This document shows, in pieces, positions 1 to 50,073 of a stretch of 50,073 nucleotides of DNA. The notes under the pieces are model-generated. The model saw only the letters and a list, made by a program, of their open reading frames with translations, ran no database searches and was not told the DNA's origin. The stretch lies in NCBI GenBank assembly GCA_902555465.1, contig CACDSN010000010.1, forward strand, positions 1-50,073, written 5' to 3'. Numbering within the stretch: position 1 is the stretch's first letter; every line of letters begins with the position of its first letter. Position numbers and translations under genes: made by a program. Source of the stretch: an uncultured Pelagibacteraceae bacterium (GTDB taxonomy: Bacteria; Pseudomonadota; Alphaproteobacteria; Pelagibacterales; Pelagibacteraceae).

Positions 1-28
1 AACAACATTAATTAATTTTATAACAAAT

Positions 29-712
29 TTAATAATCTACATCATTTTTTGCCGCTACTGCTACTACCTCGCTTAAGGTTTTAAGTTTTGATAATTCCTT
101 GATAAAATCTTCATATGATTTATCTTCTTTCAAAACAATATCAAAACTAAGTTTTAAAGATGAATTATCACCAGTAACTTCTGCATTTAATAAGGTAGAT
201 ACCTTACAATATTTCGAAAATATAACATCATAATCCTTCTTACTTTTATCTTTATTGGAATTTTTAGTTCTAAACTGAATTATAAATTCACTTTTAAATA
301 TTGATCCATAATTTGTATAATTCAATATAAAAGCTATCATCGAAATTATAGCTGTACCACTTATTGCTAAAAAGTAATTTCCAGTTCCAGATGCCATGCC
401 TGCTGCTAGTGACCAAAATATATATGCAGTATCTTTTGTATCCTTAACTACAGTTCTAAATCTTATTATTGATAAAGCTCCAACTAGTGCAAATGCTCTA
501 GCTAAATTGTTACCAATAACCATAATCACCATCGCAACGATTACTGCCACAAAAATTGTTGTTAAAACAAAAGATTGAGAGTAGCTTAAACCTTTATGCG
601 TTTGTTTATAAACTAGACTTATTATAAACCCAAGAAAGAAAGCAAATATTAGATTAATTATAATTTCCTGTGGATTGTATACTTCTGCAAATTTAACTGC
701 ATCTAATTCCAT
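29..712 (-). CDS. DUF4956 family membrane protein
   Basis: This 227-residue protein has about four hydrophobic helices in its first 130 residues and a soluble C-terminal half. The motif GALSIIRFRTVVKDTKDTAYIFW (given here in two overlapping parts, GALSIIRFRT and KDTKDTAYIFW) is the hallmark of the DUF4956 family. The biochemical function of this family is unknown; its members are often found beside VTC-type polyphosphate polymerase genes, and the left window edge hides the next gene. It lies about 95 bases downstream of lon on the same strand, so it may be read from its own promoter. The family call is fairly sure, the role is not. Confidence 0.8.
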   Translation of the reverse strand: MELDAVKFAEVYNPQEIIINLIFAFFLGFIISLVYKQTHKGLSYSQSFVLTTIFVAVIVAMVIMVIGNNLARAFALVGALSIIRFRTVVKDTKDTAYIFWSLAAGMASGTGNYFLAISGTAIISMIAFILNYTNYGSIFKSEFIIQFRTKNSNKDKSKKDYDVIFSKYCKVSTLLNAEVTGDNSSLKLSFDIVLKEDKSYEDFIKELSKLKTLSEVVAVAAKNDVDY

Positions 713-806
713 AAAATTTTAATATATTTTAAATACAGAAATTTCAATAAAATAAAATCCTGTTGTATTTAAAGTATTTTAATGTCGAAAATTTAGAAAT
801 ATATTG

Positions 807-3185
807 TTATTGAATACTTGCTTGGGATTTTTCGTCTTTTTTAGATATTTCTACTTCAACCCATTCTGTCTTTTTAAGCTCTTGAGTAAGCGCTAGTTTT
901 AAAACCTCATCAGCAAATTCCACTGGTGTAATTTTGATTTCGTCTATAATTTTTTTAGGAATATCAATTAAATCTTTCTCATTATCTTTAGGAATAAGCA
1001 CTTGTTTTATGCCTGCTCTATGTGCGGCCAATAGTTTTTCTTTTAATCCACCAATTGGTAAAACTTGACCTGTAACTGTTACTTCACCTGTCATTGCAAC
1101 ATCCTTTTTAACTGGATTATTAGTTATTGATGATACAATTGATGTAACCATTGCAATACCTGCTGATGGCCCATCTTTAGGTGTTGCGCCCTCTGGGACA
1201 TGAATATGAAAATCTTTTTTCTCAAATGTTGGTGGTATTATTCCATAGTCCAAACATTTAGATCTGACAAATGATTTTGCTGCTTTCACTGACTCTTGCA
1301 TCACATCGCCTAATTTTCCAGTAATTTGCATTTTACCTCTTCCAGGCATATTAACTGTCTCGATTTTTAATATTTCTCCACCAAACTCGGTCCAAGCTAA
1401 ACCAGTGACAATTCCAATTTTATCTTCAGACTCAACCTCTCCATATTTGAATTTTTTTATACCTAAAAAATCATTAATGTTATCCGGATTAACTAATACT
1501 TTTGTTTCTTCTTGATTGACAATTTTTTTTACTACCTTTCTAGTTATCTTAGATATTTCTCTTTCTAAATTTCTAACACCTGACTCTCTAGTATATGATC
1601 TAATGATTTCACTTATAGTTCCATCTTTAATATCTAGCTCTTTGTCTTTAACTCCATTTTCTTTTATTTGTTTTGGAAGCAAATATTTATTTGCGATATT
1701 AATTTTCTCATCTTCAGTGTATCCTGGAATTCTTATTACTTCCATTCTATCTAGTAATGGCGGAAGAATATTTAATGTATTGGCAGTGGTCACAAACATT
1801 ACATCTGACAAATCATAATCAACTTCAAGATAATGATCATTAAAAGATGTATTTTGTTCAGGATCTAAGGCTTCAAGTAATGCCGATGATGGATCTCCTC
1901 TGTAATCGTTTCCTACTTTATCAATTTCATCTAAAAGTATTAATGGATTTTTTGTTCCAGCCTTTTTCATCATTTGAATTATTTTTCCTGGTAAGGATCC
2001 AATATAAGTTCTTCTATGACCTCTGATTTCAGCCTCATCCCTTACTCCACCTAAAGACATACGTACAAATTGTCTATTAGTAGCTTTAGCAATTGATTTA
2101 CCCAATGATGTTTTTCCTACCCCAGGAGGACCAACTAAACAAAGTATTGGACCTTTGATTTTTTCCATTCTTTTTTGAACTGCTAAAAATTCTATAATTC
2201 TTTCTTTTACTTTCTCAAGACCAAAGTGATCTTCGTCTAAAGTTTTAATTGCGTTGTTAAGGTCAATATCAACTTTATCTTTTTTATACCATGGCAGATC
2301 AACCATCCAATCTAAATAATTTCTAACAACAGTAGCTTCTGCAGACATAGGACTCATATTTTTCAATTTTTTAAGTTCAGATAAACATTTTTTCTCAACC
2401 TCTTTCGGCATTTTAGATTTTAAAATAGATTTTTTTAAATTTGTACTTTCATCTTTTCCATCTTCAATTTCACCAAGTTCCTTTTGAATAGCTTTTAATT
2501 GTTCGTTCAAATAGTATTCTCTTTGAGTTTTTTCCATTTGATTTTTTACTCTTCCTCTAATTCTTTTTTCAACTCCAATTATACTCGTTTCATTTTCCAT
2601 AACTTTAATAACTGAATCTAATCTTTTTTTTACGTTAAAAGTTTCAAATATTTGCTGTTTTTCTGAAATAGTCATATTTAAGTGTGACGCTATATGATCT
2701 ACAATCGAAGAAGGGTCCTTGAGATCTTTAATATTGTTTATTGTTTCAGATGAAATTTTTTTGTTAATAGAAGTAAGTTTTTCTAATCTTCTTAAAGCAA
2801 CTGAACTTAGGGATGTTAAATCCTCATCCTTGTTAATTTCGTCTTTTTGAATTTCATAATCACATTTTATGAATTTTTCATTTTCTACAAAATCTAAGAT
2901 TTTTACCCTTTTTATTCCTTCAACTAAAACTTTAACAGTTCCATCAGGTAATTTTAATAATTGTAAAATTCTACTTTCACATCCATAATTAAAAATATCA
3001 TTTCTTTTTGGATCATCTGTCTCAGAATTTTTTTGAGTAACTAATAAAATTTTCTTTTCTGAGCCCATTACATCATTTAATGCATTAATTGATTTATCTC
3101 TTCCAACGAAAAGCGGTATCACCATGCTTGGAAAAACAACTATGTCTCTTAGAGGTAATAATGGGAGATTCATTTTAACATTCAT
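807..3185 (-). CDS. lon: ATP-dependent protease Lon
   Basis: This is cytoplasmic Lon, a AAA+ serine protease that degrades misfolded and regulatory proteins. At 792 residues it has the usual length. The N-terminal substrate-binding domain (LPLLPLRDIVVFPSMVIPLFVGR) is followed by the AAA+ module, with Walker A GPPGVGKT near residue 352 and Walker B ILLDEIDK. The C-terminal protease domain has the catalytic serine in PKDGPSAGIAM (Ser674) and the partner lysine in GGLKEKLLAA, about 43 residues later. It follows clpX on the same strand after a 58-base gap, so tig, clpP, clpX and lon form the classic order. No heat-shock promoter was recognised. Confidence 0.98.
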   Translation of the reverse strand: MNVKMNLPLLPLRDIVVFPSMVIPLFVGRDKSINALNDVMGSEKKILLVTQKNSETDDPKRNDIFNYGCESRILQLLKLPDGTVKVLVEGIKRVKILDFVENEKFIKCDYEIQKDEINKDEDLTSLSSVALRRLEKLTSINKKISSETINNIKDLKDPSSIVDHIASHLNMTISEKQQIFETFNVKKRLDSVIKVMENETSIIGVEKRIRGRVKNQMEKTQREYYLNEQLKAIQKELGEIEDGKDESTNLKKSILKSKMPKEVEKKCLSELKKLKNMSPMSAEATVVRNYLDWMVDLPWYKKDKVDIDLNNAIKTLDEDHFGLEKVKERIIEFLAVQKRMEKIKGPILCLVGPPGVGKTSLGKSIAKATNRQFVRMSLGGVRDEAEIRGHRRTYIGSLPGKIIQMMKKAGTKNPLILLDEIDKVGNDYRGDPSSALLEALDPEQNTSFNDHYLEVDYDLSDVMFVTTANTLNILPPLLDRMEVIRIPGYTEDEKINIANKYLLPKQIKENGVKDKELDIKDGTISEIIRSYTRESGVRNLEREISKITRKVVKKIVNQEETKVLVNPDNINDFLGIKKFKYGEVESEDKIGIVTGLAWTEFGGEILKIETVNMPGRGKMQITGKLGDVMQESVKAAKSFVRSKCLDYGIIPPTFEKKDFHIHVPEGATPKDGPSAGIAMVTSIVSSITNNPVKKDVAMTGEVTVTGQVLPIGGLKEKLLAAHRAGIKQVLIPKDNEKDLIDIPKKIIDEIKITPVEFADEVLKLALTQELKKTEWVEVEISKKDEKSQASIQ

Positions 3186-3243
3186 TTTTTAAATATGGAT
3201 ATTATAATTAATTTTGCAATAGTTAATTAAGAATTATTAAATT

Positions 3244-4503
3244 TTAGGCTGCTGAGGTCTTTTCTTGCTTAGTTTTGTTTTTAGAATGAACTATTTTTGG
3301 TTCAGATACTCCATTTATTGAGCCTGTGTCAATTATAACCTCTTCTATGTCATTTTGACCAGGAAGGTCAAACATTATTTTTAATAATGCATTTTCTAAA
3401 ATTGATCTCAACCCTCTTGCTCCTGTTTTTTTTGACATTGCTTTGTTTGCTATTTCTTTAACTGACTCATCTTTAAATGTCAGTTTTACACCCTCTAATT
3501 TAAATAGTTCTTGATACTGTTTAATCAAAGAATTTTTAGGTTCTAATAAAATTTGAACGAGTGCTTTCTCATCTAAATCTTCTAAAGTTGCTATAATAGG
3601 GAGTCTTCCAACAAATTCTGGGATCAGGCCATATTTTAGTAAGTCCTCTGGTTCTAAACTTTTCATCCATTCTCCTGTTTTTCTATCTTCAATAGATTTT
3701 ACTTTTGCACCAAATCCTATTGATGAACCTTTGTCTCTTTGTGAAATAATTTTATCCAACCCAGCAAAAGCTCCTCCACAAATAAATAAAATATTTGTTG
3801 TATCTACTTGTAAAAATTCTTGTTGGGGATGTTTTCTTCCACCTTGGGGTGGTACACTAGCAATTGTACCTTCCATAATTTTTAGCAATGCTTGTTGAAC
3901 TCCTTCCCCTGAAACATCTCTAGTAATAGATGGGTTTTCTGTCTTTCTACTAATTTTATCCACTTCATCAATATAAACTATACCTCTTTGTGCTTTCTCT
4001 ACATTGTAGTCTGCTGCTTGTAAAAGTTTTAAAATAATATTCTCAACATCTTCTCCAACATATCCCGCTTCGGTTAAAGTTGTTGCATCAGCCATGGTAA
4101 ATGGAACATCTAAAATTCTAGCAAGTGTTTGGGCTAATAAAGTTTTTCCACATCCTGTTGGGCCTACTAGTAAAATATTTGATTTGGACAGCTCAACATT
4201 TTTTGAACTTTTGTTTTCATAATTTAATCTTTTATAATGATTGTGTACAGCAACTGACAAAACTTTTTTTGCATGATCTTGGCCTATTACATAATCATCT
4301 AAAACTTTACAAATCTCTTTGGGTGATGGTAGACCATCTTGATGTTTTACGAAAGTTTCTTTACTCTCTTCTTTAATAATATCCATACATAGTTCAACAC
4401 ATTCATCGCAGATAAATACAGTTGGTCCTGCAATTAGTTTTCTAACTTCGTGTTGGCTTTTGCCACAAAAAGAACAGTAGAGTATATTTTTATTTGTGCT
4501 CAT
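3244..4503 (-). CDS. clpX: ClpX, ATPase subunit of the ClpXP protease
   Basis: ClpX unfolds tagged proteins and feeds them to ClpP. The 419 residues have full family length. The N-terminal C4 zinc finger (CSFCGKSQ ... CDECVELC) is followed by a AAA+ domain with Walker A GPTGCGKT, Walker [10 protein letters not shown] and the [10 protein letters not shown] sensor region. It lies 90 bases downstream of clpP on the same strand. Its leader holds a 13-base imperfect palindrome that also occurs in front of clpP, and no strong Shine-Dalgarno sequence is visible. Confidence 0.98.
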
Positions 4504-4512
4504 AATTTTTTA

Positions 4513-4525
4513 TAACGAATCATTA
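4513..4525. promoter_or_regulatory. 13-base inverted repeat in clpX leader
   Basis: The plus strand reads TAACGAATCATTA, a near-perfect 6-1-6 inverted repeat 9 bases upstream of the clpX start codon. It differs at one base from the repeat in front of clpP (5207-5219). The shared sequence and position suggest a protein operator or a short RNA hairpin acting on both genes. The function is inferred. Confidence 0.45.
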
Positions 4526-4593
4526 TGACTACATTATTACATTAGTATATCTTATATCAAGTACAGGTTGTTTGTATGTCAATATATTGATGA

Positions 4594-5202
4594 CTATTCC
4601 CTTTTAGACACTACTTTATCCACAAGACCAAATTCTTTTGCAGCATCTGGTGTCATAAAATTGTCTCTTTCTAAAGCAGATTTAATTTCATCAACAGATT
4701 TACCTGTATGCTTTGAATAAATTTCGTTTAATCTTTTCTTCAAAGATAAAACTTCATTTGCATGAATTTCAATATCAGTTGCTTGTCCTTGAAAACCTGC
4801 TGATGGTTGATGAACCATTATTCTAGAATTTGGTAAAGAAAATCTTTTCCCTTTTGTACCTGCAGATAATAAAAAAGATCCCATGCTCGCAGCTTGACCA
4901 ATACATAAAGTAGAGACATCTGGTTTTATGTATTGCATTGTATCATAAATTCCTAAGCCAGACGTAACTAGTCCACCAGGGCTGTTAATATAAAGATAAA
5001 CATCTTTTTTTGGGTCTTCGGACTCTAAAAATAATAGTTGTGCAGTTACAAGTGATGCAATGTGATCATTAATTGGTCCTACTACAAAAACAATTCTTTC
5101 TTTTAAAAGTCTTGAATAAATATCAAAGGCTCTTTCACCCCTGCTGGTTTGTTCAACCACCATTGGTATTAAAGCATTCATATGTTCATCTATCTTTGTC
5201 AT
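4594..5202 (-). CDS. clpP: ClpP, proteolytic subunit of ClpXP
   Basis: ClpP is the serine peptidase barrel that pairs with ClpX. The 202 residues fit the family. Ser106 lies in [13 protein letters not shown] and His131 in [11 protein letters not shown], with the usual 25-residue spacing. The aspartate of the triad is expected near residue 180 ([16 protein letters not shown]). The gene starts 36 bases after tig ends and sits upstream of clpX. Its leader has almost no room for a ribosome binding site, being occupied by a 13-base palindrome. Confidence 0.98.
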
Positions 5203-5206
5203 GTCT

Positions 5207-5219
5207 TAACGAATCGTTA
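5207..5219. promoter_or_regulatory. 13-base palindrome in clpP leader
   Basis: TAACGAATCGTTA is a perfect 6-1-6 inverted repeat, 4 bases upstream of the clpP ATG. A one-mismatch copy precedes clpX. Its closeness to the start codon would let a bound protein or an RNA hairpin block translation initiation. The sequence is seen directly; the regulatory role is inferred. Confidence 0.5.
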
Positions 5220-5238
5220 GCTTTTATACAACTTAGGA

Positions 5239-6672
5239 TTACTTTTTGCTAACTTTTTTTGTTTTTTTAGATGTAGTTTTTTTAGATGTAGTTGTTTTTT
5301 TTGGTTTTGTAGCCGATTTAGTATGTTTTTTTTCTTTTAGGTCGTCTTTGGTTTTGAGCTTTGAAGTTTCTTTAATTGATTTTTCATTTTCTGCTTTTAA
5401 TATTTTTTCGGCTTCATCTTTTGTAATTTCTTTTATATTAGATTTTGCTTGTTTTTTTATTTCACTAATAATTTTTTCCTCATAAATTGAACCTCTAAGA
5501 CTGGCAATAGCACTTGGATTTTTTTCATAATATTCTTTAACCATTTTTTCTTGTCCTGGCATCATCCGAAATTGCTTTTGTATTTCGGAATTTAATTCTT
5601 GTTCAGTAACTATAATTTTATTTTTTTGACCAAATTCATTTAAAATCAAACCTGTTTTAATTCTTTTTTTTGCTTGTGCTTCTAAGTTTGACTTATTTTG
5701 CTTTATTTCTTCCTCTTTCATTCCATGAGATAAAACATTTACCTCTTGATCTATAAGTTCTTTTGGAACTTCATCAATTTTAATTTTATCTAATTGATCT
5801 AAAATTTGATTTTTTGACAACATATTTAATGAATTTTTATATTCATCATTAATTTGTTTTGTAATTAATTGTTTTAAGTCGTTCAAATCTTTTGCTCCTA
5901 AATTTTTTGCAAATTGGTCATCTACTTCTACTTTATGATTTTTTTGTATTTTTAATATTTTACATTCGAATATTGCGTTTTTATTTGCCATTTGTTTTTC
6001 AGGAAAGTTTTCTGGCAGTTTAATTTCAACTTTTTTTGTTTCATTTTTCTTCACTCCTATTAGTTGATGATCAAAACCTTTAATGAATAAATCTTTTCCT
6101 ATAATAAGCTGTGTATTTTTTCCTTCATTGCCTTTAAAATCTTTACCATTTGATTGAGCTTTGTAGTCAAATATAATTAAATCACCTTTGCTTGATTTGT
6201 AATTTTCATCTGTGTCTTTAAAATTATTCTGTGTTTTTGCAATTTGATCTATTCGTTCGTCTGAGTACTTTTTGTCAATTTTAACATTATATTCGTCAAA
6301 TTTTATATTTTGAAGTTGTTTAGTATCAATTTTCGGTAATTCTGTAACTGAAATCACATATTCTAAATCTTTTCCTTCTCCGTATTTTTTTAAATCTATT
6401 TTTGGCTGTGTGGCGGGTCTTATTTTATTTTCTTCTAGTGCTTTATTTGAGGTATCTTTTAAAACTTTATCCAGAACCTCCCCCATAATTACATCACCGA
6501 ATTGTCTTTTTAAAATTTCTCTTGGAGCTTTACCTGGTCTAAAGCCTTTTAATGTATAGTTTTTCCTAACTTCTTCATATCTTTGTTCAAGATGCTCATT
6601 CATTGTCTTTTTATCTACAATGACTTTGATATCTTTTCCTAAACCTTTTTTATTTTCAATTGTTACTTTCAT
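5239..6672 (-). CDS. tig: Trigger factor (ribosome-associated chaperone and prolyl isomerase)
   Basis: Trigger factor binds nascent chains at the ribosome exit. I place the start at the ATG at 6672 (MKVTIENKKG), giving 477 residues. An upstream ATG at 6711 lies inside the tRNA-Leu gene and adds residues with no family resemblance. The ribosome-docking signature GFRPGKAP falls near residue 45, followed by an FKBP-type domain (GDLIIFDYKA ... GFDHQLIGVKKNE) and the helical C-terminal chaperone arms. The last 35 or so residues are an unusual lysine/threonine/serine tail with repeated KKTTSKK-like units. The gene heads the tig-clpP-clpX-lon cluster. Confidence 0.96.
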   Translation of the reverse strand: MKVTIENKKGLGKDIKVIVDKKTMNEHLEQRYEEVRKNYTLKGFRPGKAPREILKRQFGDVIMGEVLDKVLKDTSNKALEENKIRPATQPKIDLKKYGEGKDLEYVISVTELPKIDTKQLQNIKFDEYNVKIDKKYSDERIDQIAKTQNNFKDTDENYKSSKGDLIIFDYKAQSNGKDFKGNEGKNTQLIIGKDLFIKGFDHQLIGVKKNETKKVEIKLPENFPEKQMANKNAIFECKILKIQKNHKVEVDDQFAKNLGAKDLNDLKQLITKQINDEYKNSLNMLSKNQILDQLDKIKIDEVPKELIDQEVNVLSHGMKEEEIKQNKSNLEAQAKKRIKTGLILNEFGQKNKIIVTEQELNSEIQKQFRMMPGQEKMVKEYYEKNPSAIASLRGSIYEEKIISEIKKQAKSNIKEITKDEAEKILKAENEKSIKETSKLKTKDDLKEKKHTKSATKPKKTTTSKKTTSKKTKKVSKK

Positions 6673-6681
6673 ATTATTTTG

Positions 6682-6766
6682 TGGTAGGGCGAAAAGGACT
6701 CGAACCTTCACCGATTGCTCGACTGGTTCCTAAGACCAGCGCGTCTACCAATTCCGCCATCGCCCC
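6682..6766 (-). tRNA. tRNA-Leu(UAG)
   Basis: The minus strand folds into a complete class II tRNA. The acceptor arm is GGGGCGA paired with TCGCCCT, the T-arm contains GGTTCGAGTCC, and there is a long variable arm. The anticodon stem CTGGT/ACCAG encloses loop CTTAGGA, with anticodon TAG at plus-strand positions 6730-6732, which reads CUA-type leucine codons. The CCA end is encoded (6682-6684). The gene ends only 9 bases before the trigger factor start, so the tRNA and tig are probably transcribed together and separated by tRNA processing. Confidence 0.97.
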
Positions 6767-6849
6767 AGTTTAATATGCAGCTTTATATATTATTGAAGTT
6801 ATTTGTCCAATTAGAATAATAGTGTAAATATAGTATAAAAATTAAAAAA

Positions 6850-7098
6850 ATGACAGTTTCACCTTGCATAAGCATTTGTAGAACAGACCCTGTTACAGGT
6901 TATTGTTATGGATGTGGTAGAAGTAGCGAAGATAAGATAAAATGGAAAGATCCAAATACAACCGAGGAATGGAAAATAGTTAACTTAAAAACTATTAGAT
7001 CTAGAATGACAGGTTGGCAATTAGAAAGTTTTAATGAATCTTACGAACATAAGTTAAAAAATGGAACTTCATTATTTAAAAAAGTGAACCAAAAGTAA
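6850..7098 (+). CDS. DUF1289 family small Cys-rich protein
   Basis: An 82-residue protein with the DUF1289 pattern SPCISICRTDPVTGYCYGCGRS, four cysteines that probably bind zinc or an iron-sulfur centre, followed by an EEWKIV segment near residue 38. The biochemical role of the family is not established. It is followed by a small membrane protein gene starting one base after its stop codon, so the two are likely co-transcribed. It is divergent from the tRNA/tig transcript. Confidence 0.85.
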   Translation: MTVSPCISICRTDPVTGYCYGCGRSSEDKIKWKDPNTTEEWKIVNLKTIRSRMTGWQLESFNESYEHKLKNGTSLFKKVNQK

Positions 7099-7099
7099 A

Positions 7100-7267
7100 A
7101 TGAGTAAAACTACTATAGCGATTATTGTTTATGTTTTGGGCCTAATTTTTGGTGCTTTGGTATTAGATTTGTGGAGCGCTGAAACAAGCCCCAAAGCCCT
7201 TCTTGGAATGATTTGGACAGCTTTATTTCTTATAGCTCTATATTTTGTAGAATTCAAAAACAAATAG
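7100..7267 (+). CDS. Small two-helix membrane protein
   Basis: A 55-residue ORF, MSKTTIAIIVYVLGLIFGAL to YFVEFKNK, with two predicted transmembrane helices (about residues 5-24 and 34-51) linked by a short polar loop. Its ATG comes one base after the stop of the DUF1289 gene, which argues for translational coupling and for a real gene. I do not recognise a family. Confidence 0.65.
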   Translation: MSKTTIAIIVYVLGLIFGALVLDLWSAETSPKALLGMIWTALFLIALYFVEFKNK

Positions 7268-7350
7268 CCAAGAAATTAAAGCAGTATAACTTAAAAATTT
7301 TCAAATTTATCAGTTGAATAATAATAAATTCAATTATAATTTGCGAACTC

Positions 7351-8385
7351 GTGAGAATTGAAGAAGAACTTAAACTGGATTATTCTGACGTATTATTTAG
7401 GCCTAAAAGAAGTACTTTGTCGAGCCGAAAAGACGTAGATCTTAATAGAACATACAAATTCAAATACAGCAGAAATGAGTGGTCAGGCGTACCTATTATG
7501 GCTGCTAATATGGATGGTGTTGGTGAGTTAGGTATAGCTGATGCATTATCTGCAAATGAGATGGTTACATGTTTAACAAAACAGCATGATGTAAAAAAAT
7601 TATCAAAATACAAAAACCTAAAAAAAAATTATAAAAATATTGCATTAAGTATTGGTATAAAAAAAGAGGATTTTGATAATTTAGATAAGATTTTAAAAGA
7701 GTATAGTTTTTTTAAATTTATTTGTATTGATGTTGCTAACGGATACTCAGAGCACTTTAGTAGTTTTCTAAAAAAAGTAAGGGATAAATATCCAACAAAA
7801 ACGCTAATAGCAGGAAATGTTGTTACAGCTGACATGACACAAGAGTTAATACTTAGCGGGGCAGATATAGTTAAAGTAGGTATCGGACCTGGAAGTGTTT
7901 GTACAACAAGAATTCAAACAGGAGTTGGTTATCCACAACTAAGCGCTGTAATAGAATGTGCTGATGCTGCTCACGGTTTAGGTGCACATATTATTGCTGA
8001 CGGAGGTTGCACATGTCCTGGTGATGTTGCAAAAGCTTTTGGTGGAGGTGCAGATTTTGTAATGCTTGGAGGAATGTTTGCTGGACATGACGAGGGAAGT
8101 GGAAAGGTAGTTAAATCAAATGGATCAAAATATATTGAATTTTATGGTTCAAGTTCGGATACTGCAAATAAAAAACATTATGGTGGATTATCAAGTTACA
8201 GAAGTAGCGAGGGTAGAACTGTGAGAGTTAAATACAGAGGAAAAATTAAAGACACAATATTAAATATTCTTGGAGGATTAAGAAGCAGCTGTACTTATGT
8301 TGGAGCGCCTTCTCTTAAACAATTAAGCAAATGTACAACTTTTGTAAGAGTTACAAAACAATTTAACGATACTTTTGTTAAATAA
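7351..8385 (+). CDS. guaC: GMP reductase
   Basis: GuaC converts GMP to IMP with NADPH, releasing ammonia, in purine salvage. The 344 residues match the usual length. The IMPDH/GMPR barrel shows the catalytic loop GPGSVCTTR with Cys184, the phosphate site IADGGCTCPGDVAKAFGGGAD and the FVMLGGMFAGHDE segment. The absence of a CBS insert and the C-terminal GGLRSSCTYVGA favour GMP reductase over IMP dehydrogenase. It starts with GTG and has no clear Shine-Dalgarno. Its stop codon abuts the stop codon of the convergent flavoprotein gene with no base between them. Confidence 0.93.
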   Translation: MRIEEELKLDYSDVLFRPKRSTLSSRKDVDLNRTYKFKYSRNEWSGVPIMAANMDGVGELGIADALSANEMVTCLTKQHDVKKLSKYKNLKKNYKNIALSIGIKKEDFDNLDKILKEYSFFKFICIDVANGYSEHFSSFLKKVRDKYPTKTLIAGNVVTADMTQELILSGADIVKVGIGPGSVCTTRIQTGVGYPQLSAVIECADAAHGLGAHIIADGGCTCPGDVAKAFGGGADFVMLGGMFAGHDEGSGKVVKSNGSKYIEFYGSSSDTANKKHYGGLSSYRSSEGRTVRVKYRGKIKDTILNILGGLRSSCTYVGAPSLKQLSKCTTFVRVTKQFNDTFVK

Positions 8386-10824
8386 TTAATTCAGTTTAAT
8401 TTTAGGATCTTTCAAAGGCTTTAATAATAAAGAAGCATCATATTTTACTTTTTCAATTTCAACCTGAATTTTTTTTTCTAACAATTGCTCTACTTTTAAA
8501 TTGGTTGAAACGTAACCGAAAAGCAAATTCTTATTATAATTAAATGAGTAATTAGCTGATGTTGTATTGCCACAAATTTTTCCATCTATATAAATTGGTT
8601 CAAAATGTAAGGCCAAAGGTTCGCCGGGTTTAGTATTATCAAGAGTAAGCATTATAAATTTCTTTTTTATTTTATTTTTATCAATTTTTAATAATGCTTG
8701 CTTGCCAATGAAATCATAATTTTTTTTAAAACTAATTGCAAAATTTAATCCTGCTTCTAACTGATTTTCTTCTGGAGAAATATCATGGCCCCAATGTAAA
8801 AATCCGCTTTCCATTCTTAAAGTATCCATTGCATGAGCTCCACATAAAGATAGGTTAAATTTTTTTCCTATATCAATGATTTTATTAAAAATTAATTTTG
8901 CTTCAGAATTATTTATGTAGAGTTCATATCCAACTTCTCCAACATAAGATAATCTTTGAACCCAAACATTACTTTTTTCAATTTTAATATTTTTGGAGTG
9001 TCCAAAACTAAAATTATCATTAGAAAAATCTTCACCTGAAATATCTTTCATTAATTCCCTTGATTTTGGACCAAAAATACCAAGACAAACATAATCATCT
9101 GTTACATCTGTTAATCTAATATTTTGATTAATATGTTTTTTAATATGGAATTTATCTCTCTCTCTAGTTGCGGCAGCTCCAATTACTCTATAATGATTTT
9201 CTGAAATACACACCACTGTCAAATCGGTTTCTATTCCTCCATCTGAATTTAGCATTTGTGTATATGTGCATTTTCCAATTTCGTTTTTGACATTTGCAGT
9301 ACAAATTTTTTGTAATTCCTCGTGTACGTTATCTCCTTTTAACTCAAATTTTGAAAACGGAGTTAATTCATAAAGGCCTACATTTGTGACAGTATTTTTT
9401 GTTTCAAATTCTGCTGAGGGATACCAATTTTGAAAGTTGTAACTATAATCATAATTAGCTTTTCCATTTCTAGAATACCACATTGGTCTCTCATAACCTC
9501 CTGCAGCTCCAAAACATGCTCCAGCTTTTTTTAGTTCTTCATGATAAGGAAGGAGTTTGATATTTCTTGAAGTTTTGTGTTGTTTGTGTGGCCAATGCAT
9601 ACCATATAAGTCACCTAAAGTTTCAGTTATTCTTTGAGTTATAAAATTTATGTCTGAGTGAAATTTTTGAAATCTTTTAATATCATATATAAACAAGTCT
9701 TCATTAATATGACCATTCATTAACCACTCAGCTGTAACTTTTCCTACACCTCCTCCGCTACCAATTCCAATACTATTCAATCCAGCGCATACAAATAAAT
9801 TTTTAAAGTCTGGTATTTCACCCAATAAAGTATTTGTGTCAGGAGTAAATGACTCAGGACCAGAGAAAAATTTTCGTAAACCAACTTCTCCAAGTACGGG
9901 CATTCTTTTCATTGCAGATTCTAAATAAGGCTGAAAATGATCAAAATTTTCTGGAAATTCACCGTAAGAGAAATTTTCAGGAACTTTATTGTCATTCTGA
10001 AAGGCGGGTATTGACTTAGTTTCAAATATTCCAATTAATATTTTCCCAGCATCCTCTTTTAAATAAAGACAATCATCAAAATCTCTTAAAGTTGGTAAAA
10101 TATTTGGAAGATCCTTAATGGGCTCAGTCAAAACATAAAAATGTTCTGCTGGATATAGAGGTATACTAATCCCGTGTTTTTCACCAATTTGACGAGACCA
10201 CATGCCGGTAGCTAAAACAATATATTCACATTCAATTGTTTGTCCATTTACAACAACCCCTGAAACTCTACCGTTTTTTTTTAAAATTTTTTCTACAGGA
10301 CTTTTTTCGAAAATTTTTACACCTTCTTTTCTAGCAGCTTTGGCTAGTAAATTAGTAACTCCTACTGGATCTGCCTGTCCATCACCAGGCATAAAAATTC
10401 CACCTTCTAAATCTTTATGATTTATTCCTGGATATTTATCTTTTACTTCAGAGGGATTTAAAATTTCAACATTTACATCATATAGCTGGGCTGTAGTAGC
10501 TTGTCTTTTAAGTTCTTGCCATCTATGTTTTGTTTGGGCTATAGATAAAGCCCCACCCAGTTTCATCCCTGATGAAAAATCCAATTCTTTCTCAAGTTTC
10601 TTATATAAATCTAAAGTATATTTTCTTATTTTTGTTATTCCAGCTGAAGGACCTAATTGACTTACTAAGCCAGCTGCGTGCCAAGTTGTACCAGAAGTTA
10701 ATTGATCTCTTTCAAGAAGTATTACATCTTTCCAACCAAACTTGGCAATATGATAAGAGCAAGAAGTTCCGGTAACTCCACCTCCAATAACTACAACTTT
10801 GCAGCTGGTTGGAAGACTAGACAT
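8386..10824 (-). CDS. FAD-dependent dimethylglycine/sarcosine dehydrogenase-like protein with GcvT domain
   Basis: This 812-residue protein has an N-terminal DAO-type FAD domain (VVVIGGGVTGTSCSYHIAKFG). His49 in SGTTWHAAGL is at the place of the covalent flavin histidine of dimethylglycine and sarcosine dehydrogenases. A linker domain and a C-terminal GcvT-like folate domain (GEVGYELYI, AMDTLRMESGFLHWGHDI) follow. Such enzymes oxidatively demethylate N-methyl amines and pass the one-carbon unit to tetrahydrofolate. It sits 6 bases downstream of xsc, which raises the possibility of an N-methylated sulfonate such as N-methyltaurine as substrate; glycine-betaine-derived dimethylglycine is the conventional guess. 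The family is sure, the substrate is open. Confidence 0.88.
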   Translation of the reverse strand: MSSLPTSCKVVVIGGGVTGTSCSYHIAKFGWKDVILLERDQLTSGTTWHAAGLVSQLGPSAGITKIRKYTLDLYKKLEKELDFSSGMKLGGALSIAQTKHRWQELKRQATTAQLYDVNVEILNPSEVKDKYPGINHKDLEGGIFMPGDGQADPVGVTNLLAKAARKEGVKIFEKSPVEKILKKNGRVSGVVVNGQTIECEYIVLATGMWSRQIGEKHGISIPLYPAEHFYVLTEPIKDLPNILPTLRDFDDCLYLKEDAGKILIGIFETKSIPAFQNDNKVPENFSYGEFPENFDHFQPYLESAMKRMPVLGEVGLRKFFSGPESFTPDTNTLLGEIPDFKNLFVCAGLNSIGIGSGGGVGKVTAEWLMNGHINEDLFIYDIKRFQKFHSDINFITQRITETLGDLYGMHWPHKQHKTSRNIKLLPYHEELKKAGACFGAAGGYERPMWYSRNGKANYDYSYNFQNWYPSAEFETKNTVTNVGLYELTPFSKFELKGDNVHEELQKICTANVKNEIGKCTYTQMLNSDGGIETDLTVVCISENHYRVIGAAATRERDKFHIKKHINQNIRLTDVTDDYVCLGIFGPKSRELMKDISGEDFSNDNFSFGHSKNIKIEKSNVWVQRLSYVGEVGYELYINNSEAKLIFNKIIDIGKKFNLSLCGAHAMDTLRMESGFLHWGHDISPEENQLEAGLNFAISFKKNYDFIGKQALLKIDKNKIKKKFIMLTLDNTKPGEPLALHFEPIYIDGKICGNTTSANYSFNYNKNLLFGYVSTNLKVEQLLEKKIQVEIEKVKYDASLLLKPLKDPKIKLN

Positions 10825-10830
10825 TTATTA

Positions 10831-12612
10831 TTACACTAGAGATTTTTGAGGCTTCATATCAGATTTATTAATGCCTGCTACTTCAACTGGTTTTTTCATT
10901 GCATCTCTTCTAAAAGGTTCGCCTAATTCTTGATTTAGAATTACTTCAACAAAAGTGGTGATACCTTTTTTCTGATTTTCGCAACCTTCTTTGATAGCTT
11001 TAGTAGTTTCTTCCATAGTTTTCGCTGTAATACCCTTTAGACCACAAGCATTAGCAACTTTGGCATAGCTTAATTCTGGATCTAACTCTGTACCTACAAA
11101 ATTGTCATCAAACCATAATATTGAATTCCTTTTTTCAGCACCCCATTGGTAATTTCTAAAAATTACCATTGTAATTGCTGGCCATTCTTCTCGTGCACAT
11201 GAACTCATTTCATTCATACTTATTCCAAAAGCACCATCACCTGCAAAACCAACCACAGGTGTTTCGGGACAACCAATCTTTGCACCTAGAATTGCTGGAA
11301 ATCCATATCCGCATGGTCCAAATAAACCAGGCGCTAAATATTTTCTTCCTTTTTCAAAAGTAGGATAGGCATTTCCAATTGCACAATTATTTCCAATATC
11401 GCTAGATATAATTACATCTTCAGGTAAAGCTGCTTGTATTGCTCTCCACGCTTGTCTTGGTGACATTCTATCTTTATCTCTTTCTCTTGCTTCTTTATTC
11501 CAAACAGTTCCAGGATCATCGTCTTCATGATCTAAACTTGTCAATGTTTGTAACCAAGAAGACTTGGTTTGATGAATTAAGTTTTTTCTCTCCTCACGAT
11601 TAGTATCTCCTGCATTAGATGATAATTTTTCAAGTAATTCTGTGGCAACCATTTTTGCATCTCCACAAATTCCGACTGTAACTTTTTTTGTTAAACCAAT
11701 TCTATCTGGATTCATATCTACTTGAATAATTTTTGCATCTTTTGGCCAATAATCAATTCCATAGCCTGGTAAAGTAGAAAATGGGTTAAGTCTTGTACCT
11801 AAAGCTAAAACTACATCTGCCTTAGAAATTAATTCCATAGCAGCCTTTGATCCATTATAACCTAAGGGTCCAACCGCTAAAGGATGACTTCCTGGGAAAC
11901 TATCATTATGTTGATATCCACTGCATACTGGGGAGTCTAATTTTTCTGCGAGTTTTTTTGTTTCTTCAATCGCATCACCTATTACTACACCTGCACCAGA
12001 CAAAATTACTGGAAATTTTGCTTCAGATAAATATTTAGATGCTTTTTCTATTGCATGACTGCCACCACCCTGTCTTTCAAATCTTACTAATGGAGGAAGT
12101 TCAATATCAATTACTTGTGTCCAAAAATCTCTTGGGACATTTATTTGTGCAGGAGCTGAACCTCTATGTGCTTTTTCAATGACTCTATTTAAAACTTCTG
12201 CCATTCTAGTTGGATCTCTTACTTCTTCTTGGTAACAAACCATGTCTTTAAATAAATTCATTTGTTCTACTTCTTGGAAACCACCTTGTCCCATAGTCTT
12301 ATTTGCCGCTTGAGGCGTAACTAAAAGAAGAGGTGTATGATTCCAATAAGCAGTTTTAATTGGTGTCACTAATCCTGTAATACCAGGACCGTTTTGTGCT
12401 ATGACCATTGACATTTTTCCTGTTGCCCTAGTGTAACCATCTGCAATTAATCCACCATTAGTTTCGTGAGCAACATCCCAAAATGTTATTCCCGCTTTAG
12501 GAAATAAATCAGAGATTGGCATGAACGCTGAACCTATAATTCCAAAAGCATGTTCTATTCCATGGAATTGAAGAACTTTTATAAAAGCTTCTTCAGTAGT
12601 CATTTTAGTCAT
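10831..12612 (-). CDS. xsc: Sulfoacetaldehyde acetyltransferase
   Basis: Xsc uses thiamine diphosphate to turn sulfoacetaldehyde and phosphate into acetyl phosphate and sulfite. It is the desulfonation step of taurine and related C2 sulfonate degradation. The 593 residues match the family. Glu50 in the AHETNGGLIADGY segment is the probable cofactor-activating residue. The C-terminal domain has the ThDP motif GDGAFGISMNE ... FRN. Overall it fits Xsc better than acetolactate synthase, with conserved stretches such as PGSHPLAVGPLGYNGS. A good AAGGA ribosome site precedes the ATG. It is divergent from suyA-suyB and co-directional with the flavoprotein gene. Confidence 0.93.
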   Translation of the reverse strand: MTKMTTEEAFIKVLQFHGIEHAFGIIGSAFMPISDLFPKAGITFWDVAHETNGGLIADGYTRATGKMSMVIAQNGPGITGLVTPIKTAYWNHTPLLLVTPQAANKTMGQGGFQEVEQMNLFKDMVCYQEEVRDPTRMAEVLNRVIEKAHRGSAPAQINVPRDFWTQVIDIELPPLVRFERQGGGSHAIEKASKYLSEAKFPVILSGAGVVIGDAIEETKKLAEKLDSPVCSGYQHNDSFPGSHPLAVGPLGYNGSKAAMELISKADVVLALGTRLNPFSTLPGYGIDYWPKDAKIIQVDMNPDRIGLTKKVTVGICGDAKMVATELLEKLSSNAGDTNREERKNLIHQTKSSWLQTLTSLDHEDDDPGTVWNKEARERDKDRMSPRQAWRAIQAALPEDVIISSDIGNNCAIGNAYPTFEKGRKYLAPGLFGPCGYGFPAILGAKIGCPETPVVGFAGDGAFGISMNEMSSCAREEWPAITMVIFRNYQWGAEKRNSILWFDDNFVGTELDPELSYAKVANACGLKGITAKTMEETTKAIKEGCENQKKGITTFVEVILNQELGEPFRRDAMKKPVEVAGINKSDMKPQKSLV

Positions 12613-12681
12613 AAATTTTCCTTTAAATAATTTTCTTGCAATTTTTCTACAAATGCTATTTTTCTATATTTATATTCAAAA

Positions 12682-12969
12682 ATGGCAAGTACAGATATTA
12701 TTATACATGATAAAAAAGACAACGTTGGTGTTGTTGTAATTGAAAAAGTCGCACCAAATCAAACATGTAATTGTTGGATTATGGAAGGTGATGGTTCAGC
12801 GACAGTAGAGGCTAAAAATGAAGTTCCTCTCGGTCATAAGTTAGCATTAGTCGATTTAAATGAAGGTGATACAATTATTAAATACGGCCATGACATAGGA
12901 AAAGTAGTAAAAACTATAAAAAAAGGTGAACATGTACATGTTCATAATGTTAAAACAAAAAAATGGTAG
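12682..12969 (+). CDS. suyA: Sulfolactate sulfo-lyase alpha-like subunit (SAF domain, UxaA family)
   Basis: A 95-residue SAF-domain protein of the UxaA/altronate dehydratase family, IIIHDKKDNVGVVVIEKV to VHNVKTKKW, ending in the HVHNVKT motif typical of the small subunits. In SuyAB this subunit pairs with a roughly 390-residue SuyB to split (R)-sulfolactate into pyruvate and sulfite. The partner gene begins 5 bases downstream. The choice of SuyA over a sugar-acid dehydratase subunit rests on the xsc, TauE and apr neighbours and on the subunit lengths. Confidence 0.78.
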   Translation: MASTDIIIHDKKDNVGVVVIEKVAPNQTCNCWIMEGDGSATVEAKNEVPLGHKLALVDLNEGDTIIKYGHDIGKVVKTIKKGEHVHVHNVKTKKW

Positions 12970-12974
12970 TTTAG

Positions 12975-14141
12975 ATGGAAATTCAAAAAAGTTTTTTAGG
13001 TTATAAAAGAGAAAATGGAAGAGTTGGTACTAGGAATCATGTAATTATTCTTCCTGTAGATGATATTTCTAATGCTTGTGCAGAGGCAGTAGCAAACAAT
13101 ATAAAAGGAACTATTGCTCTTCCCCATTCATATGGAAGATTGCAATTTGGAGCAGATTTAGAATTACATTTTAGAACAATGATTGGTACCGCAAAAAACC
13201 CAAATGTTGCAGCGGCAATTATTATTGGAATTGAACCTAAGTGGACAAAAAGAATTGTAGATGAAGTTGCAAAAACTGGAAAACCAGTTGAAGGATTTAG
13301 TATTGAAGGTGCGGGCGATATAGAAACGATAATGAAAGCTTCAAAAAAAGCACAAGAATTTTCAATATGGGCATCAGAAAAACAAAGAGAAGAGTGCCCA
13401 GTTAGTGATCTTTGGATTTCAGTTAAATGCGGAGAGTCTGATACAACATCGGGACTTGCATCCAACCCAACAGTTGGCAACTTAATGGATAAATTAGAGC
13501 CACTAGGAGTTCATTTATGTTTTGGAGAAACTTCAGAACTAACTGGTGCAGAAAGCGTATGTGCTAAAAGGGGTAAAACAAAAGAGGCTCAGGATAAGTT
13601 TATGAAAACTTGGAGTGATTATAATGACTTTATATTAAAAGAGGCAACAGATGACCTTTCTGAAAGCCAACCAACAGCTGGAAATATAACTGGAGGACTT
13701 ACAACAATTGAAGAAAAAGCATTTGGTAATTTTCAAAAAATTGGATCTAGGCAATTTGTTGATGTTTTAACACCAGCAGAGGAACCAACAAAAGGTCCAG
13801 GCCTTTACTTTATGGACACCTCTTCTGCTGCTGCAGAATGTGTAACTCTTCAGGCTGCTGGAGGTTTTAATATTCATCTATTTCCAACTGGACAGGGAAA
13901 TATTATTGGTAATCCTATAGAACCTGTTATTAAATTAACTGCAAATCCATTAACGGCTGTTAAAATGAAAGAACATATTGATGTTGATGTATCAAAAATT
14001 CTTTCAAGAGAAATGAATTTAGATCAAGCTGGAGACGAATTAATTAAAGCAACTATGAGAGTTGCAAATGGAAGATTTACTTGTGCTGAAGCATTAGGTC
14101 ATAGAGAATTTGTAATGACTAAACTTTATAGAAGTGCATAA
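12975..14141 (+). CDS. suyB: Sulfolactate sulfo-lyase beta-like subunit (UxaA family)
   Basis: A 388-residue large subunit of the UxaA family. It opens with [21 protein letters not shown], has a Cys-containing core ([20 protein letters not shown]), and carries [21 protein letters not shown] near the C-terminus. Length and split-gene layout match SuyB. The expected reaction is (R)-sulfolactate to pyruvate plus sulfite. The alternative is a sugar-acid dehydratase such as altronate or galactarate dehydratase, but these are usually longer or fused. Its stop codon is one base from the stop of the convergent exporter gene. Confidence 0.8.
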
Positions 14142-14142
14142 T

Positions 14143-15234
14143 TTATTTTGTAGCTTGAAGTTTAGCTAATCTTTTTTTATTCCAATCAGATATTAATTTT
14201 CTAACACCTGCTGCGCCTACTCCTAAAACAATTGCAAGAACAACTGATGTTAATCCATAAAATACTGGCAGATCTTTTGAATACTCTAAAATAAATTTAG
14301 CAAAAACTCCAAGACTTTGAACTCCATTGTTTATAGTAACGATAACTACATCTTCACTGATAAATGTGTCATACGCAATTGCAATACCAATGCATAAAAT
14401 TAATACAGCTAAAATAGTTTTAAACTGAGAACTATCAATTTTCTCACCCATCTTTTGTCCAACCTGAACACCTACAATTGAGCCTAAAATTAATATAGTC
14501 ACCAATACTAGGTCTATTGTTCCATAATTAAAAGCATGTAGAACAGTTACAATTGCACTTACAAATATTGTTACAAATAAAGATGTACCTGGTATTAATT
14601 TTGTAGGCATTCCAATAATATAAATCATTGCCGGAACTAATATAAAAGCGCCCCCAACTCCCATAATCGCAGCAATATATCCAACGATCATTCCAATAAT
14701 TATTGGCGTAAAAATACTTTCATAAACTTTTGATTTTTTAAATCTCATTCTAAAAGGGAGTCCATGAATCCAGTAATGATGGTGTAATTTTTTTTTAACT
14801 ACAATTTTTTTTCTTGCCTTATCAATTTCAGAGACACCTTGGATTAACATAAATGTTCCAAGAATTGCTAGAACATACATATATGCTAAAGAAATTACTT
14901 CGTTAATCTTTCCAATATCTTTAAGATAAGAGAATGTAAGTATACCAAGCAATGTTCCAAAAGTACCACCAATCACAATCATAAATCCCATCTTGTAATC
15001 TAATGTACCCTTTAAATAATGCGTTGTTGATCCTGAAACCGACGTACCTAAAATATTACTAGCTTCATTTGGAACAGCATAAGCAGGTGGAATTCCAAGA
15101 AAAATTAGAAATGGAGTCATTAAAAATCCTCCTCCAACTCCAAATAATCCTGAAAGAACTCCGACAAATAAACTTAATATAAATATGAATGCTATGTTTA
15201 TTTCAACTTGTGCAATTGGAAGAAAATATTCCAT
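14143..15234 (-). CDS. TauE/SafE-family sulfite/anion exporter
   Basis: A 363-residue inner-membrane protein with two TauE/SafE repeats, each carrying a GVGGGF-type loop (GLFGVGGGFLMTPFLIFLGIP near residue 30 and IMGVGGAFILVPAMIYIIGMP near residue 190). Eight or nine helices are expected. Family members export sulfite, sulfoacetate or related anions. Placement between sulfite-producing genes (xsc, suyAB) and sulfite-oxidising genes (aprBA) supports sulfite export here. The C-terminal 60 residues form an extra helix and a basic tail. Substrate is inferred from context. Confidence 0.85.
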   Translation of the reverse strand: MEYFLPIAQVEINIAFIFILSLFVGVLSGLFGVGGGFLMTPFLIFLGIPPAYAVPNEASNILGTSVSGSTTHYLKGTLDYKMGFMIVIGGTFGTLLGILTFSYLKDIGKINEVISLAYMYVLAILGTFMLIQGVSEIDKARKKIVVKKKLHHHYWIHGLPFRMRFKKSKVYESIFTPIIIGMIVGYIAAIMGVGGAFILVPAMIYIIGMPTKLIPGTSLFVTIFVSAIVTVLHAFNYGTIDLVLVTILILGSIVGVQVGQKMGEKIDSSQFKTILAVLILCIGIAIAYDTFISEDVVIVTINNGVQSLGVFAKFILEYSKDLPVFYGLTSVVLAIVLGVGAAGVRKLISDWNKKRLAKLQATK

Positions 15235-15285
15235 AAGACCTATTAACTACTTCGTACTCCTATGGTTAATAATTGTCAAATAATA

Positions 15286-15432
15286 TTATATATTTAAGAA
15301 GGTACTAAACAAAATTACTGCCCAATAAATTCCAAGTCCAAAAAAAAGAATTTCTTTGATATGATTATTAAAAAAAGTGGTTGGTATAGATTTTGATAAT
15401 TTTTTTGAATTTTTTAAAATAAACTGGACCAC
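15286..15432 (-). CDS. Possible 48-residue single-helix membrane protein
   Basis: An ORF with a GTG start (no ATG is available before an upstream in-frame stop) encodes a basic N-terminal half and a hydrophobic helix at about residues 29-47 (ILFFGLGIYWAVILFSTFLN). It fills most of the 251-base gap between the exporter and the next gene in this island. Support is limited to the intact frame, the helix and the strand. It could be chance in AT-rich DNA. Confidence 0.4.
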   Translation of the reverse strand: MVQFILKNSKKLSKSIPTTFFNNHIKEILFFGLGIYWAVILFSTFLNI

Positions 15433-15485
15433 ATTTCCGAATTAACAAAATCCTATAACTTTGCAAGTATTATTTTAAAAATTTG

Positions 15486-15836
15486 CTAAAAAATTGTTGC
15501 TCCAAAAATTTTTACCTCACCATCCTCTTCTCCAAGAACCAAGCGACCCAAATAGTCTCCCTTCATAGTATTACTCTTTTGTTTAAACAGAACAGTGACG
15601 TATAAATCTCTTCTAAGACACCCCAAGGCCTCTCTATCATCTGAAAGGTTTGTCAAAAGCTTGTTGCTTGCCCATTGTTTTCCTATTTCAACCTCGTTAG
15701 CTCCGTAAAGCATTTGTGCTGAAAAATTTTTTGTAAAGCCACTATAATCTCTCATATTTGATGCTTTAACCAATTCATCCCATAAAGGAGTAGCTATCTT
15801 AATGATTTCCTCGTCTGTTTTCTTAATGAGGCTCAT
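15486..15836 (-). CDS. Conserved-looking 116-residue protein downstream of aprA
   Basis: I do not recognise the family with certainty. The N-terminal half is helical (TPLWDELVKASNMRDYSGFTKNFS) and the C-terminal half looks like beta strands (YVTVLFKQKS, DYLGRLVLGEE, EVKIFGATIF). This is compatible with an NTF2/SnoaL-like fold. No signal peptide or membrane helix is seen. It lies 15 bases after the aprA stop codon on the same strand, so it is the last gene of an aprM-aprB-aprA transcript and may assist APS reductase or handle sulfite-related metabolites. Confidence 0.75.
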   Translation of the reverse strand: MSLIKKTDEEIIKIATPLWDELVKASNMRDYSGFTKNFSAQMLYGANEVEIGKQWASNKLLTNLSDDREALGCLRRDLYVTVLFKQKSNTMKGDYLGRLVLGEEDGEVKIFGATIF

Positions 15837-15851
15837 AACTATTTTATTGCT

Positions 15852-17708
15852 CTAAGCGGTTTTTTTCTTTTCTTCGTCTACTATATGATAAACAGGTTTC
15901 TTCTCCATAGTGAATTTCCCTGTTTCTGGGTCTCTTTGAGAGACTGTTAAACAATGCCAGTTTTCATCATCTAAATTCATATGGTCACCTCTGTAATAGT
16001 ATCCTGGCCATCTTGTTTCTTTTCTAAATAAGGTATGTTCTGTAACACATTGAGATGTTAATGCTCTATGTTTTAGCTCCCACGCTCTCATTAATTGATG
16101 ATAATCTTCGGCACCAACATGCTCTAAATCTTCTTGTAAAATCTCCAATTGCTCAAGACCTTTATTCAATAGATTTCCATTAGTCATATAATTATTTGTA
16201 AGACCACCACAATATTCATCCATAATTTTTTGAAGTCTTTGCAGTCCTTGGATAGGAGATAAATAGCTAGGTGAGACCGTGCCTGCGGTGATTTCATTTC
16301 TACCCACTTGGTAGTTTTCAAGAGGTTTATAAATAGTTTCTCTTAAATTTTCATACTGAGTATCTGAAACCTTTATATCATTAGCTTTTTTATCTGTAAT
16401 ATATTTAACTGCCGCTTTTGCTGCTAATCTTCCTTCAGTAAACGATCCTGAAGAGAATTTATGAGCACTTCCACCTACTGTATCTCCTGCACCAAATAAA
16501 CCCTCTATAGTTGTCATTCTATTGTATCCCCAATAATAATCATCTGGAGCAATATCCTCTGGTCCACTAACCCAAGCTCCTGAACATGTTGCATGAGATC
16601 CCATCACATAAGGTTCTGAGGTTGTTAATTCTGGATTTGTATATTTTGGATCAATGTTTTGTGATGCCCAAACAACTGCTTGACCAACGGTCATTCCTAA
16701 AAAGTTTTCCCAACCAACTGTCTCTAAATGTGGGTCTTGAAATGCTTCTTTTGTTACCATATGAATAGGCCCCCCACCAGCTGCAACTTCCTGAATAAAA
16801 GCATGATTTCTTAAACATGTCGGAGTTGGATGATGATCAATGTATTCACCAACCATTTTCTTAGTATGTTCGTACCATTTTTTCTCATAATTTTCTCCAT
16901 TAGCATTTTGAGTATACGTTTTTAAATGTAAAAAATATGCACCAACTGGGCCGTAACCATCTTTAAATCTGCAAAGTACAATTCTATTTTCCATTTGAGT
17001 CATCTTTGCGCCAGCTGCAATTGGTAATGCATATGCTGATCCATTACTCCATGGAGCATACCAAGTTCTACCCATTCCCTCACCAACTGCTCTTGGTTTA
17101 AATATGTGCGAAGCTCCACCAGCTGCAACTATAACTGCCTTTGCTTTAAATACATGATAATCACCTGTTCTCATATTAAAACCAACAGCTCCTGCAATTC
17201 TATTTGGATTACTTTCGTCTTTTAAAAGATGGGTGATCATAATTCTGTTATAAATTTTGTTTGCTGATTTTTTTGCCGCTTCAGCTACGATTGGTTTATA
17301 GCTTTCACCATGAATCATGATCTGCCATTTTCCTTCTCTTTGATATCTTCCTGTTTCTTTGTTTCTCATCATTGGCAAACCCCATTCATCAAACATATGA
17401 ACTGTAGAGTCGACATGTCTTGCCATGTCATAACCAAGGTCTTCTCTCACTAAACCCATTAAATCATTTCTTGCATATCTTACATGATCTTCAGGCATAT
17501 TTTCGCCCCACTGCATTCCCATATAACAGTTTATTGCGTATAAACCTTGAGCAACAGCGCCACTTCTATCTATGTTAGCTTTTTCAACACAAATAATTTT
17601 AAGGTCTCTTCCCCAGTATCTAGACTCGAATGTTGCGCCTGTGCCGGCCATACCCCCGCCAACAACTAGTATATCGCAATTTTCAAATACTGTTTTATTT
17701 TTTGGCAT
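15852..17708 (-). CDS. aprA: Adenylylsulfate (APS) reductase alpha subunit
   Basis: AprA is the FAD subunit that interconverts APS with sulfite plus AMP; in aerobes it runs in the sulfite-oxidising direction. The 618 residues match the family. It has an N-terminal FAD motif (CDILVVGGGMAGTGATFESRYWG), the segment DRSGAVAQGLYAINCYMG and a fumarate-reductase-like body (LFGAGDTVGGSAHKFSSGSFTEGRLAAK). The start overlaps the aprB stop by one base, so the subunits are translationally coupled. Substrate sulfite probably comes from xsc and suyAB nearby. Confidence 0.97.
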   Translation of the reverse strand: MPKNKTVFENCDILVVGGGMAGTGATFESRYWGRDLKIICVEKANIDRSGAVAQGLYAINCYMGMQWGENMPEDHVRYARNDLMGLVREDLGYDMARHVDSTVHMFDEWGLPMMRNKETGRYQREGKWQIMIHGESYKPIVAEAAKKSANKIYNRIMITHLLKDESNPNRIAGAVGFNMRTGDYHVFKAKAVIVAAGGASHIFKPRAVGEGMGRTWYAPWSNGSAYALPIAAGAKMTQMENRIVLCRFKDGYGPVGAYFLHLKTYTQNANGENYEKKWYEHTKKMVGEYIDHHPTPTCLRNHAFIQEVAAGGGPIHMVTKEAFQDPHLETVGWENFLGMTVGQAVVWASQNIDPKYTNPELTTSEPYVMGSHATCSGAWVSGPEDIAPDDYYWGYNRMTTIEGLFGAGDTVGGSAHKFSSGSFTEGRLAAKAAVKYITDKKANDIKVSDTQYENLRETIYKPLENYQVGRNEITAGTVSPSYLSPIQGLQRLQKIMDEYCGGLTNNYMTNGNLLNKGLEQLEILQEDLEHVGAEDYHQLMRAWELKHRALTSQCVTEHTLFRKETRWPGYYYRGDHMNLDDENWHCLTVSQRDPETGKFTMEKKPVYHIVDEEKKKTA

Positions 17709-18178
17709 TAATAATAAACACCTTTTTTAAATGAACTTTTGTTGATTGCAGGCAAATCTTTTTCTGTATTTAAACCGTGTGGTTCATTATATAAAATTTG
17801 TGACTGCATATCTCCTTGGTTTGGACTATCAGCTTCAGCTAATTTTGGAATATGTTTACCCCAAGGTTTTGTTGTAATTGGTGATACAAAATCTTTTACA
17901 GTTCCATTTCTAAATTTAATCTTCCAAGAAATGGTTCCTTTTTTTTCTTCTCTTAAAACTCTTACTTTATGTCCCATAGGAGCAAAGTCTGCATAACCTC
18001 TGACATCAATTGCCTGTTGAGGGCACGCTTTTACACATGAATAGCATTCCCAACAAAAATTAGGTTCAATATTAACCGCTCTTCGAATTGTTTTATCGAT
18101 ATGCATGATATCAGAAGGACAAATGTCAACGCAGTGACCACATCCATCACATCTTGTCATATATACAAAAGTAGACAT
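17708..18178 (-). CDS. aprB: Adenylylsulfate reductase beta subunit
   Basis: AprB is the iron-sulfur subunit that passes electrons to or from the FAD of AprA. The 156 residues carry two ferredoxin-type 4Fe-4S motifs, CDGCGHCVDICP near residue 9 and CWECYSCVKACP near residue 42, then a beta-rich tail with RGYADFAPMG that wraps the alpha subunit. It lies between aprM (14-base gap) and aprA (one-base overlap). Confidence 0.97.
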   Translation of the reverse strand: MSTFVYMTRCDGCGHCVDICPSDIMHIDKTIRRAVNIEPNFCWECYSCVKACPQQAIDVRGYADFAPMGHKVRVLREEKKGTISWKIKFRNGTVKDFVSPITTKPWGKHIPKLAEADSPNQGDMQSQILYNEPHGLNTEKDLPAINKSSFKKGVYY

Positions 18179-18192
18179 AATTATTTTCCTTT

Positions 18193-18987
18193 CTAATAGT
18201 GTTTAGGTTTTTCTCTTGAAATTCCTAAACCAAAATCCTCTGGTGCATCTGCAGGCATGGGCAAATCATCATTTGACCCATCCGCTTTTGCTAAATTTTT
18301 TTGTATTGCTGCTCCTGGTTTATAAAACATATGTGCAAATTTAGACCAATAAACTCCACCAAACAAAATTATATTTGCCACAGCAAATAAAACCAAAAAC
18401 AACATATCCCAACCACTAATTCCTGATGTTTGTAAAAAAGACCAAATTAATCCCATAGCTGATGCTGCAACAAGAGCTAAAACGAATAAATCAGCTAAAA
18501 CGATTCTAAACACTGAATTAGCCTCCGCCGACACATCTACTCTTAAAAATAACCAGAACCATCCACCGCCTACAACAGTCATGATGGCTCCTACATGCCA
18601 AATAATTGGCCAAACTGAAGGAGTGCTTATTCCTGGTGTTGAATATTTAAATATCATTACTGCAGATCCTATCCAAAATAATACTGTTCCATACATGCCC
18701 ATTACATGAGCTATTCTTCTTTGAGTAGCACCTAATTCTGCAGTTGTTAAAATGTCATGAGCAATTGTTTTTGTTACAACAGAAATTTTTTCACCACTGC
18801 TTAAATTTTTTGTTGCGGATAGCTTTGCTTTTTTTGCATTGTTGAAAAAATATTTAACATTCTTTTTATGAATTATATCTAGTATTGTTCCACCACCTGC
18901 TAAAGCAACCATTGCTAAAGCAAAGATTTGCATGCCAATCGAAGGTACCGTTTCTGCTAATATTGCGAATGGATTTGTTGATATCAT
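18193..18987 (-). CDS. aprM: Membrane partner of APS reductase (AprM-like)
   Basis: A 264-residue membrane protein with about five to six hydrophobic helices and a basic cytoplasmic loop. The histidine-containing helices (RIAHVMGMYGTVLFWIG, WPIIWHVGAIMTVVGGGWFWLF) resemble cytochrome b-like quinone anchors. It is the first gene of the aprM-aprB-aprA operon. AprM proteins are proposed to link AprBA to the quinone pool in sulfite-oxidising bacteria that lack Qmo. The name rests on position and topology. Confidence 0.8.
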   Translation of the reverse strand: MISTNPFAILAETVPSIGMQIFALAMVALAGGGTILDIIHKKNVKYFFNNAKKAKLSATKNLSSGEKISVVTKTIAHDILTTAELGATQRRIAHVMGMYGTVLFWIGSAVMIFKYSTPGISTPSVWPIIWHVGAIMTVVGGGWFWLFLRVDVSAEANSVFRIVLADLFVLALVAASAMGLIWSFLQTSGISGWDMLFLVLFAVANIILFGGVYWSKFAHMFYKPGAAIQKNLAKADGSNDDLPMPADAPEDFGLGISREKPKHY

Positions 18988-19074
18988 TTTCCCCTTTCAG
19001 AGCTTCTAGTACAGTTAAAATAAATAATCAATAAGGTAAATTAGGTATATTCGTACTGTCTAATGGAATTTATT

Positions 19075-19479
19075 TTATTTTTTTCTTGTATAATGTTGTT
19101 TTAGGGGGATCACTGATCTAACCCCACCTTGTGGATTATCAACATCACCTTCTCGTCTAGGAATCAAATGAATATGGCAATGCATTATTGATTGACCTGC
19201 AGTTTTGCCTGAATTTGTGCCGATATTAAAACCCTTAACAGTTGTGTCTTCTTTTAAAATTTTTTCCTTGGTTTTTAAAATTAATTCATGACAGGCCTGA
19301 ACTTCTTCATAACTTAATTCAAAATATTCCTGAACATGTCTTTTGGGTACGATAAGACTATGAAATTTTGAGACAGGATAACTATCAGTTGATGAATAAG
19401 CTAATTGATTTTCAAATTGAAGTTCTCCTTTCCTAACTTTACAAAAAATACAAGGATTGTTTGGATCTTTCATGTTCAA
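19075..19479 (-). CDS. HIT-family (histidine triad) hydrolase
   Basis: A 134-residue HIT protein with the triad MHCHIHLIP (His100, His102, His104) and an N-terminal CIFC pair that could bind zinc. The family hydrolyses nucleotide phosphoramidates or adenylylated compounds. The start overlaps the end of the pabC-like gene by 4 bases, making it the last gene of the metC-to-HIT operon. An ATG two codons further in is an equally possible start. The closeness of the apr genes is probably incidental. Confidence 0.9.
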   Translation of the reverse strand: MNMKDPNNPCIFCKVRKGELQFENQLAYSSTDSYPVSKFHSLIVPKRHVQEYFELSYEEVQACHELILKTKEKILKEDTTVKGFNIGTNSGKTAGQSIMHCHIHLIPRREGDVDNPQGGVRSVIPLKQHYTRKK

Positions 19480-20219
19480 ATAAGAGAATTATATAATTTA
19501 TTTAATTTACTATAACAAACTGTTTTTTTTCTTTTCCAGTTTACTTCATCTATTTTTGAAACTGAGGTAATGCCCTTTCCAGAGCCTATCAAAAGAATTT
19601 CATCAAAATTTTGAATTTTATTAATTGAGATATCTTTTCTTATAATTTTAATTTTTTTATTTATATACTTAATGGTATTGCCAAAATAACAATTTTTTTT
19701 AGGACAGTAAATTTTTCCATTTTTGACAAAAACTAGATTAGATGTGCCAGTTTCTAAGATTTTATTATTTGAAACTAGTGCAATATCAAATTTGGTTGGA
19801 TCAAGTTTGCTGAGCTTTGAAATTATTTTCTTATAAAATAAATTTTTATAATTTGGGTCTATTCGTTTATATTTAAATAATAAAAGATTAAAATTATTTT
19901 TAGGTAATGGCCTTTTTCTTATAGATACGGAGATTAGTTTTTTATTTAGAGCAATTCGAAATAAATTATCAGAACCTTTGTATAATGTATTTTTTTTTAT
20001 TAAATCCATAACCACATTCTTTAAATTTTTTTTTCTTATTCCGTAATTTTTTGTAGATTTAATTAAATTTTCTAAATGAGGTTTTAACAGTATTAACTTT
20101 GGAGGTCTTCCAACCATTCTCATAGTAGTAAATACACCTCTCGAACCCCAAAGATCCTTGAAAGGAACTTCTTTAAGATTACTAAGCTGATAAGATTTTT
20201 TTAATAAGAATGTCACCAT
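19476..20219 (-). CDS. pabC: Aminodeoxychorismate lyase-like (class IV aminotransferase fold)
   Basis: A 247-residue PLP protein of fold-type IV. It shows the N-terminal LWGSRGVFTTMRM segment, a central lysine region (FYKKIISKLSKLDP) and the signature ILETGTSNLVFVKNGKIYCP. PabC releases pyruvate from aminodeoxychorismate to give p-aminobenzoate for folate. It overlaps the 3' end of the pabA-like gene by 38 bases. The overlap is long, but the early SRGVFTTMR motif leaves little room for a later start. A D-amino-acid or branched-chain aminotransferase is less likely given the pab neighbours. Confidence 0.8.
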   Translation of the reverse strand: MVTFLLKKSYQLSNLKEVPFKDLWGSRGVFTTMRMVGRPPKLILLKPHLENLIKSTKNYGIRKKNLKNVVMDLIKKNTLYKGSDNLFRIALNKKLISVSIRKRPLPKNNFNLLLFKYKRIDPNYKNLFYKKIISKLSKLDPTKFDIALVSNNKILETGTSNLVFVKNGKIYCPKKNCYFGNTIKYINKKIKIIRKDISINKIQNFDEILLIGSGKGITSVSKIDEVNWKRKKTVCYSKLNKLYNSLI

Positions 20220-20739
20220 TTTCTGTTAAAAAAGATTCTGGATGAAATTGAAATCCATATATTTTATTTTTATTATCCTCAAGACCCATTGGTATTTTTG
20301 TTTTACTGCATCTCATAGTTATTTTAATTGAATTTGATTTAAATGGCTCCATTAATTTTAATGAATGATACCTTCCAACTTTAAAATGCTGATTATTTTT
20401 AAATATTCTGCTTAGCCTATTTGTTATTATTTTTGATTGAAATCCATGAAATATTTTTTTTTGTTGAACTATTTTCCCGCCCTCATTATGCAATATCATC
20501 TGATACCCTAAACATATACCTATTATCTTTTTTTTACCTTTGTATTTTTTATAAATCTTTAAGGAAGCAGGATAATCTTTTGGTGAACCAGGCCCTGGTG
20601 AAAAAACTATTACATCACTTTTTTCTAAAAACTTATTATTTATTTCGTAATAATTAGAACAAATAACCTTATCAAATTTTGAAAATTGATGCACAACATT
20701 CCATGTAAAAGAGTCTTGATGATCAATAATATAAATCAT
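20182..20739 (-). CDS. pabA: Glutamine amidotransferase of aminodeoxychorismate/anthranilate synthase
   Basis: A 185-residue class I glutamine amidotransferase that supplies ammonia to the chorismate-using partner. The oxyanion motif FSPGPGSPKDYP, nucleophile Cys76 in GICLGYQM and the C-terminal GFQFHPES with the catalytic His-Glu pair are all present. It overlaps the synthase subunit upstream by 4 bases and the lyase downstream by 38. Operon context favours PabA; sequence alone does not separate PabA from TrpG. Confidence 0.85.
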   Translation of the reverse strand: MIYIIDHQDSFTWNVVHQFSKFDKVICSNYYEINNKFLEKSDVIVFSPGPGSPKDYPASLKIYKKYKGKKKIIGICLGYQMILHNEGGKIVQQKKIFHGFQSKIITNRLSRIFKNNQHFKVGRYHSLKLMEPFKSNSIKITMRCSKTKIPMGLEDNKNKIYGFQFHPESFLTENGDILIKKILSA

Positions 20740-21962
20740 TTAAATAATTCTAATAAAGATTTTGCTTTAATATAATTTTCATTAAATTCTTTTTTTGAAG
20801 AACTATCTAATACAACTCCAGAAGCAGCAGAAATTTCTGACTGATTTTTAAAATTTAAAATAGATCTTATAATTATATTAAACCTCATATCTTGGTTAAA
20901 TTTAATATAACCAAAACTTCCAGTAAAAATATTTCTACTTTCTTTTTCTTGATTGTTTAATAATTCCAGAGTTCTTATTTTTGGGCAGCCAATAACAGAG
21001 CCACCTGGCATCATTGCTTTAATTATATCAATTAATTTTATATTTTTATTCAGTTTTCCTCCGACAGAAGTAACATAATGAAAAAGGTGTTTATACTCCT
21101 CAACATATTTTTTTTTAAGTATTTTAACACTGCCAGTTTTACAAATTTTTGATAAGTCACTTCTTTCCATATCAACAATCATGTTATGTTCTTTGGTTTC
21201 TTTTTCATTATTTTTAAAGAATTTATGAGCAATCAATTTATTGGTATTGAAGTTTTTTTTTAAAGTTCCTGCAATTGGTTTTGTGATTATTGTATTTTTT
21301 TTCTTATTTATAAGTGTCTCAGGAGAACAACTAACTATCGAATAATCTTTGTCTTTAATCATAAAAGCCTCTGGTGATGCATTTACTTTCATAAGCTTCC
21401 AAAAGAAATTTATAGGATTAATTAAAGATTTATTTTTATATTTAGTGCAAATCTTAATTTGATATGTTTCACCTTCTCGAATTTTTTTTGAAAATAAATC
21501 AAAAATTTTTTTATATTTCTGATAAGTTATATTAATTTTAAAAGGGCTCAATATTTGAGTTTTGTTAAATTGACTACTAAATTTTTGATATTTAATATTT
21601 GAAATAATTTTAATATTTTTTCTAATTTTAACTATTGTTTCAGGTTTGTAAAAGATTCCTTTATAAAAATTTATTCTTTTTTTATTTTTTATATTTATGC
21701 CAATTAAATTACACAAAATTTCATAACCAAAAAAACCAAGATATAGATCTGTCTCTTTTTTATATTTTTTTTTCTCAATAGATCGAAAAAAATTTTTTAT
21801 ATTATTTTTTGTTAAGATAATTTTCTTAGAAAAATCTGTGTAAATATTATATCCATCCTCTACTTTATAAATTATGACAGGTTTATCTGATTGATAAAGC
21901 TTCTCTAAATAAGGGTTAAATTTTAATTTATGCTGTCTGTAATCTTTCAATTGGTCTCTCAT
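20736..21962 (-). CDS. pabB: Aminodeoxychorismate synthase component I-like (chorismate-binding enzyme)
   Basis: A 408-residue chorismate-binding enzyme (EHNMIVDMERSDL, MMPGGSVIGCPKIRTLELL), shorter than TrpE and with a reduced N-terminal region. The chorismate loop reads PIAGT, with Ala231, where Escherichia coli PabB has a lysine nucleophile (PIKGT) and TrpE has alanine. The C-terminal AASGVVLDS also leans to TrpE. The GGS turn and the pabA/pabC partners lean to PabB. I call it PabB by context with real doubt. It overlaps the MFS gene upstream by 35 bases, and no later ATG is available near the N-terminus. Confidence 0.72.
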   Translation of the reverse strand: MRDQLKDYRQHKLKFNPYLEKLYQSDKPVIIYKVEDGYNIYTDFSKKIILTKNNIKNFFRSIEKKKYKKETDLYLGFFGYEILCNLIGINIKNKKRINFYKGIFYKPETIVKIRKNIKIISNIKYQKFSSQFNKTQILSPFKINITYQKYKKIFDLFSKKIREGETYQIKICTKYKNKSLINPINFFWKLMKVNASPEAFMIKDKDYSIVSCSPETLINKKKNTIITKPIAGTLKKNFNTNKLIAHKFFKNNEKETKEHNMIVDMERSDLSKICKTGSVKILKKKYVEEYKHLFHYVTSVGGKLNKNIKLIDIIKAMMPGGSVIGCPKIRTLELLNNQEKESRNIFTGSFGYIKFNQDMRFNIIIRSILNFKNQSEISAASGVVLDSSSKKEFNENYIKAKSLLELFK

Positions 21963-23142
21963 TTATAGGTAAATGTATCAATCCTGCAAAAATTGACAAA
22001 GCTATTGATCCGTACCATGCATAATCAAAGTTTCCATTCATTTCGTAAAATACACCGCCTAAGTATGCTCCTAAAAATGATCCTACTTGGTGACTTACGA
22101 ATACTATTCCATATAACATTCCCACATATTTTGTGCCAAAGATATGTGCCACAATGCCATTTGTAGGTGGAACTGTAGATAACCATAAGAACCCAAAAGT
22201 AATCCCAAAAATAATTGAATTAATTACGCTTGGTGGAAAAAATATAAATATCATAATTGAGACTCCTCTTAAAAGATAAATTGAACTCAAAATTTTTTTC
22301 TTGCTATATCTAGTAGATAAGTAGCCGCTCGTAATAGTTCCAACCATATTGAATAACCCAATTAATGACAAAACAGCTGTTGCACACCAATCAGGTAATC
22401 CTTTATCCATCATGTCTGTTGGAATATGTGTTGCAACTAAAGCAATATGCCAACCACATACAAAAAAACCTAAAGTTAAATAAATAAAGCTTTTATTAGA
22501 AAAGGCTTCTTTCAATGCTTCTGTAGCACTTTGATTATTATTTTGACTTTCTCCTGCTGGAATTTTTGGAGTGCTTACAAATAATGCTATTAGTAAACCA
22601 AGTCCTAATAATAAGCAAAAATAAAAGATGGTGTTTTCCCATCCTGTTACATTAAGAGAATACTTTACTAATACTGGCGATACAAAGTATCCAAATGATC
22701 CAGCACAAGTAACAATTCCTGTAGCTATTGTTCTTTTTGAAGCTGGGAAATGTTTTGCAACTACTGAAACAGGTATGCCAATTGCGGTAGATCCAAGACC
22801 AACACCTATCAAAACACCAATAGTATAAATAAAATATACACCAGTATTAAAGCCATAATAGAATAAGAGAACTCCAGTTAAAAAAAATAAAAAACCTAAA
22901 AAAATTGCAATATTTCCACCATACTTATCTGTAATAATTCCAAATAGTGGACTAAAAGCTCCCCATAGAAATAGTTGCAAACCCATTGCAAAACCAAATT
23001 GGGAAATTGTAATATCTAAATCAGTTGAAAAATCGAAATAGAATAATCCAAAAGTTTGTCTAATACCTAAAGCTATAATTACAACCAAACAACATGCTAT
23101 TAAAGTAATAAAAGCACTTCTGCTTGGGAAAAATTTTTCCAT
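21928..23142 (-). CDS. MFS transporter (monocarboxylate/oxalate-formate antiporter-like)
   Basis: A 404-residue, 12-helix major facilitator. Helix 1-2 reads GIRQTFGLFYFDFSTDLDI and the loop 2-3 motif is GIITDKYGGN. It resembles the OFA/monocarboxylate group more than drug exporters. The C-terminus includes FVSHQVGSFLGAYLGGVFYE, typical of that group. It begins 4 bases after metC stops and overlaps the next gene by 35 bases, so it belongs to the metC-pab operon. The substrate cannot be read from the sequence. Confidence 0.85.
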   Translation of the reverse strand: MEKFFPSRSAFITLIACCLVVIIALGIRQTFGLFYFDFSTDLDITISQFGFAMGLQLFLWGAFSPLFGIITDKYGGNIAIFLGFLFFLTGVLLFYYGFNTGVYFIYTIGVLIGVGLGSTAIGIPVSVVAKHFPASKRTIATGIVTCAGSFGYFVSPVLVKYSLNVTGWENTIFYFCLLLGLGLLIALFVSTPKIPAGESQNNNQSATEALKEAFSNKSFIYLTLGFFVCGWHIALVATHIPTDMMDKGLPDWCATAVLSLIGLFNMVGTITSGYLSTRYSKKKILSSIYLLRGVSIMIFIFFPPSVINSIIFGITFGFLWLSTVPPTNGIVAHIFGTKYVGMLYGIVFVSHQVGSFLGAYLGGVFYEMNGNFDYAWYGSIALSIFAGLIHLPINERPIERLQTA

Positions 23143-23146
23143 TAGA

Positions 23147-24325
23147 CTACTTTATTTTTTTAAGAGCCTGCTTCAAGTCATTTATAATGTCAGAAGGGTC
23201 TTCAAGGCCTATGTGTAATCTAATTATATGTTCATCTTTATTTAAATTTGTATAACTTCTTGCGCCTAATTGTCTCTGGTTTTGATATAAAGCTAAGCTT
23301 TCAAAGCCACCCCAACTATAACCATAACCAAATAATTTTAAAGAATTAACAAAATTTTTAACAGAAGGTTTATTTTTTGATTTAATTCTCAAACCCATTA
23401 AACCAGAAGCTCCTGTATAATATTTTTTCCACAACTTATATGATTGCGAATTTTTTTTTAATGGGTAGAAAACTTTTACTACTTTCTTTTGTTTAGCTAA
23501 AAATTTAGCAATTTTCAAAGCGTTAGAATGATGTTTATCCATTCTAACATCTAAGGTTCTAATTCCTCTTAAAATCAAATAAGCATCATCAGGACTTAAT
23601 CTTTGTCCAGTAACTCTATTTGTTGACTCAACTAACTTAAATACTTTTTTGTTAACTGCTAAAGTGCCGCCCATTACATCTGAATGTCCAGAATAATATT
23701 TTGTAGCTGAAACAATTGACATATCAAATCCTAATTTAATTGGTTGAATTAAATATGGCGTTCCCCAAGTATTATCTATCGCTGTATAAATTTTTCGTTT
23801 TTTTGCTAATGAAATAATTTTTTTTAAATCTTGGAACTCAAAAGTGTTACTCCCAGGATTTTCAACAAAAATTAACTTAGTTTTGTTTGAAATTTTATTT
23901 TTTATATCGTTAAAATTTTTAGGGTCATAAAATATGCTTTTAACTTTAAATTTTTTTAAATAATCTTGTGTTAACAATCTTGTTGGAGAATAAACAGAGT
24001 CTGTAACTAAAATTTCATCGCCTGGTTCAACTAAGCTTAATATAGCTAAAAATACTGCACCAAAGCCAGTTGGAGTTAGGTAAACTTTATAACATTGTTC
24101 CATTTCTTGTAATATTTTTTGTAGGGCAAAAGTTGTGGAGGTTCCTTGTCTACCGTAATTAAAATTTCCACTTCTTGGATCCTTTGAATATTTATTTTCT
24201 GCTTTTTCTATATCTTGGAGATTCTTGAATATAATAGTTGACGCTCTTACTACTGGTGGATTGACAGATTGGTTATGAAAATCTTTTGCTGAATGTTTAA
24301 TAAATGTTCGAAGATTTGTTTTCAT
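23147..24325 (-). CDS. metC: Cystathionine beta-lyase-type PLP enzyme
   Basis: A Cys/Met-metabolism PLP enzyme of 392 residues. I choose the ATG at 24325 (MKTNLRTFIKHSAKDF); a longer frame from 24373 adds 16 residues with no family match and reaches close to the divergent small gene. The catalytic lysine lies in SIVSATKYYSGHSDVMGG, and GRQGTSTTFALQKILQEMEQ and LRGIRTLDVRMDKHHSNA are typical of MetC. The usual reaction is cystathionine to homocysteine, pyruvate and ammonia. A gamma-lyase or synthase role cannot be excluded. It heads a six-gene overlapping operon. Confidence 0.87.
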   Translation of the reverse strand: MKTNLRTFIKHSAKDFHNQSVNPPVVRASTIIFKNLQDIEKAENKYSKDPRSGNFNYGRQGTSTTFALQKILQEMEQCYKVYLTPTGFGAVFLAILSLVEPGDEILVTDSVYSPTRLLTQDYLKKFKVKSIFYDPKNFNDIKNKISNKTKLIFVENPGSNTFEFQDLKKIISLAKKRKIYTAIDNTWGTPYLIQPIKLGFDMSIVSATKYYSGHSDVMGGTLAVNKKVFKLVESTNRVTGQRLSPDDAYLILRGIRTLDVRMDKHHSNALKIAKFLAKQKKVVKVFYPLKKNSQSYKLWKKYYTGASGLMGLRIKSKNKPSVKNFVNSLKLFGYGYSWGGFESLALYQNQRQLGARSYTNLNKDEHIIRLHIGLEDPSDIINDLKQALKKIK

Positions 24326-24400
24326 ATAATATTGATATTTAATCGACAATGCTATATCCATTCGATAAGTCAATCAAATTAAAGAAAAGGATCGAACAAT

Positions 24401-24484
24401 ATGGGGTACCCAAAAAAACATAGAGGTCGAAGAAAAATGGGCTCAAAGAAAAGAAGAGCAAGAAAGAAAAATAAGAAAAAATAA
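24401..24484 (+). CDS. 27-residue highly basic peptide
   Basis: ATG at 24401 opens a frame of 27 codons in which 16 residues are Lys or Arg and one is His. It starts MGYPKKHRGRRKMGSKKR and ends in KKNKKK. An AAGG sequence at about 24387-24390 is suitably placed as ribosome site. It lies in a divergent gap and 8 bases before the next gene. The composition recalls tiny ribosomal proteins such as Thx or bS22, but I cannot align it to either. The many Arg and Gly codons argue against a random poly-A artefact. Confidence 0.6.
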   Translation: MGYPKKHRGRRKMGSKKRRARKKNKKK

Positions 24485-24492
24485 TCCCTTAG

Positions 24493-25182
24493 ATGGAAGA
24501 TATAAATAAAGTTAAATTCATTTCAATATGGGTTTTTATAGTTCCTTTTGTTGCAGTAAACACTTGTTTAGTGTTGATTACTCAGTTCCACGATTTATTT
24601 CCAAATAGAGAAGATGTAATATTAAATACAATTCCATATTTTGATGGTGGCGCTTCTATAAGTAGAACCGCACGTGTTTTTCCGACATATTGGATCTTCA
24701 AACCAGCAATGTTTTTTACATCTTATTTATTAATTAAATATTGGTTATGGAATAGAAATATTATCAATCACTTTGAAAATAATACGAAGCATATTAATAA
24801 AATTATTTTTTTTGGAATAGGTTCAGCAGTACTTTTAACAATTCATTCAATATTTTTGGGAGTTAAGTTTGATATTGAGCTATATAAACTTTTTAGAAGA
24901 ATGGTTATGTTATTTTTTATTATATTTGAAATAGTGGCTCAAGCCTACCTGGTTTTTACGCTATATAAAATTAAAGAAAAAATAAAGGACCATATAAATT
25001 TTAAAATTTTAATTGCAAAAAGAGTTTTAGTAACCCTATTAATTGTTGTTGCATTTGTATCTATACCAATAATAAGTTCTGATGGTAATAAAGCCTTTAA
25101 ACATGCATTGGAATGGGATTATTTTTTAGGTGTTATATTTTTTTATTTTCTTACTTTTTTAATGTGGAAAAAAACTAGTTAA
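24493..25182 (+). CDS. Six-helix membrane protein, possibly FRAG1/DRAM-like
   Basis: A 229-residue protein with about six hydrophobic segments. The first extracytoplasmic loop reads [23 protein letters not shown], which reminds me of the loop of FRAG1/DRAM/Sfk1 proteins. This is a weak impression. A His-containing amphipathic segment ([12 protein letters not shown]) lies before the last helix. It follows the basic peptide by 8 bases and overlaps the 3' end of convergent mnmA by 8 bases. Function unknown. Confidence 0.75.
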
Positions 25183-26290
25183 TAATCCAACCTCCACCTA
25201 AAAGCTTGTCCCCATTATTATCTTTATTATAAAATACACATGCTTGACCAGGAGATATTCCATGTTCGTCTTCTAATAGCTCGACATTTCCTTCGTTATC
25301 AGAAAACGAAAATTTAGACTTTATTAATTTACCAGTGGATCTAATTTTTACATAAATTTCATTATTGAAGTCTTCTTTTTCAGTTAATATATTAATATCT
25401 CTTAATTTTATTTTTCGTTTAATTAATTTTTCTTTTGGTCCAACAATTATCTCATTTTGATCAGAATTTATTTCAAGTACATATAAAGGATCTTTATCCG
25501 CAATCTTAATTCCTTTCCTTTGACCTATTGTAAAATTAACTATTCCATCATGAACACCAATAACTTTTCCATCTAAGTTTTTTATATTACCTTTACGAAA
25601 TGCATCAGGTCTTAATTTTTGAATTACTGATACATAGTCACCATTAGGTACAAAACAAATATCTTGACTATCAGGTTTGTCTGCAACATTTAAAGACAGT
25701 TTTCTAGCAATTTCTCTTGTTTCATTTTTCATCATGCTTCCCAACGGAAATCTTAAATAGTTAAGTTGTTCTCTTGTAGTATTGAATAAAAAATAACTTT
25801 GATCTCTATTTTCATCAACAGCTCTATACATATTGGTTTCATTATTTTGAGTTATACTTTTTACGTAATGACCAGTAATTAAAGCATCAGCTTTAAGATT
25901 TTTGCTTTCTTCAAAAAGATCTTTAAATTTTACTGTTTGATTGCACTGAACGCAGGGAATAGGTGTTTCACCAGCTAAATAGCTTTCAACAAAATTATCA
26001 ACAACTCCTTGTTTAAATTTTGATTGGTAATAAAGAATTTTGTGATCAATATCTAATTTATCAGCAACTCTTTTTGCATCCATTATATCTTGACCAGCAC
26101 AACATTGTTTAGATTTTGCCGTTTGCTTAGTATCATCGTATAATTTCAATGTTATTCCTATAACTTTATATCCATCTTTTTTCATCATACCAGCAACCGT
26201 TGAAGAATCCACTCCACCAGACATAGCAACTACAACTGTTGTATCTTTTGGATCTTTTTCTAAACCAATAGAATTAATTTTAGTTTTCAT
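25175..26290 (-). CDS. mnmA: tRNA-specific 2-thiouridylase MnmA
   Basis: MnmA puts sulfur on C2 of the wobble uridine in tRNA for Lys, Glu and Gln. The 371 residues match the family. The PP-loop motif [15 protein letters not shown] is near residue 23. The catalytic cysteines are in [10 protein letters not shown] and [11 protein letters not shown], and the C-terminal half ends with the beta-barrel tRNA-binding region ([10 protein letters not shown]). It overlaps the convergent membrane protein gene by 8 bases and is divergent from the DUF3553 gene. Confidence 0.97.
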
Positions 26291-26332
26291 AAAGTTTGTA
26301 TTTACACTCTTTTACTTTATAAGTGAAATACA

Positions 26333-26515
26333 ATGATATTTGATTTTGAACCAGGAGACAAAGTGGTTAATCCTAACAACAAAGAATGGGGCGTAGGACA
26401 GATACAATCAATTATAAAAGAAAAAATTACAGTAAACTTTGAAAATGTAGGTAAAAAAGTGATAAACGGAAATATAATAAATCTCGAAAAATTTAAGACA
26501 AATGGAAACAAATAA
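26333..26515 (+). CDS. DUF3553 small protein
   Basis: A 60-residue protein with the DUF3553 pattern FEPGDKVVNPNNKEWGVGQIQSI and NVGKKVI, a small SH3-like barrel similar to the C-terminal domain of UvrD-like helicases and to CarD-type RNA polymerase binders. The role is not known. It overlaps cysQ by 14 bases, which suggests coupled translation. Confidence 0.85.
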   Translation: MIFDFEPGDKVVNPNNKEWGVGQIQSIIKEKITVNFENVGKKVINGNIINLEKFKTNGNK

Positions 26516-27269
26516 AATTGAGCAAACTATAAGAAGTTTAATAGATATTTTTTATGATGCTGGAAAACTATCTCTTGATTTAAGAGCTAAAGGATTAACT
26601 GAACATATTAAAAAAGATAAAACACCTGTAACGAATGGAGATATAGAAGTTAATAGAATTATATTAAAGAATTTAAAAAAATTAACTCCCAATATACCTA
26701 TAGTTTCAGAGGAGACTGCAGAAAATAAAGATTTAAATTTAGAGACTTTCTGGTTAGTTGATCCAATTGATGGAACATATGATTATATCCACAATAGAGA
26801 CGAATTTACTCTTAATGCTGGGTTAATAATTAATAAAGAAGCGATAGCTGGAATAATTTATGCCCCAGGCAAAAATAGAATGTTTTATTCGTTTGGGAAT
26901 AAATTAAGTTATGAATTAAAGAATAATAAAGAAGAAATAATTAATAATAAGAAAATAGACAAAGATAATATTAAAGCTGTAAGTTATTCGAATAATCTAA
27001 TGCCTAAAATTAAAGAAATACATAACAAACTTAATGTAAAAGAATATGTTAAAATGAAGAGCTCACTTAAATTTTGTGTAGTTGCAACTGGAGAATATCA
27101 AATTTATGTTGCAGAACCTCGTGCTCATGAATGGGATATAGCTGCGGGACATGCTATTTTAAAAAACTCTGGTGGTACTGTCACAGATTTTGATGGTAAT
27201 AACATTTCATACGGCAAAGATGGATTTAAAAATCCAAGCATAATCTTAAAATCAACGGAGGGCATATAA
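26502..27269 (+). CDS. cysQ: 3'(2'),5'-bisphosphate nucleotidase (IMPase family)
   Basis: A 255-residue inositol monophosphatase-fold enzyme. The metal sites are visible: EET near residue 70, DPIDGTYDYI from Asp87, and the C-terminal EWDIAAGHAILKNSGG. CysQ removes the 3' phosphate of PAP, the by-product of sulfate assimilation and sulfotransfer. Absence of longer inserts and the DGTYDYI loop favour CysQ over SuhB; a generic IMPase is the alternative. It is followed by a small membrane protein through a TAATG overlap. Confidence 0.85.
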   Translation: METNKIEQTIRSLIDIFYDAGKLSLDLRAKGLTEHIKKDKTPVTNGDIEVNRIILKNLKKLTPNIPIVSEETAENKDLNLETFWLVDPIDGTYDYIHNRDEFTLNAGLIINKEAIAGIIYAPGKNRMFYSFGNKLSYELKNNKEEIINNKKIDKDNIKAVSYSNNLMPKIKEIHNKLNVKEYVKMKSSLKFCVVATGEYQIYVAEPRAHEWDIAAGHAILKNSGGTVTDFDGNNISYGKDGFKNPSIILKSTEGI

Positions 27270-27412
27270 TGGACGAAACACTCAGAATAATTCTAATAAT
27301 AATTGTTTCAGTCTCTATTTTTGGATTGCTTGTTTTTGTTTTTGTTAAAAATTATATTAAAAGTAGATTAGATTATTATCTTAAGGAGAAAAATAAAAAT
27401 AAGAAATTATAA
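27269..27412 (+). CDS. 47-residue single-helix membrane protein
   Basis: The ATG overlaps the cysQ stop (TAATG), which supports translation. MDETLRI is followed by a strong helix (about residues 6-27) and a lysine-rich cytoplasmic tail ending KEKNKNKKL. It overlaps the 3' end of convergent recX by 6 bases. I do not recognise the family. Confidence 0.6.
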   Translation: MDETLRIILIIIVSVSIFGLLVFVFVKNYIKSRLDYYLKEKNKNKKL

Positions 27413-27970
27413 TAAATTTATTATTTTTAAATATTCTTCTTTTTCTATATCAAGAACTCTTTTTGAAGTATGAAAATCAAATCCCGAACGAGCTAAAATA
27501 CCAAGATCTTTTTTCATAAATAAAGGTCTATTATTTTCGTCTCTAGCTGGACCAATTCTTTTTTTTTTACAAATTTTTATAGCCGAAAAAAAATCCTGGT
27601 CTTCATTGTTCTCTTTAATTTCACTTAAAGTTTCATTAATATATTTATCTCTAACGCCTTTAGAGAGTAAATAATTTCTAATTTTATTTATTGAACTTCC
27701 TCTTTGTATTAAACTTTTAGCCTTAGAATTAGAATAAAATTTATCATTAATAAATTTAGTTTTTTCAAGATCTTCCAAAACTACATCTATTAAATCTGTT
27801 ATATTCTTTTTGCTTACATTGGCTGCACCTGATTTTAAATATTTTTTAAGCAAATAAGTTCTAAGCTGTTGTTTTGAAGGCGCATATTTTTCAATATAAA
27901 CAAAAGCAAAATTTCTCATTTCCTCAACTGTTGCCTCAAGATTTTTTTTTCTGTTTTTTATAGGAATCAT
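27407..27970 (-). CDS. recX: Regulatory protein RecX
   Basis: A 187-residue helical-repeat protein that modulates RecA filaments. The family patterns are visible: a first repeat with FAFVYIEKYAPSKQQLRTYLLKK, then VLEDLEKTKFINDKFYSNSKAKSLIQRGSSINKIRNYLLSKGV, then a C-terminal repeat ending in a RGFDF-like SGFDFHTSKRVLD. recA is not adjacent here, which is common. It is divergent from the ABA4-like gene, 28 bases away. Confidence 0.88.
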   Translation of the reverse strand: MIPIKNRKKNLEATVEEMRNFAFVYIEKYAPSKQQLRTYLLKKYLKSGAANVSKKNITDLIDVVLEDLEKTKFINDKFYSNSKAKSLIQRGSSINKIRNYLLSKGVRDKYINETLSEIKENNEDQDFFSAIKICKKKRIGPARDENNRPLFMKKDLGILARSGFDFHTSKRVLDIEKEEYLKIINLL

Positions 27971-27998
27971 TTTTTAAAGTTATATAATATATTCTTAT

Positions 27999-28472
27999 AT
28001 GCTTGAGCAAATATCAACTTACTTTACATTTGAAATGGTTTATCTGTGGTTGAATATAGGCGTTATACCATTTTGGTTAATGCTTATTTTTTTACCTAAT
28101 TCAAAATTAGGAAGTATTTTTGTAAGCTCAATATTTCCAATATTTATTTTAAGTGGAGCTTATGTTTATATTGTATACAAGTCTTTCCTAGGATCTTACG
28201 AATTTGATAGTAACTTTAGTTTATATCTTGGAATTAATGAATTAAGTGAATTATTTTCAAATCAAGAATTTTTAATAATTTTTTGGATACACTTTTTGGC
28301 TATAAATCTTTTTTGTGGATCTTGGATGTCAAAAGATGGTTCAAGACTTTTAATATCAAAATACTTAATGTTTTTTCCACTTATAATCACTTATTTTATT
28401 GGTCCACTAGGTGTTTTTATTTATTGGATCATTCGAATGTTTTATGCAAAAAAAATAAGTCTATATGACTAA
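27999..28472 (+). CDS. ABA4-like (DUF4281) membrane protein
   Basis: A 157-residue protein with four predicted helices. LNIGVIPFWLMLIFLPNS, WIHFLAINLFCGSWMSKDG and the end segment YFIGPLGVFIYWIIRMFY fit the ABA4-like family. Plant ABA4 acts in neoxanthin synthesis; bacterial members have no settled role. It overlaps the next gene by 8 bases, so the two are one unit. Confidence 0.82.
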   Translation: MLEQISTYFTFEMVYLWLNIGVIPFWLMLIFLPNSKLGSIFVSSIFPIFILSGAYVYIVYKSFLGSYEFDSNFSLYLGINELSELFSNQEFLIIFWIHFLAINLFCGSWMSKDGSRLLISKYLMFFPLIITYFIGPLGVFIYWIIRMFYAKKISLYD

Positions 28473-29049
28473 AGGTATAGATTTCTATTTTGATTTCATA
28501 AGCCCTTATTCATACATTGGACATAAGAGAATTGAACAACAAGGTAGTGAATTAAATTTTACCTACAAACCTATATTGTTAGGTGGACTTCATAAATCAT
28601 GGAACATTACGCCTCAAGCTTTTATAGAACCAAAAAAACAATTTATGATTATGGATTGTGAAATGGTTTCAAAAAAATTAAATATTGATTTTAAATTCAA
28701 TTCTAAATTTCCACTAGGTACAGTAAAACTAATGAGAGGATGCTTAACATTAGAGGGTGAACAGTTAAATAAGTATATAAAACTAATTTTTGATGCGTAT
28801 TGGAAAGATGATATCGACATAAGTGGTAATGCAAATCTTTCAAGTTTATTAGCAAAAATTGATATCAATATTGATGATTTTCATAAAAAAACTGAAGCTG
28901 AAGAAATTAAAGAAAGATTAAAAAAGTTAACCAATGATGCGTTTAAAAAAAACATATTTGGTGCTCCAACATATGTTGTAAACAATAAAAACTTTTGGGG
29001 ACAAGATAGAATTGAGTTTGCTATTGAGGAACTAAACTCTATTACTTAA
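28465..29049 (+). CDS. DsbA-fold 2-hydroxychromene-2-carboxylate isomerase-like protein
   Basis: A 194-residue thioredoxin-fold protein of the DsbA/HCCA isomerase group. The N-terminus DFYFDFISPYSYIGHKRIEQ has serine where thiol oxidoreductases have a CXXC motif, as in the kappa-class isomerases. The C-terminus holds FGAPTYVVNNKNFWGQDRIEF. Family members isomerise 2-hydroxychromene-2-carboxylate with glutathione, but they are also found in bacteria with no aromatic pathway. The natural substrate is open. It overlaps the 3' end of the convergent rhodanese by 8 bases. Confidence 0.83.
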   Translation: MTKGIDFYFDFISPYSYIGHKRIEQQGSELNFTYKPILLGGLHKSWNITPQAFIEPKKQFMIMDCEMVSKKLNIDFKFNSKFPLGTVKLMRGCLTLEGEQLNKYIKLIFDAYWKDDIDISGNANLSSLLAKIDINIDDFHKKTEAEEIKERLKKLTNDAFKKNIFGAPTYVVNNKNFWGQDRIEFAIEELNSIT

Positions 29050-29416
29050 CTTTAAACTTGGAGTTTTGAAGAACTGAAAAACCGCCTTGGATGTGAGAAA
29101 CTTTTTTGCATCCCATTTCTTGTAAGGTTTTAACAGTTAAAGCAGATCTACCGCCAGCAGCACAAAAAAGAACAGTTTCTTTATTTGTATCTATAATTCC
29201 ATTTTGAACAAGCGGCTCAAATTGAAATTCCAAATGGCTTCGCGGTATATTAATAGAATTTTCAATTGTACCGTTCATTTCAAGTTCGGAAGGCTCTCTT
29301 ATATCTATTAAATTACAATTATTTTCCTCAAAAAGCTTGAATGCATCATCAGCTGATATTGTTTTAACATCTTGCATAGCTTCTGAAACTAGGGTTTGCG
29401 CTGTTTTTATAGACAT
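29042..29416 (-). CDS. Single-domain rhodanese-like protein
   Basis: A 124-residue rhodanese domain: NLIDIREPSELEMNGTIENSINIPRS near residue 35 and the active loop FCAAGGRSA with Cys85. It is expected to carry persulfide sulfur or act in sulfur transfer. No signal peptide is seen, so it is cytoplasmic. It ends inside the convergent isomerase-like gene and is divergent from the next plus-strand gene with 19 bases between starts. Confidence 0.87.
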   Translation of the reverse strand: MSIKTAQTLVSEAMQDVKTISADDAFKLFEENNCNLIDIREPSELEMNGTIENSINIPRSHLEFQFEPLVQNGIIDTNKETVLFCAAGGRSALTVKTLQEMGCKKVSHIQGGFSVLQNSKFKVK

Positions 29417-29435
29417 AGTAAATATATATAAAGTT

Positions 29436-30422
29436 ATGCAAACAAATATATTAAAAAAAATTTTTGTAAAGCTAATTAAAGCACTTGGATTTGAAATTAT
29501 TGATCAAAATCAATTTAAATCTCCCACTTTAGACAAAGAGCTAAATGAACAACTTTCAAATATAAATAAATCAATTGTTCTTCCACTTGGAGAAGTTAAT
29601 TTATCAAGAAAAATATCAGATTTACTTATAATCTTTCGAACAAATTCAAATATTGAAATTTGGGATCAAAATAAAAAAAGAATTTTTGAAAAAGATAAAA
29701 TCGAATATGTTAAAAGATCATTAAATTCATTAATTAAATCAATGAAGTTACTAAAAAATAACTATCCTTCACTTAATGTAAATTTAATTATTTTAGATGA
29801 TAGATCGAAAGAAGAAAATCTAACAAAAATAAAAAACATTTTAGATAAATCTAATCAGGAATATGAAATCATTAATCACAAACATTCTGATCACAAAGAT
29901 ATAATCAAAGAACAGAAAACTATTGATACTTTTTCAAATTTATCAAGTCTACTAAAATGCTTTGAAATTGGTAAGAACAAAGGAAAAGATTTAATCTATT
30001 TTGTTGAAGATGATTATTTGCATTTTGACTACGCTTTAGAGGAAATGGTTGGTACTTACGAGAGAATATCGTCACAACTTGGTAAAGAATTATTTATTTG
30101 TCCTGCGGATTATCCTTTTCTTTATATGGACAATGAGAAAACAAACCTTTTGATTGGTAACAAAAGACATTGGAGGACAATAAGTAAAACATTATGTACA
30201 TTTATGACATCAAAAGAGATTTTGGATAGATATTGGGAAAACTTTTATCAAAACTGTCTCGATAGACTCGATCCATTTGAAAAACATTTAAATGAGATTT
30301 ACAAAAAAGAAGTTTGTATATCTCCTATTAAATCATTATCTATCCACATAACCAATGTTAACTCTAGTTATGGTTTGTCACCATTTATAGATTATAAAAA
30401 ACTTTGGGAGGAAAACGAATAA
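29436..30422 (+). CDS. GT-A-like protein of unknown substrate
   Basis: I place the start at 29436 (MQTNILKKIF), giving 328 residues; an earlier ATG at 29337 lies inside the opposite rhodanese gene. The segment LNVNLIILDDRSKEEN and the later IYFVEDDYLHFDYALEEM look like the nucleotide-sugar and metal-binding aspartates of GT-A glycosyltransferases. The rest, including KRHWRTISKTLCTFMTSKEIL, is unfamiliar. The likely role is modification of a surface glycan. The stop codon directly abuts the bcp start. Confidence 0.65.
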   Translation: MQTNILKKIFVKLIKALGFEIIDQNQFKSPTLDKELNEQLSNINKSIVLPLGEVNLSRKISDLLIIFRTNSNIEIWDQNKKRIFEKDKIEYVKRSLNSLIKSMKLLKNNYPSLNVNLIILDDRSKEENLTKIKNILDKSNQEYEIINHKHSDHKDIIKEQKTIDTFSNLSSLLKCFEIGKNKGKDLIYFVEDDYLHFDYALEEMVGTYERISSQLGKELFICPADYPFLYMDNEKTNLLIGNKRHWRTISKTLCTFMTSKEILDRYWENFYQNCLDRLDPFEKHLNEIYKKEVCISPIKSLSIHITNVNSSYGLSPFIDYKKLWEENE

Positions 30423-30884
30423 ATGCCAAATTTAATAGGAAAAAAAGCGCCTAATTTTAAATTAAGCTCAACCTCAGGAAAGGTAGTTGAATTAGGTAAA
30501 ATTAAATCAAAATATGTTGTTTTATATTTTTATCCAAAAGATGACACACCTGGTTGCACTCTAGAGACCAAGGATTTTAACTCATTATTACCAAAATTTA
30601 AAAAAGCAAAATGTGAGGTATTTGGTATTTCAAAAGATAGTCTCGAAAGCCACAAAAAATTTAAGGAAAAATATAAAGTAAAATTTGAACTTCTTTCTGA
30701 TGAAGATAAGAAGTCAATTAAAGCTTATAAAACTTGGGGTAAAAAAAAGTTTATGGGCAAGGAATTCATGGGTCAAATAAGAAGTACATTTTTAATTAAA
30801 GATAATAAAATTTTACATGAATGGCGTAACGTTAGAGTGAAAGCCCACGCTAAAGAAGTATTAAATTTTTTAAAGTCCAAATAA
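30423..30884 (+). CDS. bcp: Thiol peroxidase, Bcp/PrxQ family
   Basis: A 153-residue peroxiredoxin that reduces hydroperoxides. The peroxidatic Cys45 is in YFYPKDDTPGCTLE. The Cys50 of Escherichia coli Bcp is a lysine here, so it is a 1-Cys form or resolves through another thiol (Cys63 region). The C-terminal RSTFLIKDNKILHEW motif is typical. It follows the GT-A-like gene without a gap and ends at a strong terminator. Confidence 0.93.
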   Translation: MPNLIGKKAPNFKLSSTSGKVVELGKIKSKYVVLYFYPKDDTPGCTLETKDFNSLLPKFKKAKCEVFGISKDSLESHKKFKEKYKVKFELLSDEDKKSIKAYKTWGKKKFMGKEFMGQIRSTFLIKDNKILHEWRNVRVKAHAKEVLNFLKSK

Positions 30885-30913
30885 AAAAAAGGCCCGTATT
30901 ACCGGGCCTTTTT
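30885..30913 (+). terminator. Intrinsic terminator after bcp, usable from both sides
   Basis: The stem GGCCCG pairs with CGGGCC (30891-30896 with 30903-30908), and flanking A and T tracts extend the helix. With a T run after it on the plus strand and A residues before it, it can end bcp transcription and also that of convergent amtB. Confidence 0.9.
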
Positions 30914-30942
30914 AATTGTTAACGTAAAAGGGAGAATGTTAA

Positions 30943-32238
30943 CTAATCTCTTATTGCGTAAGCAATTACTCCAGTTTCAGTAACGTCGGTACCTTTCAGT
31001 TCACCTTCTTTACTTAATCTAATACCAATTGTATTTTTCATAATCGCCCAAACAATAAGCGATACAATAAATACAAAGACATTAATCGAAACTACTCCAA
31101 GTAATTGAGCTCCAAAGTTTGTATCTGGGTTTGTTATTGGTACAGCTAATGTTCCCCAAATTCCAGCAAACAAGTGTGCGGGTATTGCACCTACAACATC
31201 GTCTATTTTTAGGGAGAACAATAATTTTGTTCCATACACAACTATTACACCACCTACAGCTCCAATTAAAATTGCTGCTATTGGTGACGGCATAAGCGGT
31301 TCTGCTGTTATTGCAACTAATCCACCTATACATCCATTTAACATTTGAATAACGTCTGTTTTACCAAACCCTAATCTTGTTACAAAAGCTGCAGCCATAA
31401 CTCCACCTGCACCTGCTAAGAATGTATTCATAAAGATAGTTGATACTGCGATAGCGTCGTCCGCTGTTCCCATTGCTAATTGTGAACCACCATTAAATCC
31501 AAACCAACCTAACCATAAAATAAATATACCTATTGTTACTAGTGGAATAGATGATGCTGCGAAAGGTTTTAAAGGTTTTGCTTCACCTTTACTTCCAAAT
31601 CTACCTAATCTTGGTCCTAACAACATGGCACCTGCTAATGCAGCCGCACCTCCAGTTGAGTGAACAAGTGTTGATCCAGCAAAGTCTGAAAAACCAGCAG
31701 ATGCTAACCATCCACCACCCCATTGCCATCCCATAACAATTGGATAAATAATTCCTGATAATATTGCAGCAAATAAAAAGAACGGCCACAGTTTAATTCT
31801 TTCTGCTAATGTTCCAGATACAATAGAAACTGTAGTTGCACAAAATACCATTTGGAAATACCAATCTGAACCATCAGAATATCCCGTATCTACAGCACTT
31901 GCATCTGACCATGGAATAAATTTACCTATGTAACCACCCTCGGGTATACCGTAAGCCAAATTATATCCAAAAAGCCAAAACATTATTCCTGCTATTGAAA
32001 ATAAACCAATATTTTTAGCGCAAATTACAGATACACTTTTAGATGTAACTGAGCCTGCTTCTAACATGGCAAAACCTGCTGCCATAAACATGACTAGAAA
32101 TCCACAAACTAAAAATAAAAAAGTATTTAAAATAAATCCTACTTCAGCTGAAACTGTAGTCTCTGCTGCAGCTGGCATTATAAACCATAATGAAAATCCA
32201 ACTGTAAGTAAGGACAATTTTTTTAAAAATTTAAACAT
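30943..32238 (-). CDS. amtB: Ammonium transporter
   Basis: A 431-residue Amt/MEP/Rh channel with an N-terminal signal-like helix (LLTVGFSLWFIMPAAAE) and 11 core helices. Hallmarks are AGFAMLEAGSV near residue 65, VHSTGGAAALAGAMLLGPR, and GIFILWLGWFGFNGGS. The C-terminal GVSINVFVFIVSLIVW and KEGELKGTDVTETGVIAY region is the GlnK-binding tail. No glnK lies next to it. Upstream lies a 17-base inverted repeat that may be regulatory. Confidence 0.96.
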   Translation of the reverse strand: MFKFLKKLSLLTVGFSLWFIMPAAAETTVSAEVGFILNTFLFLVCGFLVMFMAAGFAMLEAGSVTSKSVSVICAKNIGLFSIAGIMFWLFGYNLAYGIPEGGYIGKFIPWSDASAVDTGYSDGSDWYFQMVFCATTVSIVSGTLAERIKLWPFFLFAAILSGIIYPIVMGWQWGGGWLASAGFSDFAGSTLVHSTGGAAALAGAMLLGPRLGRFGSKGEAKPLKPFAASSIPLVTIGIFILWLGWFGFNGGSQLAMGTADDAIAVSTIFMNTFLAGAGGVMAAAFVTRLGFGKTDVIQMLNGCIGGLVAITAEPLMPSPIAAILIGAVGGVIVVYGTKLLFSLKIDDVVGAIPAHLFAGIWGTLAVPITNPDTNFGAQLLGVVSINVFVFIVSLIVWAIMKNTIGIRLSKEGELKGTDVTETGVIAYAIRD

Positions 32239-32314
32239 ATATCTCCTTAAAATTAATTTGGAGTTCTTATATTTAAAAAACTTATTTAAACTATTGATTA
32301 TACTAAAATATAGG

Positions 32315-32331
32315 TATGCAGTTTTTGCATA
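32315..32331. promoter_or_regulatory. Inverted repeat upstream of amtB
   Basis: TATGCA and TGCATA flank a 5-base spacer in the gap between amtB and the hupB terminator. The site is about 77 bases upstream of the amtB start. It could be an operator or a small RNA hairpin; there is only sequence symmetry to go on. Confidence 0.3.
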
Positions 32332-32334
32332 TAG

Positions 32335-32375
32335 AAACAGCCTTTACTAATTTTAAGAATTAATAAAGGCTGTTT
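32335..32375 (-). terminator. Hairpin terminator after the HU gene
   Basis: AAACAGCCTTTA (32335-32346) is perfectly complementary to TAAAGGCTGTTT (32364-32375) with a 17-base loop. It lies 10 bases past the HU stop codon. The U tract on the minus strand is short, so termination may be partial. Confidence 0.65.
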
Positions 32376-32384
32376 AAAAAAGAA

Positions 32385-32660
32385 TTATCGGTTGAAGACT
32401 TCTTTAAGCGCTTTTGCTGGTAAAAATTTTACCTTTTGAGAAGCAGCGATTTGGATTTGCTCACCAGTTCTTGGGTTTCTACCAACTCTAGCTTTTCTTT
32501 TAGCTACTTTATAAGTACCAAAACCAGCAATTTTTACTGAATCGTCATTTTTCAATGCGTCCAAAATAGTGTTGGTAATAGTATCAAAAGTACGCTCTGC
32601 ATCAGCTTTGCTTTGATTTAGCTTGTCTGACAGTTTTGCTACTAGTTGTTTCTTGTTCAT
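32385..32660 (-). CDS. hupB: DNA-binding protein HU
   Basis: A 91-residue HU/IHF-family nucleoid protein: MNKKQLVAKLSDKLNQSKADAERTFD, then VKIAGFGTYKVAKRKARVGRNPRTGE with the proline of the DNA-intercalating arm, ending KFLPAKALKEVFNR. HU is favoured over IHF by the arm sequence and the N-terminus. It lies between amtB and rseP on the same strand, with its own leader and terminator. Confidence 0.95.
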   Translation of the reverse strand: MNKKQLVAKLSDKLNQSKADAERTFDTITNTILDALKNDDSVKIAGFGTYKVAKRKARVGRNPRTGEQIQIAASQKVKFLPAKALKEVFNR

Positions 32661-32747
32661 TTTTAGCTCCAGTGTTAGGTTATTTACACTTTTTTATAAA
32701 ATCCTTGATTTTTCAAGCTTTTTTTTTGTGTTAATTAATATTTATTA

Positions 32748-32761
32748 CACAATATATTGTG
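32748..32761. promoter_or_regulatory. 14-base perfect palindrome between rseP and HU genes
   Basis: CACAATATATTGTG is a perfect palindrome about 50 bases beyond the rseP stop codon and about 88 bases upstream of the HU start. It might be an operator for the HU gene. In AT-rich DNA a chance palindrome of this length is possible. Confidence 0.3.
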
Positions 32762-32811
32762 CTCTTAAAGTGTTGATTTTATTAGCTTTTTATTAAATTG
32801 ATGAGAAACCC

Positions 32812-33921
32812 TTAAAATAAGCCAATATCTTTGAGATCATTAAAGGTCGCAAAAAACATTAAAGATAGCAATAAAAACATTCCGATTCGAAAGAAACCCT
32901 CTTGTGTTTTTTGACTTAAAGGACGTCCTAAAACTTTTTCAAATCCATAAAACATTAAATGACCTCCATCCAACATTGGTATTGGAAATAAGTTAATTAA
33001 TCCAAGACTTATTGAGATATAAGCCATCATGCTTAAAAAAGGAATTATTCCAAATTCTGCGACTTGACCTGATATTTTGGCAATACGTATTGGCCCTCCT
33101 AATTGAGAACTATCGCCCTTTCCTAACAGCATAGATCCAAGATATTTTAATGTTGAGGTGGTTACAAAATATACTTCACCAACAGACTGTATTAACGCTT
33201 GCGCTGGGCCTAATTTTTTATGATTAATTTCATTTTTATAAGGACTTAACTTAATACCTACCATTCTCTTATTAATTTTATTTCCAAGATTATCTTCAGC
33301 AAGTACAACATTTGGTTTTACTTTAAATAATATTTCTTGATCGTATCTAGAAACTTTAAAATCAATATATTCAGATGTTGACATAGCAATAAGTTTGGAA
33401 ACATCTAAAATGCTTTCTACTTTATTGTTATCTATTTCTAAAATAACATCATTTTTCATTAAACCAGCTGTTTCTGCAGGACTATCTTTCTGTACTTCAT
33501 TAATTAATGCTGGGGTAAAGTCCTTACCAACAAACATATAAATAGATAAAAAAATCACAATAGCTAATAAGAAATTAGCTAAAGGACCACCAAATACAAT
33601 TAAGGATCTTTGATATAATGGTTTTGTTACAAATAATTTTTCTTGGTCTTCTTTTTTATATTTTTTTAACAATTCTTCTTGGTCTGCTTGTGAAAATACA
33701 TTCCTATCACCAAAAAATTTTACATACCCTCCTAAAGGTATCCAGCAAATCTTCCAACGAGTTCCTGATTTATCATTCCAACCAATTAATTCTTTTCCAA
33801 AACCAATTGAAAAATCTGTAACTCCTACACCATATCTTCTTGCGAAATAATAATGTCCATACTCATGAATAAAAACAACAACAAGTATTAAAATGATAAA
33901 AGGAATTACAAAATCAAACAT
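32812..33921 (-). CDS. rseP: Site-2 zinc protease RseP-type
   Basis: A 369-residue inner-membrane metalloprotease that cleaves anti-sigma factors or signal remnants within the membrane. The zinc motif HEYGH is in the first helix (His19, Glu20, His23). One PDZ domain (VQKDSPAETAGLMKNDVILEIDN) follows, then the third zinc ligand in NLFPIPMLDGGHLMFY. In most bacteria the gene lies beside bamA and dxr; that is not so in this window. Confidence 0.94.
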   Translation of the reverse strand: MFDFVIPFIILILVVVFIHEYGHYYFARRYGVGVTDFSIGFGKELIGWNDKSGTRWKICWIPLGGYVKFFGDRNVFSQADQEELLKKYKKEDQEKLFVTKPLYQRSLIVFGGPLANFLLAIVIFLSIYMFVGKDFTPALINEVQKDSPAETAGLMKNDVILEIDNNKVESILDVSKLIAMSTSEYIDFKVSRYDQEILFKVKPNVVLAEDNLGNKINKRMVGIKLSPYKNEINHKKLGPAQALIQSVGEVYFVTTSTLKYLGSMLLGKGDSSQLGGPIRIAKISGQVAEFGIIPFLSMMAYISISLGLINLFPIPMLDGGHLMFYGFEKVLGRPLSQKTQEGFFRIGMFLLLSLMFFATFNDLKDIGLF

Positions 33922-33983
33922 TTAAAACTCTACAACATTTAAAAATTATTAACAATGCGTCATTATTTGATAAATTTCTCATT

Positions 33984-35147
33984 TTAGAAGAGCTTTCCTA
34001 GCATGCTATGCTGATACATAATTCTCATATCATCTACCGATAGTTTTTTTGGATTTCCTCCTGTGGATGGGTCGGCTAAAGCCATTTTTGATAATTTTTC
34101 AATATCAAAATCTTTTTCCTCAATAACCTCTGATAGTTTATGAGGTATATTTAATTCTTTTCTTAAATCTAATACCCAGTTTAAAAATCCATCAAACGAA
34201 TTATCTTTTAAATCTAAATATTCACAAAGTTTAATTATTCTTTGTTCAATTTCTTTCTTATTAAATGATAAGACATAAGGCATAAAAATTGCATTTGATA
34301 AACCATGATGAACATTATTTAATGCGTTTACTGGATGACTTAACGAATGAATTGCACCTAGTCCTTTTTGAAATGCAGTTGATCCCATGCTTGCTGCTGT
34401 AAGCATATTCATTCTTGCTTCAATATCTTTTCCATTTTTAACAGCTTTTAAAAGCCACTTATTAATTAATTTCATTCCTTCTAATGCAATTCCATCAGCC
34501 ATTGGATGAAATCCTGGAGCACAGTATGCCTCCAGACAATGAGCTAATGCATCCATGCCAGTTGCTGCAGTAATCTTTGGGGGTAAATCTAAAGTTAAAA
34601 CTGGATCAAGAATTACAATTGAAGGTAAAAATTTTGGATGAAAAATAATTTTTTTTTCACCAGTCTTTTCGTTTAATATAACAGATGCTCTTCCTGTTTC
34701 TGAACCAGTACCAGCGGTAGTTGGAACAGCAACGATTGGAGCTATCGCATCTGAATTTGCTTTAGACCAGTTATCACCTATATCTTCAAATTCCCAAATA
34801 GATAAAGTTTGACCAGACATAAAAGCTATTGCTTTTCCAACATCTAAACCACTTCCTCCTCCGAAAGCAATTACACCGTCACATTTATTTTTTTTATAGA
34901 ACTCAACACCTTCTTCTACATTTGAGCCTGTTGGGTTACCAACTACATTTGAAAAAACTTCTACAGCTAAATTTTCTTTTATAAGTAAAGTAACTGCCTC
35001 TTCAATAATTTTACTTTTTGCTAAACCATTATCAGTAACTAGCAGTGGTTTATTGATATTTAGTTTATTACATGCAGAACCTAAATCTTTGATACGATTT
35101 TCTCCAACCCACATAGTTGTTGGATAGTTCCAATTATAATTTTGCAT
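33984..35147 (-). CDS. Iron-containing alcohol dehydrogenase
   Basis: A 387-residue type III NAD(P)-dependent alcohol dehydrogenase. The nucleotide-binding loop GVIAFGGGSGLDVGKAIA is near residue 95. Metal-ligand histidines are in TGMDALAHCLEAYCAPGFHPMADG and GAIHSLSHPVNALNNVHHG. SAR11 cells have been reported to oxidise methanol and small alcohols with an enzyme of this class, so that role is plausible. It lies 18 bases downstream of thiV and may be co-transcribed with it. Confidence 0.92.
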   Translation of the reverse strand: MQNYNWNYPTTMWVGENRIKDLGSACNKLNINKPLLVTDNGLAKSKIIEEAVTLLIKENLAVEVFSNVVGNPTGSNVEEGVEFYKKNKCDGVIAFGGGSGLDVGKAIAFMSGQTLSIWEFEDIGDNWSKANSDAIAPIVAVPTTAGTGSETGRASVILNEKTGEKKIIFHPKFLPSIVILDPVLTLDLPPKITAATGMDALAHCLEAYCAPGFHPMADGIALEGMKLINKWLLKAVKNGKDIEARMNMLTAASMGSTAFQKGLGAIHSLSHPVNALNNVHHGLSNAIFMPYVLSFNKKEIEQRIIKLCEYLDLKDNSFDGFLNWVLDLRKELNIPHKLSEVIEEKDFDIEKLSKMALADPSTGGNPKKLSVDDMRIMYQHSMLGKLF

Positions 35148-35165
35148 AATGTACAGTTATTAAGA

Positions 35166-36617
35166 CTATTTTTTTCTTATACCATAATCTTTAATTTTCC
35201 ACACGACTAATGGTACAAATGTAGCAACTATAAATGAAGAAAATAATAAGGATTGTGAAATAAAATCAGGAAACATATTTGTTGGAAATATCATCCCTAC
35301 TAATATTGATTTTGAAAAATCAGTACTTGGAAATAAAAGTAAACCCATCATCAAGCCAAATAAAATTGAAACGTAAGCTTTTTTCTCACTAAATTTGTTA
35401 TTATAAAATCCATAAAAAACACTAATCACTGCTGCACAACAAAGTAAGTCTGCTAATAAAAATAAATACAAAATACTTAATCCTTTTGATGCAACAACAA
35501 AGGCAATTATTGATAATATAATTATTATTTGCTTAGAAAATTTAAGATAATTCTGTCTACCTTTAAATACTTTGTTTCCATCTACTATAATCAAACTTGA
35601 AATTGCATTAATTAAAGTATCAATACTGCTTACCGTTAAAGATATGGCTAATATGACAATTATAATTGATAACTGAATTCCATTTTCTTTCAATATAAGT
35701 GAAAAGAATGCAAGATCTGGAATTACAGTTTCATTTTGTGAAACTGCTATTAGACCAGAAAATCCCATTAAAAAAACAATAGGAAGAATGATTATAAAAG
35801 AAAAAATTAAACCTTTTTTTAATACATCATTATTTTTTGCAGCATATACTCTTTGCCAATTACCCTGATGAAATAAATTTGTTGCAGCTACTGCTATAAA
35901 AAAAGTTAATCCAGCAGTAAAATTAGGCAAATAATTTGAGCTTAACAAATAAGGTTTATTTTGATTTATAAAATTAAAATTAAAATTTCCTGAATTTAAT
36001 GAAAACAAATTTGTAAAAACAATTAATAATAATATTAAAAATATAACAAATTGAATATTGTCAGTAAAAAGTGATGCTCGTAGCCCTCCATATAAAGTAT
36101 AGATTAAAGATGAAGTCACAACTATACCAGCTGTGATCCATAAACTTGTTCCTGAAATGTATTTAACTAAAAGAGAAACTGCGGTTACCTCAGCAATTAA
36201 AAAAATTGTCATGTAAAAAATTGATAAAAATAAAATCAATTTGAATAATTTCTTTCCGTATCGTGATCTAATAACCTCAATTAAAGTTTTTCCTTTTGAA
36301 TAATTTTTTCTAAATTTTTCTCCTAAATAAATTAATATGAATAAAGGAAATGCAGTGCCTAATGCATAACCAATTACAGCTCCAATTCCTCCCCATGTCG
36401 CAGCAGATGCTGGCCCAAAAAGTATCCAAGCTCCCAAGGCAGAAGCTACCAAACTTGATGTTAAAGAAAAAACTCCAACTGATCTATTTGCTAATAGATA
36501 GTTGTTAAGACCTTGGTGTTTTTTTGAATAAGATATTCCAATTACAATAAATAATACACTAATACCTAATGTAATAATTATTGAGGTTGATTGATTTATT
36601 AAATTAAGTTGATCCAT
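35166..36617 (-). CDS. thiV: Sodium:solute symporter under TPP riboswitch control (ThiV type)
   Basis: A 483-residue SSS-family transporter with about 13 helices (YALGTAFPLFILIYLGEKFRK, VTSSLIYTLYGGLRASLFTDNIQF, ISLTVSSIDTLINAISS). A TPP riboswitch covers its leader. In SAR11 a symporter with the same control was named ThiV and proposed to take up the pyrimidine precursor of thiamine (HMP), which these cells cannot make. The family is seen in the sequence; the substrate comes from that earlier work and the riboswitch. Confidence 0.88.
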   Translation of the reverse strand: MDQLNLINQSTSIIITLGISVLFIVIGISYSKKHQGLNNYLLANRSVGVFSLTSSLVASALGAWILFGPASAATWGGIGAVIGYALGTAFPLFILIYLGEKFRKNYSKGKTLIEVIRSRYGKKLFKLILFLSIFYMTIFLIAEVTAVSLLVKYISGTSLWITAGIVVTSSLIYTLYGGLRASLFTDNIQFVIFLILLLIVFTNLFSLNSGNFNFNFINQNKPYLLSSNYLPNFTAGLTFFIAVAATNLFHQGNWQRVYAAKNNDVLKKGLIFSFIIILPIVFLMGFSGLIAVSQNETVIPDLAFFSLILKENGIQLSIIIVILAISLTVSSIDTLINAISSLIIVDGNKVFKGRQNYLKFSKQIIIILSIIAFVVASKGLSILYLFLLADLLCCAAVISVFYGFYNNKFSEKKAYVSILFGLMMGLLLFPSTDFSKSILVGMIFPTNMFPDFISQSLLFSSFIVATFVPLVVWKIKDYGIRKK

Positions 36618-36618
36618 G

Positions 36619-36680
36619 TTCTCCCTTTCTGAATTACCGGACAGGTTCTAAGGGTATATCTCAGCCTTTAAGGCACCCCT
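36619..36680 (-). promoter_or_regulatory. TPP riboswitch in the thiV leader
   Basis: Read on the minus strand, the leader has the THI-element core in order: GGGGTGCC, GGCTGAGA, ACCC, GAACCTG, CCGGTAAT, and AAAGGGAG. The final GGGAG doubles as the thiV ribosome site, so control is probably on translation. An outer P1 stem is not obvious, so the element is short. It begins 4 bases after the stop codon of the ABC permease, inside what looks like one transcription unit. Confidence 0.93.
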
Positions 36681-36684
36681 TTTT

Positions 36685-37452
36685 TTAACTCTTTATAGTA
36701 TATCCCTTTTTAAGAACATATGCGACAACTGAAATACAAAGAACTAAAAAGAAAATCATTGAAGCAATACTAATCCAAATATTAAAGTCTGATGCTCCAT
36801 AAAAAGCAAATCTCAAGCCATTAATTAAATAAACAACTGGGTTGAAATAAGTAACCATTTGCCAAAACGGAGGCAGCATATCTAAAGAATATAAACTTCC
36901 ACCTAAAAACACCATTGGGGTTATAACTAATGTAGGGATTATAGACATTTGCTCAAAATTAGAACTTAGTAAGCCAATTAGAAAACCAAATAATGCAAAT
37001 GTAAATGCTACAAGTACAAGTAAAAATATCATTAATAAAGGATGAAGAATTGAAACTTCTACAAAAAAGTTTGATGTAGCTAAAATTACTGTTCCAATGA
37101 TTAATGTTTTGGTTGCTCCAGCACCAACAAATGCTAATACCATTTCAAAAGTAGATATTGGTGCTGCTAGTATTTCATAAAGTGAACCATTAAATTTTGG
37201 AAAAAAGATACCAAACGAAGTATTACTTATTGACTGAGTTAATAATGTTAGCATGATTAAACCAGGTACAATGTAAGAGCCATAACTAATGCCATCTATA
37301 TTTTGAACATAGTTTCCAATTACTGAGCCAAAGACAATAAAATAAAGTGAAGTTGATAATACTGGAGATATTAAAGACTGTAATAATGTTCTTCTAAATC
37401 GATCCATTTCATGAAGATAAATTGCTCTAAATCCATAATAATTAATTCTCAT
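36685..37452 (-). CDS. ABC-2 type exporter permease
   Basis: A 255-residue six-helix ABC-2 permease ([58 protein letters not shown], ending near [16 protein letters not shown]). The last motif is typical of NodJ/DrrB/YadH exporters. The start overlaps its ATPase gene by 11 bases. Substrate unknown; lipids or polysaccharides are common for the group. Confidence 0.9.
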
Positions 37453-38377
37453 TATTTTCCTTTACTAAAGTTACAAATATTTTTTCAAGTGTACTTTCTT
37501 CTGTTTTAAGATCTTTAAGCTTCAATCCTTGATCTCTTATGTCTTGAAGAAGATTTGTAATTCCTGTTCTTTGTTTTTGAGTATCATATGAGTAAGTTAA
37601 CGAGAGTTTATTGCCACTTAACTCTAGGTCATATTTACTTAAGCTTTCTGGAATAGTGTCTGTTTTTTCGTGTAAATCAATTCTAAGTTTTTTTCTTCCC
37701 ATTTTATTTAAAAGATCTTTTTTCTGATCTACTACAATTATTTCTCCATTATTTATTACTGCAACTCTATCTGCAATAGCTTCTGCCTCTTCAATATAAT
37801 GAGTGGTTAAAATTATTGTTACACCACTTTCTCTTAGTGCTTCTACTGATTTCCACATATCTTTTCTTAATTCTACATCTACACCTGCTGTAGGCTCATC
37901 CAAGAATAAAATTGAAGGTTTGTGGGATAAAGCTTTTGCAATAAGTACTCTTCTCTTCATTCCGCCTGATAACTGTCTTAGGATATTATCTTTTTTGTCC
38001 CATAGAGATAATTTTTTTAATACACTTTCAATATATTTTGGATCTGGGGCTTTACCGTACAGTCCTCTTGTAAAAGAAACATTATTAAATACAGTCTCAA
38101 AGTTTTCTAAAGTTAATTCTTGAGGAACTAAACCAATCTTTGATCTAGTTTGCCTATAATCATTTATTATATCAAATCCATCAACATTAACTTTTCCAGA
38201 TGAAGGTGTAACGATTCCACAAATAATACTTATTAATGTTGTTTTGCCAGCACCGTTTGGTCCAAGCATAGCAAGTATCTCACCCTTTTTTATATTTAAA
38301 CTTACGTTATTTAGAGCTTTTAATCCGTTTTTATAAGTTTTTGATAAATTATTTATTGATATTAAATCTTCAGACAT
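37442..38377 (-). CDS. ABC-2 type exporter ATP-binding protein
   Basis: A 311-residue ATPase: Walker [10 protein letters not shown] near residue 40, signature LSGGMKRR, Walker B ILFLDEPT and a switch histidine in [15 protein letters not shown]-terminal extension of about 80 residues follows, as in the NodI/DrrA/YadG group. It overlaps and precedes its permease. Confidence 0.92.
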
Positions 38378-38427
38378 TCCGCATTTATATAGTTTTTTTT
38401 ATTATTATTACAACATAGGGATTATAG

Positions 38428-39483
38428 CTAATCTTTTGACATTCTCCATATTTCACCATAATCACTTAACATTAAAATTTTCCCGTTTAGATCTTGTTTT
38501 ACATCCCTAATTCTTCCAATTGTGTTTTTGAAAAGTATTTCTTCCTCAATAAATTTATTTTTCTCAAAATTTAATCTTCTTAACGATTGGTGTTTTAATG
38601 ATGCTATCAATGCTTGTCCTTTCCATTCAGGAAATTCATCTCCGCTATAAATTAAGCAAGCTGATGTTGCTATTGATGGAACATAATATTTAATTGGTCT
38701 GTCATATCCTGGAAGCCATTCTGGTCCTCCTGGCAGACCGGAGTATTTAGTGCCACCCCAATAAAGTTTATCCCAACCGTAATTTCCACCCTTATTTACC
38801 TTTCCAAACCAATCTCCACCTCTTGCGCCATGATTTGTCATATAAACATTATTATCATAAGAGGACAAACACATGCCCTGGACATTTCTAATTCCAATTT
38901 GATAAATTTCAGGGAGCCAATCTGATTTATCTAAAAACTTTGGATTATCTTTTGGTATCGATCCATCTGTTTTTATCCTAATAATGCTTCCAGGATGTTT
39001 AGAGGGATCTTGAGCTATTATTCCTGCACCTCTCTCACCTGATGAAATATAAATATCATCTCCTTTAATTACTATTCTTGAGCCAAAGTGGTAACCGCTT
39101 TTAATAGAAGGTGTTGATCTAAATAAATTTGAAAATAGTAATTCATTTTCATTAAACTTAGCTTTTGCTAAAGAAGTTGATGTAAATCCATTGGTTATGT
39201 GTTCTGAATAAGTTACATAAACATAATTATTTTCAAAAAAAATATCTAACAATCCACCTTGGCCATCCTCTAGTACATCTAAATTATGTTTTATAGTCTT
39301 AGATGTATTTTCAACTTCATTAAATAGAATTATATTTCCAGGTTTTTCTGTAATTAAATATTTTCCTTTACTAATAATAGATAATGACCACGGGCTGTTA
39401 AGTCCGTCTTTAATTTTTGTTAAATTAATTTCAGCAAATACATTTGTGCTTAAAAATATAAATAAAATTAAAAGCTTTTTCAT
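38428..39483 (-). CDS. Periplasmic glucose/sorbosone dehydrogenase-like beta-propeller
   Basis: A 351-residue protein with a signal peptide (MKKLLILFIFLSTNVFAE) and the soluble PQQ-dependent glucose dehydrogenase fold: GGLLDIFFENNYVYVTYSE, YISSGERGAG, YQIGIRNVQGMCL, NHGARGGDWFGKVNKGGNYGWDK. Homologues such as YliI oxidise aldose sugars with PQQ. Whether this organism has PQQ cannot be seen here. Its ATG overlaps the glaH stop (TAATG), so the two are translated together, which is odd for a cytoplasmic dioxygenase and a periplasmic propeller. Confidence 0.88.
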   Translation of the reverse strand: MKKLLILFIFLSTNVFAEINLTKIKDGLNSPWSLSIISKGKYLITEKPGNIILFNEVENTSKTIKHNLDVLEDGQGGLLDIFFENNYVYVTYSEHITNGFTSTSLAKAKFNENELLFSNLFRSTPSIKSGYHFGSRIVIKGDDIYISSGERGAGIIAQDPSKHPGSIIRIKTDGSIPKDNPKFLDKSDWLPEIYQIGIRNVQGMCLSSYDNNVYMTNHGARGGDWFGKVNKGGNYGWDKLYWGGTKYSGLPGGPEWLPGYDRPIKYYVPSIATSACLIYSGDEFPEWKGQALIASLKHQSLRRLNFEKNKFIEEEILFKNTIGRIRDVKQDLNGKILMLSDYGEIWRMSKD

Positions 39484-40397
39484 TAATTGAAAAAAGCGCC
39501 TCTTATTCTTAAAAGTTCTCTACTAAGATTTTTATTTTCTTTAAATGGTTTTCTTCCGTGAAGCCAAAAGTAATTATTTGCAATCACGCATGACCCTACC
39601 GGTAATTTGGTTTCTATTTTATTTTTGCTTCCTTCAAGTGCATCTGACAAACGTTGTAAAAATAATCCCTGTTCCATATTTTTTGGTTCAGGAAACTGAT
39701 CTATATAAGATATTTGCGCTAAACCATTTTCATCTTTAGTAAAAACTGGATGTTCAACTTTGTAGTCAATATTTTTACTTTTTGGAGACCCCCATATAAA
39801 ATTTTGATTTCCAACAGGATCATTTGATAATTTTTCTAAAAATTCCCAATCATCTAAATGTAATAAAACACTTTCGCCACCTTCAACATTTTTTTCCTCA
39901 AGCTTTGACATTAGCAACCAATCAGTTTTTTCCTTAACATAAGTTCCATCAGTATGTAGGTCCATATTAGTATAAGGTTTTCTCAAATAACTATCTGAAG
40001 TATCAACGTGTTTTACATGAAATCTTGCATAATATTTTCCTGCCATTGAATCATGATTTGGATTTCCAAATAAGTGAGTAATTGCAGTAGAAAGCTTTAC
40101 TAAAAAAGTTTGATCAACTATTGCTGAATTATTTTTTGGACTTAAAATTATACAACCTGTTTCTCTATCTTTTAAAACCTCAGTTATTAATTTGCTAAGT
40201 TTTTTTGATGTTACTTCGTCTAAGACATTTGCAATAGTAAATCTTGAAAAAGGTTTGTACTCTAAAGTTAAGATATCAAATTTTTTAAAATTGAATGCGA
40301 GTTTTTCAATTATTGTATCATCAAGTTCTATGTTTATTATTCTTTTTGATTTTTGATGATACTGAATGTTTAATCCATCAATACTTATTAATTCCAT
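39483..40397 (-). CDS. glaH: Glutarate 2-hydroxylase (CsiD/GlaH family)
   Basis: A 304-residue Fe(II)/2-oxoglutarate dioxygenase. From memory it follows Escherichia coli CsiD closely through the core: MAGKYYARFHVKHVDTSDSY, LHTDGTYV with His148 and Asp150, LLHLDDWEFL, YIDQFPEPKNMEQG, and the distal FWLHGR with His280. CsiD hydroxylates glutarate to L-2-hydroxyglutarate in lysine catabolism. The partner oxidase LhgO and the gab genes are absent from the window. Confidence 0.87.
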   Translation of the reverse strand: MELISIDGLNIQYHQKSKRIINIELDDTIIEKLAFNFKKFDILTLEYKPFSRFTIANVLDEVTSKKLSKLITEVLKDRETGCIILSPKNNSAIVDQTFLVKLSTAITHLFGNPNHDSMAGKYYARFHVKHVDTSDSYLRKPYTNMDLHTDGTYVKEKTDWLLMSKLEEKNVEGGESVLLHLDDWEFLEKLSNDPVGNQNFIWGSPKSKNIDYKVEHPVFTKDENGLAQISYIDQFPEPKNMEQGLFLQRLSDALEGSKNKIETKLPVGSCVIANNYFWLHGRKPFKENKNLSRELLRIRGAFFN

Positions 40398-40409
40398 AAT
40401 TTAATTATT

Positions 40410-40661
40410 TTAATTCTCAAGCAATTTTGCTTTAGCTTTATTAAATTCTTCTTCACTTAATGCACCTGATTTATATAGTTCATTTAATTTTTCTAATTCA
40501 GATATCATGCCAGTATTATTTTCTGGTAAATTTTTCAATTCTTCTTCTTCAGTTAATCTTTCACTTTTAGCTTTCATGCCTCTCATGGTTGATCTAGCGC
40601 CTAAATAAATTACAAAAACCATCGCTGAAATTGCTAATGTAAAAAATATAATCGCTTGCAT
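40410..40661 (-). CDS. Small membrane-anchored SHOCT-domain protein
   Basis: 83 residues: one N-terminal helix (AIIFFTLAISAMVFVIYLG), a charged linker, and a C-terminal SHOCT domain (ISELEKLNELYKSGALSEEEFNKAKAKLL). SHOCT is a short oligomerisation or substrate-binding motif. It starts 3 bases after the upstream small membrane protein gene and is 12 bases ahead of glaH. Confidence 0.82.
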   Translation of the reverse strand: MQAIIFFTLAISAMVFVIYLGARSTMRGMKAKSERLTEEEELKNLPENNTGMISELEKLNELYKSGALSEEEFNKAKAKLLEN

Positions 40662-40664
40662 TAA

Positions 40665-40868
40665 TTAATCCTCATCATCCTCTCTCCATCCTTTTTGATA
40701 CAAAAGGTATGCAGCGATTGTAACAGAAATAACTCCTACAACCATGCCAATATTTATCCCTATTTCTTTACCAAAAAAATACCAACCAAGTTGTGTTGAT
40801 CCGATTGGAGGAAAGCAAAGAATTGCCATTAAAATTGGAATTCTATAATAGTAAGGTGGTCTTTTCAT
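40665..40868 (-). CDS. Small two-helix membrane protein
   Basis: 67 residues with two hydrophobic helices (IPILMAILCFPPIGSTQLGWYFFG and IGMVVGVISVTIAAYLLY) and an acidic end WREDDED. Its stop lies 3 bases from the SHOCT gene start, so they form a pair. I do not recognise a family. Confidence 0.7.
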   Translation of the reverse strand: MKRPPYYYRIPILMAILCFPPIGSTQLGWYFFGKEIGINIGMVVGVISVTIAAYLLYQKGWREDDED

Positions 40869-40932
40869 ATTTGAGCAAAGACCAGAATAGATTAATAAAT
40901 TTATAATTTAAGATTATTATATGTCACAGTAT

Positions 40933-41949
40933 TTAGCAGTTTTTGAACGAAGCAGACATATTTCTAATTAAATCGAAATATAAATCTTTACCTGGATTTA
41001 AAGTTGCTCCTAATGGGTCAACTACTCCAGTTTTTATATCCATGTCTTTTGCTACTGCTTTAATGATATCTGGATTGAATTGTGGTTCTGAAAATACGCA
41101 AGCGACTTTGTCATGCTCAATAATTTCTCTGATTTCAGCTAATTGCTCTGCACCTGGCATTATATCTGTATTAACTGTAAATGCTCCCAAAATATTCACA
41201 TTAAATCTTTCTTCAAAATATTGGTATGCATCATGAAAGACTATAGAAGCAACACTTTTATTTAATTCAGATTTTGTATCTTTAATTAACTTATCAATAT
41301 CCTTAAGAGCTTTTGCTAAGTTTTTTTTATAAGTTGCAGAGTTTTTTTCATCATTTTCAATTAAATGCTCAGCCATTTCTTTTAAAATAACTTTCGCATT
41401 AACAGGGTCTAACCAAATGTGTGGGTCAAACTCACCATGAGCGTGTCCTTCGTGGTCATCATGTCCGTGGTCGTCATGATCATCTTCTTTTTTACCGTGG
41501 TCATCGTGTCCGTGGTCGTCATGATCATCTTCTTTTTTACCGTGGTCATCGTGTCCGTGTTCATCGTGATCATGGTCATCAAAAATATTTCTTTCTCTAA
41601 ATTTTAAAATCTCTAAACCTTTAATTTCCATTAATTCTATTTTTTCTGCCTTTTTGGCAATTGAGCTCAATGGTTTAACTAAAAAATTCTCTAAATCTTC
41701 ACCTACCCAAAATATAATATCTGCTTCCTGAAGCATTTTTGCATGTGAAGGTTTCATGGCAAAGCCGTGTGGAGAAGCATATCCATCCACTATTAAATCA
41801 GGTTTGCCGATACCATCCATTAAATAACTGGCTAAAGAGTGAATAGGTTTAATGGATGCAACAACTTTAACTTCTGCATTTGCAGATGTAAAGAATGTCA
41901 AAAATGATATTATTGTAAGAAAGAAAGGAATTTTTTTTATATAAGACAT
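40933..41949 (-). CDS. znuA: Zinc ABC transporter substrate-binding protein ZnuA
   Basis: A 338-residue periplasmic zinc-binding protein with a signal peptide (FFLTIISFLTFFTSANA). It has a metal-site histidine in VDGYASPHGFAMKP and a cluster A-I body with PHIWLDPVNAKVILKEMAEHL. A long His/Asp loop between residues about 120 and 170 contains a 15-residue unit present twice in full, encoded by a 45-base tandem repeat. The gene is divergent from znuC over two Zur-box-like palindromes. Confidence 0.95.
   Translation of the reverse strand: MSYIKKIPFFLTIISFLTFFTSANAEVKVVASIKPIHSLASYLMDGIGKPDLIVDGYASPHGFAMKPSHAKMLQEADIIFWVGEDLENFLVKPLSSIAKKAEKIELMEIKGLEILKFRERNIFDDHDHDEHGHDDHGKKEDDHDDHGHDDHGKKEDDHDDHGHDDHEGHAHGEFDPHIWLDPVNAKVILKEMAEHLIENDEKNSATYKKNLAKALKDIDKLIKDTKSELNKSVASIVFHDAYQYFEERFNVNILGAFTVNTDIMPGAEQLAEIREIIEHDKVACVFSEPQFNPDIIKAVAKDMDIKTGVVDPLGATLNPGKDLYFDLIRNMSASFKNC
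41452..41580. repeat. 45-base tandem repeat inside znuA
   Basis: Two nearly identical 45-base units (41452-41496 and 41497-41541) are followed by a partial third. Each codes for 15 residues rich in His, Asp and Gly with a KKED segment. This is an in-frame expansion of the zinc-chaperoning loop and a likely site of copy-number variation between strains. Confidence 0.9.
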
Positions 41950-41960
41950 AAGTTTAATAT

Positions 41961-41975
41961 TGTTATATTATAACA
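41961..41975. promoter_or_regulatory. Zur-box-like operator 1
   Basis: TGTTATATTATAACA is a 7-1-7 perfect inverted repeat in the 64-base gap between znuA and znuC. Its form (GTTATA...TATAAC) matches alphaproteobacterial Zur boxes. A second copy lies 5 bases away. A zur gene ends the divergent operon. Confidence 0.8.
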
Positions 41976-41979
41976 CTAT

Positions 41980-41994
41980 GTAATAATATAACAT
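41980..41994. promoter_or_regulatory. Zur-box-like operator 2
   Basis: GTAATAATATAACAT; read on the minus strand it is ATGTTATATTATTAC, one base off the core of operator 1. It lies 19 bases from the znuC ATG. Two adjacent sites suggest cooperative binding covering both divergent promoters. Confidence 0.72.
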
Positions 41995-42013
41995 TTAGAA
42001 GTCAAGCATTAAA

Positions 42014-42760
42014 ATGAGCTCAAATAATAACATATTAGTAAAATTAAAAAACGCTGGATACCAACTAAATAATAGATTTCTAGTTGAGGGAGTTTCTCTC
42101 GAGGTTCAAAAAGGAAGAATTGTAACTCTCATCGGTCCAAACGGTTCAGGAAAAAGTACAACTGCTAAAATTGCATTAGGAATATATAAAAAAATAGATG
42201 GTGAAGTTGAAAAATATACTGACAAAGTTGGATATGTACCTCAAAAAATTTCAATTGATTGGACGCTACCCATAAGAGTCAACGATTTTATGTTATTAAC
42301 AGATGATATAAGTGAGGATCAAATAAACGAGGCATTATCTTTAACTGGAGTTATACATCTTAAAAATAAAAGTTTAGGAAATTTATCTGGTGGTGAATTT
42401 CAAAGAGTTCTACTCGCTAGAGCCATTTCGAAAAAACCAGAACTATTAGTACTTGATGAACCTGTCCAAGGAGTAGATTTTACGGGTGAAATAGCTTTAT
42501 ATCAATTAATCAAAAAAATTGCTCAAGAATTAAATTGTGGAATTTTATTAATTTCTCACGACCTACATACTGTGATGAGCGCAACAGACCATGTTGTTTG
42601 TTTAAATGGTCATGTTTGTTGTTCAGGTTCACCTTCTGATGTAGCTCATAATCACGAATATAAAGCTTTATTCGGAGAACAGGCATCTAAAACTCTTACA
42701 ATCTACGAACATAAGCATGATCATGTTCACACTAATGAAGGAGATATTAAGAAAAACTAA
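42014..42760 (+). CDS. znuC: Zinc ABC transporter ATP-binding protein ZnuC
   Basis: A 248-residue ABC ATPase with Walker A GPNGSGKST near residue 40, Q-loop VGYVPQKISIDWTLP, signature LSGGEFQR, Walker B LLVLDEPVQGVD and switch His in LISHDLHTVMSATD. The C-terminal tail is histidine-rich (EHKHDHVHTNEGD), typical of zinc importers. It is followed without a gap by znuB. Confidence 0.95.
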   Translation: MSSNNNILVKLKNAGYQLNNRFLVEGVSLEVQKGRIVTLIGPNGSGKSTTAKIALGIYKKIDGEVEKYTDKVGYVPQKISIDWTLPIRVNDFMLLTDDISEDQINEALSLTGVIHLKNKSLGNLSGGEFQRVLLARAISKKPELLVLDEPVQGVDFTGEIALYQLIKKIAQELNCGILLISHDLHTVMSATDHVVCLNGHVCCSGSPSDVAHNHEYKALFGEQASKTLTIYEHKHDHVHTNEGDIKKN

Positions 42761-43564
42761 ATGTTTGATGATTTTTTTATACGAGCATTATTTGCTGGAA
42801 TTGGTGTTGCGTTTGTAACAGGTCCACTTGGATGTTTTGTTGTTTGGAGAAGACTATCTTATTTTGGAGATACTCTTGCACACTCCGCTCTACTTGGTGT
42901 GACGATGGCATATTCTTTTGAATTTAATATTGCATTCTCTGTTTTTATAATTTCTGCAGTTATTGCGTTGATTTTAATTCAACTTCAGAAAAAAACTAAT
43001 TTACCAGGTGATGCTTTGTTAGGTCTTCTCGCACATTCTTCTTTAGCAATTGGACTCGTAGTAATTGGATTTTTATCTTTTATTAGATTTGATATAATGG
43101 GTTTATTATTTGGAGATATACTAGCGGTAACTGTTGATGATATATTGATTATATGGATTGGTGGAGCAATCATTTTAGTAGTACTTAAATTAATTTGGAA
43201 ATCTTTATTTGCTTCAACTGTTAACTACGAATTAGCTGAAGCTGAAGGATTAAATCCGGATAGAGCAAAAGCAATATTTACAATATTAATGGCTGCGGTT
43301 ATTGCAATATCAATAAAAATGGTTGGCTTACTTTTAATTACAGGAATGTTGATAATACCAGCTGCTATGGCTCGAAATATATCTACAAGTCCTCAGCAAA
43401 TGGTATTTTATTCAGTAATAGGAGGATTATTATCTGTAGTATTGGGATTGTTTACCTCATTAGAATTTAATTCTTCCTCTGGTCCTTCAATCATAGCAGC
43501 TGCATTATTTCTCTTTATACTTTCATTATTAAAAATAAAACAAAGTACTGGATTGAAAAATTAA
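42761..43564 (+). CDS. znuB: Zinc ABC transporter permease ZnuB
   Basis: A 267-residue ABC-3 family permease with about eight helices. Hallmarks are GPLGCFVVWRRLSYFGDTLAHSALLGV, GLLFGDILAV, and KMVGLLLITGMLIIPAAMARN. It starts right after the znuC stop codon and lies 21 bases ahead of zur. Confidence 0.95.
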   Translation: MFDDFFIRALFAGIGVAFVTGPLGCFVVWRRLSYFGDTLAHSALLGVTMAYSFEFNIAFSVFIISAVIALILIQLQKKTNLPGDALLGLLAHSSLAIGLVVIGFLSFIRFDIMGLLFGDILAVTVDDILIIWIGGAIILVVLKLIWKSLFASTVNYELAEAEGLNPDRAKAIFTILMAAVIAISIKMVGLLLITGMLIIPAAMARNISTSPQQMVFYSVIGGLLSVVLGLFTSLEFNSSSGPSIIAAALFLFILSLLKIKQSTGLKN

Positions 43565-43585
43565 AATGAAATTGGTAAAAATATA

Positions 43586-43987
43586 ATGGTGGAAAAACAA
43601 TTGAATTTATCAAAAAATCAGAAAATTATTTTTGATCTTATTGATAAATCTCCCGAGCCTATGAAGGCTTACTCAATACTTTTTAATGTCCAAAAAAAAG
43701 GGATCAAGGCACCGTTACAGGTATATAGAGCACTAGATAAATTAGTAGAAATTGGAAAAATACATAAAATTGAAAGTCGTAATGCTTTCATTGCTTGTCA
43801 AAATTCAAGCTGTCAAATATCTAAGACAACAGCATTTTCAATATGTGAAAGTTGTGAAAAAGTAACTGAAATAAAAGATAATAAACTTGCAAAATACTTA
43901 ACCAACTTTAGTGACAACACCGGAATGAATTATAAAAAATATAATTTAGAATTTTTTGGTTTGTGTAAAAAGTGTAAAAGAAAATAG
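43586..43987 (+). CDS. zur: Fur-family zinc regulator Zur
   Basis: 133 residues: N-terminal winged helix (LSKNQKIIFDLIDKSPEPMKAYSIL, APLQVYRALDKLVEIGKIHKI), then a metal domain with CQNSSCQ, ICESCEKV and the C-terminal structural pair FGLCKKCKRK. Lodged in the znu operon, it is expected to repress znuA and znuCB-zur through the palindromes at 41961-41994. Confidence 0.92.
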   Translation: MVEKQLNLSKNQKIIFDLIDKSPEPMKAYSILFNVQKKGIKAPLQVYRALDKLVEIGKIHKIESRNAFIACQNSSCQISKTTAFSICESCEKVTEIKDNKLAKYLTNFSDNTGMNYKKYNLEFFGLCKKCKRK

Positions 43988-44036
43988 ATAATAAAGAATT
44001 TTTAATTTTTGATTTCCAATAATATAATTTATCGCT

Positions 44037-44098
44037 AGGTTGTATTCAATTTATATATTTTAATTTTTCGTAAATAAATTTGTTGAATACAACCTTTT
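44037..44098 (+). terminator. Long-loop hairpin downstream of zur
   Basis: A perfect 13-base stem (AGGTTGTATTCAA with TTGAATACAACCT) encloses a 33-base AT-rich loop and ends in TTTT. It may terminate znuCB-zur, or form the 5' end of the RNA described next. The long loop is unusual for a simple terminator. Confidence 0.55.
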
Positions 44099-44109
44099 AA
44101 ATAATTAAT

Positions 44110-44276
44110 TTTGAGTCAGGGAGGATGAGTCTATGTTAAAGTTGCCTGACACTTAGCTGGTGAAATTCCATATAAAAAACATTATGTAAATAAATCCCTT
44201 TCGTGGATTTAGCCAAAGCGGCAACATTAAGGGGAGCTCTTTGGGACAACCAAAGAGTGTGCCCCTTAATTTTTTT
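44110..44276 (+). ncRNA. Putative free-standing structured small RNA
   Basis: The gap between zur and the next gene has no reading frame but clear RNA structure. GTCAGG (44115-44120) pairs with CCTGAC (44145-44150). GTTGCC (44141-44146) can instead pair with GGCAAC (44220-44225). A 7-base hairpin TAAATCC/GGATTTA lies at 44191-44211. The end is a two-part terminator, ATTAAGGGG/CCCCTTAAT enclosing CTCTTTGG/CCAAAGAG, followed by T7. The next plus-strand gene is nearly 3 kb away, so it is not a leader. I could not match it to 6S, SRP, tmRNA or RNase P. Confidence 0.55.
44226..44276 (+). terminator. Strong two-part intrinsic terminator
   Basis: An outer 9-base stem (44226-44234 with 44262-44270), an inner 8-base stem (44237-44244 with 44250-44257), a GACAA loop and seven T residues on the plus strand. 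It overlaps the last codons of the convergent MFS gene. Confidence 0.88.
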
Positions 44277-45441
44277 CAGTTTTTCTTAAATCTGCATTTA
44301 ATATTGAAGCAATAATTAAAATTAAAAAAGGAATACAGAGTAGGTTTACTGATTTCCAACTAGTTACAGAAATTAATATTCCTGCAAATAAACTTGAGAT
44401 CGCTGTAAAAGAAAATACAACCAAATCATTAAACCCTTGAGCTTTAAATTTTTCATCAGGTGTATATGTAGTTACCAAAAGACTTGTTGCTGTTACAAAA
44501 AGAAAGTTCCAGCCTATTCCTAAAAAAATTAATCCTAACAAATAACTAATAAAAGACGGATCTAGAAAACTTGTAATTATTGTAAAAACATAAAACAACA
44601 CTCCTAAATACATCATTTTACTGAACCCATATTTTTTAATTAATGTTCCTGTTATTAAGGATGGGAGAAACATTGCTAAAACATGAAATTGCATAACTAT
44701 ACCTAATTTATCTAAACTTAATTCGTGGATAATATGCATGCTAATTGGTGTAGCTGTCATTAGAAAGGCCATTACAACATATGCAAAAGAAGCAGCGGTT
44801 AGTGCCTGTAAAAATTTTGGTTCAGAGATAAATTGAAAATAAGTTCTGGTGCTAATTTGTTTATCTTGTTTTGAAATGGCTTCACTCTTTTCTTTAAAAA
44901 AAGATAAAAATATAGCTGGCATTATAGTCAAGAAAGCAAGGGCAAGATATGATCCTGCATATAGATAATTAGGAATAAAGTTTTTAGTATAGTTTGCTAA
45001 ACTTATGCCAATAAATGCTGATACAATTCCAGCTAACAATAAAATTGAAATTGCTCTGGGAGCTTGTTCTTTCTCAACACTTTCTGCAGCTGCAAAGCGA
45101 TATTGATGTATAAAAGCCATTCCTGCCCCTAAAATAAAACAAGCAAAACAAAAAATAAAAAAATTACCTAAAATTATTGAATATGCTGCCATAAGACTTG
45201 CAACTGTGCTAGCTATTGATGCTAAAACAAAACCAAGCCTTCGTCCAATTATGCTCATAACTTTAGCTGCAAATATAGTAGATATCGCAATACCAACTAT
45301 GTAAATAGATGGTGGTAGTGTTGATAAAGATTTAATTGAACTTAACTGGGCACCTATTATTCCACTTAGAAAAACAGTTACGTTAGCTGCTGTAAAACCA
45401 AATACTTGACTAGCAGTAAGCAAAAATAGGTTTTTATTCAT
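44266..45441 (-). CDS. MFS transporter
   Basis: A 391-residue major facilitator with 12 predicted helices (VIGRRLGFVLASIASTVASLMAAYS after helix 2, AAESVEKEQAPRAISILLLAG, LLGLIFLGIGWNFLFVTATSLL). The GWNFLF motif resembles a group of uncharacterised alphaproteobacterial MFS proteins. Substrate not predictable. It stands alone on its strand. Confidence 0.85.
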   Translation of the reverse strand: MNKNLFLLTASQVFGFTAANVTVFLSGIIGAQLSSIKSLSTLPPSIYIVGIAISTIFAAKVMSIIGRRLGFVLASIASTVASLMAAYSIILGNFFIFCFACFILGAGMAFIHQYRFAAAESVEKEQAPRAISILLLAGIVSAFIGISLANYTKNFIPNYLYAGSYLALAFLTIMPAIFLSFFKEKSEAISKQDKQISTRTYFQFISEPKFLQALTAASFAYVVMAFLMTATPISMHIIHELSLDKLGIVMQFHVLAMFLPSLITGTLIKKYGFSKMMYLGVLFYVFTIITSFLDPSFISYLLGLIFLGIGWNFLFVTATSLLVTTYTPDEKFKAQGFNDLVVFSFTAISSLFAGILISVTSWKSVNLLCIPFLILIIASILNADLRKTEKN

Positions 45442-45534
45442 TTGGTTAACTTACACACTTGGTAATTAATAGCTAATATAAATAAGTACTATTAATAGCC
45501 ACCGAATTGAGATGATGGAAAAAATTTTTAATAT

Positions 45535-46812
45535 TTAGAACTGTTCAGACTCTGTGGATCCATCCATTGCAGTAGTCGAACTTTTTCCTGAACTTATTGT
45601 GTTGGATACTGCATCAAAATAAGATGTTCCAACTTCTCTTTGATGTTTAACGCTTGTGTATCCATCTTTTTCTCTAGCAAATTCATGTTGCTGGATTTTT
45701 GAATAAGCAGCCATTCCCTCTTCTTTATATTTCTCTGCTAAATCAAAAATAGCAATATTCTGTGTATGGAAACCTGCTAAAGTTATAAATTGAAATTTAT
45801 AACCCATTTCAGCAATTTTATTTTGGAATGATCCAATTTCATCATCAGATAAATGCTTTTTCCAATTAAATGATGGAGAACAATTATAAGCAAGTAACTT
45901 CCCTGGAAATTTTTCATGAATTGCATCAGCAAATTTTTTTGCTTCTTCTAAATTAGGAGTAGCAGTTTCACACCAAATTAAATCAGCGTATGGAGCATAT
46001 GCTAATCCTCTTGAGATAGCTTGGTCAATACCGTCCTTAACGTAAAAGAATCCTTCAGGTGATCTTTCACCTGTCAAAAAAGGTTTATCATTTTCATCAA
46101 AATCATTTGTGATAAGTTTTGCAGCATTAGCATCAGTTCTTGCTAAAAGAATAAGGGGAACATCAGCGATATCTGATGCTAATCTTGCTGCCTTCAAATT
46201 CCTAACCATTGTGCTAGTTGGAACCAAAACTTTACCACCCATGTGACCACATTTTTTTTCGCTTGCTAATTGATCTTCAAAGTGAACACCCGCGGCACCC
46301 GCTTTTATAAATTTTTTTGTTAATTCAAATACATTTAAAGGACCACCAAATCCCGCCTCTCCATCTGCAACTATTGGCAATAAATAATCGGTTCTATCTT
46401 TTTCTTTCATATCACCATCTAAAATTTCCATATGTTGAATTTGATCCGCTCTTATTAAAGCATTATTCATTGCCTCTACTAATTTTGGCGCACTATCATA
46501 AGGATACAAAGATTGATCTGGATACATTTCTCCAGCACTATTTGCATCCGCTGCAACTTGCCAACCACTCAAATAAATTGCCTTTAGACCTGCTTTTGCA
46601 TGTTGCACAGCTTGATTTCCTGATAGAGATCCAAGTGTATTAACATGAGGTTCTGTATTTAATAATTTCCAAAGTTTTTCGGACTGCTGTTTGGAAATTG
46701 AATGTTCAATCTTGATTGATCCTTTTAATCTTTCAACTTCCTCCGGAGTATAATCTCTCTTTATTCCTGCAAATCTTTTTAATTTAAATGATACTTTACC
46801 CTCTGATGACAT
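45535..46812 (-). CDS. aceA: Isocitrate lyase
   Basis: AceA splits isocitrate into glyoxylate and succinate in the glyoxylate bypass. The 425 residues match bacterial forms. The catalytic loop [14 protein letters not shown] has Cys188, and [28 protein letters not shown] and [12 protein letters not shown] are all conserved. A GGGG-type ribosome site lies ahead of the ATG. A 53-residue gene lies 27 bases upstream on the same strand, and a ScfR-type regulator is divergent, implying control by short-chain acyl-CoA status. Confidence 0.97.
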
Positions 46813-46839
46813 TCAGTCCCCTCTGATTTTTATGAAGAT

Positions 46840-47001
46840 TTAAGAGCTTTGATTTTGATCATTGTTTTCTGTGCTCATTTCGTTCATTCCACTTGAGCCC
46901 CAGTCGCAATGGTCGTCTCTAAGGTAAATACCTCTAGATCTGTGTTCTTTGATATCTTGCTCTGTAATCTGATTTTGCGTGTTTTTATTAAATTCGTTCA
47001 T
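46840..47001 (-). CDS. 53-residue protein encoded ahead of aceA
   Basis: ATG at 47001 opens a polar 53-residue frame: MNEFNKNTQNQITEQDIKEH, then RSRGIYLRDDHCDWGSSG and a Gln/Asn/Ser-rich tail. The middle motif with one Cys and one Trp looks like something conserved rather than random AT-rich coding. There is no membrane helix. It is the first gene of the aceA transcript, with its start codon inside a 20-base palindrome. Function unknown. Confidence 0.65.
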   Translation of the reverse strand: MNEFNKNTQNQITEQDIKEHRSRGIYLRDDHCDWGSSGMNEMSTENNDQNQSS

Positions 47002-47020
47002 GTAAATTATATAATTTACA
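47001..47020. promoter_or_regulatory. 20-base perfect palindrome at the start of the aceA operon
   Basis: The two 10-base halves TGTAAATTAT and ATAATTTACA are exact reverse complements. The site begins at the ATG of the 53-residue gene and overlaps the TTTACAAA repeat operator next to it. It is probably part of the same control region. Confidence 0.6.
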
Positions 47021-47031
47021 AAGTTTACAAA
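47015..47031. promoter_or_regulatory. TTTACAAA direct-repeat operator, aceA side
   Basis: TTTACAAAGTTTACAAA: two TTTACAAA units one base apart. ScfR-family regulators are reported to bind TTTGCAAA-type repeats (RamB, PccR), so this is a good candidate operator for the divergent regulator gene. Confidence 0.75.
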
Positions 47032-47088
47032 ATAAAGGATAATGTTACTTTTAGCTTGTAAAAATTGGAAATTTTTTGTAAATTAATA

Positions 47089-47105
47089 TTTACAAAGTTT
47101 ACAAA
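47089..47105. promoter_or_regulatory. TTTACAAA direct-repeat operator, regulator side
   Basis: An exact second copy of the 17-base operator, same orientation, 74 bases from the first and 11 bases upstream of the regulator ATG. An inverted single unit TTTGTAAA lies at 47075-47082. The placement fits autoregulation by blocking its own start region. Confidence 0.75.
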
Positions 47106-47115
47106 TAGAAAATTT

Positions 47116-48540
47116 ATGAGCAACGAAAACTTAAAAATTGGACCAAAAATCAAGGCTTTTAGAAGACAAGTAGGACTTCAGGCAAATAAGTTCGCTGAGG
47201 ACTTAGGAATATCTCCAAGTTATTTAAACCTTATTGAAAGCGGGAAGAGAAAAATTGATGGCGATTTACTTCTTAAGGTTTGCGATAAATTAAAAATTCA
47301 ATTGTCTGATCTAACAGCGAAATCAGACTTAAACTTATATAATAATATATCTGAGATATTAGATGATACGCTTTTTGAAGATTTAGATATTCTTGCTCCA
47401 GAAGTAAAAGATCTAGTTTCAACAAACCCTAAGATTGGAAAAGCTATATTACGATTAGGTGATATTTTAAAAAAGAAAGATCACGAGCTAGTAAATAAAA
47501 TTGAAAAGCTTTCTGGTAAAATTGTTGATAATAGAAAAAATTCATTTCCAGGTGAAGTTATAGCAGATTTCGTACAAGAGAATAAAAATTTCTTTCCTAA
47601 ACTTGAGCAATTTGCAGAAAAAATATTTAATGAAATTCAAAAAAATAATCGAACAAGATATATTGCATTATGTGAATACCTTTATTCTAAATATTCAATT
47701 ACAGTTAAAGATGTAATTCCGGAAGACAGTAAGCCTTTTTCAAAAATATATCATAAAAATAAAAAAGAACTTTTGTTGAGTGATTATAAATCTTTAGAAA
47801 CAAAAAAACTTTATGCAGCTGCCCAAATTGCACAAGAAGGAGCGTCAGACGAGATTAATGAATATTTAGAAACTTTTAAGTTTCCATCTACTGAATCTAA
47901 AAATTTAGCAAAAGTTGCGCTATTAAACTACTGTGGAGCTGCAATTCTAATGCCATATAAATTATTTCATACTGAGTGTAAAAAATTAAAATATGATTTA
48001 GAACTTTTACAAAATACGTTTGCAACTTCTTTTGAACAAGTCGCACACAGAGTAACCTGTTTACAAGACCCTAAGCTTCCTGGAATTCCATTTCATATGT
48101 TGAGAGTTGATATGGCGGGAAATATTTCGAAAAGATTTTCAATTTCAGGTATTGAAATTCCTAGATATGGAGGAGCTTGTCCTAGATGGAATGTTTACTC
48201 TGCCTTTTCAAGACCAAATATAATTCAAGTTGCTGTAAGTAAAATGACTAACGGAGAAAAGTATGTTTGTATTGCTCGTACAGTTGAAAAAGGTGTAGGA
48301 AAATTTGGAGAACCTAAAGGAATGCTTTCAATCGGTTTAGGTTGTGAAGCTAAATATGCAAAAGACTTTGTCTATACAGAAAACATAGATGTCAATGATA
48401 AAAAAACTGAAACGCCTATAGGAGTTTCTTGTAGAACTTGTGATAGATTAGATTGTGCTCAAAGAGCATTTCCTCCTCTCCATAAAAAATTTGATGTAGA
48501 TATAAATAATAGGGGTGTTTCAGTTTACGTAAATGAGTAA
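47116..48540 (+). CDS. ScfR/RamB-type XRE regulator of short-chain acyl-CoA metabolism
   Basis: I place the start at 47116 (MSNENLKIGPKIKAFRRQVG), giving 474 residues; the longer frame from 47065 would run through the operator. An XRE helix-turn-helix (KFAEDLGISPSYLNLIESGKRK) is followed by an IrrE-like domain (YCGAAILMPYKLFH) and a C-terminal Cys-rich domain (GVSCRTCDRLDCAQRAFPPL). This architecture defines the RamB/PccR/MccR group that controls acetate or propionate genes, including isocitrate lyase in Corynebacterium. The divergent aceA operon is the obvious target. Confidence 0.9.
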   Translation: MSNENLKIGPKIKAFRRQVGLQANKFAEDLGISPSYLNLIESGKRKIDGDLLLKVCDKLKIQLSDLTAKSDLNLYNNISEILDDTLFEDLDILAPEVKDLVSTNPKIGKAILRLGDILKKKDHELVNKIEKLSGKIVDNRKNSFPGEVIADFVQENKNFFPKLEQFAEKIFNEIQKNNRTRYIALCEYLYSKYSITVKDVIPEDSKPFSKIYHKNKKELLLSDYKSLETKKLYAAAQIAQEGASDEINEYLETFKFPSTESKNLAKVALLNYCGAAILMPYKLFHTECKKLKYDLELLQNTFATSFEQVAHRVTCLQDPKLPGIPFHMLRVDMAGNISKRFSISGIEIPRYGGACPRWNVYSAFSRPNIIQVAVSKMTNGEKYVCIARTVEKGVGKFGEPKGMLSIGLGCEAKYAKDFVYTENIDVNDKKTETPIGVSCRTCDRLDCAQRAFPPLHKKFDVDINNRGVSVYVNE

Positions 48541-48542
48541 TT

Positions 48543-50072
48543 TTATTCTGAAGTTTTATATTTACTTTTATTAATAATAAAAACGAACACAATCGGTAAA
48601 ATTAGAGTTAATAGCGTTACTACGATTAATAGAATTCCTAACTCTGAATAATCTGCGGTTGATTGAATTTCCCCAGATACTTTATCTTTAACTTCTCTTG
48701 TAACTGTAAAAACATTATTTAAATATTTTGTTCCAAGCGCACTTGCTGATAATGCAAGGTTAGTAAAAGATGCAAATACTGCAAAAAAGGTTGCTTTTAA
48801 ATGAGATGGAGCATTTTTAGCAATCCATGCCAATAATGGTATCATGGAAACTTGGCCCAATGGTGATTCTAAAGCGGTATTTATTAGTGCAATAAATTTA
48901 GCATCAACAACACCTCCTGTTATAGATGCTGTCCAATTATGAAATCCATAATACATTCCAACACTTGGTAGAAATAATATTGAACCAGCAATAGATAAAA
49001 CCACTATAATTTTGGCGATAGAATTTTTAGCCATAAATGGTCTTAAAAGAACTATTCCAGCTAAAGTTAGAACAGATGCTAATAAAGATAATACTGAAAA
49101 AAACTGCTCATTAAATTCTAAGACATCTATCTCAAACCAGGTAAGTCCTGGACCTGGGCCTGGCATTGCTCTAAAGATAAATATTATTACAGCTGTTCCA
49201 ACAATGGTTAATCTCAAATGTTCAGGGAGTTCTTTGATTAATTTGAACATTAAGAACAAAATAATTACAACAGATCCAATAAATACAATTTCTTGTGCAA
49301 AAGGAACTTTAAAGGAACCTATACTTAATGTAAAAATAACAAAAATCAAACTTCCACCTAAAATCCACCAATTTACTTTTGTCTTCTCCCCTTCTCTCTC
49401 TTCTTTTAATTCTAAACCTTGGGATTGTAATTTTTTAATTTTTTGATTTCTTAAGTATGCTGCTAAAAATACACCCAGCACTGATACGACTGGTATGATT
49501 AATGCATAAATATAAATTGATCCATATAATTCAATTTTATCTGCTTGTTCTAAACTATCTACGTTGCTGAATAAAATTACATTAGCAAGTGCAACTAATA
49601 CGGTACCACCGATAATAGCAAACCTTCCAAGCGTTTGCATGGTTGTATGCATTATTTTGATTTGATCACGACTATAATCAACACCTTGATCATCGGTTAA
49701 TGGAACAGCCTCTACTGTCATAGCATCAGCCACAACGTCTTGCACAACATATCCAACAGGTGCAAGTATTACACTTATAACAAACCAAGTTTCGACGGTT
49801 AAAATTGTAGACATGTACTCTGTGTGAATTATTAACCCATACATAATCAGTAGACTTAAACTGATTAATCCAGCACCAAAGAAAACCATATAATTTTTTT
49901 TGTTCCAGATAAGATCAACCAAGTGACCTAACGGCATTTTAAGAGCCCACGGTATTCCTGCCCAAAAACCTAAGCCAGCTAGAAATGCTGCTGACAAATT
50001 TAAATAATCCTTAACAAAGAAAGTACCTACAATACCTGTCAAGCCGGAAATTCCAGCCGCTAAATAAATCAT
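48543..50072 (-). CDS. Folate/biopterin (FBT/BT1) family transporter, N-terminus probably cut off
   Basis: At least 509 residues with 12 or more helices. LAGLGFWAGIPWALKMPLGHLVDL and VGYVVQDVVADAMTVEAVP match the FBT family, relatives of the MFS that carry pterins and folates in protists, plants and cyanobacteria. The first methionine seen is at the window edge and leads directly into a helix, so the true start is likely beyond the window. It is convergent with the ScfR-like gene, 2 bases apart. Confidence 0.75.
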   Translation of the reverse strand: MIYLAAGISGLTGIVGTFFVKDYLNLSAAFLAGLGFWAGIPWALKMPLGHLVDLIWNKKNYMVFFGAGLISLSLLIMYGLIIHTEYMSTILTVETWFVISVILAPVGYVVQDVVADAMTVEAVPLTDDQGVDYSRDQIKIMHTTMQTLGRFAIIGGTVLVALANVILFSNVDSLEQADKIELYGSIYIYALIIPVVSVLGVFLAAYLRNQKIKKLQSQGLELKEEREGEKTKVNWWILGGSLIFVIFTLSIGSFKVPFAQEIVFIGSVVIILFLMFKLIKELPEHLRLTIVGTAVIIFIFRAMPGPGPGLTWFEIDVLEFNEQFFSVLSLLASVLTLAGIVLLRPFMAKNSIAKIIVVLSIAGSILFLPSVGMYYGFHNWTASITGGVVDAKFIALINTALESPLGQVSMIPLLAWIAKNAPSHLKATFFAVFASFTNLALSASALGTKYLNNVFTVTREVKDKVSGEIQSTADYSELGILLIVVTLLTLILPIVFVFIINKSKYKTSE

Positions 50073-50073
50073 T

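Follow-up and report, generated by a model that had tools for sequence, protein, structure and literature searches.

SAR11 bacteria are among the sea's most abundant cells, and the way in which they route two-carbon units influences ocean respiration, notably under iron scarcity. In a 50,073-nucleotide stretch of an uncultured Pelagibacteraceae genome (contig CACDSN010000010.1 of assembly GCA_902555465.1; hereafter the window), the isocitrate lyase gene aceA lies divergent from a gene for an ScfR-family transcriptional regulator, and two identical 17-bp sequences stand between them. The locus amounts to one regulator and two sites, and the published co-induction of aceA and the regulator gene SAR11_1242 under iron limitation has so far gone unexplained. 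What the two sites do, and for which protein, is the question addressed here. Our analysis leads us to propose a dedicated, autoregulated glyoxylate-shunt switch that probably acts in its bound form as a repressor of both divergent units.

Paired sites at a single locus

The aceA gene (45535-46812, minus strand; 425 aa, Pfam ICL, 1.1e-112) is preceded, 27 bp upstream on the same strand, by a gene for a 53-aa microprotein (46840-47001), and the regulator gene (474 aa) occupies 47116-48540 on the plus strand. Between them the 17-mer TTTACAAAGTTTACAAA occurs at 47015-47031 (site 1, on the aceA side) and at 47089-47105 (site 2, on the regulator side), both on the plus strand. The preliminary description had reported identical 17-base direct repeats 74 bases apart, and these are indeed present at 74 bp start to start, their identity extending to 18 bases from 47014 and 47088. 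Each candidate operator reads TTTACAAA-G-TTTACAAA, that is, two boxes separated by one base. The 17-mer has no other copy in the 1.16-Mb genome, and exact TTTACAAA-N-TTTACAAA pairs are likewise confined to the two copies at this locus, where a dinucleotide model expects 0.0 exact pairs per 50 kb. The single TTTACAAA box is common, with 336 copies in the genome, so that the information resides in the pair only.

No further paired site is supported in the SAR11 genome, and the candidate regulon comprises one locus. In the genome G046, assembled as one contig of 1,308,759 bp, the two locus sites are the sole matches at up to one mismatch. The one-mismatch hits inspected at other places in G000 and G012 were weighed as possible regulon members and rejected: they lie in or near unrelated genes (for example mutM-, purL- and murC-like, by eye), and their count is no higher than that of a reversed-pattern control. 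Malate synthase was rejected as a co-target, a lone half-box 89 bp upstream being all that was found there, with the paired site absent. A scan for pairs near such genes had been suggested as a check, and for malate synthase it returned none. The glyoxylate-bypass switch first proposed is supported in part, by the conserved paired sites and the ScfR neighbour; it would act on aceA, the microprotein gene and probably the regulator gene itself.

Conservation was assessed in 105 distinct loci of the genus, selected for the presence of both aceA and the regulator gene on the contig. The two genes are divergent in all 105, and both sites were found in every one. Site 2 is exact in 91 loci and carries at most two mismatches in any; site 1 is exact in 24 and has one mismatch in a further 68 (92 together), with no locus exceeding three. 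Mean pairwise identity is 0.90 for site 1 and 0.96 for site 2, compared with 0.71 for the spacer. The sites are 73 bp apart in 77 loci and 74 bp apart in 28, a constancy that closely related loci share partly through descent; a spacing of 64 bp seen in four loci proved to be a register artefact, the true value being 73. Beyond the genus, in five loci from three further genera of the family (L177-L181), with regulators only 56-66% identical, both sites are kept with no more than two mismatches, where chance would supply 0.005-0.01 matches or fewer. There the spacing is 89-90 bp and site 2 is flipped relative to the Pelagibacter arrangement, site 1 retaining its orientation. The expectation that the sites would persist upstream of aceA in relatives was thus borne out, paired boxes being present in every examined relative with a complete locus.

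Across the genomes that were tested, the genes for isocitrate lyase, the microprotein and the regulator are almost always jointly present or jointly absent. The exceptions are G118, with aceA only (contig C28); G136 and G183, each with a partial regulator only; and G410, with a marginal microprotein match only. Several fairly complete Pelagibacter genomes, G054, G079, G100, G134 and G138 among them, have none of the three, which suggests that the whole glyoxylate switch has been lost in part of the genus, or else that the contigs concerned went unassembled.

The position of the sites relative to the genes is also constrained. Site 1 and the start codon of the microprotein gene are offset by a constant 16 bp in 103 of the 105 loci, and the ATG of the regulator follows the end of site 2 by 5-10 nt; a protein bound at the two sites would thus probably sit at or near both transcription starts. 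An inverted half-box, TTTGTAAA (47075-47082, minus strand), stands 6 bp ahead of site 2, and its TGTAAA is invariant across the 105 loci. The conservation profile further reveals a strongly conserved CTTGTAAA element which, together with TAAATT, forms a possible regulator promoter of the form TTGTAA-N17-TAAATT (47056-47084, plus strand); were it so used, site 2 would cover the transcription start. A sigma-70 scan of the intergenic region gave nothing above shuffles, and the 47056-47084 element was not among its output. A search of the locus against Rfam at the gathering threshold found no riboswitch or other RNA element.

A PrpR-like regulator and a conserved microprotein

The Pfam domains of the regulator establish its family: HTH_3 (1.9e-11), a Peptidase_M78-like domain (9e-12) and a C-terminal ScfRs domain (7.1e-60), the combination that marks ScfR/IsaR proteins. 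Residues 69-467 align with the M. tuberculosis PrpR structures 6CZ6, 6CYJ and 6CYY (E about 1e-66). All four cysteines that hold the PrpR [4Fe-4S] cluster (PMC6765138) are present, as C355 and C439-x2-C442-x4-C447, matching the C-x2-C-x4-C motif plus GAF-domain cysteine of the family; aligned with PrpR, they are invariant in ten diverse members. In a genome scan for relatives outside the family, Pelagibacteraceae alone were among the matches listed. In five loci (L028, L029, L030, L031 and L175) the regulator is about 560-590 aa long and carries an extra N-terminal HTH copy fused in frame, possibly one HTH for each 8-bp box.

Among characterized systems, the closest in operator geometry is PrpR/MccR at prpDC and icl1. 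The M. tuberculosis PrpR footprint, TTTGCAAA-N-TTTGCgAA, has two 8-bp boxes with a single base pair between them (PMC3420887, PMC6765138). The SAR11 locus shares with it the domain architecture, the four cluster cysteines, the 8-1-8 layout of a 17-bp site and a regulator divergent from its target and tied to isocitrate lyase. Two TTTGCAAA-like boxes with a 1-bp gap occur in all 105 loci, one base off the published core: the SAR11 box is the asymmetric TTTACAAA where PrpR has TTTGCAAA. The SAR11 locus differs further in having two full sites 73-74 bp apart, with a microprotein gene between regulator and aceA. In contrast to the MccR subclass, which adjoins methylcitrate-cycle genes, there is no adjacent prpCD, and the presumed target is isocitrate lyase.

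The RamB proteins are further models. The Paracoccus denitrificans RamB (class 2) is likewise an alphaproteobacterial ScfR regulator divergent from glyoxylate-shunt genes. Its two boxes, however, are 18 bp apart (PMC10370305) and lie upstream of a malate synthase-icl operon, whereas in SAR11 the gap within a site is 1 bp, full sites recur at 73-74 bp start to start, and malate synthase is encoded elsewhere without a paired site. The RamB/PccR-like core noted in the preliminary description is accurate as to sequence, TTTACAAA being one base away from the published TTTGCAAA, but the layout is nearest to PrpR and unlike that of Paracoccus RamB. The class 1 RamB of Corynebacterium glutamicum and M. 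tuberculosis controls isocitrate lyase together with its own gene, as the SAR11 regulator would. Corynebacterium RamB controls several loci, whereas the SAR11 regulator has one candidate locus only. Class 1 recognition is of the TTTGC(A/G)AA type, as cited in PMC6765138. We found no paper describing this switch or its operators in SAR11 bacteria. Switches of this kind are known, whereas the SAR11 member, which conservation supports strongly as an ScfR switch with PrpR-like operators, is apparently undescribed.

The microprotein, with the core GIY[LMI]RDDHCDWGSSGM, belongs to a family present in 216 out of 397 genomes from the order (relatives L009-L261), and its core was detected in 103 of the 105 loci of the genus. 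The family core is [RN][DE]D-x-[CQ]-DWGSSG; at the C-terminus, all aligned loci of the genus read RDDHCDWGSSG, and forms such as REDDQDWGSSG appear in other genera. Mean entropy at codon positions 1, 2 and 3 is 0.25, 0.15 and 0.82, and the low values at the first two positions relative to the third mark a selected coding sequence. Because the core takes such other forms there, its cysteine is dispensable, which makes a metal site unlikely. The microprotein had no match in a Pfam scan and nothing credible in a PDB profile search, and its structure is predicted at low confidence (mean pLDDT 62.6). It is likely co-transcribed with aceA, which hints at partnership with either the enzyme or the regulator. 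This uncharacterised and strongly conserved family merits a name. In L178 and L180, both from one genus, a second small ORF of about 56 aa, starting MRREKNNIESNCVSFDD or MARDKHNIESNCVTLDD, lies between the microprotein gene and aceA.

Repression or activation, and a possible iron connection

Published expression data bear on how such a switch might work. The single-contig genome G046 is one that we take to be Ca. P. ubique HTCC1062, with which its gene order agrees. The order of its sfuABC-like genes and aceA matches the SAR11_1236-1242 listing in PMC2864753, and on this basis the regulator is SAR11_1242, aceA is SAR11_1240, and the microprotein is probably SAR11_1241. Under iron limitation, aceA rises 1.58-fold (p=0.091) and SAR11_1242 1.60-fold (p=0.054) in HTCC1062 (PMC2864753, Table 1).

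The steps that we infer, from binding and autoregulation through repression (rather than activation), ligand and bridging to the iron response, run as follows. By analogy with PrpR, the regulator would be a CoA-binding, [4Fe-4S]-containing tetramer, and it would bind the two 17-bp operators in the stretch that separates its gene from the microprotein-aceA operon. The bound form would repress both units, perhaps as a tetramer bridging the sites, and repression would be lifted when acyl-CoA levels change or when iron shortage deprives the protein of its cluster. A spacing of 73-74 bp, or about seven turns of the helix, would fit a tetramer contacting both sites; the 89-90 bp and flipped site of the other genera imply that a fixed bridging distance is no general rule. 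We favor repression of both genes on the strength of the site positions and of the co-induction of aceA and the regulator under iron limitation, the latter with weak p-values. The marginal significance of that induction, and a scan that yielded no convincing sigma-70 promoter, count against the proposal, as does the fall of prp expression in M. tuberculosis under iron starvation, which is opposite in sign.

The main rival is that the regulator activates aceA in the fashion of Paracoccus RamB and represses only itself, through site 2. Its strength lies in precedent, since Paracoccus RamB activates the glyoxylate operon and requires both boxes to do so (PMC10370305), and PrpR activates prpDC and icl1 (PMC3420887); the sign in SAR11 could accordingly differ from the one we favor. 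Consistent with activation, SAR11_1242 and the glyoxylate-cycle genes gyaR and glcFED are all higher in the light than in the dark in starved HTCC1062 (PMC3090418). Set against this are the closeness of site 1 to the microprotein start codon, a position commoner for repression, and the joint rise of aceA and the regulator under iron limitation, which fits a self-repressing activator less directly. On balance, we regard activation of aceA as a possibility to be kept in mind and one that we doubt.

Returning to the repressor that we favor, a bolder extension is that it serves as a sensor of both iron and acyl-CoA, loss of the cluster derepressing isocitrate lyase, with the microprotein as a new partner for either the enzyme or the regulator. 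We hold this combination to be rather unlikely. If true, it would explain the reported rise of SAR11 isocitrate lyase in iron-poor ocean water. Isocitrate lyase expression per SAR11 cell is reported to be higher in iron-limited water (PMC6618146).

Iron also enters a different explanation, in which the boxes would be operators of another regulator, for example of the Fur family, and the ScfR gene a mere neighbor. Steindler et al. report that SAR11_1242 and fur are both preceded by relaxed Fur-box-like motifs (PMC3090418), so that part of the present element may have been noticed earlier under another name, and in G046 (L273) sfuABC-like iron-uptake genes adjoin aceA. Yet box and geometry agree with the ScfR/PrpR footprint, and the paired sites are confined to one locus and accompany the ScfR gene from genus to genus, whereas a Fur regulon would be expected to have several sites; we consider this explanation very improbable. 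Near aceA in the window (40933-43987), by eye, are zinc-type ABC transporter genes and a Fur/Zur-like gene, unlike the iron-uptake genes of G046.

Finally, the notion that the perfect 20-bp palindrome TGTAAATTATATAATTTACA at the start of the small gene (47001-47020) is itself a functional operator is hardly credible: it is perfect in the source genome, where 0.15 of at least 20 bp are expected per 50 kb, but in only 7 of the 105 loci, its outer arm varies, and it is not repeated at site 2 with such spacing. In imperfect form, the CATGTAAA arm recurs in 73 of the 105 loci. The palindrome reported earlier is real, though it does not contain the ATG of the small gene (46999-47001, minus strand), with which it shares one base. 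The sole other perfect palindrome of at least 18 bp in the window is the 18-bp TGAACATGTACATGTTCA at 12927-12944.
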